A model generated the notes under the pieces. The model made no database searches, was not told the origin of the DNA, and saw only the letters and a program-made list of their open reading frames with translations. The position numbers were made by a program, and so were the translations under genes. From contig NZ_VYIX01000001.1 in assembly GCF_009755885.1 (NCBI RefSeq), forward strand, positions 392,419 to 456,418: 64,000 nt of DNA. The letters run 5' to 3'. Source of the stretch: Brachyspira sp. SAP_772 (lineage in GTDB: Bacteria > Spirochaetota > Brachyspiria > Brachyspirales > Brachyspiraceae). Positions 1-64,000 of the stretch are shown here, in pieces (the stretch's first letter is position 1; each line of letters opens with the position of its first letter).

Positions 1-246
1 TTACCTTTTGCTCAAGCAAGATGGTGTGCTGCTGCCAATGCTAATTCACATATAGTATTATCAGATTATGCTGAAAGAGATTTTGGTAAGAAATTTGGTA
101 CTTTAATAAAAGAATTAAAACTTCTTACTCGTGCTGTATTTGTACTTGATAAAAACAATGTTGTTAAATATGTACAATATGTTCCAGAAATTACTAATGA
201 ACCTGATTATGAATCAGCAATAAAAGCAGCTAAAGAGCTTTTATAA
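1..246 (+). CDS. tpx: thiol peroxidase Tpx, 3' part only
   Basis: The first 81 codons seen are the C-terminal half of an atypical 2-Cys peroxiredoxin of the Tpx family, which reduces hydroperoxides in the cytoplasm using thioredoxin. The reading frame enters from the left edge, so the start and the peroxidatic cysteine are outside the window. Family hallmarks visible are the resolving-cysteine region (ARWCAA), LSDYAERDFG, LIKELKLLTRAVFVLD and the terminal NEPDYE stretch. It stops with TAA and is followed at once by a rho-independent terminator, so it is not co-transcribed with the next peroxidase gene unless there is read-through. Identification is firm; only the length is unknown. Confidence 0.93.
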   Translation, partial: LPFAQARWCAAANANSHIVLSDYAERDFGKKFGTLIKELKLLTRAVFVLDKNNVVKYVQYVPEITNEPDYESAIKAAKELL

Positions 247-268
247 TTAAAATATTTTTTTAGAAATT

Positions 269-305
269 AAGCATATCTTTATTTTTTAAAGGTATGCTTT
301 TTTTA
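269..305 (+). terminator. rho-independent terminator after tpx
   Basis: A 13-bp stem (AAGCATATCTTTA with TAAAGGTATGCTT, one G-U pair) around a short T-rich loop is followed by a run of T. It lies 22 nt after the tpx stop codon and just before the Shine-Dalgarno of the next gene. Confidence 0.85.
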
Positions 306-322
306 AATAAGGAGTTTAAGAG

Positions 323-808
323 ATGAGCATATATGACTATACAGTAAAAGATGCTGAAGGTAAGGATGTAAAATTAAAGAAATATGAAGGAAAAGTTTTG
401 CTTATAATTAATAGTGCCACTAAATGAGGCTTTACTAAACAATATTCTGCGTTGCAGGATTTATATAAAAAATACAAAAAGGATGGTTTTGAAATATTAG
501 ACTTTCCTTGTAATCAATTTGGCGGACAGGCAAAAGAGCCTATTGAGGAAATCGCTGAGTTTAGAAAAGAAAAATACGGTATTACTTTTAAGTTGTTTGA
601 CAAAGTAAAAGTTAATAGCAAAAATGCTGATCCTTTATTTACTTATTTGAGAACCGAAAAACCAACTGAAGAGGGAGTTGATAAAATAAGATGGAATTTC
701 GGTAAATTTTTAATAGACAGACATGGAAACATAGTTGGGCGTTATGACCCTAGGGTAAAGCCTGAAGAACTTGATGAGATAGTAGGCGAGTTGTTAAAAA
801 AAGAATAA
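323..808 (+). CDS. gpx: glutathione peroxidase, selenocysteine-containing (in-frame TGA at 425-427)
   Basis: Reduces hydroperoxides in the cytoplasm through a Sec/Gln/Trp/Asn active site. Reading from ATG 323, with AAGGAG at 310-314 region upstream, gives 161 residues if the TGA at 425-427 is decoded as selenocysteine (residue 35). The context NSATK-U-GFT is exactly where the family has Cys or Sec. The rest of the tetrad is present: Gln in PCNQFGG, and Trp and Asn in RWNFGKF. The frame is open on both sides of this single TGA, and the full length matches bacterial GPx proteins. A translation begun after the TGA would lack the active site. A stem-loop fitting the bacterial SECIS rule lies just downstream. 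A C-to-A sequencing error (TGC to TGA) is the main alternative. Neighbouring tpx suggests a peroxide-defence pairing, though a terminator separates them. Confidence 0.88.
425..459 (+). promoter_or_regulatory. bacterial SECIS-like element (UGA plus downstream hairpin)
   Basis: After the TGA codon, TTCTGC at 445-450 pairs with GCAGGA at 454-459 (six pairs, one G-U) around the three-base loop GTT at 451-453. Bacterial SECIS elements that recruit SelB carry a G and U in a small apical loop roughly 16-37 nt from the UGA; here 23 nt separate them. This is a pattern match, not a measured SelB site. Confidence 0.72.
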
Positions 809-813
809 AAAAT

Positions 814-853
814 TAAGGGCTTTTATATGTTTCTATATAGAAGCTCTTTTTTA
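814..853 (+). terminator. rho-independent terminator after gpx
   Basis: AGGGCTTTTATA pairs with TATATAGAAGCTCT (small mismatches and G-U) around a short loop, and six T residues follow. It begins a few bases after the gpx stop. Confidence 0.75.
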
Positions 854-891
854 TGTATTTTTAATTAAACTAAAATTCTATGTTATAGTTT

Positions 892-919
892 TTGACAATT
901 GAAATTTTTCTAGTATAAT
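892..919 (+). promoter_or_regulatory. sigma-70-type promoter for cutC
   Basis: TTGACA at 892-897 and TATAAT at 914-919 are both perfect hexamers separated by 16 bp, 44 bp before the cutC start. Confidence 0.8.
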
Positions 920-963
920 TAATATATTTTAACTAATTTGATAATTTATAAAGGCATTATTAT

Positions 964-1701
964 ATGAATAAAAAAATAGAAATATGTGTGGATAGTGTAG
1001 AGTCTTGTATAAGTGCTGAAAAAGGAGGAGCTGACAGGCTTGAACTTTGCGGCAATATGTTTGAGGGAGGTACAACTCCTAGTTTTGGTGTTTTAGAATT
1101 AGCAAGAGAGAAAATAAATATACCAATATATGCAATGGTGCGTCCTAGAGGAGGGGATTTCTGCTATAATAATATTGAGTTTGAAATAATGAAAAGAGAA
1201 ATAAAACTCATGAAAGAATTAAAAATTGACGGAATAGTGTTTGGAATACTCACGAAAGATGGAAAAGTTGATAAAAAAAGATGCTGCGAGTTATTAGATT
1301 TATGGGGTAGCAGTAAAGCAACATTTCATAGGGCAATAGATGTAAGCTCTGATTTAAATAAAGCATGCGAAGATATTATATCAATTGGGTTTGAGAGAAT
1401 ACTTACTTCAGGCGGTGAAGCTAATGTTATGAGCGGTATAATAAAATTGAAAGAATTGGTTGAAAAATATAATGATAAAATAATAATAATGCCCGGAAGC
1501 GGAATAAATGAAAGAAACATTGAATATATAAAAGAGATTGTTAAGGCTAATGAATATCATATGACAGCAAACAAGACAGTTGAAAGTGTGATGCAATACA
1601 GAAATGAAAATATATTTATGGGGGTAGCTTTAAGGTCTCCAGAGTTTAGTGTTAAATATACCGATGAAAATAAAGTTAAGAATATTAAATCAAAAATATG
1701 A
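964..1701 (+). CDS. cutC: CutC family copper homeostasis protein
   Basis: A 245-residue TIM-barrel protein of the CutC family, close to the usual family length. Signature segments are EICVDSVES at the N-terminus, GGADRLELC (21-29), VRPRGGDFCY (59-68), TFHRAID (120-126) and LTSGGE (147-152). CutC was linked to copper tolerance in Escherichia coli. Its biochemical activity remains uncertain, so the name is a family label rather than a proven role. The gene has its own strong promoter and stands alone between a terminator upstream and another promoter downstream, so it appears monocistronic. Confidence 0.92.
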   Translation: MNKKIEICVDSVESCISAEKGGADRLELCGNMFEGGTTPSFGVLELAREKINIPIYAMVRPRGGDFCYNNIEFEIMKREIKLMKELKIDGIVFGILTKDGKVDKKRCCELLDLWGSSKATFHRAIDVSSDLNKACEDIISIGFERILTSGGEANVMSGIIKLKELVEKYNDKIIIMPGSGINERNIEYIKEIVKANEYHMTANKTVESVMQYRNENIFMGVALRSPEFSVKYTDENKVKNIKSKI

Positions 1702-1703
1702 TA

Positions 1704-1731
1704 TTGACATAAATTAATATTTAATTATGAT
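1704..1731 (+). promoter_or_regulatory. promoter for azlC-azlD-pncC
   Basis: TTGACA at 1704-1709 and TATGAT at 1726-1731 with 16-bp spacing, directly after the cutC stop codon and 34 bp before azlC. Confidence 0.7.
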
Positions 1732-1765
1732 ATCTATTCGATAATTTAGTAAATAATAAGAAAAT

Positions 1766-2482
1766 ATGAATAAACAAGAATTAGTTTCAACATTAAAATA
1801 CGCTTTTCCAAAGACTATACCAGTTCTCATTGGATATTTATTTTTAGGTATGGCTTATGGTATATTGATGAAGGCGAAGGGTTTTAGTACTTTTCTTGCT
1901 ATGTTTATGAGTATGGCGGCATATTGCGGAAGTATGCAGTATGTAGCTATAAATTATTTGTTTTTAGCTCCTTTTAATCCTTTATACGCTTTTATATTAA
2001 CATTAACAGTAAACTCAAGAATGTCTTTTTATGGCATATCAATGGTAAGTAAATATAAGGGCACTGGTTTATTAAAGCCTTTTTTAATATTTTCTTTGAG
2101 CGATGAGACTTTTTCTATACTTTGCAGTGGTACTGTTCCTGAAAATGTAAACAGAAAAGCGTTTTTATTTTTTGTTTCTTTTTTTGATTATATTTATTGG
2201 GCTTTGGGTACTTTAATTGGATGTTTGATAGGTAATATTATTAGGTTTAATACCAAAGGGCTTGATTTTGTTTTAACTGCTTTATTTGTGGTGATATTTG
2301 TAGAGCAATGGCTTGATAGCAATAATAATCATAAGGGAGCTATTATAGGACTTATATGTTCCATACCTATTTTGATATTTAAAACCAATATATTTATAGT
2401 ATTTTCTATGGTTTTAATATTTATTGTTATAAGCATTAGTTATAAGATTGATAAACGTAGAGAGAGGGGAGTCAATGAGTGA
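1766..2482 (+). CDS. azlC: AzlC family branched-chain amino acid exporter, large subunit
   Basis: A 238-residue polytopic inner-membrane protein with about six or seven hydrophobic segments. The N-terminal AFPKTIPVLIGYLFLGMAYG and the SMAAYCGSMQYVA stretch are typical of AzlC. AzlC pairs with the small membrane protein AzlD to export branched-chain amino acids or analogues (family knowledge from Bacillus azlCD and ygaZH). The next gene is azlD, whose start codon overlaps the azlC end by 8 nt, which suggests coupled translation. The true substrate here cannot be read from sequence. Confidence 0.9.
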   Translation: MNKQELVSTLKYAFPKTIPVLIGYLFLGMAYGILMKAKGFSTFLAMFMSMAAYCGSMQYVAINYLFLAPFNPLYAFILTLTVNSRMSFYGISMVSKYKGTGLLKPFLIFSLSDETFSILCSGTVPENVNRKAFLFFVSFFDYIYWALGTLIGCLIGNIIRFNTKGLDFVLTALFVVIFVEQWLDSNNNHKGAIIGLICSIPILIFKTNIFIVFSMVLIFIVISISYKIDKRRERGVNE

Positions 2483-2804
2483 TAGAGAAATTTTTATAAC
2501 TGCATTAGTAGTTGTTTTTGCAACAGCTATTTTAAGATTGTTGCCTTTTATAATAATAAGAAAATCTATTGCTGAAAGAAGATATATTCAATACTTAGGA
2601 GATATAATCCCATATGCCATGATAGCACTGCTTGTAATATATTGCATAAAAGACATAAATATAATAAAATTCCCATATGGCTTGCCTGAAATAATATCTA
2701 TAATTGTTGTAGCCATTTTCCAAATTATTAAAAGAAATGTGCTTATTAGTATAGGTTTGGGTACAGTTATATATATGTTTTTAGTGCAGGTTATTTTTGT
2801 TTAG
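2475..2804 (+). CDS. azlD: AzlD family branched-chain amino acid exporter, small subunit
   Basis: A 109-residue membrane protein with about three or four hydrophobic helices. The ATG at 2475 is chosen because GAGAGGGGA lies just upstream. An upstream in-frame start at 2448 would add nine hydrophilic residues inside azlC and has no better ribosome site. The segment RLLPFIIIRK is the AzlD hallmark, near where the family has a conserved Arg-Pro. It overlaps azlC and is followed 11 nt later by pncC. Confidence 0.88.
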   Translation: MSDREIFITALVVVFATAILRLLPFIIIRKSIAERRYIQYLGDIIPYAMIALLVIYCIKDINIIKFPYGLPEIISIIVVAIFQIIKRNVLISIGLGTVIYMFLVQVIFV

Positions 2805-2815
2805 GATTTATATTT

Positions 2816-3301
2816 ATGGATAGAATAAAAGTAAAATCTCAAAATGTAGTAAAACTTCTTATTGAGAAGAGATTAAAAATTACTTCTGCTGAGTCTTGCA
2901 CAGGAGGGCTTTTTTCTTCATCTATAACATCTGTAAGCGGTTCATCAGAATGCTTTGAAGGCTCTTTTGTAACATATTCTAATAGAATAAAAAACAAAAT
3001 TATAGGCGTAAAAGAAGAAACTTTGTCAAAATATGGTGCTGTTAGCGAAGAGTGCGTGTTAGAAATGGCAGAAAACAGTAGAAAAATGATGGATAGTGAT
3101 ATATCAATAGCAATAAGCGGTATAGCAGGTCCAAATGGAGGCACTAAAGAGAAGCCTGTTGGATTAGTCTTTATATGTTTATCAGCAGAAAATTATATAA
3201 AAGCTTATAAAAACATATTCTATGGAGATAGAGATAATATTAGAAACTTAAGTGTATTATTTGCTTTAGATTTGGTTGAAAATTATATACAAAATCTTTA
3301 A
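2816..3301 (+). CDS. pncC: nicotinamide-nucleotide amidohydrolase PncC (CinA C-terminal domain)
   Basis: A 161-residue stand-alone CinA C-terminal domain. This family deamidates nicotinamide mononucleotide to nicotinic acid mononucleotide in the pyridine-nucleotide salvage cycle. Motifs seen are SAESCTGG (24-31), the YSNRIKNKIIGV segment, and SGIAGPNGGTKEKPVGLVF (101-119). The N-terminal MoaB-like domain of full CinA is absent, as in the E. coli YgaD type. It sits 11 nt after azlD, so it is probably the last gene of that operon. No functional tie between NMN recycling and amino-acid export is evident. Confidence 0.9.
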   Translation: MDRIKVKSQNVVKLLIEKRLKITSAESCTGGLFSSSITSVSGSSECFEGSFVTYSNRIKNKIIGVKEETLSKYGAVSEECVLEMAENSRKMMDSDISIAISGIAGPNGGTKEKPVGLVFICLSAENYIKAYKNIFYGDRDNIRNLSVLFALDLVENYIQNL

Positions 3302-3373
3302 TTTGTAAAAATTGCAAAAAATGATACTAAAACCGTTAAAAAGCGAAAAAAGTAATATAAAGGCTCAAAAATA

Positions 3374-3471
3374 TTATGTTTACTTATTGACAAAAATAAT
3401 TATGTAAACTAATATATAAAACATATAAAAAAATTGGAAATAAACATAATTTTTTTATAAAGTAAACATAA
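3374..3471 (+). repeat. repeated decamer GTAAACATAA around the fliF promoters
   Basis: TTATGTTTAC at 3374-3383 is the exact inverse of GTAAACATAA at 3462-3471. A 9-of-10 copy, TAAACATAA, lies at 3441-3449, and TTATGTAAAC at 3400-3409 is a related half. The copies flank the -35 of the first promoter and overlap the second. They could be an operator. Chance is possible in such A+T-rich DNA. Confidence 0.4.
3387..3415 (+). promoter_or_regulatory. sigma-70-type promoter upstream of fliF
   Basis: TTGACA at 3387-3392, 17-bp spacer, TAATAT at 3410-3415. It lies about 100 bp before fliF and upstream of the sigma-28-type promoter. Confidence 0.6.
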
Positions 3472-3484
3472 CTATAGCCGATAC
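3458..3484 (+). promoter_or_regulatory. sigma-28 (FliA)-type promoter of the fliF operon
   Basis: TAAAGTAA at 3458-3465, exactly 11 bp, then GCCGATAC at 3477-3484. The flagellar sigma-28 consensus is TAAAGTTT-N11-GCCGATAA, so 13 of 16 positions match with exact spacing. The fliF start lies 34 bp downstream, with AAGGTGG as the ribosome site. Confidence 0.8.
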
Positions 3485-3517
3485 AATATAAAGAGAACTT
3501 TTTAAGGTGGTATTCTA

Positions 3518-5215
3518 ATGGATTTTGTGAATAAATTAATTGGGCAAGTAAAAAATATTTTCGCAAAAACTACAAAAGTACAAAAAGCTATACTTATAGG
3601 GGTATTAGTAGTTGCTTTAGGAGCAATAGCAGCTACAGTATTTTTTACTTCTAGAAGAGCAGGTACATTATTGTTTCAAAATGCACTAACACAAGAAGAT
3701 GCAAGAAATGTTATAGCTGTTTTGGATGCAAACAATATCAAATATCAATATAGAAATGGATTTATTACATTAAACAATGAGGCTGATAAAGCTAAAGCAG
3801 AATTGGAATTAGTAAAAGAAGGCAGAATGCCAATGGGAGTAGATGGTTGGGAATTATTTGATGCTCCTCGTATCGGTATAACAGATGCAGAATTAGATAT
3901 TAACAAAAGAAGATCATTAACAAAAGCAATAACACAATTATTAACTAAATTAGATTTTGTACAAGAGGCTACAGTTGATTTGGCATTTCCTAAGAAAGAA
4001 TATTTAACAGATGTAGATTCCCCTGTTACAGCATCAGTAGTAATTAAAGCACAGCCTTTCAAAGAAGATGTTTTAAGAGACCCAAAAACAGTTAGAGGCT
4101 TACAACAATTAATAGCTATGGGTGTTGATAAATTAAAACCAGAGTTTGTAACAATTACAGATAGTACAGGATACGTATTAACTGATTTTACAGATGAGGC
4201 TGCTAATTTAAAATTAAAAGTAGCTCAAGAAGAGTTAAAAATAGTTGACAGAGAGAGAAAAAAGATAGAAAATAAAATAAGACAAACATTAGGAAGAATA
4301 TATACAAATAGAGTAGAGACAACAATAGCATTAGAACTTATATGGGACGATATTACAATAACAAATAATTTGGTTCTTCCTATAATACTTAAAGAAGATG
4401 ACCCAACAACACCTTATGATGATAGCCAATTTACAAATAAAGTTCAAGTATCAAGCCGTACAGTAACAGAAGATTGGAAAGGTCAGCAATTTATACCACA
4501 AGGTGCAGCTGGTGCAGAGGAAAATGTTCCTCCGGGTTATAAAGATAAAACAGACAGATGGCAGACATACACAAAAACAGATAGCCAAGATAACTATGAA
4601 TTAAGCAAAAGATACGAAGCTATAAAGAAAGGAAGCTATCAGATAGGTAAAATATCTGCTGCTGTTGCTTTAGATGGAAGATGGACAAAGGTTTATGATG
4701 CTAATGGTAATGCTGTAATAACTAATGGTTCTAGCTATTTAAGAGAGTATCATCCAGTAACTGCTGATGAGATAAAAAATGTTACAGCATTAGTACAAGC
4801 AGCTATAGGATATGACTTAAAAAGAGGTGACCAAGTTAGCGTAACACATATTCAGTTTGACCATTGGGATAGATTTAATGCAGAAGATGCTAAATTATTA
4901 AGAAACAATTTTATAAAGAGAGTTCTTATAATTTCTATGATAGGATTGTTGGCATTATTTATATTAGTGCTTATAATCAGATCTATACAGAAAGAGCTTG
5001 CTAGAAGACGCAGACTTAGAGAGGAAGAGCTTGAACGCAAACAGATGGAAATGCGTAGACAGGCTATGATGAATGCCAATGAAGAACCTATGAGTGAGAT
5101 TAACTTAGAGGATGCAGCTCGTAAGAAACTTATGGAAGAAGTTATAAGAGTAAGTCATGAAAGACCAGAGGATGTTGCTCAATTGCTACGTACTTGGATG
5201 GCAGATGATAAATAA
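3518..5215 (+). CDS. fliF: flagellar MS-ring protein FliF
   Basis: Forms the membrane ring on which the flagellar rotor and export gate assemble. At 565 residues it is of normal family length. An N-terminal transmembrane helix lies at about 24-45 and a second one at about 468-490. Between them is the periplasmic ring-building region, with the SRRAGTLLFQNAL and LTKAITQLLTKLDFVQEATV segments. The cytoplasmic tail (ARKKLMEEVIRVSHERPEDVAQLLRTWM) is the FliG-binding part. It is the first gene of a run fliF-G-H-I-J. The proximal-rod genes flgB, flgC and fliE that often precede fliF are not here, where pncC lies instead. Confidence 0.97.
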   Translation: MDFVNKLIGQVKNIFAKTTKVQKAILIGVLVVALGAIAATVFFTSRRAGTLLFQNALTQEDARNVIAVLDANNIKYQYRNGFITLNNEADKAKAELELVKEGRMPMGVDGWELFDAPRIGITDAELDINKRRSLTKAITQLLTKLDFVQEATVDLAFPKKEYLTDVDSPVTASVVIKAQPFKEDVLRDPKTVRGLQQLIAMGVDKLKPEFVTITDSTGYVLTDFTDEAANLKLKVAQEELKIVDRERKKIENKIRQTLGRIYTNRVETTIALELIWDDITITNNLVLPIILKEDDPTTPYDDSQFTNKVQVSSRTVTEDWKGQQFIPQGAAGAEENVPPGYKDKTDRWQTYTKTDSQDNYELSKRYEAIKKGSYQIGKISAAVALDGRWTKVYDANGNAVITNGSSYLREYHPVTADEIKNVTALVQAAIGYDLKRGDQVSVTHIQFDHWDRFNAEDAKLLRNNFIKRVLIISMIGLLALFILVLIIRSIQKELARRRRLREEELERKQMEMRRQAMMNANEEPMSEINLEDAARKKLMEEVIRVSHERPEDVAQLLRTWMADDK

Positions 5216-5265
5216 ATAAGTTAAATAAAAAATATTGAGTTATAATTTTTTATAGGAGTTTAAGT

Positions 5266-6300
5266 ATGGCTGCGGCTACTAATGAAAAAGAAAAAAAACA
5301 ACGCGTATTAAGCGGACGTCAGAAAGTTGCTATATTTTTAGTTTCTTTAGGAATGGAAGCTTCTAGCGAGATATTTAAGCATTTACGCGAAGAGGAGATA
5401 GAGCAAATCACATTTGATATTGCGAGACTTGAGAATATTGAATCTGCCGATAAAGATGCTGTATTTAGAGAATTCCAAGAGATGATGATAGCTCAAGACT
5501 TTATAACTCAAGGCGGTATAGATTATGCTAGAGACTTGCTTGAAAGATCTGTAGGAAGCCAAAAAGCAAGCGATATAATAAACAGACTTACTTCTTCATT
5601 ACAAGTAAGACCGTTTGATTTTATACGCCGTACAGATCCAGCTCACTTACTTAACTTTATACAAGGTGAGCACCCTCAAACTATAGCACTTATTTTAGCA
5701 TATTTGGAAGCTCCAAAGGCAGCAAGCATATTAGGAGCATTGCCTTCAGAAATACAGCCTGATGTTGCTAAGAGAATTGCTACAATGGACAGAACTTCTC
5801 CTGAGGTTTTAAGAGAGGTTGAAAGAGTACTTGAGAGAAAACTTTCTACACTTGCTAGTGAAGACTTTACTTCTGCAGGCGGTATAGATTCTATAGTTGA
5901 AATTATTAACAGCGTTGATAGATCTACAGAGAAAAGTATTATCGAGAGTTTGGAAGAGGACGATCCGGAACTTGCAGAAGAAATCAAGAAACGTATGTTT
6001 GTATTCGAAGATATTGTTTTACTTGATGACAGGGCTATACAGAAAGTACTTCGTGAAGTTGATTCTAGCGATTTGGCTAAGGCACTTAAGAGTGTCGATT
6101 CTGATGCTCAAGATAAGGTTTATAGAAACATGTCAAAACGTGCTGCTGCATTGCTTAAAGAGGATATGGACTTTATGGGACCTGTTCGTCTTAAAGATGT
6201 TGAAGAAGCTCAGCAGAAAATTGTTAATATCATTCGTAAGCTTGAAGAGCAGGGAGACATTGTTGTGGCTCGTGCTGGTGAAGATGAGATGGTTGTTTGA
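5266..6300 (+). CDS. fliG: flagellar motor switch protein FliG
   Basis: The rotor component that contacts FliF through its N-terminal domain, FliM through the middle domain and the stator through the C-terminal domain. The 344 residues match the family. RQKVAIFLVSLG marks the N-terminal domain, the EHPQTIALILAYL motif near residue 135 is the FliM-binding signature, and MFVFEDIVLLDDRAIQKVLREVD belongs to the torque-generating C-terminal domain with its charged residues. It lies 50 nt after fliF with GGAG as ribosome site, in the same operon. An open frame in another phase at its 3' end is only a shadow. Confidence 0.97.
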   Translation: MAAATNEKEKKQRVLSGRQKVAIFLVSLGMEASSEIFKHLREEEIEQITFDIARLENIESADKDAVFREFQEMMIAQDFITQGGIDYARDLLERSVGSQKASDIINRLTSSLQVRPFDFIRRTDPAHLLNFIQGEHPQTIALILAYLEAPKAASILGALPSEIQPDVAKRIATMDRTSPEVLREVERVLERKLSTLASEDFTSAGGIDSIVEIINSVDRSTEKSIIESLEEDDPELAEEIKKRMFVFEDIVLLDDRAIQKVLREVDSSDLAKALKSVDSDAQDKVYRNMSKRAAALLKEDMDFMGPVRLKDVEEAQQKIVNIIRKLEEQGDIVVARAGEDEMVV

Positions 6301-6338
6301 TGTGTATTTATTTTGATTATTAATTAGGAGTTTAAATT

Positions 6339-7238
6339 ATGCCAGAAAAGGTTTTTAAGGCTAAAAGTATCGTTGAACTTACTCAAAAAGTTAATATAGC
6401 TGTACCGCATCATAAGCTTCAGGAAGAGATAGATTTTGAAGAGCAGGAAGAATATCATGGTCCTTCTATAGAGGAAATTGAGGCAGAGATTGCTGGACTT
6501 AGAGCTCAGTGGGAAGAAGATTTAAAAGACATGAGAAGAAAGGCTGCTGATGAGGCTCAAAGAATTATAGAAGATGCTAAAAATCAGGCTTTTGAAATTT
6601 TTAAATCTAAGCAAAATGAAGTGCATATTATGTCTGAGCAGGCTAAAGTGGATGCTTCAAGAATTATACAAGATGCTAATGCTGAAAAAGAAAAAATACA
6701 AAGCGAGTCTGAATCTATAAAAGAAGCTGCATACAAAGAAGGATATGCTAAAGGTTATGATGAGGGCTTTGAAAAATCTTTTGCTGACGGCAATAATGAT
6801 TTAATTAAACTCAATGAAAAATTAAAAAAGATATTAGCTGAAACTATTAATAAGAGAAATGAAATAATAGACACAGCAGAAGCTCAGCTTATAGAGGTTG
6901 CTATACTCATTGCTAAGAGGGTGGTAAAAATGCTCACAGAAAAAGACAAAGGTATAGTAATAAGAAATATTCAAGAGGCATTAAGAAGAATTAAAGGAAG
7001 AACTAAAATCACTATAAGAGTAAATATTGATGATTTAGAGATTTCTGCAAGGCACAAAGATGAGTTTTATCAGATGCTTGACAAGATTGAGGGGGTTACA
7101 GTATTAGAGGATCCTAATGTTGATGTGGGCGGTTGTATGATAGAAACTGACTTCGGCGACATTGATGCTAGAATTAACACTCAATTAAATGAAATAGAAA
7201 CTGCTATAAAAGAAGTAGAGCCTATAAAAGGATTTTAA
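6339..7238 (+). CDS. fliH: flagellar export apparatus protein FliH
   Basis: Peripheral regulator of the FliI ATPase in the flagellar type III export system. The 299-residue product has a charged N-terminal region, a long Ala/Glu/Lys-rich coiled coil (about 45-165) and a C-terminal domain that resembles V/F-type ATPase subunit E (IEVAILIAKRVVKML onwards). The GYAKGYDEGFEKSF segment has the small-residue-every-fourth pattern common in FliH. Its place between fliG and fliI fits the standard order. Confidence 0.92.
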   Translation: MPEKVFKAKSIVELTQKVNIAVPHHKLQEEIDFEEQEEYHGPSIEEIEAEIAGLRAQWEEDLKDMRRKAADEAQRIIEDAKNQAFEIFKSKQNEVHIMSEQAKVDASRIIQDANAEKEKIQSESESIKEAAYKEGYAKGYDEGFEKSFADGNNDLIKLNEKLKKILAETINKRNEIIDTAEAQLIEVAILIAKRVVKMLTEKDKGIVIRNIQEALRRIKGRTKITIRVNIDDLEISARHKDEFYQMLDKIEGVTVLEDPNVDVGGCMIETDFGDIDARINTQLNEIETAIKEVEPIKGF

Positions 7239-7283
7239 TTAAAACTGTTTAAAAAACTACTATAATAATAAAAAGGTTTATTT

Positions 7284-8753
7284 ATGTTTGAAGGCGGCAG
7301 ATTAGAAACTGATAGAGAGCATTCTTTTAGAGAGATACATGACTCTTTTGACAAATATAGAAAGGTTGTTGATGATGTTGCAATGCTCAAGTTTTGCGGT
7401 AAGGTAAAAGAGGTTATAGGTTCGCTTGTTGTGAGTGAAGGGCCTTTTGCAAAGCTTGGAGATATTTGCCGTATATTTAAAAACGACGACACATATATAG
7501 ATGCTGAAGTTATAGGGTTTAGAAATCAAGATGTTTTGCTTTCTACTTATGGCAGTGTAAATGGTATTACTTTTGGAAATATGGTTTATTCTTCTGATAA
7601 GCCTTTATCTATAATTTGTTCTGATAAAATTTTAGGCACTGTATTAAATGGCATGGGTAAGCCATTAAGCGGAGGCGGTCATAAGTTTTATGAAACTCCT
7701 ATACCTATAAATCATACTTCTGTAAATCCATTAAATAGACCAAGAATCAAAAAAAATATACAAACAGGCGTGCGTGCGATAGATGGGCTTCTTACAGTTG
7801 GTAAGGGGCAGCGTATGGCTATAATGAGCGGTACTGGTGTTGGTAAGTCTACACTTTTATCTATGATAGCTAGAAACACTAATGCTGATGTTAATGTTAT
7901 TGCATTAATTGGTGAGAGAAGAAGAGAGGTATTAGATTTTATAGAGAGAGACCTTGGAGAAGAGGGCTTAAAAAGAAGCGTTGTAGTTGTTGCTACAAGT
8001 GATGATGCTCCGCTTTTGAGGGTTCGTGCTGCATATACTGCTACCACAATAGCCGAATATTTTAGAGATCAGGGCAAAGATGTTATGTTTATGGTGGACT
8101 CTGTAACTCGTTTTGCTTTGGCTCAAAGAGAAATAGGGCTTTCTAGAGGTGAGCCTCCTACTACAAGGGGATATACTCCTAGTGTTTTTTCAGAATTGGC
8201 ACAATTATTAGAGAGAACTGGTACTTCTTCAAAGGGTACAATTACTGCTTTCTACAATGTATTGGTTGAAGGTGATGATTTGGATGAGCCTATTACTGAT
8301 GCAGTTAGAGGTATATTAGACGGGCACATTGTTTTATCAAGAGATTTAGCTAATAGAGGACATTTCCCTGCTATTGATATAAACAAAAGCATATCTAGGA
8401 TTATGAATGAAGTAGTTTCTAATATGCATAAAAAGGCTGCTAGAGAGTTTTTGAAAATGAGTGCTGATTATAATGAAGTTAAAGAGCTTATTATGATTGG
8501 GGGATATGCTAAGGGAAGTATGCCTGAAGTTGATAGAGCTATAGAATATAAACCTATGATGGACAGATATTTACAGCAGGATATGTATGAGCTTTCTACT
8601 TTTGCTGACAGTAAAGAAAACTTACTTTCTATGTTTTTCTCTAAAGGCGAAATAGAAGAGGATTTGCTTAATAGCGGTGATGTAAAAAGTGCAAATGACA
8701 ATACAAAAATTTCCGACAATGTTAAACAGGAAGATAATGTTGTAATATTATAA
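7284..8753 (+). CDS. fliI: flagellum-specific ATPase FliI
   Basis: Hexameric ATPase that energises and orders substrate delivery to the flagellar export gate. The 489 residues contain a Walker A motif GTGVGKST at 183-190, the EFR-type GERRREVLDFIERD segment, a Walker B region MFMVDSVTRFA near 268-278 and the GEPPTTRGYTPSVF stretch. Apart from about 30 extra polar C-terminal residues (from roughly 455, Asp/Asn-rich), it resembles typical FliI of 430-450 residues. It lies 45 nt after fliH. Confidence 0.96.
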   Translation: MFEGGRLETDREHSFREIHDSFDKYRKVVDDVAMLKFCGKVKEVIGSLVVSEGPFAKLGDICRIFKNDDTYIDAEVIGFRNQDVLLSTYGSVNGITFGNMVYSSDKPLSIICSDKILGTVLNGMGKPLSGGGHKFYETPIPINHTSVNPLNRPRIKKNIQTGVRAIDGLLTVGKGQRMAIMSGTGVGKSTLLSMIARNTNADVNVIALIGERRREVLDFIERDLGEEGLKRSVVVVATSDDAPLLRVRAAYTATTIAEYFRDQGKDVMFMVDSVTRFALAQREIGLSRGEPPTTRGYTPSVFSELAQLLERTGTSSKGTITAFYNVLVEGDDLDEPITDAVRGILDGHIVLSRDLANRGHFPAIDINKSISRIMNEVVSNMHKKAAREFLKMSADYNEVKELIMIGGYAKGSMPEVDRAIEYKPMMDRYLQQDMYELSTFADSKENLLSMFFSKGEIEEDLLNSGDVKSANDNTKISDNVKQEDNVVIL

Positions 8754-8770
8754 TTAAGTGTTAGAAGATT

Positions 8771-9208
8771 ATGAAGAGATTTGATTTTAAACTTGAGCCT
8801 TTATATAAACTTAGAAAAAACATAGAGAAAAAAAAACAGGCTGAAGTTGCGGAGGTTTCTGCTTTATATAACAGAGAAAAAGAGGGTAAAGATAATTGCA
8901 TTTTAAAAATAAATGATGGCATAAAAATAGTAGACTCTATTGAAGACAGTAGCGAAATGATTAATATGAGTATTTATTTGGGGGAATATATGCTTGCATT
9001 AAACTCTCAAATAGCAATACATGACAGAAAGATGTCTGAAATAGGAATTGAGCTCAGAAGAAGGCAGAATATTTTACAAGAAGCTACTAAACAGAGAAGG
9101 GCGGTTGAAATATTGAAAGAGAAAAAGTTGTTGGAATACAAGAAATTAATGAACAAGGAAGAGCAGTCTAAATTAGATGAATGGAAAAATGACTATTATG
9201 TCAATTAA
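8771..9208 (+). CDS. fliJ: FliJ-type flagellar export chaperone
   Basis: A 145-residue, highly charged, almost wholly helical coiled-coil protein. The opening F-D-F-K-L-E-P-L-Y-K-L-R is the FliJ hallmark, and the total length agrees. FliJ links FliI to FlhA and escorts export substrates. It lies 17 nt after fliI in the same operon. Sequence conservation in this family is low, so the call rests on the N-terminal motif, the coiled coil and the gene order. Confidence 0.87.
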   Translation: MKRFDFKLEPLYKLRKNIEKKKQAEVAEVSALYNREKEGKDNCILKINDGIKIVDSIEDSSEMINMSIYLGEYMLALNSQIAIHDRKMSEIGIELRRRQNILQEATKQRRAVEILKEKKLLEYKKLMNKEEQSKLDEWKNDYYVN

Positions 9209-9229
9209 AAATAATTTAAGGATTTTTTT

Positions 9230-9946
9230 ATGATAGAGGCAGTACAAAGAATACATGTTAGAATAGGGGAGATTCAGGAGAGATTTAATCAATTGGGTTT
9301 TGCTCCGCTTAATACAACTCCTCCTACAAAGTCTTTTTCTGAGCATTTAAATGAAGCTATGGCAGAAAACTCTGTAAAAAATAATAGTCAATTAGATAAT
9401 ATAAATAAAACTGATAATGTTGCTGCAACAGTAGAAGCAAGCAATAAAAAAATAAATGCTAGTAATAATGATGCATTTAATGGTAAAATTTCTTTTGGTG
9501 TGTATGATGATGCTACTAATAATTTTGCTAAAGCTCTAAATGCATATAAAAAAGCATCTTTCCCAACAACTTATGATAACATAATTAAAGAAGCTTCTGC
9601 TAAATATTCTGTACCTGAAGATTTAATTAAAGCAGTTATAAAGCAAGAGTCAAATTATATGCCTAATGCTGTTAGTCATAAAGGTGCTATTGGTTTAATG
9701 CAGATAATGCCTTCTACAGGAGTTGGCCTTGGTGTAACCGATAAAGAGATGCTTAAAGACCCTTATACTAATATAATGGCTGGTACTAAATATTTATCAC
9801 AAATGCTAAATAGATATGACGGCAGATTGGATTTATCTTTATCTGCTTATAATGCGGGTCCTTCTTTGGTAGATAAATTACAAAGAATACCTAATATAGA
9901 TGAAACTAAAAATTATGTTAAAAATATTATAGGCTATATAAAGTAA
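9230..9946 (+). CDS. lytic transglycosylase (SLT domain), last gene of the flagellar operon
   Basis: Cleaves the peptidoglycan glycan strand in the periplasm. The C-terminal half (about 120-238) is an SLT/goose-lysozyme-like domain with the catalytic glutamate in KQESNY (Glu140), then GAIGLMQIMP and LSAYNAGPS. The N-terminal 110 residues are polar, Asn/Lys-rich and probably disordered. No clear signal peptide is visible, which raises the possibility of export by the flagellar system itself. Its position 21 nt after fliJ suggests a wall-remodelling role in rod or periplasmic-flagellum assembly, in the way FlgJ or PleA act elsewhere (inference). Confidence 0.85.
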   Translation: MIEAVQRIHVRIGEIQERFNQLGFAPLNTTPPTKSFSEHLNEAMAENSVKNNSQLDNINKTDNVAATVEASNKKINASNNDAFNGKISFGVYDDATNNFAKALNAYKKASFPTTYDNIIKEASAKYSVPEDLIKAVIKQESNYMPNAVSHKGAIGLMQIMPSTGVGLGVTDKEMLKDPYTNIMAGTKYLSQMLNRYDGRLDLSLSAYNAGPSLVDKLQRIPNIDETKNYVKNIIGYIK

Positions 9947-9961
9947 ACATATTATTTTTGC

Positions 9962-9990
9962 TTGACTTTTTTAGTCTGTAATTTTATAAT
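9962..9990 (+). promoter_or_regulatory. promoter of tRNA-Thr
   Basis: TTGACT at 9962-9967, 17-bp spacer, TATAAT at 9985-9990, 14 bp before the mature tRNA start. Confidence 0.7.
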
Positions 9991-10004
9991 AAAAATGAAA
10001 AAAT

Positions 10005-10077
10005 GCCCACTTAGCTCAGCAGGTAGAGCATCACCATGGTAAGGTGAGGGTCATCGGTTCAATCCCGATAGTGGGCT
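10005..10077 (+). tRNA. tRNA-Thr (anticodon GGT)
   Basis: A 73-nt cloverleaf. Acceptor GCCCACT pairs with AGTGGGC, the D arm is GCTC/GAGC, the anticodon stem TCACC/GGTGA encloses ATGGTAA with anticodon GGT, and the T arm ATCGG-TTCAATC-CCGAT is complete. The CCA end is not encoded. The discriminator base is T. Confidence 0.96.
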
Positions 10078-10163
10078 TTGTTATCATTATTATTATATAT
10101 TTTTGTTTTGTAATTATTTTTAATTTAATAAAACCATAAAATAAACTAATAAAAAGAGGATTT

Positions 10164-12266
10164 ATGAGAGTAAAACTTCTAGCGTTTATGGTTATTTTTT
10201 TTATAACTGTATCGCTTTCATACCCCTTAGACAAAACCCCGTATTATGTAAACACAGATAGCTATGACTCTTACAGAGAACTAATCAGAGGTGTGCATTA
10301 TTATAATCAAGAACGTTATGACGCAGCAATAGCTAGCTTTAGAACCTCTCTTAACACAAATCCAATGGATAAGTTTATTAGATATTGGTATAGCAGGGCT
10401 TTATATAAGGCTGGATATATGAACCTTGCTATTAATGAATGGATGAATATTACTAGAATGGGATATCAAGACCCTATAATACTCTCTAAAATCAATAAAT
10501 ATTATACTGCAAATGTTACTGAAGAGACTAAAGATGTTTTAAGCAATTTTATTTATCTTAAAAACTTCTCTACAAATGCCAATTTCTTAAAAAATATTAA
10601 TCAGCCTATACAAATAGAAATGGCTGAAGATGGTACTTTGTATGTATTAGATTATAGTGATTCTTCATTAAAGCAATTTGATGTAAACGGAAACTTAATA
10701 AGAAAAATATCAAATGGTAAAAGATTAGAAGTGCAACAAACTAGTTGGTGGAGAAAAGCTATACAGTTTGTAACAAGAGTTTATCCTTATGAGAAATTAG
10801 AAAATCCTAGAGGTTTTACTATTGATAACAATGGATATATATATATAGCAAACACTAAAAGAGATAAAATATTTAAATACGACAATAACGGAAATTATAT
10901 CACAAATATAGGAAATACTGGTATAAGCAACGGGCAGCTTCTTGGTCCTTCATCTTTATATACTGATAATGGAGGAAGGTTATATGTTTCTGATACTGGA
11001 AATAATAGAATTGTAATATTTGATGTTAATGGTAATTATTTAGATAGTTTCGGAAGAATGGGAGAGAATGAGGGGGAGTTCTTTTCTCCTGCGGGCATAG
11101 TGGTTGATAATAATTATATTTATGTGGCTGATATGGGCAATAAAAGAGTGCAGAAATTCGATTTAAACGGTAATTATGTTGCTACTATTAGGCATGAATT
11201 ATTTAATGAGCCTAGGGGATTATCTTTTGCTTCTGATGGGAATTTGTTTATAGCTGATGGAAGCAGGGTTTATTATTATGATATAAATAATGATATTTTT
11301 ACTTTGTTTAATAACTCTGAGAGATACACCGCTACTCCTACATCTGTAACAGAAGATGCTAATAATAGTATTTATCTTACGGACTTCTTATCTGGAAGAA
11401 TAGATGTTTATACAAGAAAAGAAGAATATTATGCTAATTTGGACGTATTTATTGACAGAGAATATTTAAATAAATATCCTATTGTTGTTGCTTCTGTAAC
11501 TGTGCGTGATAGACTTACTAATCCTATTATTGGGCTTACTGCTGAAAACTTTGAAGTTATAGAGAATGATAATATATATACAAAAGTTGGAATGTATGAT
11601 GCTCCTGAACTTCATGAGTATAGATTTATATTTTTAATTGAAGATAGTGCTGCTGCTAGACCTTATGAGAATAGAATAAAAGAAGAGATTAGTAATTTTA
11701 CTTTGAGTTTAACTAACAATGATGAAGTAATGGTTATACATTATAATGATGAGGTTTATAAGTCAGATGGATATTCTGCTGCTAATTTAAGAATATTAGA
11801 AAATGCTAATAATTTTAGATTTGTAGGGGGAATATCTGCTTTAGATAATGCTTATTATGAAGCTATTAGGCTTTCTGCAAATAGTTTTAAGAAGACTGCT
11901 ATTATTAATTTCTCAGTAAGTGACCCTGATGATACTGTATTTTCTATGATGGATTTTACAGACCTTTATAACTATGCAAAAAATAATGCTGTTTCATTAA
12001 ATCAGGTTTATATTGGAACTAATAAAACAAACTATTTCTATGATTTGATGACTAAGTCTACTTATGGTTACACTATAAATGCTGACAATTCTATAAATTA
12101 TGCTAATGAACTTATGAATATAAAAAACATTAATTTTGGAAGATATTTTATTTATTTTAATAGCTTTAAGAATAATTTAGAAAAAGGTCAGTATAGATCA
12201 TTAAAGGTGAGAGTTAATTATAGAGATATGTTTGGAGAAGAGGAATCTGGATTTATATTGCCTTAA
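10164..12266 (+). CDS. secreted TPR / NHL-propeller / VWA-like protein
   Basis: A 700-residue exported protein of unknown role. An N-terminal signal peptide (1-19, ending S-L-S-Y-P) is followed by a TPR-like helical pair (about 30-95, YYNQERYDAAIASFRTSLNTNP). Next comes an NHL-type six-bladed propeller (about 130-420) with repeated GxxxxPxGIxxDxxGxxYVADxxNxRVxxF patterns. The C-terminal part (about 430-700) resembles a von Willebrand A domain (YRFIFLIEDSAAARP, then alternating strands and helices). The metal site normally read D-x-S-x-S is degenerate here. Such propeller-VWA proteins may act as periplasmic or surface scaffolds. It is flanked by a tRNA and a strong terminator and stands alone. 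Confidence 0.8.
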   Translation: MRVKLLAFMVIFFITVSLSYPLDKTPYYVNTDSYDSYRELIRGVHYYNQERYDAAIASFRTSLNTNPMDKFIRYWYSRALYKAGYMNLAINEWMNITRMGYQDPIILSKINKYYTANVTEETKDVLSNFIYLKNFSTNANFLKNINQPIQIEMAEDGTLYVLDYSDSSLKQFDVNGNLIRKISNGKRLEVQQTSWWRKAIQFVTRVYPYEKLENPRGFTIDNNGYIYIANTKRDKIFKYDNNGNYITNIGNTGISNGQLLGPSSLYTDNGGRLYVSDTGNNRIVIFDVNGNYLDSFGRMGENEGEFFSPAGIVVDNNYIYVADMGNKRVQKFDLNGNYVATIRHELFNEPRGLSFASDGNLFIADGSRVYYYDINNDIFTLFNNSERYTATPTSVTEDANNSIYLTDFLSGRIDVYTRKEEYYANLDVFIDREYLNKYPIVVASVTVRDRLTNPIIGLTAENFEVIENDNIYTKVGMYDAPELHEYRFIFLIEDSAAARPYENRIKEEISNFTLSLTNNDEVMVIHYNDEVYKSDGYSAANLRILENANNFRFVGGISALDNAYYEAIRLSANSFKKTAIINFSVSDPDDTVFSMMDFTDLYNYAKNNAVSLNQVYIGTNKTNYFYDLMTKSTYGYTINADNSINYANELMNIKNINFGRYFIYFNSFKNNLEKGQYRSLKVRVNYRDMFGEEESGFILP

Positions 12267-12285
12267 AAGTTTATAAATTTTAAAT

Positions 12286-12330
12286 ATTATAAAGGAATAG
12301 ATTTTTAAGTATAATCTATTCCTTTATAAT
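12286..12330. terminator. perfect 17-bp inverted repeat, probable bidirectional terminator
   Basis: 12286-12302 and 12314-12330 are exact reverse complements, with the core AAAGGAATAGAT and an 11-nt loop. It sits between convergent genes: the propeller protein ends at 12266 and the LptF/G-type gene ends at 12510. T-tracts on either side are weak, so efficiency is uncertain. The remaining bases to 12509 hold nothing recognisable. Confidence 0.65.
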
Positions 12331-12509
12331 ATATTTTGTAAAATATATTAGCAGTTTAAATTTATTTCTTACTATTAATTATTTTATAATAATGACTTTA
12401 AAATTTATTAAAAGTATCTATCATATTATAGTAAATAAAGATTATGTATTTAAAAAATAGTTTATTAAATATAGCTATATAACTTTAGAAATATAATAAC
12501 TCTCTATTA

Positions 12510-13805
12510 TTATTTTCCTTTACTAAAGAATGAGCGTATCATAAGAACCGCACCTATGACGGCTAATACTATATTAGGAAACCACATAGCAAGAAATCCC
12601 GGTATAGTTCTATTTCCTGCTATAATTTCTGCTACAGTAATTAAAATATAATATATTACTACTACTATTACAGAAAGTCCAAATCCAAACCCTCTTCCGC
12701 TTCTTTTACCCACTATACCTAAAGGGGCTCCAATAAATACCATAAATAAACAAGCCGCTGGTATAGATATAAACTTATGAAATTCCACATAATAAAAATA
12801 AGGTACGGCTTCTTTTTTGGTTGTTTTAAATAATTTGTCTAATTCAGCAGCGTTTGTGGTAACATAGGTATTTGAAAAAGATGAAAAAGATACATTAGCG
12901 TTTGTTAGTATTATATTTGTTGTGCCGTCTATGTTGGTTATAAATGAGTTAGAATAGGCTGTTGATATCATATTACTTATTTGATTTGTTAGAACTACAA
13001 GTGAATCATTCATAGAGGCATTAATTTTTTTTCTTATCTCCCAAGCAGGAATTTCTCTAAGTCCTCTTTCATGATCATTTAATTTACTTACATTTCTCAC
13101 TATATTAATATCCATAGCATTAAATACGGTAAAATCATTACTTACAAAACCGTATACAGGCATCTCTTGAACTATTCCATCATATAAAGTTAATGTTATA
13201 ACTTTAGAATTAGCCTCATTATTTTTCCATTTTCCACTTTTAGCAGTAATAACTCTTCTAGCCTGAGAATTACCATCATAAATAACAACATTAGACATGC
13301 CATTATTATCGCTATAATATGCACCAATGGATAAATTAATATCTGATATATAAGCAAACTCCAATTTACCAACCGCAATAGAAGGTCTTATATTAATTAT
13401 ATAGGAGAATAGAGCTCTATATCTATAATTTGATTCAGTCATCACAACATTATTAAAAAATAAAGAAAATAAAAAAGTAAAAAAGCCAAGTATTATAATA
13501 GGTGCATATATTCTCATATGAGAAAAACCTAAAGCACGCATTACTATGATCTCATTATCAGAAGAAAGCCTTCCATATCCCATAATACCAGCCATTAGTA
13601 TAGACATTGGTATAGTAATTGCCACGTTGAATGGAAGCATATAAACAAATATCTCTAAAGAAGTCCATATAGGAGCTCCATTGTTTAATATAAGCCTAAA
13701 TAATTCTGGTAAAAGCTGTATTACAAATATAAATGTAAAAAATAATACTCCTGCTATAAAAGGACCTATAGCTTCTAATATAATATATTTCTTTATTTTT
13801 TTCAT
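12510..13805 (-). CDS. LptF/LptG family lipopolysaccharide export permease
   Basis: A 431-residue inner-membrane protein of the YjgP/YjgQ family, a subunit of the ABC system that lifts lipo-oligosaccharide towards the outer membrane. The pattern is three N-terminal helices, a long periplasmic beta-jellyroll region (about 130-320) and three C-terminal helices. The segments ALGFSHMRIYAPII and FVFKFISIPAACLFMVFIGAPLG-like C-terminus (FHKFISIPAACLF, GAPLGIVGKRSGRG) are diagnostic. Whether it is LptF or LptG cannot be decided. It is the last gene of a minus-strand operon, 9 nt after the preceding gene. Confidence 0.9.
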   Translation of the reverse strand: MKKIKKYIILEAIGPFIAGVLFFTFIFVIQLLPELFRLILNNGAPIWTSLEIFVYMLPFNVAITIPMSILMAGIMGYGRLSSDNEIIVMRALGFSHMRIYAPIIILGFFTFLFSLFFNNVVMTESNYRYRALFSYIINIRPSIAVGKLEFAYISDINLSIGAYYSDNNGMSNVVIYDGNSQARRVITAKSGKWKNNEANSKVITLTLYDGIVQEMPVYGFVSNDFTVFNAMDINIVRNVSKLNDHERGLREIPAWEIRKKINASMNDSLVVLTNQISNMISTAYSNSFITNIDGTTNIILTNANVSFSSFSNTYVTTNAAELDKLFKTTKKEAVPYFYYVEFHKFISIPAACLFMVFIGAPLGIVGKRSGRGFGFGLSVIVVVIYYILITVAEIIAGNRTIPGFLAMWFPNIVLAVIGAVLMIRSFFSKGK

Positions 13806-13814
13806 AACAACAAA

Positions 13815-14378
13815 TTATAAACTATTTATAAAAACTCCAAATATTAATATAATCAAAGATATATATGTTAAATAATCTATTATAATAGGAGAAAGTAAAA
13901 TCATGAATGCTTTAGAACTACTATTTATATTAAAAGATTCCTTTATATTATAATATGATATAAAAAAATAGTATATTTGAAATATTATAAAACTAATAGC
14001 CTGTATAAAAAATAAGGCACTGTTTTTTATAAAAATTAAGCTTATTGGTAAAATAAAAATAAATATTCCATATATAGCAAAATAATTTTTTATAAATTTT
14101 TTAATACAGTTTTTATTAGATATATTTAACAGAGTAGTAGTTAAATTAATAACAGCTATTTTTATTATATTTGATATTGCAATGTATGCTGATATTCCAA
14201 AAACAAGTATTAATAATTTAAATATAGAGCTTTTAGTTCCAATAGTTATTAAAGCTGATATTGATATACTAATAGATGCTATTAAATATATTATTAAAGC
14301 ATATTCTAATTTTAATTCTTTTTTTATAGCCTCTTTAGGAGATAATAAATAATAATATATAGCTTCGTATATTTTCAT
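13815..14378 (-). CDS. small polytopic membrane protein (Yip1-like)
   Basis: A 187-residue, Ile/Leu-rich protein with about five membrane helices after a short N-terminal amphipathic stretch (YEAIYYYLLSPKEAIKKELKLE). The opening that precedes the first helix resembles Yip1/YIF1-type bacterial proteins, which carry no known enzymatic activity. It starts one base after the sppA stop codon, with its GGAGAG ribosome site inside the end of sppA, so the two are translationally linked. The function is not known. Confidence 0.6.
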   Translation of the reverse strand: MKIYEAIYYYLLSPKEAIKKELKLEYALIIYLIASISISISALITIGTKSSIFKLLILVFGISAYIAISNIIKIAVINLTTTLLNISNKNCIKKFIKNYFAIYGIFIFILPISLIFIKNSALFFIQAISFIIFQIYYFFISYYNIKESFNINSSSKAFMILLSPIIIDYLTYISLIILIFGVFINSL

Positions 14379-14379
14379 T

Positions 14380-15480
14380 TTACTCTCCTATATAATTAGG
14401 AAGATAAATATACATAGGAACACCTATATATTTAGTATTTATTAATTCCTCATAAGGTATTAAGGCTTGAGGTTTATAAACAAAAGGCATACTTGATAAT
14501 AAAAAATTTATAAAGTTTTTGTTTTCTGGTCTTTTTATAATATAAGGCTCTTCATCTGTAATATCAGCCATTTCAGCAGCACCTTTTATAGCATCTTGAA
14601 GTGTGCCAATATTGTCTATTAAACCTACTTCTAAAGCTCTTTTTCCGCTAAATACTCTTCCGTCAAATAAATCTTCTCTGTTGCCTTTAATTTTATCTCC
14701 TCTTGCAGTTTCCACCACATTAGTAAATTGAGCAACAAACTCATAAGTCATATCCTGCCAATAAGCAAGCTCATCTTCTCTAGGTTCTCTAAACGGAGAT
14801 AATGAATCTTTATTTCTGCCGCTTTTTATTGTGTACATTTTTATTCCGTATTTATCCATTAAATTAGATACATTAACAAATTGAGATATTACGCCTATAC
14901 TTCCAGTGAGTGTTGATTCATTGGCATATATTTTATCAGCTATCATAGCAATATAATATCCACCGCTTGCTGCCATACTTCTAAATGAAGCTACTATTGG
15001 TTTGGGATATTTTTTCTTTAAGTCTTGCAAATATTTTAAAGCCTCTTCACAAGAAGTTAAAGCTCCTCCGGGGCTATCTATTTGCAACACTATTGCTTTT
15101 ACATTATCATCTTTCATATAATATTCAAAATCATCAATTAATTTTTCTGTTACAGATTTCTCTTCTATTCCAATAGAGCTTCTTCTTGCTACATGAGATA
15201 TTACACCTACTAAATCTATAATTGCAATACCTTCTTTGTTTTGTATAGCATTAATATTTGTTTCTTTTCCTTTTATAATAACAGATGAAATTTTATTTTG
15301 AGGTTTGCTGAATATGGAAGTAATTCCTATAATTATTGAAACTAGTATTAATAAAGAAAATATTATAAATCTTTTACTTTCTTTATTTTTTTCTTTTTCA
15401 ATTTTTTTGATGCTATTTGTATATTCCTTACTTTCTTCTTGTGCACTATTTTCTTGTTCTTTATTGTTTTGTTCGTACAT
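14380..15480 (-). CDS. sppA: signal peptide peptidase SppA
   Basis: Membrane-anchored serine protease that degrades released signal peptides. The 366-residue product is of the short, one-domain type. An N-terminal charged segment (1-36) precedes one transmembrane helix (about 38-58). The S49 domain has the nucleophile Ser172 in MAASGGYYIA and the general base Lys224 in GRNKD. The 52-residue gap between them equals that in Bacillus SppA. TLTGSIGVIS and FDGRVFSGKRALEVGLID are further family motifs. The start at 15480 has an excellent GGAGGA site 5-8 nt upstream, yet lies 118 nt inside the RNase J gene in another frame. Confidence 0.93.
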   Translation of the reverse strand: MYEQNNKEQENSAQEESKEYTNSIKKIEKEKNKESKRFIIFSLLILVSIIIGITSIFSKPQNKISSVIIKGKETNINAIQNKEGIAIIDLVGVISHVARRSSIGIEEKSVTEKLIDDFEYYMKDDNVKAIVLQIDSPGGALTSCEEALKYLQDLKKKYPKPIVASFRSMAASGGYYIAMIADKIYANESTLTGSIGVISQFVNVSNLMDKYGIKMYTIKSGRNKDSLSPFREPREDELAYWQDMTYEFVAQFTNVVETARGDKIKGNREDLFDGRVFSGKRALEVGLIDNIGTLQDAIKGAAEMADITDEEPYIIKRPENKNFINFLLSSMPFVYKPQALIPYEELINTKYIGVPMYIYLPNYIGE

Positions 15481-23765: not shown

Positions 23766-26345
23766 TTATTTTTCAAAAACCAAACCGTCACCCTCTTTTA
23801 CAACTTTTATAGTATCTCCCTCTAAATATTTTCCAGCAAGCATTTCTTTAGCTAATGGATTTTCTATATAATTCTGTATCGCTCTTTTTAATGGTCTTGC
23901 TCCAAACTGAGGATCATAACCAATATCAGCAATATAGTCTATAGCCTCATCACTCACATCTAAAGTTATTCTTCTGTCTTTAAGTCTGTTAGCAACTCTT
24001 GCTATTTGATTTCTTACTATCTCAGCAATATATTTTTTGTCAAGTCTAGTAAATGTTATTATCTCATCTATTCTGTTTAAGAACTCTGGTCTAAATGACA
24101 TTTTTAGTAACTCTTGAATTTTTTCTTTGATATCATTAGTATCATTAGCTTCAAGAATTAAATCAGAGCCTAAATTACTTGTCATTATGATAATAGCATT
24201 TTTGAAATCTACTATTCTTCCTTGTCCGTCAGTAAGTCTTCCATCATCTAATACCTGAAGTAAAACATTAAACACGTCAGGGTGAGCTTTTTCTATCTCG
24301 TCAAACAGTATAACAGAATAAGGTCTTCTTCTTACTGCCTCTGTTAATTGTCCGCCTTCATCATAACCTACATATCCCGGAGGAGCTCCTATAAGTCTGC
24401 TGACAGAAAACTTCTCCATATACTCACTCATATCTATTCTTGTTAAAGCTTTTTCATCGCTAAACAAGAAATCAGCAAGTGTTTTAGCAAGCTCAGTTTT
24501 ACCAACTCCAGTAGGTCCTATAAATAAGAAACTTCCAAGCGGTTTGTTTTCATCAGAAAGTCCTGCTCTGTTTCTTCTTATAGCATCAGCAACTGAAGTT
24601 ATAGCTTCATCTTGTCCTACAACTCTTTTGTGTAAAACTTCTTCAAGCTGTAAGTATTTTTGTTTTTCACTTGTAAGCATTTTACTTACAGGTATTCCAG
24701 TCCATACAGATATTACTCTAGCTATATCATCTTCAGAAATCTCTTCTCTTAAAAGTCTTTTCTTATCAGAGTTTTTAGCTTCTTCCATAGCTTTTGCTGC
24801 TTCTTCTAATTTTTTCTGTAATTCTGGTATTTTACCATATTTTATTTCGGCAGCTTTTGCTAAATTACCTTCTCTTGTATATTGAGTCTCTTTTATATTT
24901 AAAGCCTCAAGTTCTTCTTTTAATTTTCTAGTTTCTTCAATTCTTCCTTTTTCGTTATCCCATTGAAGTTTCATAGTGTTGCGTTCTTCAGAAAGTTCAG
25001 ATAATTCTTTTTCAAGTTTTTCTAATCTCTCTTTAGATGCTGCATCATTTTCGTTTGAAAGAGCTTGTTTTTCTATATTAAGCTGTAATATTTTTCTTTC
25101 AATTTTGTCAAGTTCTGTAGGCTGACTGTCTATTTCTATTTTTAATTGGCTTGCAGCTTCATCTACCAAGTCAATAGCTTTATCTGGTAAAAACCTATTA
25201 GTTATGTATCTATTAGATAAAACAGCAGCAGCAACTAATGCATCGTCTTTTATTCTTACACCATGATGAACTTCGTATTTATCTTTTAAACCTCTTAATA
25301 TTGAAATAGTATCTTCAACACTAGGCTCTTTACAATAAACCTGTTGGAATCTTCTCTCAAGTGCTTTATCTTTTTCAATATATTTTCTATATTCATCTAA
25401 AGTAGTTGCACCTATTGCTCTTAATTCGCCTCTTGCTAATGCAGGTTTTAAAAGGTTAGAAGCGTCCATTGCTCCCTCTGTAGCACCAGCTCCTACAAGT
25501 GTATGAAGCTCATCTATAAACAATATTATGTTGCCTTCAGATTTCTCTATCTCTGTAATAACAGCTTTTAATCTTTCTTCAAACTCTCCTCTAAACTTAG
25601 CACCAGCTACCAATGCACCTAAATCTAAAGCTAATAGCCTTTTATCTTTAAGCCCCTCAGGTACATCTTGAGAAACTATTCTTCTTGCAAGTCCTTCAAC
25701 AATAGCAGTTTTACCAACTCCCGGCTCACCTATAAGCACAGGATTATTTTTTGTTCTTCTTGACAACACCTGCATAACACGCCTTATCTCTTCATCACGT
25801 CCTATAACAGGGTCGATTTTTTCTGCTTCTGCTAATGCTGTTAAATCACGGCAATATTTATCAAGTGCTTGCATTTTTGCTTCTGGGTCTTGGCTATTAA
25901 CACTTTGTCCGTTTCTTAATGCTTTTAATGCAGTTAAAACTTCTTTTTTGCTTATGCCGCTTTTCCTAAGCATGTCGCCTGCTTTATTGTCTGCTTCAAC
26001 AAGTGCTAAGAATATATGCTCTGTTGATACATATTGATCTTTTAAAGCATTAGCTTCTTTTTCTGCTTTTGCTAAAACTTTACCAGCATTAGTAGACAAA
26101 TGTAACTGCACATTTTCACCTGTAACCTTTACATTTTCATCAACTAATCTTTGAGTTTTATCTATCAATGTATTTATAGGAACGCCTATTCTTTCAACTA
26201 ATGGCTGAATAAGTCCGTCCTCTTGTTTTAATAATGCAAGAAGTAAATGCTCGCTTTTTATTTCATTATGGTCTTCACCATTAGCTATATTAGCAGCTTC
26301 ATTTACTGCCTCTTGAGCTTTTATTGTATATTTATTGTAATCCAT
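23766..26345 (-). CDS. clpB: ATP-dependent disaggregase ClpB
   Basis: Hexameric AAA+ chaperone that rescues aggregated proteins with DnaK. The 859 residues show the N-terminal repeat domain (1-150), the first AAA module with Walker A GEPGVGKT at 206-213, a long middle coiled coil (about 400-520), and the second AAA module with GPTGVGKT near 605 and [15 protein letters not shown]. The ATG at 26345 is preceded in frame by a stop two codons upstream, so it is fixed. Yet no Shine-Dalgarno lies close to it: the nearest AAGGAG is 34 nt away with a hairpin in between. Confidence 0.97.
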
Positions 26346-26720
26346 ATTCTAATTAATTGACGGCTCTTAAACCGCCTAACTCCTTTATATTATTTTTATT
26401 AAATAATTTTGTTTCAGCATTTAATTGCTGTACGTTTATATATATGCAAGAAACGTGCCAGAGATATGACTATTATAAGCCATTTTACTATATTAAAATA
26501 TCATATTTTGATATTTTTTTGAACTCAATTTTTAAATTATGTGTAATTATATACATCTTATGATAGCTATATGTATTAATATTATACTAATAATAGGTGT
26601 GTTGTATTATAATTATACAAACTATTATGTAAAAATATATTCTTATTGACTTTCATATTATATTTTATATAATAAAACAATTGACTAACTCAATAATTAA
26701 AAATTAAAAGGTATATTAAA
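26346..26720. other. 375-bp divergent intergenic region between clpB and an aldo/keto reductase
   Basis: Next to clpB is a G+C-rich hairpin (GACGG at 26359-26363 with CCGCC at 26372-26376) between the start codon and the distant AAGGAG complement at 26380-26385. Further out are the inverted repeats CAGCA/TGCTG (26415-26430) and ACGTTT/AAACGT (26432-26456). No CIRCE element (TTAGCACTC-N9-GAGTGCTAA) is present. The rest is A+T-rich without a recognisable gene. Confidence 0.5.
26646..26673 (+). promoter_or_regulatory. promoter of the aldo/keto reductase gene
   Basis: TTGACT at 26646-26651 and TATAAT at 26668-26673 with 16-bp spacing, 47 bp before the start codon. Confidence 0.65.
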
Positions 26721-27578
26721 ATGAACAATTTCTCTTCTCTAAACGATTCTTTTGTATTAAGCAATGGTTATAAAATTCCTTGTATAGCTTTTGGTACTTG
26801 GAAGCTTCCAGATGGTGACGATGCTATAAACTCTGTAAAAGAGGCTATAAAGTTAGGTTATAAACATATTGATACAGCTGCCATTTATGAAAATGAGAAA
26901 AGTGTAGGCAAGGCTATAAAAGAAAGCGGTATAAATAGAAAAGAATTATTTGTTACAAGCAAGGTTTGGAATAAAGAGAGAGGATATAATACCACATTAA
27001 AAGCATTTGAAAAAACTCTTAATGATTTAGAGCTTGATTATCTTGACCTTTATTTAATACATTGGCCTGCATCAGAACATCAATTTAAAGATTGGGATAA
27101 TATTAATTTAGAGACTTGGAGAGCTATGACTGAGCTTTATGAAAAAGGTAAAATAAAATCAATAGGTGTTTCTAATTTTATGCCTCATCATTTGAAATCT
27201 TTAATGCAAACAGAAATTAAACCTATGGTTAATCAAATAGAGTTTCATGTTGGTTTTATGCAAGAAGAGACTTTTAAATATTGCAAAGATAATAATATAC
27301 TTATTGAAGCTTGGAGTCCTCTAGGTAGAGGCAAAATGCTTGATAATGATTTATTAAAAGAAATTGCTGCTAAATATAAAAAGTCTGTTGCACAGCTTTG
27401 CATAAGATGGTGTTTACAAAATAATACACTTCCCCTTCCAAAATCAATGACCCCTTCAAGAATAAAAGAAAATACTGAAGTTTTTGATTTTAATATTAGC
27501 GATGAAGATATGAATACTATAAACAATATAGAATATTTTGCAGGTTCAGAACTTCACCCAGACAAGATAGATTTTTAA
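26721..27578 (+). CDS. aldo/keto reductase
   Basis: NADPH-dependent reductase of aldehydes or ketones, of the 2,5-diketo-gluconate reductase-like AKR branch. The 285-residue TIM barrel has the complete catalytic tetrad: Asp51 and Tyr56 (HIDTAAIYENE), Lys81 (TSKVW) and His114 (YLIHWP). The cofactor-binding end includes LPKSMTPSRIKEN. RBS AAAGG precedes the ATG. It has its own promoter and terminator and so is monocistronic. The physiological substrate is unknown. Confidence 0.93.
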   Translation: MNNFSSLNDSFVLSNGYKIPCIAFGTWKLPDGDDAINSVKEAIKLGYKHIDTAAIYENEKSVGKAIKESGINRKELFVTSKVWNKERGYNTTLKAFEKTLNDLELDYLDLYLIHWPASEHQFKDWDNINLETWRAMTELYEKGKIKSIGVSNFMPHHLKSLMQTEIKPMVNQIEFHVGFMQEETFKYCKDNNILIEAWSPLGRGKMLDNDLLKEIAAKYKKSVAQLCIRWCLQNNTLPLPKSMTPSRIKENTEVFDFNISDEDMNTINNIEYFAGSELHPDKIDF

Positions 27579-27603
27579 TTTTATATTAAATAATTAAAAA
27601 AAT

Positions 27604-27660
27604 AACAATTCAAACATATTTATAAGCTATGATTGAATTGTTAATTTTTTTTATTTTTTT
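27604..27660 (+). terminator. rho-independent terminator after the aldo/keto reductase
   Basis: AACAATTCAA at 27604-27613 pairs perfectly with TTGAATTGTT at 27633-27642 and is followed by a long T tract. It lies between convergent genes. Confidence 0.78.
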
Positions 27661-27662
27661 AT

Positions 27663-28478
27663 TTATAATGCTTTAATAAAATCTATAGTGAAATTATTGC
27701 ACCAAATAGCAGTTTCTGGATTAAAGTTTTCATTATGCAAATCTGTATTTGATAATATTCTTATTCCTATAAAAGGTATATTAAAAGCTCTTGCTACTTG
27801 TGCAGCAGCTACAGTTTCCATCTCTTCAGCAGAAGTGTTATATTTATTATGAAGCATATTTATTCTTTCTAATTCTCTATTCCATTGGTCCGCAGTTCCT
27901 ATAGTTCCTTCAACCACTTTGCCATTTGTGTAATTTATAGTTTTTGCTATATTAACTAAATCTATATCACTATAAAATGCCATATTTGTTATGAAATTAT
28001 TATTCTCATCTCTAAGCCTTTGAACATCATCTAAAAATATCCAATTATTTTGATCGCTATTTTCTGATTTTTCTGTTCTAAAAGCTCCTATATTAATTAT
28101 ATTAGTACCCAAAACAATATCACCAGAATGTAAATTAATATCATGACCTCCAGATGTGCCTTGATTAATAATAATAGTAGGTTTATATTTTTCTATACCT
28201 ATAGCAGTAGCCGCAGAAGCATTAACAAGCCCAATTTCTGTTCTAGATACTATTACCTTGTTTAATCCATTCTTTCCTTCCAAAGTGCCAACAAAAAAAG
28301 TCCAAGAACCATATCTTTCTTCTTTCACATCTTTTAAACTTGCTATCATAGTATCAACTTCTATATCCATCGCTCCTTGAACTAATACTATATTTTTATA
28401 ATTTTCATTGCTGTTTGAATTATTATTACAGGATAATAATAATATCAAACTAAAAAACATAATTAATATTTTTTTCAT
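27663..28478 (-). CDS. lipoprotein MTA/SAH nucleosidase-like protein
   Basis: Predicted to hydrolyse methylthioadenosine or S-adenosylhomocysteine, but exported. The 271 residues start with a lipoprotein signal (lipobox L-L-S-C, Cys17) and a short Asn/Ser linker. The PNP/UDP-phosphorylase fold of the MTAN type follows. Catalytic-type residues are visible: the Glu in GAMDIEVDTM, EMETVAAAQVARAF, and the Asp in SNTDLHNE, with the INQGTSGGHD substrate loop. A lipidated MTAN is known in Borrelia (Bgp). The cytosolic form would lack the signal. It is separated from metK, the SAM synthetase gene, by a reductase gene and a terminator. Confidence 0.88.
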   Translation of the reverse strand: MKKILIMFFSLILLLSCNNNSNSNENYKNIVLVQGAMDIEVDTMIASLKDVKEERYGSWTFFVGTLEGKNGLNKVIVSRTEIGLVNASAATAIGIEKYKPTIIINQGTSGGHDINLHSGDIVLGTNIINIGAFRTEKSENSDQNNWIFLDDVQRLRDENNNFITNMAFYSDIDLVNIAKTINYTNGKVVEGTIGTADQWNRELERINMLHNKYNTSAEEMETVAAAQVARAFNIPFIGIRILSNTDLHNENFNPETAIWCNNFTIDFIKAL

Positions 28479-28555
28479 TTTTGTATCCTTTATGTATCCT
28501 TAATTTTTAATAGAGAAGCATTATAAATATATTTATTATAAAGTCAATGATTGTA

Positions 28556-29251
28556 TTAATTTTTCCAAGGACGTTTATTATCAAGCCAGCCTTTTTCTTT
28601 CCAATAATTATAATCATTTTCTGTGATTTTCTTTTTTTGATGTAATTTTCTCATCAAATGAAAAAGCATTTTTGTTTTTATAGAAGGCTTTATATTGCCA
28701 TAATCTTTTTTTATTTTGTTAGCTAAAGAATATATTTGTTTTCTTATTTTTTCTTTTATATCTTCGCTTACATCATTCCACGTTACTTCTCTCACAGCAA
28801 AACCAATTTTATATGTTTTAGCAACACCCCAAAAAAATGTGCTGTCAGCTATATCTTTAGTTGTTTCCTTCATTCCGCCTCCTGCAGCAGTAGAAATGCA
28901 TACAACTTGTTTTCTAAACATACTCTCTTCTGGTCTATGTATCATCCATCTATAACCGTAATGGTCTAATAGTGTTTTCATTGCAGCTGTTACATGATAT
29001 ACATACACTGGGCTTGCAAATATTATTATATCAGCATTATCCATAGCTGAAGTGATAGGCTTTAATGATTCATAATGAGGGCATAGTGTCTCTGACTTCC
29101 TAAAACAATTATTACACCCTACACAAAAAGAATTAAAATCTCTAGGAAGAAAAAACTCTGTAACTTCGCCATCTAATTTATCATAAAGCATTTTAGCAGC
29201 GTTGTAAGTAGAACCCTTATGACTTTGACCATGTATAACTGTTATTTTCAT
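28556..29251 (-). CDS. flavodoxin-like NAD(P)H-dependent FMN reductase
   Basis: A 231-residue protein with a flavodoxin-like fold of the NADPH-FMN reductase/iron-sulfur flavoprotein group. The FMN phosphate loop is GQSHKGSTYN (8-17). A CVGCNNCF pair with a later C-P-H places cysteines where iron-sulfur flavoproteins bind their cluster. ASPVYVYHVTAAMKTLLDH and STAAGGGM complete the flavin site. The C-terminal 60 residues are basic and specific. Substrates are unknown. It is transcribed alone between two divergent or terminated units. Confidence 0.82.
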   Translation of the reverse strand: MKITVIHGQSHKGSTYNAAKMLYDKLDGEVTEFFLPRDFNSFCVGCNNCFRKSETLCPHYESLKPITSAMDNADIIIFASPVYVYHVTAAMKTLLDHYGYRWMIHRPEESMFRKQVVCISTAAGGGMKETTKDIADSTFFWGVAKTYKIGFAVREVTWNDVSEDIKEKIRKQIYSLANKIKKDYGNIKPSIKTKMLFHLMRKLHQKKKITENDYNYWKEKGWLDNKRPWKN

Positions 29252-29363
29252 TTTTTATATATCTCTTATAATGAATTATCAATCTAAATTATACGACATA
29301 GTTATGAGGCTGTAAAGTATTTATTATGTTGCAAAATATGATTATTAGTTTGATTTTTTTAGT

Positions 29364-29403
29364 AAAAAGGCTTACCAATGCTAATTCATTGATAAGCCTT
29401 GAA
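29364..29403 (-). terminator. terminator after metK
   Basis: AAGGCTTACCAATG and CATTGATAAGCCTT (29367-29400) form a 14-position stem with one mismatch around a six-base loop. On the minus strand the stem is followed by TTTTT, so it terminates metK. Confidence 0.8.
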
Positions 29404-29429
29404 TGTTTAAAATTTATTAAATTAAAAAA

Positions 29430-30617
29430 TTATTTTGTTGGGTTAGCAAATAGATGTTTGATATCTGTTTTTTCCCAAGTAAACTCTGGAAGCTCTCTTC
29501 CAAAATGTCCATAAGCAGTAGTTTTTTCATATATTGGTCTTCTTAAATCTAATGTTTTGATTATGCCTGCTGGAGTTAAATCAATTTGTTTAGAAATAAT
29601 AGCAGCTAATACTTCATCATGAACTTTACAAGTACCAAAAGTATTAACATATACAGATAAAGGCTCAGGAACACCAATAGCATAAGCAAACTGAACCAAA
29701 GCTCTGTCAGCAATACCAGAAGCAACAATGTTTTTAGCAACATAACGAGCCATATAGCAAGCACTTCTATCTACTTTTGTAGGATCTTTTCCAGAGAAAG
29801 CACCGCCTCCATGAGCACCATGTCCGCCGTAACTATCTACAATTATTTTTCTTCCTGTTAATCCGCAGTCTCCCATAGGTCCGCCAACTACAAATGAACC
29901 TGTTGGGTTAATATAGTATTTTGTGTTTTCATCAAGCATATTAGCTGGACATATTTCATTTATTACATGTTTTTTTATGTCTTCTTCTATTTGTTTATGC
30001 TCAACACCTGCAGCATGCTGAGTAGAAATAACAACAGCATCTATTCTAGCAGCTTTACCGTCTTTGTATTCTATTGTAACCTGACTTTTTCCGTCTGGTC
30101 TTAAATAGTCAACAATTTTGTCTTTTCTAACCTTTGTTAAACGTTCTGCTAATCTATGAGCTAAATGTATGCTTAAAGGCATTAAAGTTTCTGTTTCATT
30201 TATAGCATAACCAAACATTATACCTTGGTCGCCTGCACCTTCAGAAACATTTGAACTTTCAGAATTAAATAATCCTTTACCAGCACTAACACCCATATCT
30301 ATATCTGGAGATTGTTCTGCAATAGCCTCCATAACCGCACAAGTATCAGCATCAAAACCCATATCGCTGCTTGTGTATCCTATTCGCCTTACGGTATCTC
30401 TAGCGATTTTTTGATAATCTAATCTAGCTTTTGTAGTGATTTCTCCGGCAATGATGAGCATTCCTGTTTTTGCTAAAGTTTCACATGCCACTCTAGAATT
30501 AGGATCTTGTTTTAAACATTCGTCTAAGACTGCATCGCTTACAGCATCGCAAATCTTATCAGGATGGCCTTCTGTTACCGACTCAGAAGAGAAATGATAA
30601 TTTTTTATTTCAGCCAT
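29430..30617 (-). CDS. metK: S-adenosylmethionine synthetase MetK
   Basis: Makes S-adenosylmethionine from methionine and ATP. The 395 residues cover the full family. Seen are [14 protein letters not shown] with the ATP-binding His18, [24 protein letters not shown] (the signature hexapeptide region), [15 protein letters not shown] and [16 protein letters not shown] (loop and Lys/Asp metal sites). No SAM riboswitch was found in the 5' region. A promoter and AAAAGG ribosome site are visible. Confidence 0.97.
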
Positions 30618-30646
30618 AGTTTTACCTCTTTTAAAATAATCGTTTA

Positions 30647-30675
30647 ATTTTATATTATGTTTATATAATAGTCAA
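30647..30675 (-). promoter_or_regulatory. promoter of metK
   Basis: On the minus strand, TTGACT (complement at 30670-30675), a 17-bp spacer and TAAAAT (complement at 30647-30652), 30 bp before the start codon. Confidence 0.55.
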
Positions 30676-30764
30676 TAACTTTTTTAGATAATTCTAACTA
30701 TAAGCATTTACAAAAACGCTTAATAGTATATAATTTTTTATACATTTTTATTGAGTTATTATTT

Positions 30765-32615
30765 ATGAAAAAGAAAGTTATATTTTTTATCTTTATTTCA
30801 TTTATTGCTTCTTTAATGCTTTATTTTAATCTTGATAAGCCAGAAACTTATGCAAATTATATAAGCATTATGAACACTAATTATATGACTGTGAGAGATG
30901 AAGCAGCACCTGAATATTTTATTGATAATTATAAGCAAAAAAAAGAGAATCTTTTAAAAATGTTTGATGAGAAAGATATATCTGCTGTATTAAAATATAA
31001 GGCTCTTGTTATTTCTTATTTAGGTGAGGAAGAGGTTATATTAAACGGTATAGAAGAAAATAATGTTTTTAATGTTAATATTTCTGATAAAAATAATGGG
31101 GTTGTAATAAGTGAAGAAACTTCAAAGAATTTAAATGTAGAAATTGGAGATAGTGTTATATTAAAGCTAATTACAAAAGATGGTCATTATAATGCTGAAG
31201 AATATGAGGTTTTAAGTATATCAGATGCTTTAAAATATAATTATGTTTTAGTTGATATAGATAATTTAAATAATTTTGTAAAGCTTAATGATTGTGCTAG
31301 TGAGATATATGTAAAAAATAATAGTGTAGATGATAATATAGTTAAGCAAGTGTTTGGTGAAGATTTTGCATATTACTCTTTTAATAATAAAGAAAATACT
31401 AATTATAATAATTTATATTTTATTTTAGCTTATTTCTTTATTTTGTTTTTTAGTTTTATATTTGTAAATAATAATAGTTTGATTTACAGTGTAATATTTT
31501 CTATCATTGGGTTTATGCTTTCTTTAGTTGCTTATTTTATAATAATAAAGTATGCATTAAATACTAATTTTTATTTTGATAATATATATTTAATAGTATT
31601 ATTAGTAAATGTTGTTTCTGTGTTGTCTGCAAAATTAAAAGTCTTTTCAATAAAAAAGATGTTTTTAGAAAGCATAAAATTTTCTAAATTAATTCTTTTT
31701 GGTTTTATTATAGTATATATTTTTGCTTTTGTAGTTTCTTATGATTATTTATTAGAAACAGCCCAAAAAATACCGTCTCCAAATAATAATGTTTATAATA
31801 TTGCTAAAAAAAATACTTCTGATAATACTTTTTTATTGGATGGTGCTATTGGAGATATAAATATTATTAACAATGATGTTACAAGAGTTATATCATTTCC
31901 TGTTGGTGTTGTAATTAGAACAGGAAGTATTCAATCTAGAGTATATGCTTATGATAATTTAAATATTAATTATAATCTTATATCTGGAGAGATGTTTGAA
32001 GGAGAAAATAGAGAAATTGTTATAGGCAAGCATTTGGCGAGGTATTTAAATCTTAAAGTGGGAGACAGTGTTTCTCTTATAGCGAAAAACTCACGCGGCA
32101 TTTTGGATACTATGTATTTTAAGGTTGTTGGAATATATGATATAGATAATTATAATATATATGCTAACTTAAAAACAATGTATGATTTTTTGCATCTTAG
32201 AGGCGGCGACAAATCTCCATACAATGAAAGAATAATAATACAATCAAAAGATAATATATATCCATATTTAAATGAAAAATTAAAAGATAATAATTTAGAT
32301 GAACTTTATATAGAAGGATATGAGAATAATAATACAAAAATATTTAGTTTTATATTTATGGCTTTATTTTTCATATCAGTTTCTTTGTTTAATTCTTTTC
32401 TATTATCAGTTTTTTGTAAAGCAAACAATATTAATAAAAAAGACTCAATTAAAAAATATGCTATATCATTTATCATTGCTGTTATTTTATCGTTAATATT
32501 AATCTTAGTGCTTTATGATATAGTATTTAATTTTATAATATTTTTATTAGTAATTTTTATTTTGTCTTTTGCTTTAACTATAATTTCATCAAATTTATTA
32601 GGCAGTGATATATGA
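30765..32615 (+). CDS. orphan MacB/FtsX-type membrane protein with two periplasmic core domains
   Basis: A 616-residue inner-membrane protein. After an N-terminal anchor (about 5-25) comes a first MacB-like periplasmic core domain (30-215), then four membrane helices (218-340). A second, better conserved core domain follows (345-520), with SGEMFEGENREIVIGKHLARYL, VGDSVSLIAK and MYFKVVGIYD. Two or three C-terminal helices close the protein. This is the layout of a duplicated LolC/MacB permease, but no ABC ATPase is adjacent. A protein without ATPase might work with a distant partner or serve as a mechanotransmitter. It overlaps the next gene by 4 nt (ATGA). Confidence 0.72.
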   Translation: MKKKVIFFIFISFIASLMLYFNLDKPETYANYISIMNTNYMTVRDEAAPEYFIDNYKQKKENLLKMFDEKDISAVLKYKALVISYLGEEEVILNGIEENNVFNVNISDKNNGVVISEETSKNLNVEIGDSVILKLITKDGHYNAEEYEVLSISDALKYNYVLVDIDNLNNFVKLNDCASEIYVKNNSVDDNIVKQVFGEDFAYYSFNNKENTNYNNLYFILAYFFILFFSFIFVNNNSLIYSVIFSIIGFMLSLVAYFIIIKYALNTNFYFDNIYLIVLLVNVVSVLSAKLKVFSIKKMFLESIKFSKLILFGFIIVYIFAFVVSYDYLLETAQKIPSPNNNVYNIAKKNTSDNTFLLDGAIGDINIINNDVTRVISFPVGVVIRTGSIQSRVYAYDNLNINYNLISGEMFEGENREIVIGKHLARYLNLKVGDSVSLIAKNSRGILDTMYFKVVGIYDIDNYNIYANLKTMYDFLHLRGGDKSPYNERIIIQSKDNIYPYLNEKLKDNNLDELYIEGYENNNTKIFSFIFMALFFISVSLFNSFLLSVFCKANNINKKDSIKKYAISFIIAVILSLILILVLYDIVFNFIIFLLVIFILSFALTIISSNLLGSDI

Positions 32616-33499
32616 TAAGAAATATATTTAATAAAAAGAAAAAAGTTATAATTATTTTGTTGTTTATAATATTGCTTCTTTGTTTGTATATGTTTTATTT
32701 TTCAAGGTCTTTGAGGGTAAGATATATTGAATTAGAGTTTGATGATTTACCATATAGTTTTGATAATACAAAAGTGGCATTTGCGGCAGATATGCATGCG
32801 GGGCTTTATATACCAACTTCTCATGTAAAAAAAATGTCTGATATCATAAGAAAAAATAATCCTGATTTAATATTATTTGCAGGCGATTATATTTACAGTG
32901 CTCCGAGGTGGTTTCATTATTATGATTCTAATAATGTTCAAAAGTTTGATGAAGGAATAAAAGATTTAAATACTAAATTTGGCAAATACTCTGTTATGGG
33001 CAATCATGATAATTGGGAGAGCACTCTTGATGTGTCTAATTGTTTGATAAGAAACGGATTTAAAACTATAGATAATAACATAGTGTTTATTACAAACGAA
33101 GCAGGAGATTATATTTCTATAGGAGGGGTTGGAGATTTTTTGACAGATAAAGTAGATTTTGATAGTGCAACCAAAGGAGTAGAAACAAATAATTTCCATA
33201 TACTTTTATCTCATGAACCTCTTTTTCCATTAAAGATTGCTAGAGAAGGCGGATACAATAAGCTAATAGATTTTTTTCTTGCAGGGCATACTCATGGGCT
33301 GCAAATAAGTTTTGTGCCTATCAAACTAATAGAGTTTATAAATAAAAATAGGGAATATCCTTTAATTAGCATATATGGAAATATGAAAGCATATAATACA
33401 AAAGTGTATGTTACATCTGGTGTGGGGGTGGTACTACTTCCATTTAGACTATTTGCTTATCCTGAAATAGTTATTATTACATTGAAAAAAAAGCGATAA
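32612..33499 (+). CDS. membrane-anchored metallophosphoesterase (YkuE/YaeI-like)
   Basis: A 295-residue calcineurin-like phosphoesterase with one N-terminal membrane helix (about 12-30), so the catalytic domain is placed at the membrane. Metal-binding motifs are in order: DMHAG (first Asp and His), LFAGDYI, MGNHDNW, LLSHEP and AGHTHGLQ. YaeI/YkuE members, including LpxG-like enzymes, hydrolyse phosphodiester or pyrophosphate bonds of lipids. The substrate here is not known. It is translationally coupled to the upstream permease-like gene by ATGA overlap. Confidence 0.87.
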   Translation: MIRNIFNKKKKVIIILLFIILLLCLYMFYFSRSLRVRYIELEFDDLPYSFDNTKVAFAADMHAGLYIPTSHVKKMSDIIRKNNPDLILFAGDYIYSAPRWFHYYDSNNVQKFDEGIKDLNTKFGKYSVMGNHDNWESTLDVSNCLIRNGFKTIDNNIVFITNEAGDYISIGGVGDFLTDKVDFDSATKGVETNNFHILLSHEPLFPLKIAREGGYNKLIDFFLAGHTHGLQISFVPIKLIEFINKNREYPLISIYGNMKAYNTKVYVTSGVGVVLLPFRLFAYPEIVIITLKKKR

Positions 33500-33582
33500 T
33501 TTTTTTATTCTTTGTTGCTATAGCAATAGACTTTTATAAGGAAATACTGGATAATTATAAAAAAAATTAAAAGGATATTGCG

Positions 33583-33906
33583 ATGCCAAATTTTATTAAC
33601 AATATAGATTATAAAAAAGTATTATCATTAAAAGATACTGTAGAGATTAACTCTGCATTAACTTTAGTAGACAGAGATAATTTAGCAATAAAAATACTTT
33701 CTGTAGACAAAGACAAATCTATACCAACTCATAGCAGTACAGGAGATGTATTGGTTATCACTATAGACGGTAAGTTTGAGATGACTATAGAAAATGATGC
33801 TTATGTGTTGTCTGAAGGAGAATCTATTTTAATACCTGCTAATGCCAATCATTCATTAAAGGCAATAGAAGCTTTTAAGGTAGTTGTTATACAAGTAAAG
33901 CCATAA
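33583..33906 (+). CDS. small cupin-domain protein
   Basis: A 107-residue single-domain cupin. The two short cupin motifs are seen as SIPTHSSTGDVLVITIDGKFEM and EGESILIPANANHSLKAI (each split by a turn), but the usual metal ligands are reduced: a His is kept in each. AAAAGG precedes the ATG. A terminator follows and the upstream gene ends 84 nt earlier, so it may be a single-gene unit. The role is unknown; such proteins often bind small ligands or sequester metals. Confidence 0.82.
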   Translation: MPNFINNIDYKKVLSLKDTVEINSALTLVDRDNLAIKILSVDKDKSIPTHSSTGDVLVITIDGKFEMTIENDAYVLSEGESILIPANANHSLKAIEAFKVVVIQVKP

Positions 33907-33936
33907 TGGTGTTTTTTATTAATAAATAATTTTTTT

Positions 33937-33971
33937 AAGCATGAGGTTGTTTGTAAGCCTTATGCTTTTTT
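33937..33971 (+). terminator. rho-independent terminator after the cupin gene
   Basis: AAGCATGAGG at 33937-33946 pairs with CCTTATGCTT (one G-U) and is followed by a T run. Confidence 0.8.
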
Positions 33972-34067
33972 ATTATATAGTAATTAAATTGTTTACAATT
34001 TGCTTTTAATAAAGTAATAATTTATAATTATGTTAATATAGTTTTAAATTCTTAAAAGGTTTAATGT

Positions 34068-35525
34068 ATGAACAAAATAAACAGAATATATATAGGCTAT
34101 CCTCCATTTGAAAGCGATAGGGGAGTGGCATTACTTTCACAAAACAGACAATTTCAATGGTTCAAAAGCCCTACATATATTTATCCTGTTGTGCCTGCAA
34201 CTGCGGCAACTATGATAAAAAATGCAGGCTATAAAGTAGATTTTATTGACGCTATTGCAAGGAATATGACTACTAAAGAATGGTATGAGTATTTAGATTC
34301 AAACACACCTGATTTATTATTTTTTGAAGTGAAGACTCCTATTATATATAAAGCTTGGAAAATAGTTGATGATTTGAAAGCGAAATACAAAAATATGATA
34401 GTAGTTATTGCAGGCGACCATGTTACTGCTATGCCTGATGAAACTATGAATAACTGTAAGGTTGATTATTTACTTACAGGGGGTGATTATGACTTTTTGC
34501 TTTTGAACTTAATAGAATATTTAAATGGAAAAACTCAATTAGAAAAAGGCATATACTACAGAGAAAATAACAATATAAAAAATACAGGATTTTTTGAATT
34601 AAGACATGATTTAAAAAGTCTTCCGTTTATAGATAGAGATTTAACAGAGTGGAAAAGATATGCTTATGACAACGGTAATTTTAAACGCATACCGGGCACT
34701 TATATAATGGCGGGGCGTGACTGCTGGCATCATAGATGTACTTTCTGTTCTTGGACTGGTATATATACAAACTTCCGTGCTAGGACTGCAGAGAATGTGG
34801 TTGATGAAGTAGAGTTTTTATACAATAAATATAATATAAAAGAGATAATGGACGACACGGGTTGCTTTCCTGTAAAGAAATGGCTTAATGATTTTTGTAA
34901 TATTATGATAGACAAAAAGCTTAATAAAAAAGTTAATATTGATTGCAACATGCGTTTTGGGGCTTGTAATGAAGAAGAATACAGGCTCATGAAAAAGGCA
35001 GGTTTTAGATTCTTGTTATTTGGTTTAGAGTCAGCAAGTCAAAACACTTTAGACAAACTTATAAAAGGCAATAAAGTTGAAGAGATACTTCCTTCTTGTA
35101 AAGCTGCTTCTGATGCAGGTCTTTCTCCTCATATCACAGTAATGCTAGGATACCCTTGGGAAACTGAAGAAGATATTGAAAAAACTTATGAGCTTACTAA
35201 AAAACTTCTTCTAAAAGGTTATGCTAAAACAATGCAGGCAACAATTATAATTCCATATCCGGGTACAGAATTATTTAATCAATGTAAAAGAGAAAATTGG
35301 CTTACCACAGAAAATTGGGAAGATTATGATATGCGTAAGGCTATAATGAAAACTGATGTCGGCGAAGAGAAAATAAAATGCTGGATACAGAAGCTTTATA
35401 ATTTAAGTTTTACTCCGCAGTTTTTAATGCATAAAGTATTATCTATTAGAGATTTAGATGATATAAAATATTATTTAAGAGCATTTAAAAAGGTATCAAA
35501 AGGCCATTTAAAAGACTTTGCATAA
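34068..35525 (+). CDS. B12-binding radical SAM protein with CX4CX2C cluster motif
   Basis: A 485-residue enzyme of the cobalamin-dependent radical SAM superfamily. Residues 1-190 resemble a B12-binding Rossmann domain (PATAATMIKNAGYKVDFIDA, VIAGDHVTAMPDE, VDYLLTGGDYDF). The radical SAM barrel follows, with the cluster cysteines at 219, 224 and 227 (CWHHRCTFC). The first gap is four residues rather than the canonical three. Later motifs include MRFGACNEEEYRLMKKAGFR (split), LFGLESASQNTLD and MLGYPWETEEDIEKTY. Substrates are unknown; family members act in lipid, antibiotic or cofactor biosynthesis. It is monocistronic, with its own terminator. Confidence 0.88.
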   Translation: MNKINRIYIGYPPFESDRGVALLSQNRQFQWFKSPTYIYPVVPATAATMIKNAGYKVDFIDAIARNMTTKEWYEYLDSNTPDLLFFEVKTPIIYKAWKIVDDLKAKYKNMIVVIAGDHVTAMPDETMNNCKVDYLLTGGDYDFLLLNLIEYLNGKTQLEKGIYYRENNNIKNTGFFELRHDLKSLPFIDRDLTEWKRYAYDNGNFKRIPGTYIMAGRDCWHHRCTFCSWTGIYTNFRARTAENVVDEVEFLYNKYNIKEIMDDTGCFPVKKWLNDFCNIMIDKKLNKKVNIDCNMRFGACNEEEYRLMKKAGFRFLLFGLESASQNTLDKLIKGNKVEEILPSCKAASDAGLSPHITVMLGYPWETEEDIEKTYELTKKLLLKGYAKTMQATIIIPYPGTELFNQCKRENWLTTENWEDYDMRKAIMKTDVGEEKIKCWIQKLYNLSFTPQFLMHKVLSIRDLDDIKYYLRAFKKVSKGHLKDFA

Positions 35526-35530
35526 AATTG

Positions 35531-35570
35531 AAAATTGTTAGTATTAATTTTATTTTATACTAACAATTTT
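35531..35570. terminator. perfect 14-bp bidirectional terminator
   Basis: AAAATTGTTAGTAT (35531-35544) and its exact inverse (35557-35570) around a 12-nt loop, with A and T runs on the two sides. It closes the radical SAM gene and the convergent gene that ends at 35625. Confidence 0.85.
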
Positions 35571-35624
35571 TACTTTATTGCTATAATAAGTTAAAAGTTA
35601 TATAAATACTTAAATATAGTTGAA

Positions 35625-37193
35625 TTAATTTTTAATATATCTATAAACTGCTAATGCATCATCACCCCATATTTTAATAGCATTCTCTGGTATTAGTTTA
35701 TTTTTTCCATCTTTTACATCATTCCATTTAGAATTATGAAAATACATATTTCTATCATATATGAAATATACTAATTTAGAATTTGTATCTATATTCCATT
35801 TATCTTTAAACCCATATCTATTAGCAGCCAAAGCATATAAAAGTTCCTTATCATTTTTATCCCTTACAGTATCTATATAAAAACTTTCGCCTTTAGAATC
35901 ATTAACTATAGCTGAGACTAATTCTTTCTGATTTTTATATGTAAATGGTGCTATAAATATATTAACAGTTCTTATTATATGAAAAGAAGATGATATACTA
36001 AATAATATGGAAAATATAATTAGAGCGTTTTTTAAATTTATATTTTTATTTTCTATATATTTTATTAATGTAATTATAGGTATAAAGGATAAAGCAAAAG
36101 CACTGTATATATAATGGAATGTACCAGGATATGATTTTAAAATAAAAAAAGTTAATAAAGTTACCGGTATATAAAGCAAATATAATATTATACCTTCTTT
36201 CATAATAGTATCAGATGTTATATTTTCTTTATATTTATTAAGTACAAGTTTTCTAATACTAAAGAATATAGCATAAACAGATAATAATGTAGATATGATA
36301 AGAATTAAAGCTTCGAATATAATGAGCCTATTGTTATGAAGCCAAAAGTATGATATAGCAGAACTTCTTCCATAAAAAATTGAAATTTCTGTTGTTGGAA
36401 ATAAAATCATAGCATAAATTTGTGGAAGACCTATAAATATGCTAGATCCTCTCATTGAAAGCATTAAAGATGTGTTCAAAAAACCATTTTTTATTTCTGC
36501 AATTAGATAAGGTAAATATATTAAAAATGATATAAATACACTTATTAAAATGGGAATAATATATTTTTTTGTAAGCTTTTTAAATCTTATTATATGATAA
36601 ACTATTAATGAAGGAACCATTGAAAAAAATAATGTAAAATGACATTGAGCCATTAAAGCAATTATTGGAAACATTAATAATGCTGAAATATATGAGTATT
36701 TTCCATCTATTACGTACTCATAAAATAATATCATAAATATAAATGATAAATAAATAACTACATTTGGATTATAAATGTCTATACTAGCAAAAAACAAATA
36801 AGCATTACATAATAAGAGTGCAGATAAAATTGCTGCTGTATATTTTCCAAACCTTTTATATGTCCAACATATAAATAAAAAAAGTACAATCATACATAAT
36901 ATCATGAATAATAAACGAAGCAAAGTATCATTTTCATTTGATATTTTATATAAAAAACTATATAAAATATAATAAAACCCACCCGGCATTCTTGGAGTAT
37001 GTTCTAATGCTGCATTAGTCATTTTGGTTCCAAGAGTAGGAAATATTTTATTATCATAAAAATTACGCATATCATCATATTGTTTAAATTCATCTAAATA
37101 AGCTTTAGGAAATGGAAAAGCATAAATATGTATTATTATTGTTAAAATAATAGGAATTATAAATGCAATATATATATTAATATTTTTTTTCAT
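35625..37193 (-). CDS. polytopic GT-C-like glycosyltransferase (family 39-like)
   Basis: A 522-residue membrane protein with about eleven hydrophobic helices and a soluble C-terminal tail. An acidic pair in the first exterior loop (YLDEFKQYDD, Asp34-Glu35) occupies the place of the catalytic Asp/Glu of GT-C enzymes such as ArnT and the dolichyl-P-mannose transferases. The PGGFYYILYSFLYKI segment is also typical. These enzymes move a sugar from a polyprenyl-phosphate donor to a lipid or protein outside the membrane. The gene is bracketed by two related copies of a radical SAM 3' end, which suggests insertion or rearrangement. Confidence 0.7.
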   Translation of the reverse strand: MKKNINIYIAFIIPIILTIIIHIYAFPFPKAYLDEFKQYDDMRNFYDNKIFPTLGTKMTNAALEHTPRMPGGFYYILYSFLYKISNENDTLLRLLFMILCMIVLFLFICWTYKRFGKYTAAILSALLLCNAYLFFASIDIYNPNVVIYLSFIFMILFYEYVIDGKYSYISALLMFPIIALMAQCHFTLFFSMVPSLIVYHIIRFKKLTKKYIIPILISVFISFLIYLPYLIAEIKNGFLNTSLMLSMRGSSIFIGLPQIYAMILFPTTEISIFYGRSSAISYFWLHNNRLIIFEALILIISTLLSVYAIFFSIRKLVLNKYKENITSDTIMKEGIILYLLYIPVTLLTFFILKSYPGTFHYIYSAFALSFIPIITLIKYIENKNINLKNALIIFSILFSISSSFHIIRTVNIFIAPFTYKNQKELVSAIVNDSKGESFYIDTVRDKNDKELLYALAANRYGFKDKWNIDTNSKLVYFIYDRNMYFHNSKWNDVKDGKNKLIPENAIKIWGDDALAVYRYIKN

Positions 37194-37675
37194 CGTTTTA
37201 ATTATCCTTAAAATTGTTTAATTAATTTTTTATATATCATATTTTAATTTTATATAACTAACTAATAATTTAGAACTAAAGATATAATAATTTTTTAATT
37301 AAATATTATTATTTTATATAATAGTTTTGTATAAATAAATTTAAAATCAAAAAATATAAATATTCGTTAATGATAATAAATTACATAAGCACTAATAATA
37401 TCAATTAGTATGTAATATTTATAATTTTTTGAAATCTAATTTGTTATTTATAAATATTTCTTAATCTATAATTATATTATACTATATTTGAAATTTCAAT
37501 ATTATTTATTAAATAAAATATTTGTATTATATATAAAATTGTGTTATCTTAAATATGTGTAAATTTATGATTTTAGTTTATTATTTCGTAGCTTTAAATA
37601 TATAAAATATTATTTAAGAGCATTTAAAAAGTGTCAAAAGGGCATTTAAAAGATTTTGAGTAAATATATTTAATT
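37194..37675. other. 482-bp A+T-rich intergenic region with a gene remnant at its right end
   Basis: From 37194 to about 37580 the DNA is nearly all A and T and no gene, hairpin or strong promoter stands out. The last 80 bp hold a decayed copy of the end of the radical SAM gene, listed separately. The start of the alkD-like gene follows at 37676. Confidence 0.6.
37580..37663 (+). pseudogene. decayed copy of the 3' end of the radical SAM gene
   Basis: TATAAAATATTATTTAAGAG (37601-37620) followed by CATTTAAAAA and AAAGGGCATTTAAAAGATTTTG-type sequence matches 35462-35520, the last codons of the radical SAM gene (YYLRAFKKVSKGHLKDF). It differs by a few substitutions and one or two small indels that break the frame. 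Weaker similarity reaches to about 37580. Confidence 0.8.
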
Positions 37676-38338
37676 ATGCTAAATGATATATTTGAACAAT
37701 TAACAAAATTACAAAATAGCAAAAAAGCTAAAGAGATGTCTGCATATATGAAAAACAAATTTGAGTTTTTGGGCGTGGATTCTAAAAGCAGAAAAAATAT
37801 AGAAAACAACATTTTTAAAGAATATAAAAAAATAGAATATATTAATTTTGATTTTACAGATAAATGTTTTAAGAGTAAATATAGAGAGTTTCAATATTGT
37901 GCTATTGATTATTTGAGCTTAAAGAAAAAATATTTAAACAAAACTCATATTGAAAAATTAAAAAAATATATATTAACAAAATCATGGTGGGACAGTGTTG
38001 ACGGCTTTCATAGAATAATAGGTGACATTGCTTTGAGCGATGATAGTGTCAATTCTATATTATTAGAATGGTCAGTAGATGATAATTTTTGGCTTAGAAG
38101 AATTGCTATATGTCATCAGCTTATAAGAAAAAATAATACAAATACTAATTTACTTGAAGAGATAATAATTAATAATCTAAATCAAAAAGAGTTCTTTATA
38201 AATAAGGCTATAGGTTGGGCACTTAGAGATTATAGCAAAACCAATCCTAAATGGGTTTTAGGTTTTATTGAGAAACATAAAGATAAGATGTCTAATTTAA
38301 GTATAAAAGAGGCAGCTAAATATTTAAATAATAAATAA
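37676..38338 (+). CDS. AlkD-like DNA alkylation repair protein
   Basis: A 220-residue all-helical HEAT-like repeat protein of the AlkD DNA glycosylase family, which excises 3- and 7-alkylated purines without base flipping. Family residues are Trp105 and Asp109 in SWWDSVDG, with the second aromatic wall Trp181 in AIGWALRDYSKTNP. LRRIAICHQLI and EAAKYL are also typical. Length is normal. The start has no strong ribosome site. Its stop faces, by one base, the stop of the minus-strand gene downstream. Confidence 0.88.
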   Translation: MLNDIFEQLTKLQNSKKAKEMSAYMKNKFEFLGVDSKSRKNIENNIFKEYKKIEYINFDFTDKCFKSKYREFQYCAIDYLSLKKKYLNKTHIEKLKKYILTKSWWDSVDGFHRIIGDIALSDDSVNSILLEWSVDDNFWLRRIAICHQLIRKNNTNTNLLEEIIINNLNQKEFFINKAIGWALRDYSKTNPKWVLGFIEKHKDKMSNLSIKEAAKYLNNK

Positions 38339-38339
38339 A

Positions 38340-40235
38340 TTAATATTTTTTCTTTACTGCAAATATAATATTAAATATTATTATTAATATTAATAAACTA
38401 CAAACTATTATATGCGAATAAAGTGAAACATCATTAGCTATATAAAATATTTTAGGCAGTTTCCAATCTACTTTTTTAAATGAAGCAAATTTATCTAAAT
38501 CATCTTTCTGTTCTAGAGAAAAGCCTGTAAATTGTTTATATTCATCATTAAAAAATATTAAACTATTAGGATGAGTAAAGTTATAGTAATTATTGGATAT
38601 TTTATATATAGAGCCTTCATCTTTAGCTTTAAAAGTTTCAAGTCTATATCCATATATAGGTTCATAAGGAAATTGTGCAGAATACAAATTAATAGAGTTA
38701 TTACTAATAAATTGTTTTAATAATTGTTGTCTATATTCATCATTTTGCTCATTAAATGATAATATAGTATATATTTTATAATTATTATTACTTCCTAAAT
38801 TATTTATTTTATTCCAAACTTCTTTGCCTATTTCTATATTTACATTTCTAAAAGCAATTTCATTATTAAATGTATCAGCATGCTTGTAAAGAAAGAAAAT
38901 AATTGTATATATATTTAATAGTAGTAATAATATTAATGACTTTTTTCTGTTAAATAATTTATATTTATTAAGTAAATATGATAAAAATATGGAAAATGGC
39001 AGTATCAATGTAGAGGATATTCTTAATCTTAAATTTATCTTTTTTAAGAAAGGAAATAAACTATTTATTATACCTTTATCATAATAAATATCAAAAATTA
39101 AATAAATCCAAATTATAAAAAGAAATATTTTAAATTTATCAAATTTATTTAAATTATAAAAATGTTCTTTAATTTCTTTTTTATTAATTATAAATATAAT
39201 TATCATTAATGGTATAATTAAAAAAGGCAAAGATAAATCGTTTTCCCATATAGCAGAATATTTTATATGAAAAAATAGATTTAATGAAAATAATTTTTCT
39301 AAAAAAGAGACAAAAGATAAAATGAAATAATAATAAATTACTTCAAATATTTTATGAAATGGCACATTATCAACCATTAATTCTCCCCTATCTATTTTAG
39401 CGGATAATATAAACATAGGTATAATTTTTGATAAGCTTAAGATAAAAGATATTAATACAGAGCATATTATAGCTAAACATTTTTTAAAAAAATCTAAGTT
39501 TAATTTGAAAAAAATAGCAGCCATTCCAAGTAGTACAAAACAAGTATAGAAAAATATTGTATGTATTGCTCCTCCAAATATCATGGCAGAAAAAATTATA
39601 GCCCCAGATAATATTCTTATAATAAAACTAAATTTAACTTTTGATATAGTATTAGAAAAAAATATAAAAACTATCAAAGCAGTCAATGGATGATATATAA
39701 ATGTCCAATGCCCAACTTTAAGATGATATATATAATATCCAGTACATGAAAAAAATACAGCTCCTGTTAAAGAGCTTATAAAATTAAAATTAAAATCTTT
39801 TTTAAGCAGAAGATATACAGATATAAATCCAACTATAGAAAATAAAAATGTTAATAAATTATAACTATACCAAAAAGGCATAATTAGAGTAAGAAAATAT
39901 AAAGGAGAATATTGATGCCAATTAGGATTAGCATAACTAAGCAGTCCTCCTCCAAATAATGGAGAAGCCCATTCTATATCTAATCCATTGTTTTGATAAT
40001 ATATAAACATACTAATAGCCCTAGCTTCTATTTGGGCATAATCATGACCTATATAAGGATAATTACTATTTAAAAGCAATATTTGAGCTATGGATGTAAT
40101 AAAACAAAATATGATTAAAATTAATTTCTCTTTTTTTTTATCTAAAACTATATTAAATATTTCTTTATTAGTTTTAATGATATATATAAATGAGATAACA
40201 AATAATATAGTTAATAAATAAAAAAGAAATCTCAT
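38340..40235 (-). CDS. large polytopic membrane protein, GT-C/YfhO-like
   Basis: A 631-residue protein with about thirteen hydrophobic helices and a soluble domain (about 460-600) before the last helix. The first exterior loop has HDYAQIEARA, and the region NPNWHQYSPLYFLTLIMP resembles YfhO-type and other GT-C folds of unknown donors. An exact family cannot be named with confidence. The amino-acid composition is strongly Ile/Phe/Lys-rich. Its stop codon is one base from that of alkD on the other strand, and it begins about 85 nt from tRNA-Leu. Confidence 0.6.
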   Translation of the reverse strand: MRFLFYLLTILFVISFIYIIKTNKEIFNIVLDKKKEKLILIIFCFITSIAQILLLNSNYPYIGHDYAQIEARAISMFIYYQNNGLDIEWASPLFGGGLLSYANPNWHQYSPLYFLTLIMPFWYSYNLLTFLFSIVGFISVYLLLKKDFNFNFISSLTGAVFFSCTGYYIYHLKVGHWTFIYHPLTALIVFIFFSNTISKVKFSFIIRILSGAIIFSAMIFGGAIHTIFFYTCFVLLGMAAIFFKLNLDFFKKCLAIICSVLISFILSLSKIIPMFILSAKIDRGELMVDNVPFHKIFEVIYYYFILSFVSFLEKLFSLNLFFHIKYSAIWENDLSLPFLIIPLMIIIFIINKKEIKEHFYNLNKFDKFKIFLFIIWIYLIFDIYYDKGIINSLFPFLKKINLRLRISSTLILPFSIFLSYLLNKYKLFNRKKSLILLLLLNIYTIIFFLYKHADTFNNEIAFRNVNIEIGKEVWNKINNLGSNNNYKIYTILSFNEQNDEYRQQLLKQFISNNSINLYSAQFPYEPIYGYRLETFKAKDEGSIYKISNNYYNFTHPNSLIFFNDEYKQFTGFSLEQKDDLDKFASFKKVDWKLPKIFYIANDVSLYSHIIVCSLLILIIIFNIIFAVKKKY

Positions 40236-40320
40236 AATAGTCCTTTAATTATATAAAAAGTTATTAACTTTGAAAAGCATTATTTAAGAAAGAAATTAAT
40301 ATAGATTAAAATCTCCAATT

Positions 40321-40402
40321 TGCTCGAGACTGGACTTGAACCAGCACGGTGTTACCCGACAGCACCTCAAGCTGTTGTGTCTACCTATTCCACCACCCGA
40401 GC
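40321..40402 (-). tRNA. tRNA-Leu (anticodon GAG)
   Basis: An 82-nt class II tRNA on the minus strand. Acceptor GCTCGGG pairs with CTCGAGC (one G-U), the anticodon stem ACAGC/GCTGT encloses TTGAGGT with anticodon GAG, a long variable arm (CGGGTAACACCG region) is present, and the T arm CTGG-TTCAAGT-CCAG is complete. CCA is not encoded. Confidence 0.95.
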
Positions 40403-40419
40403 GAGTAAAATTAATATCT

Positions 40420-40447
40420 ATTATATAATAACATAACTTTTTGTCAA
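40420..40447 (-). promoter_or_regulatory. promoter of tRNA-Leu
   Basis: On the minus strand TTGACA (complement at 40442-40447), 16 bp, TATAAT (complement at 40420-40425), about 18 bp before the tRNA. Confidence 0.8.
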
Positions 40448-40527
40448 ATTTTATTTTTTATTATAAATTATTTTTGAATATTGATAATAATAAAAAATAT
40501 ATTAATATAAAATAGAGGATTTATATT

Positions 40528-42588
40528 ATGACTGTTAAAGATAAAATAGATAGTTGGTTTATTCAGGCTAGATTATATTTTGGCTTAACTAAATATTCTT
40601 CTGCACTTAGGCTATACGATAAAATTATAGAGTATTTTTATACTTACAGCGAAGATTTAGACAACAATTATAAAGAGATATATTTTGCAAGAGCATACTA
40701 CAAAAAAGCATTAACTCTATATTATTTAAATCAATATGAGAAGTCTATAGAGTTTTATGATAAGGCTATAAGTGTAAATCCTTTATATGAAAAGGCTTTT
40801 ATTAATAAGGGGATAATACTTGCTAAACTAAATGCTTATGATGATGCTTTGTCTTCTTTTAATATGGCTATAGAGATAAATGATAAATCTGAAATATCTT
40901 ATTTTAATATAGGGATAATATATTCAAAATTGGAACGTTATAAAGATGCTTTAGATTATTTTAATATAGCGGGAAAATTGGGGTATGAATATGCTTATTT
41001 AAATGTAGCTATTATGTTAGAGAGGCTTGGGGAAATAGATAATGCTTTAAAAATGTATGATAAAGCAGTAGAGAGTAATCAATATTTAGAGATAGTTTAT
41101 TTAAATAAAGGAAATTGTTTAAATAGAATAAATAAATATAAAGAAGCAATAGAGTATTTTGACAAGGCTATAGACATTTTAAAATCAAAAGAGATAAAAA
41201 ATATTAAGAAATCAGACATAAATGATAGTGATATGATTGAATATAATTATATTGATGATGATTCTATTTGTGAGAGGGTATATTTTTCTAAAGCTAATTC
41301 ATTAATATTTTTAAAAGAATATGATAAATCTTTGGATATTTTAATTAGTATAGACAAATATAAATCTGTTAATATTTTTAATATTATATCAAAGTTTATA
41401 TATTTTATTGATATAGATAAGCTAATAAATATAATATTAAATCAAGAGAGTTTTTGGGTAAAAGAAAAAGAAGAATATTTTTATTTTGTTACAAGAGATA
41501 TTGCTGATAAAAATAAATTAAAAAAATTATGGATATTTCAATATATACTCTTATATTTAATATCAGTAAAAGATTATGATAAGATAGAAGAGATATCGCA
41601 TTACACTAGTATAGAAGTATTTGATGAGATGGCATTTGATAAAAGATACGATAAAACAGAAGAGGCTAATTTAAAAAATTATAATAGCTATATTAAGAAA
41701 AATAAGTTTAGAATGACAAGCGTAAAAAATGCTAATGACCCTAAAGAGGGTAAAGTTTTAATGCAGCTTCTTAGAGATAATAGTTTAAATGTAAAACATT
41801 CTAAAGTTAATAATTTTATAGCACTGCAAACTTCTTTCAGCAGATGTAAAGATTCTCTTACTATGTATAGGCTATATGGTAAAAATGACAATAAGGAAGG
41901 TACAGGCTGTTGTTTAGTTTTTAACAAATCTTTTTTTGATACTTCTTTTAATAATATAAACTCTAGTATACTATTTTCTTTTTCTTACAACAAAGAGAAT
42001 AATTCTTATATAGAGTCTTATGAAGAAAATACTTTGCCATTATATTATGTGCTTTATTATAACTATAGAAAAAATGAAATAATATTTAATCCTTCTGAAT
42101 CTGATTATAATAATCTTATAATAGACCTAAACAAAAATTATCATGTTCTTTGGAATGATGGAGTAGATTTTTATGATAAGTTAAGAAATAAAATAGGGTA
42201 TATTTTTAATAATATATTTGATATTATAAAATCTTTTAATAGTGAAGAGTTAGAATATTCTTGTCAGCTTCTTATGAATATACAGTATTTAATAAAAGAT
42301 TCTTCATTTGTAGAAGAGCAAGAGATGCGTATTATACAGCTGCTTGAATATGGAAGCAATCCTTTGCACATAGATGATAATATGAAACGCTCTTACAAAA
42401 ACTATTTATATTTATTTGATAATAAGGCATTAAAAGAAGTGATACTTGCTCCAAAGGTTAAGGATGCTGATTTTTTGGTTGAGAAATATAATGATAGGTT
42501 GGCAAAAGCTACTAATATATATAATTCAGAGACGGTGAAAAATAAATATAGAATTAATGTGTATGTATCAAATGCCCCTATATCTTGA
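40528..42588 (+). CDS. TPR protein with C-terminal DUF2971-like domain
   Basis: A 686-residue cytoplasmic-type protein without signal peptide. Residues 1-270 contain about six tetratricopeptide repeats (YLNQYEKSIEFYDKAISVNP, KLNAYDDALSSFNMAIEIN and so on). A linker with low complexity follows. The last 310 residues resemble DUF2971: FRMTSVKNANDPKEG, FIALQTSFSRCKDSLTMYRLYG, GCCLVFNK, then a late EEQEMRI and LKEVILAPKV. DUF2971 has no established activity. The TPR part suggests that it binds a partner protein. It is monocistronic with a GAGG ribosome site. Confidence 0.78.
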   Translation: MTVKDKIDSWFIQARLYFGLTKYSSALRLYDKIIEYFYTYSEDLDNNYKEIYFARAYYKKALTLYYLNQYEKSIEFYDKAISVNPLYEKAFINKGIILAKLNAYDDALSSFNMAIEINDKSEISYFNIGIIYSKLERYKDALDYFNIAGKLGYEYAYLNVAIMLERLGEIDNALKMYDKAVESNQYLEIVYLNKGNCLNRINKYKEAIEYFDKAIDILKSKEIKNIKKSDINDSDMIEYNYIDDDSICERVYFSKANSLIFLKEYDKSLDILISIDKYKSVNIFNIISKFIYFIDIDKLINIILNQESFWVKEKEEYFYFVTRDIADKNKLKKLWIFQYILLYLISVKDYDKIEEISHYTSIEVFDEMAFDKRYDKTEEANLKNYNSYIKKNKFRMTSVKNANDPKEGKVLMQLLRDNSLNVKHSKVNNFIALQTSFSRCKDSLTMYRLYGKNDNKEGTGCCLVFNKSFFDTSFNNINSSILFSFSYNKENNSYIESYEENTLPLYYVLYYNYRKNEIIFNPSESDYNNLIIDLNKNYHVLWNDGVDFYDKLRNKIGYIFNNIFDIIKSFNSEELEYSCQLLMNIQYLIKDSSFVEEQEMRIIQLLEYGSNPLHIDDNMKRSYKNYLYLFDNKALKEVILAPKVKDADFLVEKYNDRLAKATNIYNSETVKNKYRINVYVSNAPIS

Positions 42589-42776
42589 TTTTTTATATTA
42601 ATATTGGTATATACTTAAATTTATATTAATTTTTGCTTATAATCGTTATTTTTATACTAGGTTTTATTAAATAAATAATTTTAATTTTTTTATAGTTGCT
42701 TTTTTTATAAATGTTTACATACTATTTAAATAAAGACTTTTTAAATTAAAAAAATAAGTGTGTAAAATTAATATAA

Positions 42777-42790
42777 AGGAGCTAACTCCT
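42777..42790 (+). promoter_or_regulatory. hairpin sequestering the ribosome binding site
   Basis: AGGAG (42777-42781) is the Shine-Dalgarno of the next gene. It is exactly complementary to CTCCT (42786-42790), with the loop CTAA, and the ATG follows at once. In mRNA the site would be paired in a short hairpin touching the start codon. Confidence 0.6.
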
Positions 42791-43435
42791 ATGAAAAGTT
42801 TAATTTTATTTATATCTGTATTTTTGATTCTTATTTCATCATGTAAGCAAGAGCGACCCAATGTACTTGCCCCAGATAATATTGGAGCTAATTCAGAAAC
42901 TAATTATATTACGAATTATTTTACAAACGTAATAACCAATAATGCCATAATTGTTATAACTTTAGATTATATAAATAGCCAAATACCTGCTTTATCTTTT
43001 GAAGTTCCAAATACCCCTGATGATGTTAAAGAAGTGTTTACTGATTTTATATATAAATCAATACCAAAGCTTCCAGAAGGTACTCCATATCCTCAATTAA
43101 CTATGCAATTAAAATCAAAGTGGAGAATTGAACCATATACACCAATAAGCATAAAAGCTTTTACAAATGTTTTTCAAAATAAAATATATACTTTAGCAAC
43201 TAATATAGGTTGTGAGGTAAAAGGAGATATAAAAACTTCTTTATCTGCTAGTGATGAAGGCATAACAGATGCTTGGTTAAATGTAGAGTTTTCATTATCA
43301 TTAAAGACTAACTTTCAAATTACACCAAAAGAATTGGCTGAAGTTATGACAAATAAACCTATAATAATAACTTTTAAAAGAAAAACAACTTCTCCAATAA
43401 TTTGGGAAGATGATACAACTACTATAGTGCCATAA
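42791..43435 (+). CDS. predicted lipoprotein, 214 residues
   Basis: Exported lipoprotein of unknown role. The start is placed at ATG 42791 next to AGGAG. The signal MKSLILFISVFLILISSC ends in a lipobox with Cys18. An Asn/Thr-rich linker (ITNYFTNVITNN) is followed by a compact alpha/beta part (about 55-205) that begins YINSQIPALSFEVPNTPDDV. No family is recognised. In the 170 bp before the gene nothing else was seen except A+T-rich spacer DNA. Confidence 0.75.
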   Translation: MKSLILFISVFLILISSCKQERPNVLAPDNIGANSETNYITNYFTNVITNNAIIVITLDYINSQIPALSFEVPNTPDDVKEVFTDFIYKSIPKLPEGTPYPQLTMQLKSKWRIEPYTPISIKAFTNVFQNKIYTLATNIGCEVKGDIKTSLSASDEGITDAWLNVEFSLSLKTNFQITPKELAEVMTNKPIIITFKRKTTSPIIWEDDTTTIVP

Positions 43436-43476
43436 TAAGTTTATTTTTTGGCTGAAAAGTTTATAGTCTTATTATC

Positions 43477-43504
43477 TTGACAAATAGTATATTATTAATA
43501 TAAT
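43477..43504 (+). promoter_or_regulatory. promoter of the lipoprotein-flavodoxin-kinase-PHP run
   Basis: TTGACA at 43477-43482 and TATAAT at 43499-43504, both perfect, 16 bp apart, 26 bp before the next start codon. Confidence 0.8.
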
Positions 43505-43530
43505 TATAACATCTTAGATAAGGACTTTTT

Positions 43531-43815
43531 ATGAAGCGAATATTTTTTGTATTATCTATTATATTATTCACATTTTTTATTTCTTGTGAAAAAGATAAAA
43601 AGAATATAGAAAAACAAGTTGATAAGCTGCTTGAAAATGTTGATGAAAAGATTGATGAAGGTTTAAATACTGCCAATGATGCTATAGACAGTAGTTTAGA
43701 TAAGGCAGGAGAGACTATAGAAGATGTAAAGAAGAATGCTGAGGATACTTTAAGTAAATCATTAGAAGAGGCATCTAAAACTATAGAAGAAGCAAAAGAG
43801 AATTTAAAAAAGTAA
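43531..43815 (+). CDS. small amphipathic-helix lipoprotein
   Basis: A 94-residue lipoprotein. The signal ends F-I-S-C (Cys19). The rest is almost wholly helical, with Lys/Glu/Asp and Ala in an 11-residue pattern (DKLLENVDEKIDEGLNTAND, AGETIEDVKKNAEDTLSK), as in LEA-like or apolipoprotein-like proteins that lie along membranes. It is the first gene of a run with flavodoxin 4 nt downstream. No function can be given. Confidence 0.7.
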   Translation: MKRIFFVLSIILFTFFISCEKDKKNIEKQVDKLLENVDEKIDEGLNTANDAIDSSLDKAGETIEDVKKNAEDTLSKSLEEASKTIEEAKENLKK

Positions 43816-43819
43816 AGTT

Positions 43820-44251
43820 ATGAATAAAAAAATAGCTATAGTTGTCTGGAGTAAAACGGGCAATACTAAGCTTATGGCAAATGCTCTTAAAGAGGGTATA
43901 GAACTTCAAAAATGTCAAGCGGATATGTTTAAGGCATATGATTTTGATAGAAATAAAGCCGAGGAATATTCTACAATAGCTTTAGGCTGTCCTGCTATGG
44001 GGGCTGAAACTTTGGAAGATACTGAGTTTTTGCCCATGTATAATGATATAAAATCTGTTCTTAAAGATAAAAGGATATTTTTGTTTGGTTCTTATAGTTG
44101 GGGTGATGGTAAATGGATGCGGGATTGGGCTGAAGATGCAAAGAATAATAATATTACTTTATTTAGAGAACCTATTATAGCAAAAGAAAAACCTACAGAT
44201 GATATATTATTAAAAATGAAGGAAGTTGGAGAGGATTTGTCAAGAGATTAA
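43820..44251 (+). CDS. flavodoxin
   Basis: A 143-residue short-chain flavodoxin, an FMN electron carrier. The FMN-phosphate loop is VVWSKTGNTKLMA (8-20), with Trp10 and Ser11 instead of the usual YSGTGNT. LGCPAMGAETLE and FGSYSWGDGKWMRDWAE form the isoalloxazine-binding loops with an aromatic residue on either side. It starts 4 nt after the small lipoprotein gene. In anaerobes, flavodoxin replaces ferredoxin under iron limitation (family knowledge). Confidence 0.93.
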   Translation: MNKKIAIVVWSKTGNTKLMANALKEGIELQKCQADMFKAYDFDRNKAEEYSTIALGCPAMGAETLEDTEFLPMYNDIKSVLKDKRIFLFGSYSWGDGKWMRDWAEDAKNNNITLFREPIIAKEKPTDDILLKMKEVGEDLSRD

Positions 44252-44273
44252 AAATTATTGGAGGAAATCTTTA

Positions 44274-44888
44274 ATGGATAAAAAAATTATTATTACTATT
44301 AGCAGGGAGTTTGGAAGCGGGGGAAGATTTATAGGAGAGAATGTTGCTAAAAAGTTAGGTATTGCTTTTTATGATAAGGCAATTATAGAGATGGCTTCTG
44401 ATAAAACAGGATTTTCTCCTGATTATATAAAAGAAAATGAACAAAAATTAACTTCTCCTTCTCTTTTTAATTTTGCTATATCTGGTTCTTATGCTGGTAA
44501 TATGGTATTTGGCAATGGAGAATCTTTGCAAGACACTATGTTTTTTGCTCAAAGCAATGTTATTAAAGAAATTGCTAGTAAACATTCTTGTGTGATAGTG
44601 GGAAGATGTGCTGATTATGTTTTAGAGAAATTTGAAAATTGTATTAATGTTTTTATACATTCAGACATGCAAAGTAAAATAAATAGAGCTGTTAATGAAT
44701 ATAAATTAGATAGTAATAGCATAGAAAAGATTCTTAAAGACAGAGATAAATTAAGAGCTAAACATTATAATTATTATACTGGAAGAGTATGGGGCGATGC
44801 TAGAAATTATGATGCTTGTTTTAATAGTGATTATATAGGCTTAGAAAAAGTAGAAGATATTATAGCAGATATGGCTAAAAGTTTATAA
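44274..44888 (+). CDS. cytidylate kinase-like protein
   Basis: A 204-residue P-loop protein of the cytidylate-kinase-like family. The start at ATG 44274 follows GGAGGAAA; an earlier in-frame codon lies within the flavodoxin gene. The modified P-loop is SREFGSGGRFIGENVAKKLG (9-28). VIVGRCADYVL is the family's GRG-type motif, and RDKLRAKHYNYYTGRVWGD carries the lid arginines. Members occur widely without assigned substrate; phosphorylation of a nucleotide or a related small molecule is likely. It sits in an operon between flavodoxin and a PHP phosphoesterase. Confidence 0.85.
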   Translation: MDKKIIITISREFGSGGRFIGENVAKKLGIAFYDKAIIEMASDKTGFSPDYIKENEQKLTSPSLFNFAISGSYAGNMVFGNGESLQDTMFFAQSNVIKEIASKHSCVIVGRCADYVLEKFENCINVFIHSDMQSKINRAVNEYKLDSNSIEKILKDRDKLRAKHYNYYTGRVWGDARNYDACFNSDYIGLEKVEDIIADMAKSL

Positions 44889-44902
44889 GGATTTATCCGC
44901 TA

Positions 44903-45616
44903 ATGAAAATAATAGCCGATTTGCATACACATACAATAGCAAGCCAGCATGCTTTTAGCACTGTAGATGAAATTATAAATGCTGCTAAGGAAAATGGGTT
45001 TTTAGCTGTTGCTATTACTGACCATGGTCCTAAATCTAGCGATGGAGCTAAGACTATACATTTTAAATCTATGCATAATATACCTGAATATGTTAATGGT
45101 ATTAGGGTGCTTAGGGGAGTTGAGGCTAATATTATAGATTATGATGGAAATATTGATTTGAGAAAAAATGTTCTTGAATGTTTAGATTTTGTTATAGCTT
45201 CTTATCATGAGGATTCTATTACTCCTTCAAATATAGAATCTCATACTAATGGGTATATTGGTTTGATAAAAAATAATTATGTTGATTGTCTTGGACATGT
45301 GGGTAATCCTAAGTTTGAATTTGATATGGAAAAGATAATTAAACTTTGCAAAGAATATAATAAGCTTATAGAAATTAATTCTTCTTCTTTTAAAGTGAGA
45401 AAGGGTAGTGATAAAAATTGCAAAGATGTGGCATTATTATGCAAAAAATATAATTTAAATATTGTAGTTACTTCAGATTCTCATTCAAAGTACAATGTAG
45501 GCAATCATGAAGCTGCTTTAAATATGCTTGAAGATATTAATTTTCCAGAAGAGTTAGTTTTGAATGCAGATTTTGACAGGCTTATGAATTATCTAAATAA
45601 TAGAAACAGAAATTAA
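44903..45616 (+). CDS. PHP-domain phosphoesterase (YcdX-like)
   Basis: A 237-residue trinuclear-metal PHP hydrolase. All metal motifs are visible in order: DLHTHT (His7, His9), AITDHGP, GVEANI, SYHED, GHVGNP and TSDSHSK. This matches the YcdX subfamily of phosphatases, whose substrates are poorly known. It lies 14 nt after the cytidylate-kinase-like gene, the fourth gene of the run. Its stop is 11 nt from the stop of rlmN on the other strand. Confidence 0.92.
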   Translation: MKIIADLHTHTIASQHAFSTVDEIINAAKENGFLAVAITDHGPKSSDGAKTIHFKSMHNIPEYVNGIRVLRGVEANIIDYDGNIDLRKNVLECLDFVIASYHEDSITPSNIESHTNGYIGLIKNNYVDCLGHVGNPKFEFDMEKIIKLCKEYNKLIEINSSSFKVRKGSDKNCKDVALLCKKYNLNIVVTSDSHSKYNVGNHEAALNMLEDINFPEELVLNADFDRLMNYLNNRNRN

Positions 45617-45627
45617 GTATTATAATA

Positions 45628-46656
45628 TTATTGATTTTTTACAGCAAGCTGTCCGCATCCTGCTAAAATCTCTTGACCTTGTTTAAATCTCTCAACAACT
45701 TCTATTCCATTGTCTTTTAATATGGATTTAAATCTCAATATAATATCTTTATTTGGTCTTTGTAGTTCTGGGGCATGTTCTACAGGGTTCATAGGTATAA
45801 TATTCACTTTGAAAGGAAACTCTTTTTTCAAGTTTACCAATCTATAAGCATCATTAACAGAATCATTAACATCTTTTATTAAAACCCACTCAAAAGTAAT
45901 CATTCTTTTTCCATTTTTGCTGTATCTTTTAAGTATGTTTATAAGATTTTCTATTGGATATTTTTTATTTATAGGCATTATTTTATCGCGAACTTCATTT
46001 TTAAGAGAATGTAAAGAAACTGCCAATCTACAATCTAAATCTCTTTCTATTAATTGTTTTATCCCCGCAACTTCTCCTGATGTTGAGATTGTAATATGTC
46101 TTATACCTAAATTAAATCCTTTATAAGAGTTGATTGTGTCTATTGCTTTAAATAAATTCTTTGTATTAGCTAAAGGTTCCCCCATACCCATAAACACTAT
46201 AGAATTGACCTTTTTTGTAACAGCACGCATTAATATAAACTCGGCAAGTATTTCATCAGCAGTAAGGTTTCGAGATAGTCCCATGCTTCCTGTAGCACAA
46301 AAAGCACATCCATATCCGCATCCAACCTGTGATGATAAACAAAAAGTTATTCTGTCATTTTTACCGAGTATTACAGATTCTATTTTTTTCTTATCATATA
46401 ATGATATTAATAATTTTCTCGTACCATATTCATCTTCTGTGATGGATTCTATTTTTGAATTATGTATGAAATAATTTTCATCTAATAATGCTCTTAAATC
46501 TTTTGGAATATTACTCATCTCATCAAAAGAGATAGCATACTTTTTATATATCCAATTTAGTATTTGAGATGCATGAAACTTAGGAAAATTATTCTCAATA
46601 CAGAATTTAGATAAATCCTCTTCTGATACATTCATTATAGATATTTTTTTTGGCAT
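45628..46656 (-). CDS. rlmN: 23S rRNA/tRNA adenine-2-methyltransferase RlmN
   Basis: Radical SAM methyltransferase that makes 2-methyladenosine in 23S rRNA (position 2503) and some tRNAs. The 342 residues hold the cluster motif CGYGCAFC (Cys113, 117, 120). The methyl-carrying and resolving cysteines are Cys106 (CLSSQVGC) and Cys334 (AGCGQL). GMGEPLAN, SLHSLKNEVRD and PMNPVEH complete the pattern. Length and order of motifs are normal. Confidence 0.97.
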   Translation of the reverse strand: MPKKISIMNVSEEDLSKFCIENNFPKFHASQILNWIYKKYAISFDEMSNIPKDLRALLDENYFIHNSKIESITEDEYGTRKLLISLYDKKKIESVILGKNDRITFCLSSQVGCGYGCAFCATGSMGLSRNLTADEILAEFILMRAVTKKVNSIVFMGMGEPLANTKNLFKAIDTINSYKGFNLGIRHITISTSGEVAGIKQLIERDLDCRLAVSLHSLKNEVRDKIMPINKKYPIENLINILKRYSKNGKRMITFEWVLIKDVNDSVNDAYRLVNLKKEFPFKVNIIPMNPVEHAPELQRPNKDIILRFKSILKDNGIEVVERFKQGQEILAGCGQLAVKNQ

Positions 46657-46722
46657 ATGTCTTAATTTTTTATTATGTATTATTTTTTAGCTTATAACCT
46701 ATAAGCTTATTAATCAAACTCC

Positions 46723-46959
46723 TCAGCAGCTTGTCTTAGGTTTATTTGAACTGCTTGAAGAAGATGATGTACTGTTTTTTCCTTTATAATCATTAACATA
46801 AAAACCAGAGCCTTTAAATATTACTCCAGCATTTAAAGAAATTATTCTTTTAGCACTTCCTTTACATACAGGACATTTAGCTTTAGGTTCAGCAGTCATA
46901 GACTGAAACTCTTCAAACTCATGTCCGCATTTTTTACATTTATATTCATAAGTAGGCAT
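46723..46959 (-). CDS. FmdB-type zinc ribbon protein
   Basis: A 78-residue protein starting with the FmdB/CxxC_CxxC_SSSS pattern: MPTYEYKCKKCGHEF with Cys8 and Cys11, then CPVCKGS with two more cysteines binding zinc. GVIFKGSGFYVNDYK follows, and a Ser-rich tail ends in Cys. These small proteins are widespread and were linked to regulation of formamidase and amidase genes in one case; the general role is unknown. It lies 66 nt upstream of rlmN on the same strand. Confidence 0.9.
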   Translation of the reverse strand: MPTYEYKCKKCGHEFEEFQSMTAEPKAKCPVCKGSAKRIISLNAGVIFKGSGFYVNDYKGKNSTSSSSSSSNKPKTSC

Positions 46960-47028
46960 AATTCTTAATCTCCAAATTAATTTAATAAAAAACTATATAT
47001 CAAAATAAAAATCTGTCAAGTATCTAAA

Positions 47029-49032
47029 TTACTTTAAATATTTCTCAAACCAGTTAGTAATTTCTTCTAATCTTCTAAGTCTATGTTTTGGTTTTCCGCT
47101 TCTTGAGAGTTCATGATTTTCGCCTTTAAATAAGCATATTCTTGATTCAACACCATAATATTTTAAAGCAGTAAACATTTGAAAGGCTTGAGTTTGATAG
47201 CATCTATAATCTTCTTCGCTATGTATAAATAGGGTAGGAGTTTTAGCATTGTTTGCATATTTTAATGGAGACTGTTCCCATAATTTATCAAAACCGCTGC
47301 AAACATCTCCGCCTAATTCATCAGGATTAAAATAATAACCTATATCGGTAGTGCCGAAATCATCTATCCAGTTTGATATAGAACGCTGAGAAATTGCACA
47401 TTTAAATCTATCAGTATGCCCTATTATCCAATTAACCATAAAACCGCCATAAGAACCGCCTGTTACACCTAATTTGCTTTTGTCTATATTAGTATATTTT
47501 TCAAGAACAACATCAGTAAACTTCATTATGTCTTCATAATCTATAGTACCGTATATTTTTCTTATATCAGCAAATGCATTTCCTTTTCCTTCGCTTCCTC
47601 GAGGGTTGCAGAAAAATACAAAATACCCCATATTAGCCCAAACCTGCATTTCATTAAAAAATATTTCTCCGTAAGCTGTTTTTGGTCCGCCATGTATATC
47701 AAGTATTGCGGGATATTTTTTGTTTTCATCATAATTTATTGGCTTTAGTACCCATCCTTCTATTTCAAAATTATTATTTGTTTTAAATGAAATTTTTTCT
47801 GGTATTGATAAGCTTTTTTCTTTTAGAACATCTTCATTAAAAAAAGTTAATTGCTTTTCTAAACCATTGTTAATAAAATATATCTCTTCAAGTTTCAAAT
47901 CTCTAAAACCTATAAAATATATATTATCATTATTAGAAACATCAAAACAATTAACAGCTCCTTGTTTACTTGTTATAGTGTTTATATTGCCTTTTAAGTC
48001 TAAGCACTTTATATGAGCATTTTCATTTTCTGTGCATACAAAATATATTTTATCTTTATAAACTCTAATGTCTTTACCGCCTCCATAAGATGAGTCTGTT
48101 CCTATCATATTGCCAAGTCCATTATCATAATGATATACTAAATTAATATTATTATTTTCATCTATTAAATAAAAACTGCTATTTTCATTGAGTCCATATT
48201 TCTTCATGTCTGTCATAACAGAAATAATTTTTTCTTTATTATCATTATCAATTACAAAATCAGCAAAATATATAGCATATTTATTAGAATCTATAATAAC
48301 TTTTTCTCTTATGTTGTTAATATCATTTATATCATACAAACGAAGTTCTGTAGTTGTAGGGGCTTTATCTTTAAAAGAGTTTATAATGCATAACACTTTA
48401 CCATTTTTATATTTAAAAGAGTTCACATTACTATAGTCATCTGTAATGGAAGTTAATTTGTTTTCTTTTTTATTGTAATGATAAAGCCTCTCTCTTTTTT
48501 TGTTTGTAATTCCTACATTATTAACCCAAAAAGGAATTTCATCAAACACTTCATAATCAGCTTCTTCTTTAGCCCATTCCAAATAATTATCTTCTTTTCT
48601 TTTTTTCTCTCTATTAATATCATAAATAGCTTTTATTAAAAAATTGTTTGCATCTATTGAGTATAAATCTACTACCTCAAGCTCAATATTAAATAAACTC
48701 TCTGCCTCTCCTCCATTAATATTGATAGAATAAAACAGAGAATAATCAATAAACTCTTCATCTTTTTTGTTTTTCAATTCTTCATCTCTTAATGATGATT
48801 TAAATATTATAGTATCATTATTAAGCCAAGATACAAGACTAACATCTTTTACCGAAGTGAGTTTATATATTTTATTTTTTTCAATATTATAAATAAAAGC
48901 ATCAGAGATATAGTTGTTTTTCTCATAATCTTGATTGCTTTTTACAAACACTAGATTTTTATTATCTTTTGAAAGCTCTATGTTAGATAAAAAATTAAAA
49001 TTTAAAAAATCTTTAATGTTTAAACTTTCCAT
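47029..49032 (-). CDS. prolyl oligopeptidase-family (S9) peptidase
   Basis: A 667-residue serine peptidase of the acylaminoacyl-peptidase/S9C type. An N-terminal seven-bladed-type propeller region (about 1-400) is followed by an alpha/beta hydrolase (about 405-667). The catalytic triad is visible as the Ser in GGSYGGFM, the Asp in HSEEDYRCY and the His in KGENHELSRSG. GGPKTAYGEIFFNEMQ and FCNPRGSEGKG are diagnostic. No signal peptide is seen, so it acts on cytoplasmic oligopeptides. It is co-directional with psuG, which starts 29 nt upstream of its own start. Confidence 0.92.
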   Translation of the reverse strand: MESLNIKDFLNFNFLSNIELSKDNKNLVFVKSNQDYEKNNYISDAFIYNIEKNKIYKLTSVKDVSLVSWLNNDTIIFKSSLRDEELKNKKDEEFIDYSLFYSININGGEAESLFNIELEVVDLYSIDANNFLIKAIYDINREKKRKEDNYLEWAKEEADYEVFDEIPFWVNNVGITNKKRERLYHYNKKENKLTSITDDYSNVNSFKYKNGKVLCIINSFKDKAPTTTELRLYDINDINNIREKVIIDSNKYAIYFADFVIDNDNKEKIISVMTDMKKYGLNENSSFYLIDENNNINLVYHYDNGLGNMIGTDSSYGGGKDIRVYKDKIYFVCTENENAHIKCLDLKGNINTITSKQGAVNCFDVSNNDNIYFIGFRDLKLEEIYFINNGLEKQLTFFNEDVLKEKSLSIPEKISFKTNNNFEIEGWVLKPINYDENKKYPAILDIHGGPKTAYGEIFFNEMQVWANMGYFVFFCNPRGSEGKGNAFADIRKIYGTIDYEDIMKFTDVVLEKYTNIDKSKLGVTGGSYGGFMVNWIIGHTDRFKCAISQRSISNWIDDFGTTDIGYYFNPDELGGDVCSGFDKLWEQSPLKYANNAKTPTLFIHSEEDYRCYQTQAFQMFTALKYYGVESRICLFKGENHELSRSGKPKHRLRRLEEITNWFEKYLK

Positions 49033-49061
49033 ATGAATAAAATCCGATTAAAAAATATTTA

Positions 49062-49988
49062 TTATTTTTGTAAGTTTGAATAATTGTAAGCTATATTAGC
49101 AGCTACACGGCAATTATTATAAACCAATTCTTTATTAGCTTTGAGGCTCTTGTTTTCTGTTACACTATGAAGCTTAGCCAATATAAAAGGAGTTACTTTT
49201 TTACCAGATATATTTTTATCCTTTGCTTCTTTTACAGTATCTTCTATTATTTTGTCTATATAGCTTTTATCCATTTCATATTCTTCAGGTATAGGATTGC
49301 ATACAACAACCCCTCCATTTAAACCTAAAGCCCATTTTGTGTGAAGAATATTTGCTATATCTTCTATAGTGTCTATTTTATAATCAACATCAAAACCACT
49401 GTCTCTTGTATAAAAATTAGGGAACTTAGAAGTTTTATAACCAAGTACAGGAACCCCAAAAGTCTCAAGATATTCTAAAGTAAGCCCCAAATCTAATATT
49501 GATTTAGCCCCCGCACATACAACAGCAACATTTGTTTTGGCAAGTTCTTGTAAATCTGCAGATATATCAAAAGTATCCTGTGCATATCTATGTACTCCTC
49601 CAATTCCTCCTGTGGCAAATACTTTTATTCCTGCAAGAGAAGAAGCTATCATAGTTGTAGTTACAGTTGTGGCACCGTCTTTTTTTAAAGCTAATATTGC
49701 AGGTAAATCTCTTCTGCTTGTTTTGATAATATCTTTAGTGCTTCCCATATATTCAAGTTCATCTTTATTCAAACCTATTTTTATTTTTCCTTTTATTATG
49801 GCAATAGTAGCAGGTATGGCATTATTTTCTCTAATTATTTTTTCGCAATTTAAAGCACTTTCAACATTTTCAGGATAAGGCATTCCATGTGATATTATTG
49901 TGCTTTCTAATGCGACTACTGCCTTTTTTTTATCCAAAGCAGTTTTTACTTCTTCACTAATATCTAAAAAATCATTTAATTTATCCAT
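49062..49988 (-). CDS. psuG: pseudouridine-5'-phosphate glycosidase PsuG
   Basis: Splits pseudouridine 5'-phosphate to uracil and ribose 5-phosphate in pseudouridine catabolism. The 308 residues show VVALESTIISHGMPYPEN, SRRDLPAILALKKDGATTVTTTM (two parts), FATGGIGGVHR and VVCAGAKSILD, with the catalytic Lys/Asp pair in the last two segments. The usual partner, pseudouridine kinase PsuK, is not adjacent. The gene precedes the S9 peptidase by 29 nt and follows an outer-membrane-type protein by 11 nt on the same strand. Confidence 0.95.
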   Translation of the reverse strand: MDKLNDFLDISEEVKTALDKKKAVVALESTIISHGMPYPENVESALNCEKIIRENNAIPATIAIIKGKIKIGLNKDELEYMGSTKDIIKTSRRDLPAILALKKDGATTVTTTMIASSLAGIKVFATGGIGGVHRYAQDTFDISADLQELAKTNVAVVCAGAKSILDLGLTLEYLETFGVPVLGYKTSKFPNFYTRDSGFDVDYKIDTIEDIANILHTKWALGLNGGVVVCNPIPEEYEMDKSYIDKIIEDTVKEAKDKNISGKKVTPFILAKLHSVTENKSLKANKELVYNNCRVAANIAYNYSNLQK

Positions 49989-49999
49989 TTATAAAAATC

Positions 50000-50689
50000 C
50001 TACCTATTTCCCAAAACATTGAAAAAATATCCAAATTGTAATCCTAAATCTAATGAACTTATAGACTTACTTGCAATTCTAATATCACTCAAATAACCAT
50101 TATTATTGAAGTTTAGAGCAAAATCATAGTTAACATATACGCCTATAAGAAGATAATTTAATATATGGAAATCCAAAGAAAATTTTACATATGGTATTAA
50201 AGCATTTTCAAAAATATCGCTTATATCACCTCTATCAAGATAGTATCTTCTATTATATGCATATTCTGAAGAACTATCTTCTAAACGATAACTACCACTA
50301 ATAGGTATTTTTACTCCGCCGCCGCCTGATAAAGACATGAAAAAGAAATGAAACTTAAATACTCCCCCTATCATAAAACTATCAAATTGATAATTTTCAG
50401 TTGCTCTGTTTCCATTTATATCATATTTTAAAGCATAAGCATCATGATAATATCCAATATCAGCAAGTATTGATATGCCTGTGTTGTGAGTTATATCATT
50501 TCTCATTCCAATTAAAAAAGAATACCCCATATCAAAATCTCTAAAACTTGATGGAAGCTTTGATGCTGAATCTGCAATAGCACCGCTCATACCAAATTGA
50601 CCTATAAATCCTAAACTTAGACTTACAGCACTAAGATTAGAGTAAAATATTGAGCTGATTAATAATATAAATAGAAGAAATTTTTTCAT
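50000..50689 (-). CDS. small outer-membrane beta-barrel-like protein
   Basis: A 229-residue exported protein. The signal peptide (1-21, ending N-L-S-A) is followed by alternating strands with Gly and aromatic residues, about eight in number. Examples are SLSLGFIGQFGMSG, GISILADIGYYHD, FMIGGVFKFHFFFMSLSGGGG and SLDLGLQFGYFF. This is the pattern of an eight-stranded barrel. No family is recognised. It begins an apparent minus-strand run with psuG and the S9 peptidase. Confidence 0.68.
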   Translation of the reverse strand: MKKFLLFILLISSIFYSNLSAVSLSLGFIGQFGMSGAIADSASKLPSSFRDFDMGYSFLIGMRNDITHNTGISILADIGYYHDAYALKYDINGNRATENYQFDSFMIGGVFKFHFFFMSLSGGGGVKIPISGSYRLEDSSSEYAYNRRYYLDRGDISDIFENALIPYVKFSLDFHILNYLLIGVYVNYDFALNFNNNGYLSDIRIASKSISSLDLGLQFGYFFNVLGNR

Positions 50690-50733
50690 GTTTCACTCCT
50701 ATTTTAAATAGTTTAATTAAACTATTTAAAAAG

Positions 50734-51843
50734 TCAAGTAAATAACAAAATAGTAAATAAAATTATATAAACAAAATTATAATAAAATATAAAACCTCTC
50801 TTTTTTATTATAGATAAAATTATATTGTATATGGCATTAAGTAGTATGATTGCAATAAAAAGCTTTATATTAGAAACGTCATTTATTATTAAAAATAAAG
50901 AAAATATAATAATAAATATATTTGATATAATATAAGAAATATATTCATACTTATCTAATTTTTTATCTGCTCTAAACAAGAAAATTGTTTTTATAAATAG
51001 AATTAAAAATAAAATATATAAATAAAAAAATAATTTATGAGAGGATAATATATTGTTTTTTAAATTTAGTATTATTAATGATAGAGAGCTGATTGATATA
51101 AATATGCTTATGGTTCTTGATATAGTTATTGATAGTTTTGTGTTTTGCATTTTATTATATAGAAGATAAGCGAAGTATAATATAGAAGAACTTAATATAA
51201 TAAATATGCTATAAAATATTTTTAAGTTAAGCATATTGTTTTTTACTAAGAATATGGTGAGTTCTTTTACATCTAATTTGTTATTAAATTTTATTAAGGC
51301 AAGTATTGAAACAAAAATAATAAATAATACAAAGTATAATAAAAAAGCCCATATAATAATTTCAGCTATCATAGTGTAGAAATCATATAAATTGGATATT
51401 TGTTTTATATTGTATTTTATATATGAAAAAGCTAATGCAAAAATAATAAGCATATTGGCAGATAATATATGAATTAATAATTTTATATATTCTTTTGATA
51501 TACTCATTTTTATTAATAGCTCATATGGCAAATTATATAAATAAATTGATATTATAAATATTATTATAGCTGTTATAATTATAGATTTTAAGCATATTTT
51601 GTTGATTGAAAATAAAATATTAAGTATAAAAAAACTAAGAGGTATTAACAAAGAAAATAGTATTTTTAATAGAAACACAAATTCATTATTAAAAAACATT
51701 TCCAAATTAGATAAATTATCTGTAAGTTTATAAATATCTATTGTAACAAATGGCAATATATAAATAATAGAAATTATTAGAATAAAACTAATAGCTATTA
51801 TAATATCTTTTGTATTATTTTTTAATATATTTATTTTTTGCAT
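50734..51843 (-). CDS. polytopic membrane protein of unknown function
   Basis: A 369-residue protein with about eleven hydrophobic helices and hardly any soluble loop. It is dominated by Ile, Leu, Phe, Asn and Lys, as expected for very A+T-rich DNA. No conserved motif or family was recognised. It lies between the barrel protein (50000-50689) and the remnant and nuclease-like gene region on the other strand. Confidence 0.6.
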   Translation of the reverse strand: MQKINILKNNTKDIIIAISFILIISIIYILPFVTIDIYKLTDNLSNLEMFFNNEFVFLLKILFSLLIPLSFFILNILFSINKICLKSIIITAIIIFIISIYLYNLPYELLIKMSISKEYIKLLIHILSANMLIIFALAFSYIKYNIKQISNLYDFYTMIAEIIIWAFLLYFVLFIIFVSILALIKFNNKLDVKELTIFLVKNNMLNLKIFYSIFIILSSSILYFAYLLYNKMQNTKLSITISRTISIFISISSLSLIILNLKNNILSSHKLFFYLYILFLILFIKTIFLFRADKKLDKYEYISYIISNIFIIIFSLFLIINDVSNIKLFIAIILLNAIYNIILSIIKKRGFIFYYNFVYIILFTILLFT

Positions 51844-51926
51844 TACTATTTCCTAATTGATTAGTGATTATAAATCTTATATTATACGATGTCAACAAAT
51901 TATATATTTGAACGTTATTATTTTTT

Positions 51927-51978
51927 AGAAATAATAGGCAACGTTTTATATAAGCCAAAAACAATATTAAAAGTAAAT
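51927..51978 (+). pseudogene. fragment duplicated from the 3' part of the following gene
   Basis: This stretch matches 52371-52425, inside the gene that starts at 52048, at about nine of ten positions. AATAATAGGCAA, TTTATATAAGCCA and ATATTAAAAG are shared, with transition-type changes and one deleted triplet-breaking base. It is too short and frame-broken to be coding, so it is a decayed partial copy. Confidence 0.75.
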
Positions 51979-52003
51979 TAAAAAACTTTAATGATAAACT
52001 AAC

Positions 52004-52044
52004 TATAGTATAAATCTTTTTTTATTTCTTTAATTTATACTATA
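52004..52044. promoter_or_regulatory. 12-bp inverted repeat just before the start of the 52048 gene
   Basis: TATAGTATAAAT (52004-52015) is the exact inverse of ATTTATACTATA (52033-52044), 3 nt before ATG 52048. It may be an operator or an mRNA hairpin. A Shine-Dalgarno is not visible for this gene. Confidence 0.45.
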
Positions 52045-52047
52045 CTT

Positions 52048-52593
52048 ATGATTAACTTATTTGACACAGCAAAAAGAATATTAAACCCTTTCTTTGCCAA
52101 AAGGCACTTACTTGGTGATGACAATTTATTCAGCATTAATAATATTTTATCAAAAACCGCTGCTCTAGCATTTATAAGAGCAATAGATAAAGGAATAAAA
52201 GAAAAAATTGAGAAACTTAAAGATATTGATTGGACAAAAGATAATACGCTGCCTAACTTTCCTAAATCTTTTTTAGATGAATACGGACTTGAAGATAAAC
52301 CTATATTATTAAAAAAGAATATAATTGAAAAGAATAAACTAAATCACCCAGATATTACTGAAGAAGAAGCTAGAAGAATAATAGGCAATGCTTTATATAA
52401 GCCAGAAACTATATTAAAAGCAAATCCAAATAAACCAGCATATCATAATTTTATATCAAGAACAGATGACAAACATAGTGATATAGTATTACTAGAATTA
52501 TCTGATGAAAAAGAAAATTATGAAGTAATAAATTATCATATAATAAATAATCCTGCTAGAGATAGGAAAGTAAATATACATAAAAAGAGCTAG
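52048..52593 (+). CDS. short protein, possible phage-type BECR nuclease-like domain
   Basis: A 181-residue cytoplasmic-type protein with no clear family by eye. The C-terminal half (about 100-181) has NHPDITEEEARRIIGNALYKPETIL, FISRTDDKHSDIVLLELSD and NYHIINNPARDRK. Conserved polar residues (His, Arg, Thr, Asp) on a small alpha-plus-beta scaffold recall the PBECR/BECR endoribonuclease domains that cap phage MuF-type toxins. That assignment is tentative. The N-terminal half is helical. A fragment of it is repeated upstream and a G+C-rich structured element begins exactly at its stop codon, hinting at a mobile or phage-derived origin. Confidence 0.5.
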   Translation: MINLFDTAKRILNPFFAKRHLLGDDNLFSINNILSKTAALAFIRAIDKGIKEKIEKLKDIDWTKDNTLPNFPKSFLDEYGLEDKPILLKKNIIEKNKLNHPDITEEEARRIIGNALYKPETILKANPNKPAYHNFISRTDDKHSDIVLLELSDEKENYEVINYHIINNPARDRKVNIHKKS

Positions 52594-52684
52594 TAGGGAG
52601 GACGTGCATTCCCTCCATCGCAGTACTTGAAAATCAAGCAAGCGGCAGCCGAGCACGATTTTCTGCCATTCGTACTAACCCTAT
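52591..52684. other. G+C-rich structured element of unknown kind
   Basis: About 90 bp much richer in G+C than the surroundings. Self-complementary pieces are nested: TAGGG/CCCTA (52594-52598 with 52679-52683), GGAGG/CCTCC (52597-52601 with 52612-52616), AGTAC/GTACT (52622-52626 with 52672-52676), GAAAATC/GATTTTC (52629-52635 with 52657-52663) and GGCAG/CTGCC (52644-52648 with 52663-52667). Some of these are alternatives. No tRNA T-loop, SRP or 5S motif is found on either strand. It may be a structured RNA or a repeat family member. Confidence 0.55.
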
Positions 52685-52831
52685 ATATTTAGTTTAACAA
52701 AGTTTTTATGAGAAGTCAATAAAAATACTTATTCCTAAATAAATAGCAAAATAAAATATACTTGATTTTTCATTATTATGTAATTATACTTTAAATATTA
52801 TTATTTTTTTGGGAGGTATAAAAAATATAAT

Positions 52832-53530
52832 ATGAAAGTTGCTGTTATTGGTGATTTACATGGTAAGCCTTGCTGGAAACATTTGTTAAAAGATAATATT
52901 AATAATTTTGATAAGATAGTTTTTTTGGGGGATTATAGTGATGATAGCTGGGTTACTTTTACAGATAAAGAGATTGTTGATAATTTAAAAGATGTTATAG
53001 AGTTTAAAAGAAATAATGATTCTAAAGTTGAGCTTCTTATAGGAAATCATGACTTTCAGTATATAGTTGGATATCCTACAGCAAGCAGATATAGAAAAAG
53101 TTATGCTGATGAACTTTATAAAATTTTTAATGATAATAAAGATATATTTAATGTAGTTTATGTATTAAAAGATTATGTATTTAGCCATGCAGGAATTACG
53201 AATGGTTGGATTAATTATATAAAGAAAAAATATAATACTAATGATTTTAATAATATTAATGATATAACTAAAATTATTAATATGGTTTATTCAAATTGCA
53301 AAGAAGATTGTAATATTGCCTCTTATAGAAGGGGAGGAATGAATAAGTTTGCTGGGATATTATGGGCAGATATTGGTGATTTGCAAGAAGATGGATGTTT
53401 TGATTATAATCAGATTGTGGGGCATAATAGGGTAAAAGTAAATACTGTTCTAGAAAAAAATAATCATAAGATTTATATGTGCGATCATTTTGACAGTGAT
53501 GATAGTTGTTTAATTGTATTAGATGTTTAA
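52832..53530 (+). CDS. calcineurin-like metallophosphoesterase
   Basis: A 232-residue soluble phosphoesterase of the PPP-like type. Motifs are in order: VIGDLHGK (Asp8, His10), FLGDYSDDS, LIGNHDFQ, FSHAGITNGW and VGHNRV, which together form the dinuclear metal site. Insertions differ from the small symmetrical ApaH enzymes; the substrate is unknown. A strong GGGAGG site lies well before the ATG. It is a single-gene unit without clear partners. Confidence 0.88.
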   Translation: MKVAVIGDLHGKPCWKHLLKDNINNFDKIVFLGDYSDDSWVTFTDKEIVDNLKDVIEFKRNNDSKVELLIGNHDFQYIVGYPTASRYRKSYADELYKIFNDNKDIFNVVYVLKDYVFSHAGITNGWINYIKKKYNTNDFNNINDITKIINMVYSNCKEDCNIASYRRGGMNKFAGILWADIGDLQEDGCFDYNQIVGHNRVKVNTVLEKNNHKIYMCDHFDSDDSCLIVLDV

Positions 53531-53631
53531 CAAAAAAATACATATTTTTTATTAATTCTGTATTTCTTATTATATTTTTTTAATAATGTAAAATTAATTA
53601 TATCCGAATAGTTATGTAGTAATATTTTAAT

Positions 53632-55065
53632 ATGGGTTTAAATATGCGATATATAGCTATTTTGATGGCTTTTACATTATGTTTTACTTTAAATATTAAT
53701 GCTGCCCAAAGCGTTTATAATATATTTGCTGATACTAATAATATATATTCTAGCAGTCTTCATAATATAACTAATAGTTTTAGTTTGAATAATACAGGAA
53801 ATTTATCTTATAGAAAAGATATATCAAGTTTATTTTCAAAAGATATAATGAACAAGGTAAATTATTCTGGAATAACTTACAGTAGAGATATAAAGTTTAT
53901 GGAAGGAGCAAATGCAGGAATAGGTATTTTGTTTCCAAATATAAAATCTTTTGTAAAGATAGAAAATAAAGGTTATTCATTTTTTGATAATTTATTAGTA
54001 AACAGTTTTACAATAGAGTTTTATTTAAAGCCTTATAAGATGCGAATGAACTCACAGGTATTATCTAAAACATCAATATATCAAGACGGCGACACTACAA
54101 AATATGCTGGTATTAGAGCTAATATAATAGATGGCCGTTTAGTTTGGCAGTTTAATAATTTATTTATGTATAATGGTAAATATACTAATGTTACTTTAGC
54201 TGAAGGTGAATATTTAAAAGAAAATGAATGGAGACATCATAGCATTAGTTTTGATTCTAAGACAGGAAAATTAGTAAAATATATAGACGGACTTGAGGAT
54301 CAGGTTATTTATTTAACTAGCACAGGAGATAGAATGGGCTCTCCATATGTGTTGGATATAAGTAATATTAATGTTGCTCCTATATACTTAGGACAGGGTT
54401 TTATAGGAGGCATGGATAGATTTTATTTTAGCCCTGATTATAAAAGAACTTTTAATTTAGAAAAATATTTGCCAAGCGGAGAAGTGTTGAGCAAAGTAAT
54501 GCAATTTAATAGCGATAATATTTTTATAGATGAAATAAATTATATAGCAAAAACTACTAATGCTACAGGAGTGTATGTTTATTATAGAACTTCTAATAAT
54601 TATTTTTCTGAAGAAGACAGCAATATAGAATGGACACTTTTAGATTCAACTAATAATATTATAGCTAGTCCTAAGACTAAATATATTCAAGTTAAGGCAT
54701 TATTAGAAAGCGATTCATCTATGGAATATACTCCTTCATTGAACAAGGTTGAAATAATTTATCATGAAGGAAGAGCTCCTCAGGCACCTACTAATTTAAA
54801 GGCTATTGTTGCTAATAATTCTATAGTTTTAGATTGGGAAGGAAGTCATGAAAATGTAAGCGGATACAAGATATATTACGGCACTGAATCTGGAATATAC
54901 AATAATTATGAGCCTATTGTAGTTGATGGCAATCAAACTGAGTATGTTATTAATAATTTAGAATATGGAAAACTTTACTACTTTAGAGTAACAACTATAG
55001 GTGGTGAAGGAGGAGATATAGAAAGTGAATTTTCTAGTGAAGTTTATGCTAGACCTTTTCACTAA
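53632..55065 (+). CDS. secreted LamG-like / fibronectin type III protein
   Basis: A 477-residue exported protein; the frame starts at ATG 53632, with an alternative ATG at 53644 that gives the tidier signal peptide (ending N-I-N-A). A concanavalin-A/LamG-like jelly-roll domain lies at about 85-285 (FTIEFYLKPYKMRMNSQ, NEWRHHSISFDS, GGMDRFYFSP). A linker region follows, then a fibronectin type III domain at about 385-475 (PQAPTNLKAIVANNSIVLDW, YKIYYGTESG, YYFRVTTIGG). Such combinations bind glycans or other surface partners. The next gene, a TPR protein, follows 23 nt later. Confidence 0.85.
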   Translation: MGLNMRYIAILMAFTLCFTLNINAAQSVYNIFADTNNIYSSSLHNITNSFSLNNTGNLSYRKDISSLFSKDIMNKVNYSGITYSRDIKFMEGANAGIGILFPNIKSFVKIENKGYSFFDNLLVNSFTIEFYLKPYKMRMNSQVLSKTSIYQDGDTTKYAGIRANIIDGRLVWQFNNLFMYNGKYTNVTLAEGEYLKENEWRHHSISFDSKTGKLVKYIDGLEDQVIYLTSTGDRMGSPYVLDISNINVAPIYLGQGFIGGMDRFYFSPDYKRTFNLEKYLPSGEVLSKVMQFNSDNIFIDEINYIAKTTNATGVYVYYRTSNNYFSEEDSNIEWTLLDSTNNIIASPKTKYIQVKALLESDSSMEYTPSLNKVEIIYHEGRAPQAPTNLKAIVANNSIVLDWEGSHENVSGYKIYYGTESGIYNNYEPIVVDGNQTEYVINNLEYGKLYYFRVTTIGGEGGDIESEFSSEVYARPFH

Positions 55066-55088
55066 TATATAATTTAAGGAGAAATACT

Positions 55089-55949
55089 GTGTCTATTAAT
55101 ACTAAAGCTACAAAGTTGAGTAATCTTGCCGAAGAATTATTGAAGAAAGGGGTTAATACCGAAGCAGTAGAGGCATTAAAAAGAAGTATTAGATTAAGTA
55201 ACGGTGAAGATATGAAATCTTATTTAAAGATAGCTATTACTTTATTTAATAATGGTGATTATGAGCATGCTAAAGTTTTCTTAAATACTTTCTTAGAATA
55301 TTGGATGGCAGCTGAAGCTTATTTTATATTAGGCTCTATTTCCAAAAAAGAATGCAAATTGCAGGAGGCTTTTGAACATTATAAAAAGGGTGTTGCTTTA
55401 TATAATGGAGATGATCTTGTACCTTATTATGAGTTTTTGTCTTTATGCAGTGTTTTAAAAGAAGAAGATAAAGGAATAGATACAGCTAAATATATATTAA
55501 AAATAGATAATAGAGATAGAATAGCTTTAGTATTTTTGGCTAATTATTTCTTTGCTAATAAGAAATATAAAGAAGCTATGAAATTTTATGAGGTTTTAGT
55601 TGATAATAATTTAGCTGATTATAATGATTATCATTATTATGGCGTTTGTTTGCATGAGTTAAAAGATTATAAGAGGGCAGAAAACATGTATTTACAGGCT
55701 TTAGAGATGTATCCTGCTGATAGCCCTGAAACTATGGCTTTAAAAAATTTAAGGAATAAAAAATTAGAAGATAATTATCCTAATATAGAAAAGAGCAAAA
55801 AAGAATATTTAGATAATATAAAACATTCTCCAAAATCAAGTGATTATTTCCATTTAGGAAACATTGAGTTTATTAATGGTAATTATGACAAAGCTTCAGA
55901 ATTTTATTCTAAAGCTAAAGAACTTTATTTAGACAAAGTATGTGTTTGA
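55089..55949 (+). CDS. tetratricopeptide repeat protein
   Basis: A 286-residue soluble protein built of about seven TPR units (KGVNTEAVEALKRSIRLSN, NNGDYEHAKVFLNTFLEY, ANKKYKEAMKFYEVLVDNN, INGNYDKASEFYSKAKEL). The start is GTG at 55089, with AAGGAG 8 nt upstream; no ATG start fits. TPRs bind peptides or helices of partner proteins. It is probably co-transcribed with the LamG/FN3 gene and ends before a strong terminator. No catalytic domain is present. Confidence 0.85.
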   Translation: MSINTKATKLSNLAEELLKKGVNTEAVEALKRSIRLSNGEDMKSYLKIAITLFNNGDYEHAKVFLNTFLEYWMAAEAYFILGSISKKECKLQEAFEHYKKGVALYNGDDLVPYYEFLSLCSVLKEEDKGIDTAKYILKIDNRDRIALVFLANYFFANKKYKEAMKFYEVLVDNNLADYNDYHYYGVCLHELKDYKRAENMYLQALEMYPADSPETMALKNLRNKKLEDNYPNIEKSKKEYLDNIKHSPKSSDYFHLGNIEFINGNYDKASEFYSKAKELYLDKVCV

Positions 55950-55962
55950 TTTATATATATAA

Positions 55963-55995
55963 AAAAAGCCCTATAGATTATCTATAGGGCTTTTT
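55963..55995. terminator. strong bidirectional terminator
   Basis: GCCCTATAGA (55968-55977) and TCTATAGGGC (55981-55990) pair perfectly around the loop TTA, with A and T runs on both sides. It separates the convergent TPR gene and DUF2156 gene. Confidence 0.92.
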
Positions 55996-56005
55996 ATTTC
56001 TTTAA

Positions 56006-56959
56006 TTATTTTCCTGTGCAAAAACCAGAATATTTCTCTACAAACTTAACAGGGTTATAAGATAATTTAGCCTTTCTAAGCCCTAAATCTCCAACATCCT
56101 GCTCTCTATTTACAAACTTATATCCTTCTCTTTTATTGTTTTCTAAGAATAGTCTATTTATAGCCTGATAGCTTCCTTTATAATTCCTATCCCCTCTCTC
56201 AGAATGCACCACTATAGTATCTCTCATAGTAAAATCTGCTATAGTGTATGCTACAATTTTTTTGTCTATATATATGGCTCCGCCAGTGATGCCGTCAATT
56301 TCTTTCCAATTATTTATAAGGCTATTTATCATCATTATGTCTGCCTCAGCACGAACTTCATGGGTTAATAGTTTATTTTTGTCAAAAGCTTCACATTCTG
56401 TTTTTATATCTTCACTGTTATTATTAATGCTTTCCATTTCATTTATTTCCCAACTCTTTTCAAACTCAAATATATCTCTAATCATCTCTTCATTTTCTAT
56501 ATCTATATTTTTATATTCAAAATCATTTTTTATAAATTGATTATACAAGTTTTTTTTATTATGAAACTTTTTGCCGCTTAAATTAATTAATTCATCAACA
56601 TCATATAAATATTCCCACTCATCTCTCACTTCTTTTACGCTTATTTTAGTGTACTTTTCCCAAAATAAAGCTAATTCTTTTGGTATTCTAATTATAGATT
56701 CCTTAGATATTTCACAAGGACTCATATCATTACAAAAATTAGTATCAAACCAATCTCCAACAGGAGCCCAATAAATTGTATATGGCGAGCGTTGTCTAAT
56801 CCATACCAATTTTTCTGTAAAAGCCCATTCAAGCATATATATATCTTTAAGCCCAAAGAGGTTCATAAAGGTATAATCTGCAGATTGTTCTGGGGTGATA
56901 GAAAAATATTTATTGTATAATTTTTGTTTATCTAAACTTATAGGTTCAAATTCAAGCAT
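56006..56959 (-). CDS. DUF2156 family protein (phosphatidylglycerol lysyltransferase C-terminal-like)
   Basis: A 317-residue soluble protein with the double GNAT-like fold of DUF2156. Diagnostic segments are YLYDVDELINLSGKKFHNKKN, the acidic NNSEDIKTECEA region, GGAIYIDKKIVAYTIAD, and FVNREQDVGDLGLRKAK at the C-terminus. It lacks the membrane domain of MprF, so it is not itself the flippase and lysyltransferase. Stand-alone members have unknown acceptors. It is monocistronic and stops at a terminator shared with the TPR gene. Confidence 0.88.
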   Translation of the reverse strand: MLEFEPISLDKQKLYNKYFSITPEQSADYTFMNLFGLKDIYMLEWAFTEKLVWIRQRSPYTIYWAPVGDWFDTNFCNDMSPCEISKESIIRIPKELALFWEKYTKISVKEVRDEWEYLYDVDELINLSGKKFHNKKNLYNQFIKNDFEYKNIDIENEEMIRDIFEFEKSWEINEMESINNNSEDIKTECEAFDKNKLLTHEVRAEADIMMINSLINNWKEIDGITGGAIYIDKKIVAYTIADFTMRDTIVVHSERGDRNYKGSYQAINRLFLENNKREGYKFVNREQDVGDLGLRKAKLSYNPVKFVEKYSGFCTGK

Positions 56960-57072
56960 AACTGTATTTCCTTTATTTATAAAATGTTAAATATAATACA
57001 AGAGTAATAATATAGAATTATTATATATACTAAAAATCTTTTACCAATTTATTGAGTAGTATAAAAGAATAA

Positions 57073-57702
57073 TTACTTTTTTCTTTTTAAATCTATTTGC
57101 CTTTGTATTTCTTTTAAGTTTCTTACCTTTATTGTATTAGTGCGTACATCAATTTTACCAGATTTAATTAAATTGTTTAATACTTTCTGTACATCATTAA
57201 TATTTATACCGCACCAATTTGCTATATCGGCTATAGTAGCATTTAATTCTTGAGGGTCATAATAATGATCTCTAGGAATATTTTGAAGTTCAGCTAATAA
57301 TAATAAACAGTCATAAACTCTTAAATCTGTTTCTGGTAATTGAAGTATTAATAATCTTCTTTTGGCATCAAATATTCTTTTAGCAAGCATTTTAGATAGT
57401 TTTAATGCCATAGCTGTGTTGTTGCCTAATATTGTTTGAAAGTTTTCTTTTGTTAATTCAAGTAATGTAGTAGGTTCATTTGCTATAGCAGAAGCACTTC
57501 TTGTTGTGCCTTCAAGTATAGCCATCTCTCCAAAGAAATCTCCCGGGTAAACTATATCTAATAATTTTTCTACATCTTTTATTACTTTAGTTATCTTCAC
57601 AGAGCCGCTTTGAACCATGTAAAATTTATTACCTGTTTCATATTCCAAAAATATTATATCATCAGCCTCATATTTTTTTGTATGTGAATATATATTATCC
57701 AT
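57073..57702 (-). CDS. Crp/Fnr family transcription regulator
   Basis: A 209-residue protein with an N-terminal cyclic-nucleotide-binding-type beta barrel (about 15-125; PGDFFGEMAILEGTTRSASAIA is the phosphate-binding cassette). A C-terminal winged helix follows (about 145-209; ATIADIANWCGININDVQKVLNNL is the helix-turn-helix). The cassette has the Glu and Arg that bind cAMP phosphate in true cNMP receptors. Its ligand and targets cannot be read here. The preceding gene, 9 nt upstream, encodes a second cNMP-binding protein. Confidence 0.9.
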   Translation of the reverse strand: MDNIYSHTKKYEADDIIFLEYETGNKFYMVQSGSVKITKVIKDVEKLLDIVYPGDFFGEMAILEGTTRSASAIANEPTTLLELTKENFQTILGNNTAMALKLSKMLAKRIFDAKRRLLILQLPETDLRVYDCLLLLAELQNIPRDHYYDPQELNATIADIANWCGININDVQKVLNNLIKSGKIDVRTNTIKVRNLKEIQRQIDLKRKK

Positions 57703-57711
57703 TTTTTATCC

Positions 57712-58719
57712 TTAATTAAGTTTTTGTATACTGTCATTAGCCTCTTGTGATAAACTATCCATTGGAGGTATTGACATAACTTTTTGATAATATGCTTTTG
57801 CTTTATCTTTATCACCAATACTAGCAAAGCTTTTACCCAAATATAATATTGCTTCTTTTACATTTTTTGATTTTGGATAAGTTTTTATTGCTGATAATAA
57901 AACCTTAGAAGCATTATCATATTTATTAATATAATAATATGCTTTTCCCATATAAAATATTGAGCTTTCAGCAACTTCTTTATCTTCATTTTTTAAAAGA
58001 GTATTAAATGATTTTATAGCGTTCACGTAATCGCCTCTCTCATAAAACTCTAAAGCTCTATCATAATCTTTATTGTTAATAGAGTGATTTTCTATAGATG
58101 TACTTGGATTACTTATTATTTTTTGTTCTTCTGTTGTATTATCTTCTAATGGTGCTATATTGCTATCATCTGTGATGTTTAATAAATTTTTACATTCTTT
58201 TATTTTTTGCTCTACAGTATGATAAAATACAGAATCTTCATCGGCAGATTGTATATATCTTTTATAAGCATATAAGGCATTTTTATATTTTTTAGCTTTG
58301 AAATAAAACTCACCAATATTATATAGCCCCTCTAATGGTGAAGGACCTTCTTCATCTATTGTATTTTCTACTAATATACCAACTTTTTTGTTTATTCTTC
58401 TTAATTGATTTGAAAATACTTTTAGCATTTTTATGATTATTGGTTTATTTTTTGAAACTAAACTTTCAAACTCGCTATAAGTTAAAATAATAATAACGCA
58501 ATCTGTTAAACATTGAACAGTATCTTCTTGAGGATAAGTACCTAGTATACTCTTTACGCCAAAAAACTCACCTACATTGATTAATTCTCTAGTTTCATGC
58601 CCATTTTCTTCCGATAAAAATATACTCTGGGCTTGACCCTGCTTTAGAATATAAACTCTATCAGAATTATCTCCAGCAAAATACACTATAGATCCTGCTT
58701 TATATACTCTTGTTTGCAT
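57712..58719 (-). CDS. cyclic-nucleotide-binding domain / TPR protein
   Basis: A 335-residue protein with an N-terminal cNMP-binding barrel (about 1-115; VGEFFGVKSILGTYPQEDTV), in which the phosphate-binding Arg is missing. A linker (150-215, Ser/Asn/Glu-rich) follows, then TPR repeats (about 130-165 and 215-335; ERGDYVNAIKSFNTLLKNED, YYINKYDNASKVLLSAIKTYP, SIGDKDKAKAYYQKVMSIPP). It lacks the DNA-binding domain of Crp, so a ligand-sensing adaptor is more likely than a regulator. It starts the pair with the Crp/Fnr gene. Confidence 0.85.
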   Translation of the reverse strand: MQTRVYKAGSIVYFAGDNSDRVYILKQGQAQSIFLSEENGHETRELINVGEFFGVKSILGTYPQEDTVQCLTDCVIIILTYSEFESLVSKNKPIIIKMLKVFSNQLRRINKKVGILVENTIDEEGPSPLEGLYNIGEFYFKAKKYKNALYAYKRYIQSADEDSVFYHTVEQKIKECKNLLNITDDSNIAPLEDNTTEEQKIISNPSTSIENHSINNKDYDRALEFYERGDYVNAIKSFNTLLKNEDKEVAESSIFYMGKAYYYINKYDNASKVLLSAIKTYPKSKNVKEAILYLGKSFASIGDKDKAKAYYQKVMSIPPMDSLSQEANDSIQKLN

Positions 58720-58833
58720 TATTGTTTCCTTAAAATATTTTGGATATTTCTTATTACTAAAGTTAATTTTATCACTAATAAACCTTTTTTCAAGTTATTT
58801 TTTAGTATTTTTGGTTATATATAAATAGCTATA

Positions 58834-58874
58834 TTTTTTATTCAACTTTTTCCCGCCGCAAAAAGTTGCAAAAA
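58834..58874. repeat. second copy (inverted) of the 41-nt interspersed repeat
   Basis: Exactly the reverse complement of 19862-19902. The 9-bp stem CAACTTTTT/AAAAAGTTG (58843-58851 with 58860-58868) and the loop CCCGCCGC are intact. It lies between the end of rnhA and the start of the cNMP-TPR gene. The rest of the G+C-rich island found at the first copy is absent here. The gap 58720-58929 otherwise holds only A+T-rich spacer. Confidence 0.9.
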
Positions 58875-58929
58875 ATGCAAATATTTTATTTTTTATATAT
58901 TAGTAATATTTTTGATAAACTTAAAATCT

Positions 58930-59421
58930 TTAGTTTATATCCGTTTTGCTGTAAAACTCGGCTGTACTTCCGTTTTTTATATGTTCGTCCATCAATATAT
59001 TTACTATCTCATCGGCACGGTTGTTTTCTTTATTTGATGAATGCCCTTTTACTTTTATAAACTCAATACTATGTTTTTTTGACAGTTCTATTAATTTGAG
59101 CCAATAATCTTTGTTTTCAACAGGCTTTTTATCGCTTTTAATCCAATTGTTTTTTTGCCAAGAATAAATCCAGCTATTCATACCATTAACTAAATATGCA
59201 CTATCACTGTATAGCTTTATATTATGAGAATGCTTAAGTCTTTCAAGAGCTTTGATTGCAGCTTGCATTTCCATTTTATTATTTGTTGTATGCTCTTCGC
59301 TTTCGCCTATTTCTAGTCTTAAATTATGTTTTTCACTCAATAATATAGCACCCCAAGCTCCTATGCCCGGGTTTCCTCTGCATCCGCCATCTGTGTAGAT
59401 TGTTATATTGTCTTTTTGCAT
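58930..59421 (-). CDS. rnhA: ribonuclease HI
   Basis: Cleaves RNA in RNA-DNA hybrids. The 163 residues carry the four catalytic acids: Asp11 in YTDGGCRGNPG, Glu51 in NNKMEMQAAI, Asp73 in YSDSAYLV and Asp137 in NNRADEI. The basic protrusion region (NSWIYSWQKNNWIKSDKKP) is of the E. coli type. It is the last gene of the minus-strand run cheW-rbfA-nrnA-rnhA and starts 5 nt after nrnA. Confidence 0.96.
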   Translation of the reverse strand: MQKDNITIYTDGGCRGNPGIGAWGAILLSEKHNLRLEIGESEEHTTNNKMEMQAAIKALERLKHSHNIKLYSDSAYLVNGMNSWIYSWQKNNWIKSDKKPVENKDYWLKLIELSKKHSIEFIKVKGHSSNKENNRADEIVNILMDEHIKNGSTAEFYSKTDIN

Positions 59422-59426
59422 ATATT

Positions 59427-60443
59427 TTAAGATTCTAATGATAAAACTATCTTCTCTTTTATAGCTTTTACTAATTCTTCTTTAGTTTTATATTCTTCTT
59501 TTGATACTGTAAAACCTGAAGCTTTAGGGTGTCCGCCGCCGCCGAATGACTCTGCTATCTCTCTTATATCCTTTTTGCATCTGCTTCTTATACTTACTCT
59601 AAAATTATAATCGCTTTCATGTACTATAAAACCTATTAACACATCTTGCATTTGTATGAGAGTATCAGAGGCACTTACACTAATATCTTTTAAATTATGT
59701 CCATTAATTTCTTCTTTTAAACATAAATAACCAATTTTCTTCTCTTCATCTATTACCATATCATTATACATATAAACTAATGCTTCTACATCTATTTTTG
59801 AATATCTCTTTCTAACAACATTACCCAAATTTTCTATATTAACTTTTCTAGACATTATTTTTGAAGCAAAAAGCAATGTTCTCTCTGTAGTGTTGCTAAA
59901 AACAAACCCGCCTGTATCTGTTGAAAGACCGCAGTATAGTAGAGTAGCTATAGTAGAATCCATGTCTTTAAGATATGATGAAAATATGTCAAATATTATC
60001 TCGCAAGTAGCCCCAGCTTTAATATCATCATAAAACATTGTAACACCATTAATGTTTCTTACTTTATGATGGTCTATAAATATTACTTCATTATATTCAC
60101 TAGTAATATTAGCAATCCAGCCAATTCTCTCTATATCTCCAGAATCAAGTATTATAAGTACATCTTTTTTTGGTAAATTATCTTCATTAACTTCAAAAAT
60201 AACTTTATCTATATTTAGTACATTTTTTAATTCTTTAGGCATCTTATCCGTATTAACAACATAAGATTTCTTTTTAAATACTTTTTTTATAAGTAATGAT
60301 AAAGCAAGCCCAGAACATATACAATCTGCATCAGGATTTCTATGACCTGTAATTGTTATGCTTTTAGCATTTGATATTCTTTTTAATATATCTTTTTTTG
60401 TAGTTGTTACTTTTTTTCTATCTGTTTTGGGTTTGATAGGCAT
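59427..60443 (-). CDS. nrnA: DHH-family nanoRNase/pAp phosphatase NrnA
   Basis: Hydrolyses oligoribonucleotides of a few bases and 3'-phosphoadenosine 5'-phosphate. The 338 residues hold the DHH phosphoesterase motifs: TGHRNPDADCICS, LILDSGDIERIGW, FIDHHKVR, LSTDTGGFVFSN, and the DHHA1 signature GGGGHPKASGF at the C-terminus. A Lys/Thr-rich N-terminal stretch of about 25 residues precedes it. It lies 18 nt after rbfA, as commonly found in bacteria with this pair. Confidence 0.93.
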   Translation of the reverse strand: MPIKPKTDRKKVTTTKKDILKRISNAKSITITGHRNPDADCICSGLALSLLIKKVFKKKSYVVNTDKMPKELKNVLNIDKVIFEVNEDNLPKKDVLIILDSGDIERIGWIANITSEYNEVIFIDHHKVRNINGVTMFYDDIKAGATCEIIFDIFSSYLKDMDSTIATLLYCGLSTDTGGFVFSNTTERTLLFASKIMSRKVNIENLGNVVRKRYSKIDVEALVYMYNDMVIDEEKKIGYLCLKEEINGHNLKDISVSASDTLIQMQDVLIGFIVHESDYNFRVSIRSRCKKDIREIAESFGGGGHPKASGFTVSKEEYKTKEELVKAIKEKIVLSLES

Positions 60444-60461
60444 TTTTACTCCGCTATTTTT

Positions 60462-60830
60462 TTATTCTTCTTCTTGACTATCTTCTTTTATATCTAAACT
60501 TCTTATTTCGCTTAATACTTTATTGGTTTCCATTAATGTTTTATCATAATAGAAAGTAAGATTAGGAACATATCTTATAGTAAGCTGTTTTCTTAAATAA
60601 GAAAATATAACCCCCTTAGCACTATTAAGCCCATTTAATACTTCATTTTGTTTGCTAGGGTCTAAGCATACAAAATATACTTTAGCCTCTTTCAAATCTT
60701 TAGCGGTATCAATACGAGTTATAGTAACCAAGTTGTTTTTTATACGAGGGTCTTCTATCTCTCTTAAAAGAATGGTTGATAGTATTTGTTTTATATTTTC
60801 ATTAACTCTAAGTATTCTATGTGATGACAT
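60462..60830 (-). CDS. rbfA: ribosome-binding factor A
   Basis: Assists late maturation of the 30S subunit. The 122-residue KH-like protein shows RILRVNENIKQILSTILLREI at the N-terminus, DPRI, VTITRIDTAKDLKEAKVYFVCL and LRKQLTIRYVPNLTFYYD. The length is normal. Between cheW (5 nt upstream) and nrnA it is part of one operon. An ATG with a decent ribosome site fixes the start. Confidence 0.95.
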   Translation of the reverse strand: MSSHRILRVNENIKQILSTILLREIEDPRIKNNLVTITRIDTAKDLKEAKVYFVCLDPSKQNEVLNGLNSAKGVIFSYLRKQLTIRYVPNLTFYYDKTLMETNKVLSEIRSLDIKEDSQEEE

Positions 60831-60835
60831 ATATT

Positions 60836-61315
60836 TTACTGCACTATTGAATTATTTACTTTATTTGTTAAATTATCAAGTTCATTTTCCAAAAATACTT
60901 TATCTATATCCACTAATATAATCATCTGTTCGTTAGATTTTACTAGTCCATTAATATATCTGCTGTCTATTCCAGAGTGTATATCTATTTCAGATTGTAT
61001 ATTTTCATTGTTAATAGTAAGTACGTCAGATACAGAATCAACCACTAGTCCATATTTTTTATTTCCTATAGCAACTACAACTATTACGCAATTTTCAGGA
61101 TCCATTGGCTTATCAAAATGAAATCTGGATCTTAAATCTATTACTAATATAATAGTACCTCTTAAATTAATAATTCCTTTAAAATATTCAGGAGAGTTAG
61201 GTATTGGAGTAGGAGGCATAAAGCTTAAAATCTCTTGAACTTTGAGAATATCCATACCATATAATTCATTATTTATTTTAAATACAAGTATTTGATTTGA
61301 TGTAGTGCTACTCAT
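60836..61315 (-). CDS. cheW: chemotaxis coupling protein CheW
   Basis: Couples chemoreceptors to the CheA kinase. The 159 residues contain LVFKINNELYGMDILKVQEIL at the start, PEYFKGIINLRGTIILVIDLR, the receptor/CheA interaction region, and VDSVSDVLTI. The gene opens the operon with rbfA, nrnA and rnhA, a mix of motility and RNA metabolism genes. It is set apart from the flagellar genes in the first 10 kb. GGAG precedes the start codon. Confidence 0.95.
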   Translation of the reverse strand: MSSTTSNQILVFKINNELYGMDILKVQEILSFMPPTPIPNSPEYFKGIINLRGTIILVIDLRSRFHFDKPMDPENCVIVVVAIGNKKYGLVVDSVSDVLTINNENIQSEIDIHSGIDSRYINGLVKSNEQMIILVDIDKVFLENELDNLTNKVNNSIVQ

Positions 61316-61416
61316 ATTAACTCCTTAAAAATATACTTCAAAATTATAATATATAACTGTTATAAGTCAAGTACATTTATTTTATTTGATTGTTTATGTA
61401 AATGCTAAAAAAGATA

Positions 61417-61444
61417 TTGATATATTAATTTTTAAATGTATAAT
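61417..61444 (+). promoter_or_regulatory. promoter of birA placed for a leaderless transcript
   Basis: TTGATA at 61417-61422, 16-bp spacer, TATAAT at 61439-61444. A start point seven bases beyond the -10 falls on the A of ATG 61451. The upstream in-frame ATG at 61436 overlaps the -10 box itself. Confidence 0.6.
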
Positions 61445-61450
61445 AAAAAT

Positions 61451-64000: not shown

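Follow-up and report, generated by a model that had tools for sequence, protein, structure and literature searches.

Glutathione peroxidases (GPx) with a predicted selenocysteine (Sec) were reported in 2010 for Brachyspira pilosicoli 95/1000 (BP951000_2065 and BP951000_2066) and B. murdochii (PMC2897892), and a Sec-containing GPx of Treponema denticola is listed in Table 3 of PMC1794560. The two consecutive B. pilosicoli locus tags are as expected if an in-frame TGA splits the gene. The passages of PMC2897892 considered here give gene names alone, without hairpin, cysteine (Cys) alleles or exchange; we liken these genes to ours by genus, enzyme family and predicted Sec site, and the T. denticola enzyme by the prediction of a Sec in a GPx from a spirochaete. 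Elsewhere in the phylum, TGA-bearing GPx genes (G048 and G059) are 44-46% identical to the gene described below; the one that was placed in a tree sits on a long, weakly placed branch and is not grouped with Brachyspira. The distant GPx match at G059:C1:1523255-1523722 contains one TGA and one TAA.

Within Brachyspira, selenoproteins of the RAD-2 family were described in the genomes analysed in PMC5330540; these share with our gene the genus, the Sec machinery and a similar distance from UGA to stem-loop, but belong to another protein family. In two B. hampsonii strains that paper found none that belongs to a known selenoprotein family, from which it already follows that a Sec GPx is not universal in Brachyspira. 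Changes from Sec to Cys were described as rare in PMC1794560, in four families and mostly in FdhA and SelD, with a remnant SECIS in some; Table 1 of that paper counts a single Sec sequence and a single Cys-to-Sec event for GPx, and no event in the opposite direction. Our literature search, which covered titles and abstract openings and few subscription journals, returned neither a fossil SECIS in a GPx gene nor a genus in which Sec and Cys alleles have been exchanged.

The window, by which we mean the whole 64,000-nucleotide stretch of DNA from the gut spirochaete Brachyspira sp. SAP_772 that was analysed (G000:C1:392419-456418, on a contig of about 1.2 Mb), carries a GPx gene of the Sec type, which is not new as such, a Sec GPx having already been predicted in the genus. 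The gpx frame (323..808, + strand) was identified by translation, Pfam, a match to yeast HYR1 and a genome search. It is preceded by AAGGAGT (309..315, +), a likely ribosome-binding site found by direct reading of the sequence, runs from ATG 323 to TAA 806-808, and encodes 161 amino acids when its single internal TGA, codon 35 (425..427, +), is counted as a residue. The product matched Pfam GSHPx (PF00255; E-value 1.9e-39; 134.1 bits against a cut-off of 27; profile positions 1-108 of 108) and was the single GSHPx match in a profile search of the window's genome (G000). Its top sequence match among solved structures was yeast HYR1 (E-value 3.1e-43), in which a Cys is aligned with codon 35. The original prediction, made from the DNA letters and a list of open reading frames, was of a GPx frame unbroken from ATG 323 to TAA 808 save for a TGA at the catalytic codon, and the translation, the Pfam match and the HYR1 alignment all confirmed it. 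It had also anticipated that automated annotation would start near 452 and miss the active site; in the mechanical list of open reading frames the truncated frame expected from a standard gene caller does begin at TTG 452 (452..808, +).

The Gln, Trp and Asn partners, predicted to be intact, were located by motif position: NQFGGQ begins with residue 64 and RWNF with residue 123, which gives Gln69 (527..529, +) and Trp124 and Asn125 (692..697, +), the catalytic partners in the GPx family. Residue 35 aside, Cys63 is the sole Cys of the protein, and an Arg stands at the alignment position of the resolving Cys of HYR1; an outside thiol should therefore be needed. The gene very probably encodes a Sec-containing GPx, in which the selenol of Sec35, together with Gln69, Trp124 and Asn125, would reduce peroxides and an external thiol, glutathione-like or thioredoxin-like, would regenerate the enzyme; frame and family can be read directly from the sequence, and Sec insertion, peroxidase activity and the reductant are predicted from it.

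A GPx search over 61 genomes returned a match in 37. An orthologue of gpx was found in 25 of 26 Brachyspira genomes, and the remaining one (G008, 86% complete) has a paralogue only. The alignment with Brachyspira relatives proposed in the original prediction placed TGA at codon 35 in 16 of the 25 orthologues, the window's included, and Cys in the other nine (TGC in seven and TGT in two); a UGA in frame at a redox-active site where homologues have Cys is one criterion for a bacterial selenoprotein, and gpx shows it. Among the best 80 of at least 397 loci encoding relatives in named genomes, 75 have Cys and five have TGA; these five are all from Brachyspira, probably lie already within the 25 genomes and were not counted extra. 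Of the 26 Brachyspira genomes, 14 (G008:C75 and 13 others) carry a Cys-type GPx paralogue of 50-56% identity; G000 does not. This paralogue was rejected as an explanation of the Sec/Cys mixture because the orthologues are distinct from it. At the position that holds Arg in the Sec orthologue, the G008:C75 paralogue has Cys, as in 2-Cys GPx.

The TGA had been taken to imply a working SelA/SelB/SelC/SelD system in the organism, and absence of selB and selC had been set beforehand as the finding that would speak against Sec; both are present on the window's contig and all four genes were found in G000, which is a further criterion for a bacterial selenoprotein. The tRNA-Sec gene (59.9 bits, above the cut-off; called tRNA-SeC with anticodon TCA by ARAGORN), selA (448 aa; TIGR00474 at 459.8 bits against 267.9, with Pfam SelA also matched) and selB (301.4 bits against a cut-off of 242.25) follow one another in that order in one row, and selD lies on another contig (C2:198470; 356.1 bits against a cut-off of 125). 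The same genome contains one UGA-bearing grdA and two UGA-bearing RAD-2 genes, so that the Sec machinery has several clients. Judging by the coordinates, the spacing of the sel row differs within the genus (e.g., G000 compared with G014, G003 and G009): the distance from tRNA-Sec to the selB match that follows it is about 1.5 kb in some genomes and about 3 kb in others. Two loci above the tRNA-Sec cut-off were found in G002, an assembly marked 7% contaminated: C124:3915-4002 (L088) and C134:11321-11403 (L105), the latter at the end of its stretch.

The genus-wide survey of the machinery covered selB and tRNA-Sec, with selA and selD searched in G000. Among the matches listed in the profile search, SelB was above cut-off in 26 of 26 Brachyspira genomes and tRNA-Sec in 25 of 26, the exception being the 86% complete G008, whose best match was called tRNA-Leu by ARAGORN; loss of Sec decoding was on these counts ruled out as the cause of the Cys forms. 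UGA-bearing RAD-2 genes are also present in genomes with a Cys-type gpx (G003, G019, G023 and G025), and the search for such genes in G006, another Cys-gpx genome (88% complete), returned only a thioredoxin-like match. The first RAD-2 gene has a Cys form in G000 (L239) and an in-frame TGA in G025 (L240), opposite to the gpx states of the two genomes; in L240 a hairpin, CCTTC-AGTT-GAAGG, lies 15 nt after the TGA.

A bacterial SECIS-type stem-loop follows the TGA of gpx (444..460, +; folding, synonymous recoding and orthologue scan), with a 7-bp stem (444-450/454-460) and the apical loop GTT at 451-453. A hairpin with a GTT loop had been predicted 23 nt after the TGA, which is correct for the loop; the stem begins at 16 nt. 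The folding energy of the hairpin is -6.1 kcal/mol, and a 76-nt stretch reaches -7.1 kcal/mol with a different fold around it. Against dinucleotide shuffles the energy was not significant (z from -0.76 to -1.40 for four stretches of 45-56 nt, and +0.23 for 76 nt). When the same 20 codons were recoded synonymously with the peptide fixed, a SECIS-type stem-loop as stable arose in 11 of 20000 recodings. Across the genus, a SECIS-type stem-loop was found in all 16 TGA orthologues (bare stem-loop -3.7 to -5.6 kcal/mol), where one stem pair is U-G in 13, U-A in two and C-G in one; among the nine Cys orthologues the hairpin is present in G025 only, seven have none and G019 has one of -0.1 kcal/mol. 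The recodings and the 16/16 versus 1/9 distribution together indicate that the hairpin is more than chance.

The bSECIS consensus as given in PMC13188914 has a loop of 3-9 nt, a stem of 4-16 bp, a G in the first two loop positions, 16-37 nt from UGA to loop and a minimum free energy of -7.5 kcal/mol or lower; that paper also states that the model does not cover all elements. The gpx hairpin lies within the first four of these values (loop 3, stem 7, G in GUU, spacing 23 nt), and in G011, G017 and G024, where the loop is 5 nt long (AGTTG in the DNA), the G criterion applies to AGUUG. It misses the energy limit (-6.1, or -7.1 over 76 nt, against -7.5 kcal/mol), and we therefore term it SECIS-like in function and no strict member of the consensus. 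The same scan found a stem-loop after the UGA in 11 of 11 RAD-2 genes of the genus (loop 19-21 nt from the UGA; GTT within the loop in four of 11; some weak, down to -0.7 kcal/mol) and nothing after the UGA in four of four GrdA genes, so that it is no general detector. Opposite-strand GrdA matches, which a loose pattern had produced, were disregarded as artefacts. In the mechanism we propose, SelB with Sec-tRNA(Sec) would bind the stem-loop at 444-460, just downstream of the UGA at 425-427, and Sec would be inserted there instead of termination.

Two other readings of the codon can be set against Sec insertion. The TGA could be a true stop, in which case gpx would be a pseudogene or yield no more than the fragment that begins at TTG 452, and the frame that the mechanical list begins at 452 and the energetic weakness of the hairpin are in its favour; such a fragment would be without the catalytic residue, and the recurrence of TGA at the same codon in the orthologues, the hairpin that tracks it everywhere except in G025 and the Sec machinery of G000 all speak against it. 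So does selection, since dN/dS among the 16 TGA genes is 0.051 before the TGA and 0.039 after it, which is strong purifying selection on both sides. We regard a true stop as exceedingly improbable. Those 16 genomes and the dN/dS values also led us to rule out a sequencing error or a pseudogene as the source of the TGA, an error being very unlikely because the codon recurs so often. Readthrough by near-cognate tRNAs is known in general, and the UGA might be read as another residue, Trp or Cys, the latter being what nine of the 25 orthologues encode at this codon; the presence of tRNA-Sec, SelA, SelB and SelD, and the hairpin that accompanies TGA, make this very improbable as well.

Upstream of gpx the window begins with the 3' part of tpx, a thiol peroxidase gene (1..246, +; ORF list, profile and homologue searches). 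A tpx homologue was found near gpx in 24 of the 25 loci when these reached about 1.5 kb either side, and in 19 of the 20 loci that were taken as larger regions, the one without it being that of G021. Element scans returned terminator-like stem-loops between tpx and gpx (269..299, +) and after gpx (815..848, +). The former ends 23 bases short of the gpx ATG, and transcription of gpx may thus depend on read-through or on a promoter within tpx. The next gene after gpx is cutC (964-1701), with a 12/12 match to a sigma-70-type promoter upstream of it (892-919), and a TPP riboswitch (60.9 bits) lies at 18046-18150. Distances for cutC came from three loci only and were not used.

The G025 orthologue has TGT at codon 35, and its protein differs from the window's at that residue and one other; its hairpin is unchanged. 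On the rpoB, selB and gpx trees G025 is grouped at 100/100 with G000, G001, G007 and G015, all of which have TGA. The simplest reading, for a Cys codon known from one assembly, is a recent change from Sec to Cys that left the SECIS as a fossil, and the direction is the better founded because the other four members of the clade have TGA on all three trees. The lineage would have kept SelB, tRNA-Sec and other UGA genes through this change. The case resembles the selenoprotein-derived FdhA and HesB-like Cys homologues with a remnant bacterial SECIS that are mentioned in PMC1794560; in G025 a Cys codon is combined with an intact SECIS-type hairpin, and neither SelB nor tRNA-Sec has been lost.

The gpx genes of five other Cys genomes (G003, G018, G019, G022 and G023) resemble one another along their entire length, although the genomes that carry them occupy three separate positions among TGA genomes in the rpoB and selB trees. 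In DNA trees this group lies outside the Sec group, with support of 98/99 with the hairpin codons and 89/98 without them. It is nested inside the Sec group, with weak branches, in a wider protein tree (37 of the best 80 named-genome loci plus 22 of 30 loci from the 61-genome search); in a genus-only protein tree the Sec group has support of 46/49, and AU tests do not reject the nested placement (p = 0.359 for DNA and 0.649 for protein). The Sec and Cys states take two changes on the gpx tree against five on rpoB (24 genomes, there being no rpoB match in G006 and G008) and six on selB (25 counted).

Such a mixture could have come about by independent point changes without any exchange of alleles. 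G025 resembles one such change, with its intact fossil hairpin, and gpx is short, with most inner branches of its trees weak. Against this stand the likeness of the five Cys genes throughout their length in genomes from three tree places, and AU tests run without codon 35 and the hairpin codons, in which both species groupings tested, taken from the rpoB and selB trees, were rejected for gpx (G022+G002+G016, p = 0.0004; G018+G024+G017, p = 0.0098). Third-position distances for rpoB, tpx and gpx, compared over 22 genomes, are also discordant: 0.082, 0.063 and 0.288 between G018 (Cys) and its relative G024 (Sec), and 0.222, 0.238 and 0.081 between the two Sec genomes G016 and G009. Compared in windows of 160 columns, the identity of G018 with G024 is 93-99% upstream of gpx and 81, 89 and 91% within the gene; starting 1.3 kb of alignment downstream, eight windows reach 90-100%, and the windows in between, like those at the far end, align poorly. 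Over 22 genomes, six of them with Cys (G006, G010 and G021 left out), the excess of Sec-Cys distance at gpx given the rpoB distance was reached by one of 20000 label shuffles, in a test designed after the trees were seen; the corresponding excess at tpx was reached by 17683 of 20000, i.e., no such effect. We consider independent point changes alone unlikely as the origin of the mixture.

We infer instead that species have traded Sec and Cys alleles of gpx, which occupy one shared position near tpx, by homologous recombination. For B. pilosicoli there is published evidence of such recombination (PMC8116685), and PMC6209664 cites gene transfer agents of Brachyspira; a vehicle for exchange thus exists in the genus, and it may have acted on gpx. 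From the sequence comparisons we judge it probable that the Sec form (UGA with SECIS) and the Cys form are exchangeable alleles of one site, replaced one gene at a time, with SelB and tRNA-Sec kept throughout the genus and G025 recently flipped.

In itself the window's gpx is a selenoprotein gene of an expected kind, which gene callers would cut short, and the genus-wide pattern is of more interest. With near-identical Sec and Cys enzymes, decoding factors kept in all or nearly all of the genomes searched, SECIS hairpins in varied states and evidence that alleles were exchanged, Brachyspira lends itself, as a natural experiment, to the question why some species keep a catalytic Sec and others abandon it, and the value of Sec to the enzyme could be tested with natural proteins only two residues apart (G000 and G025).
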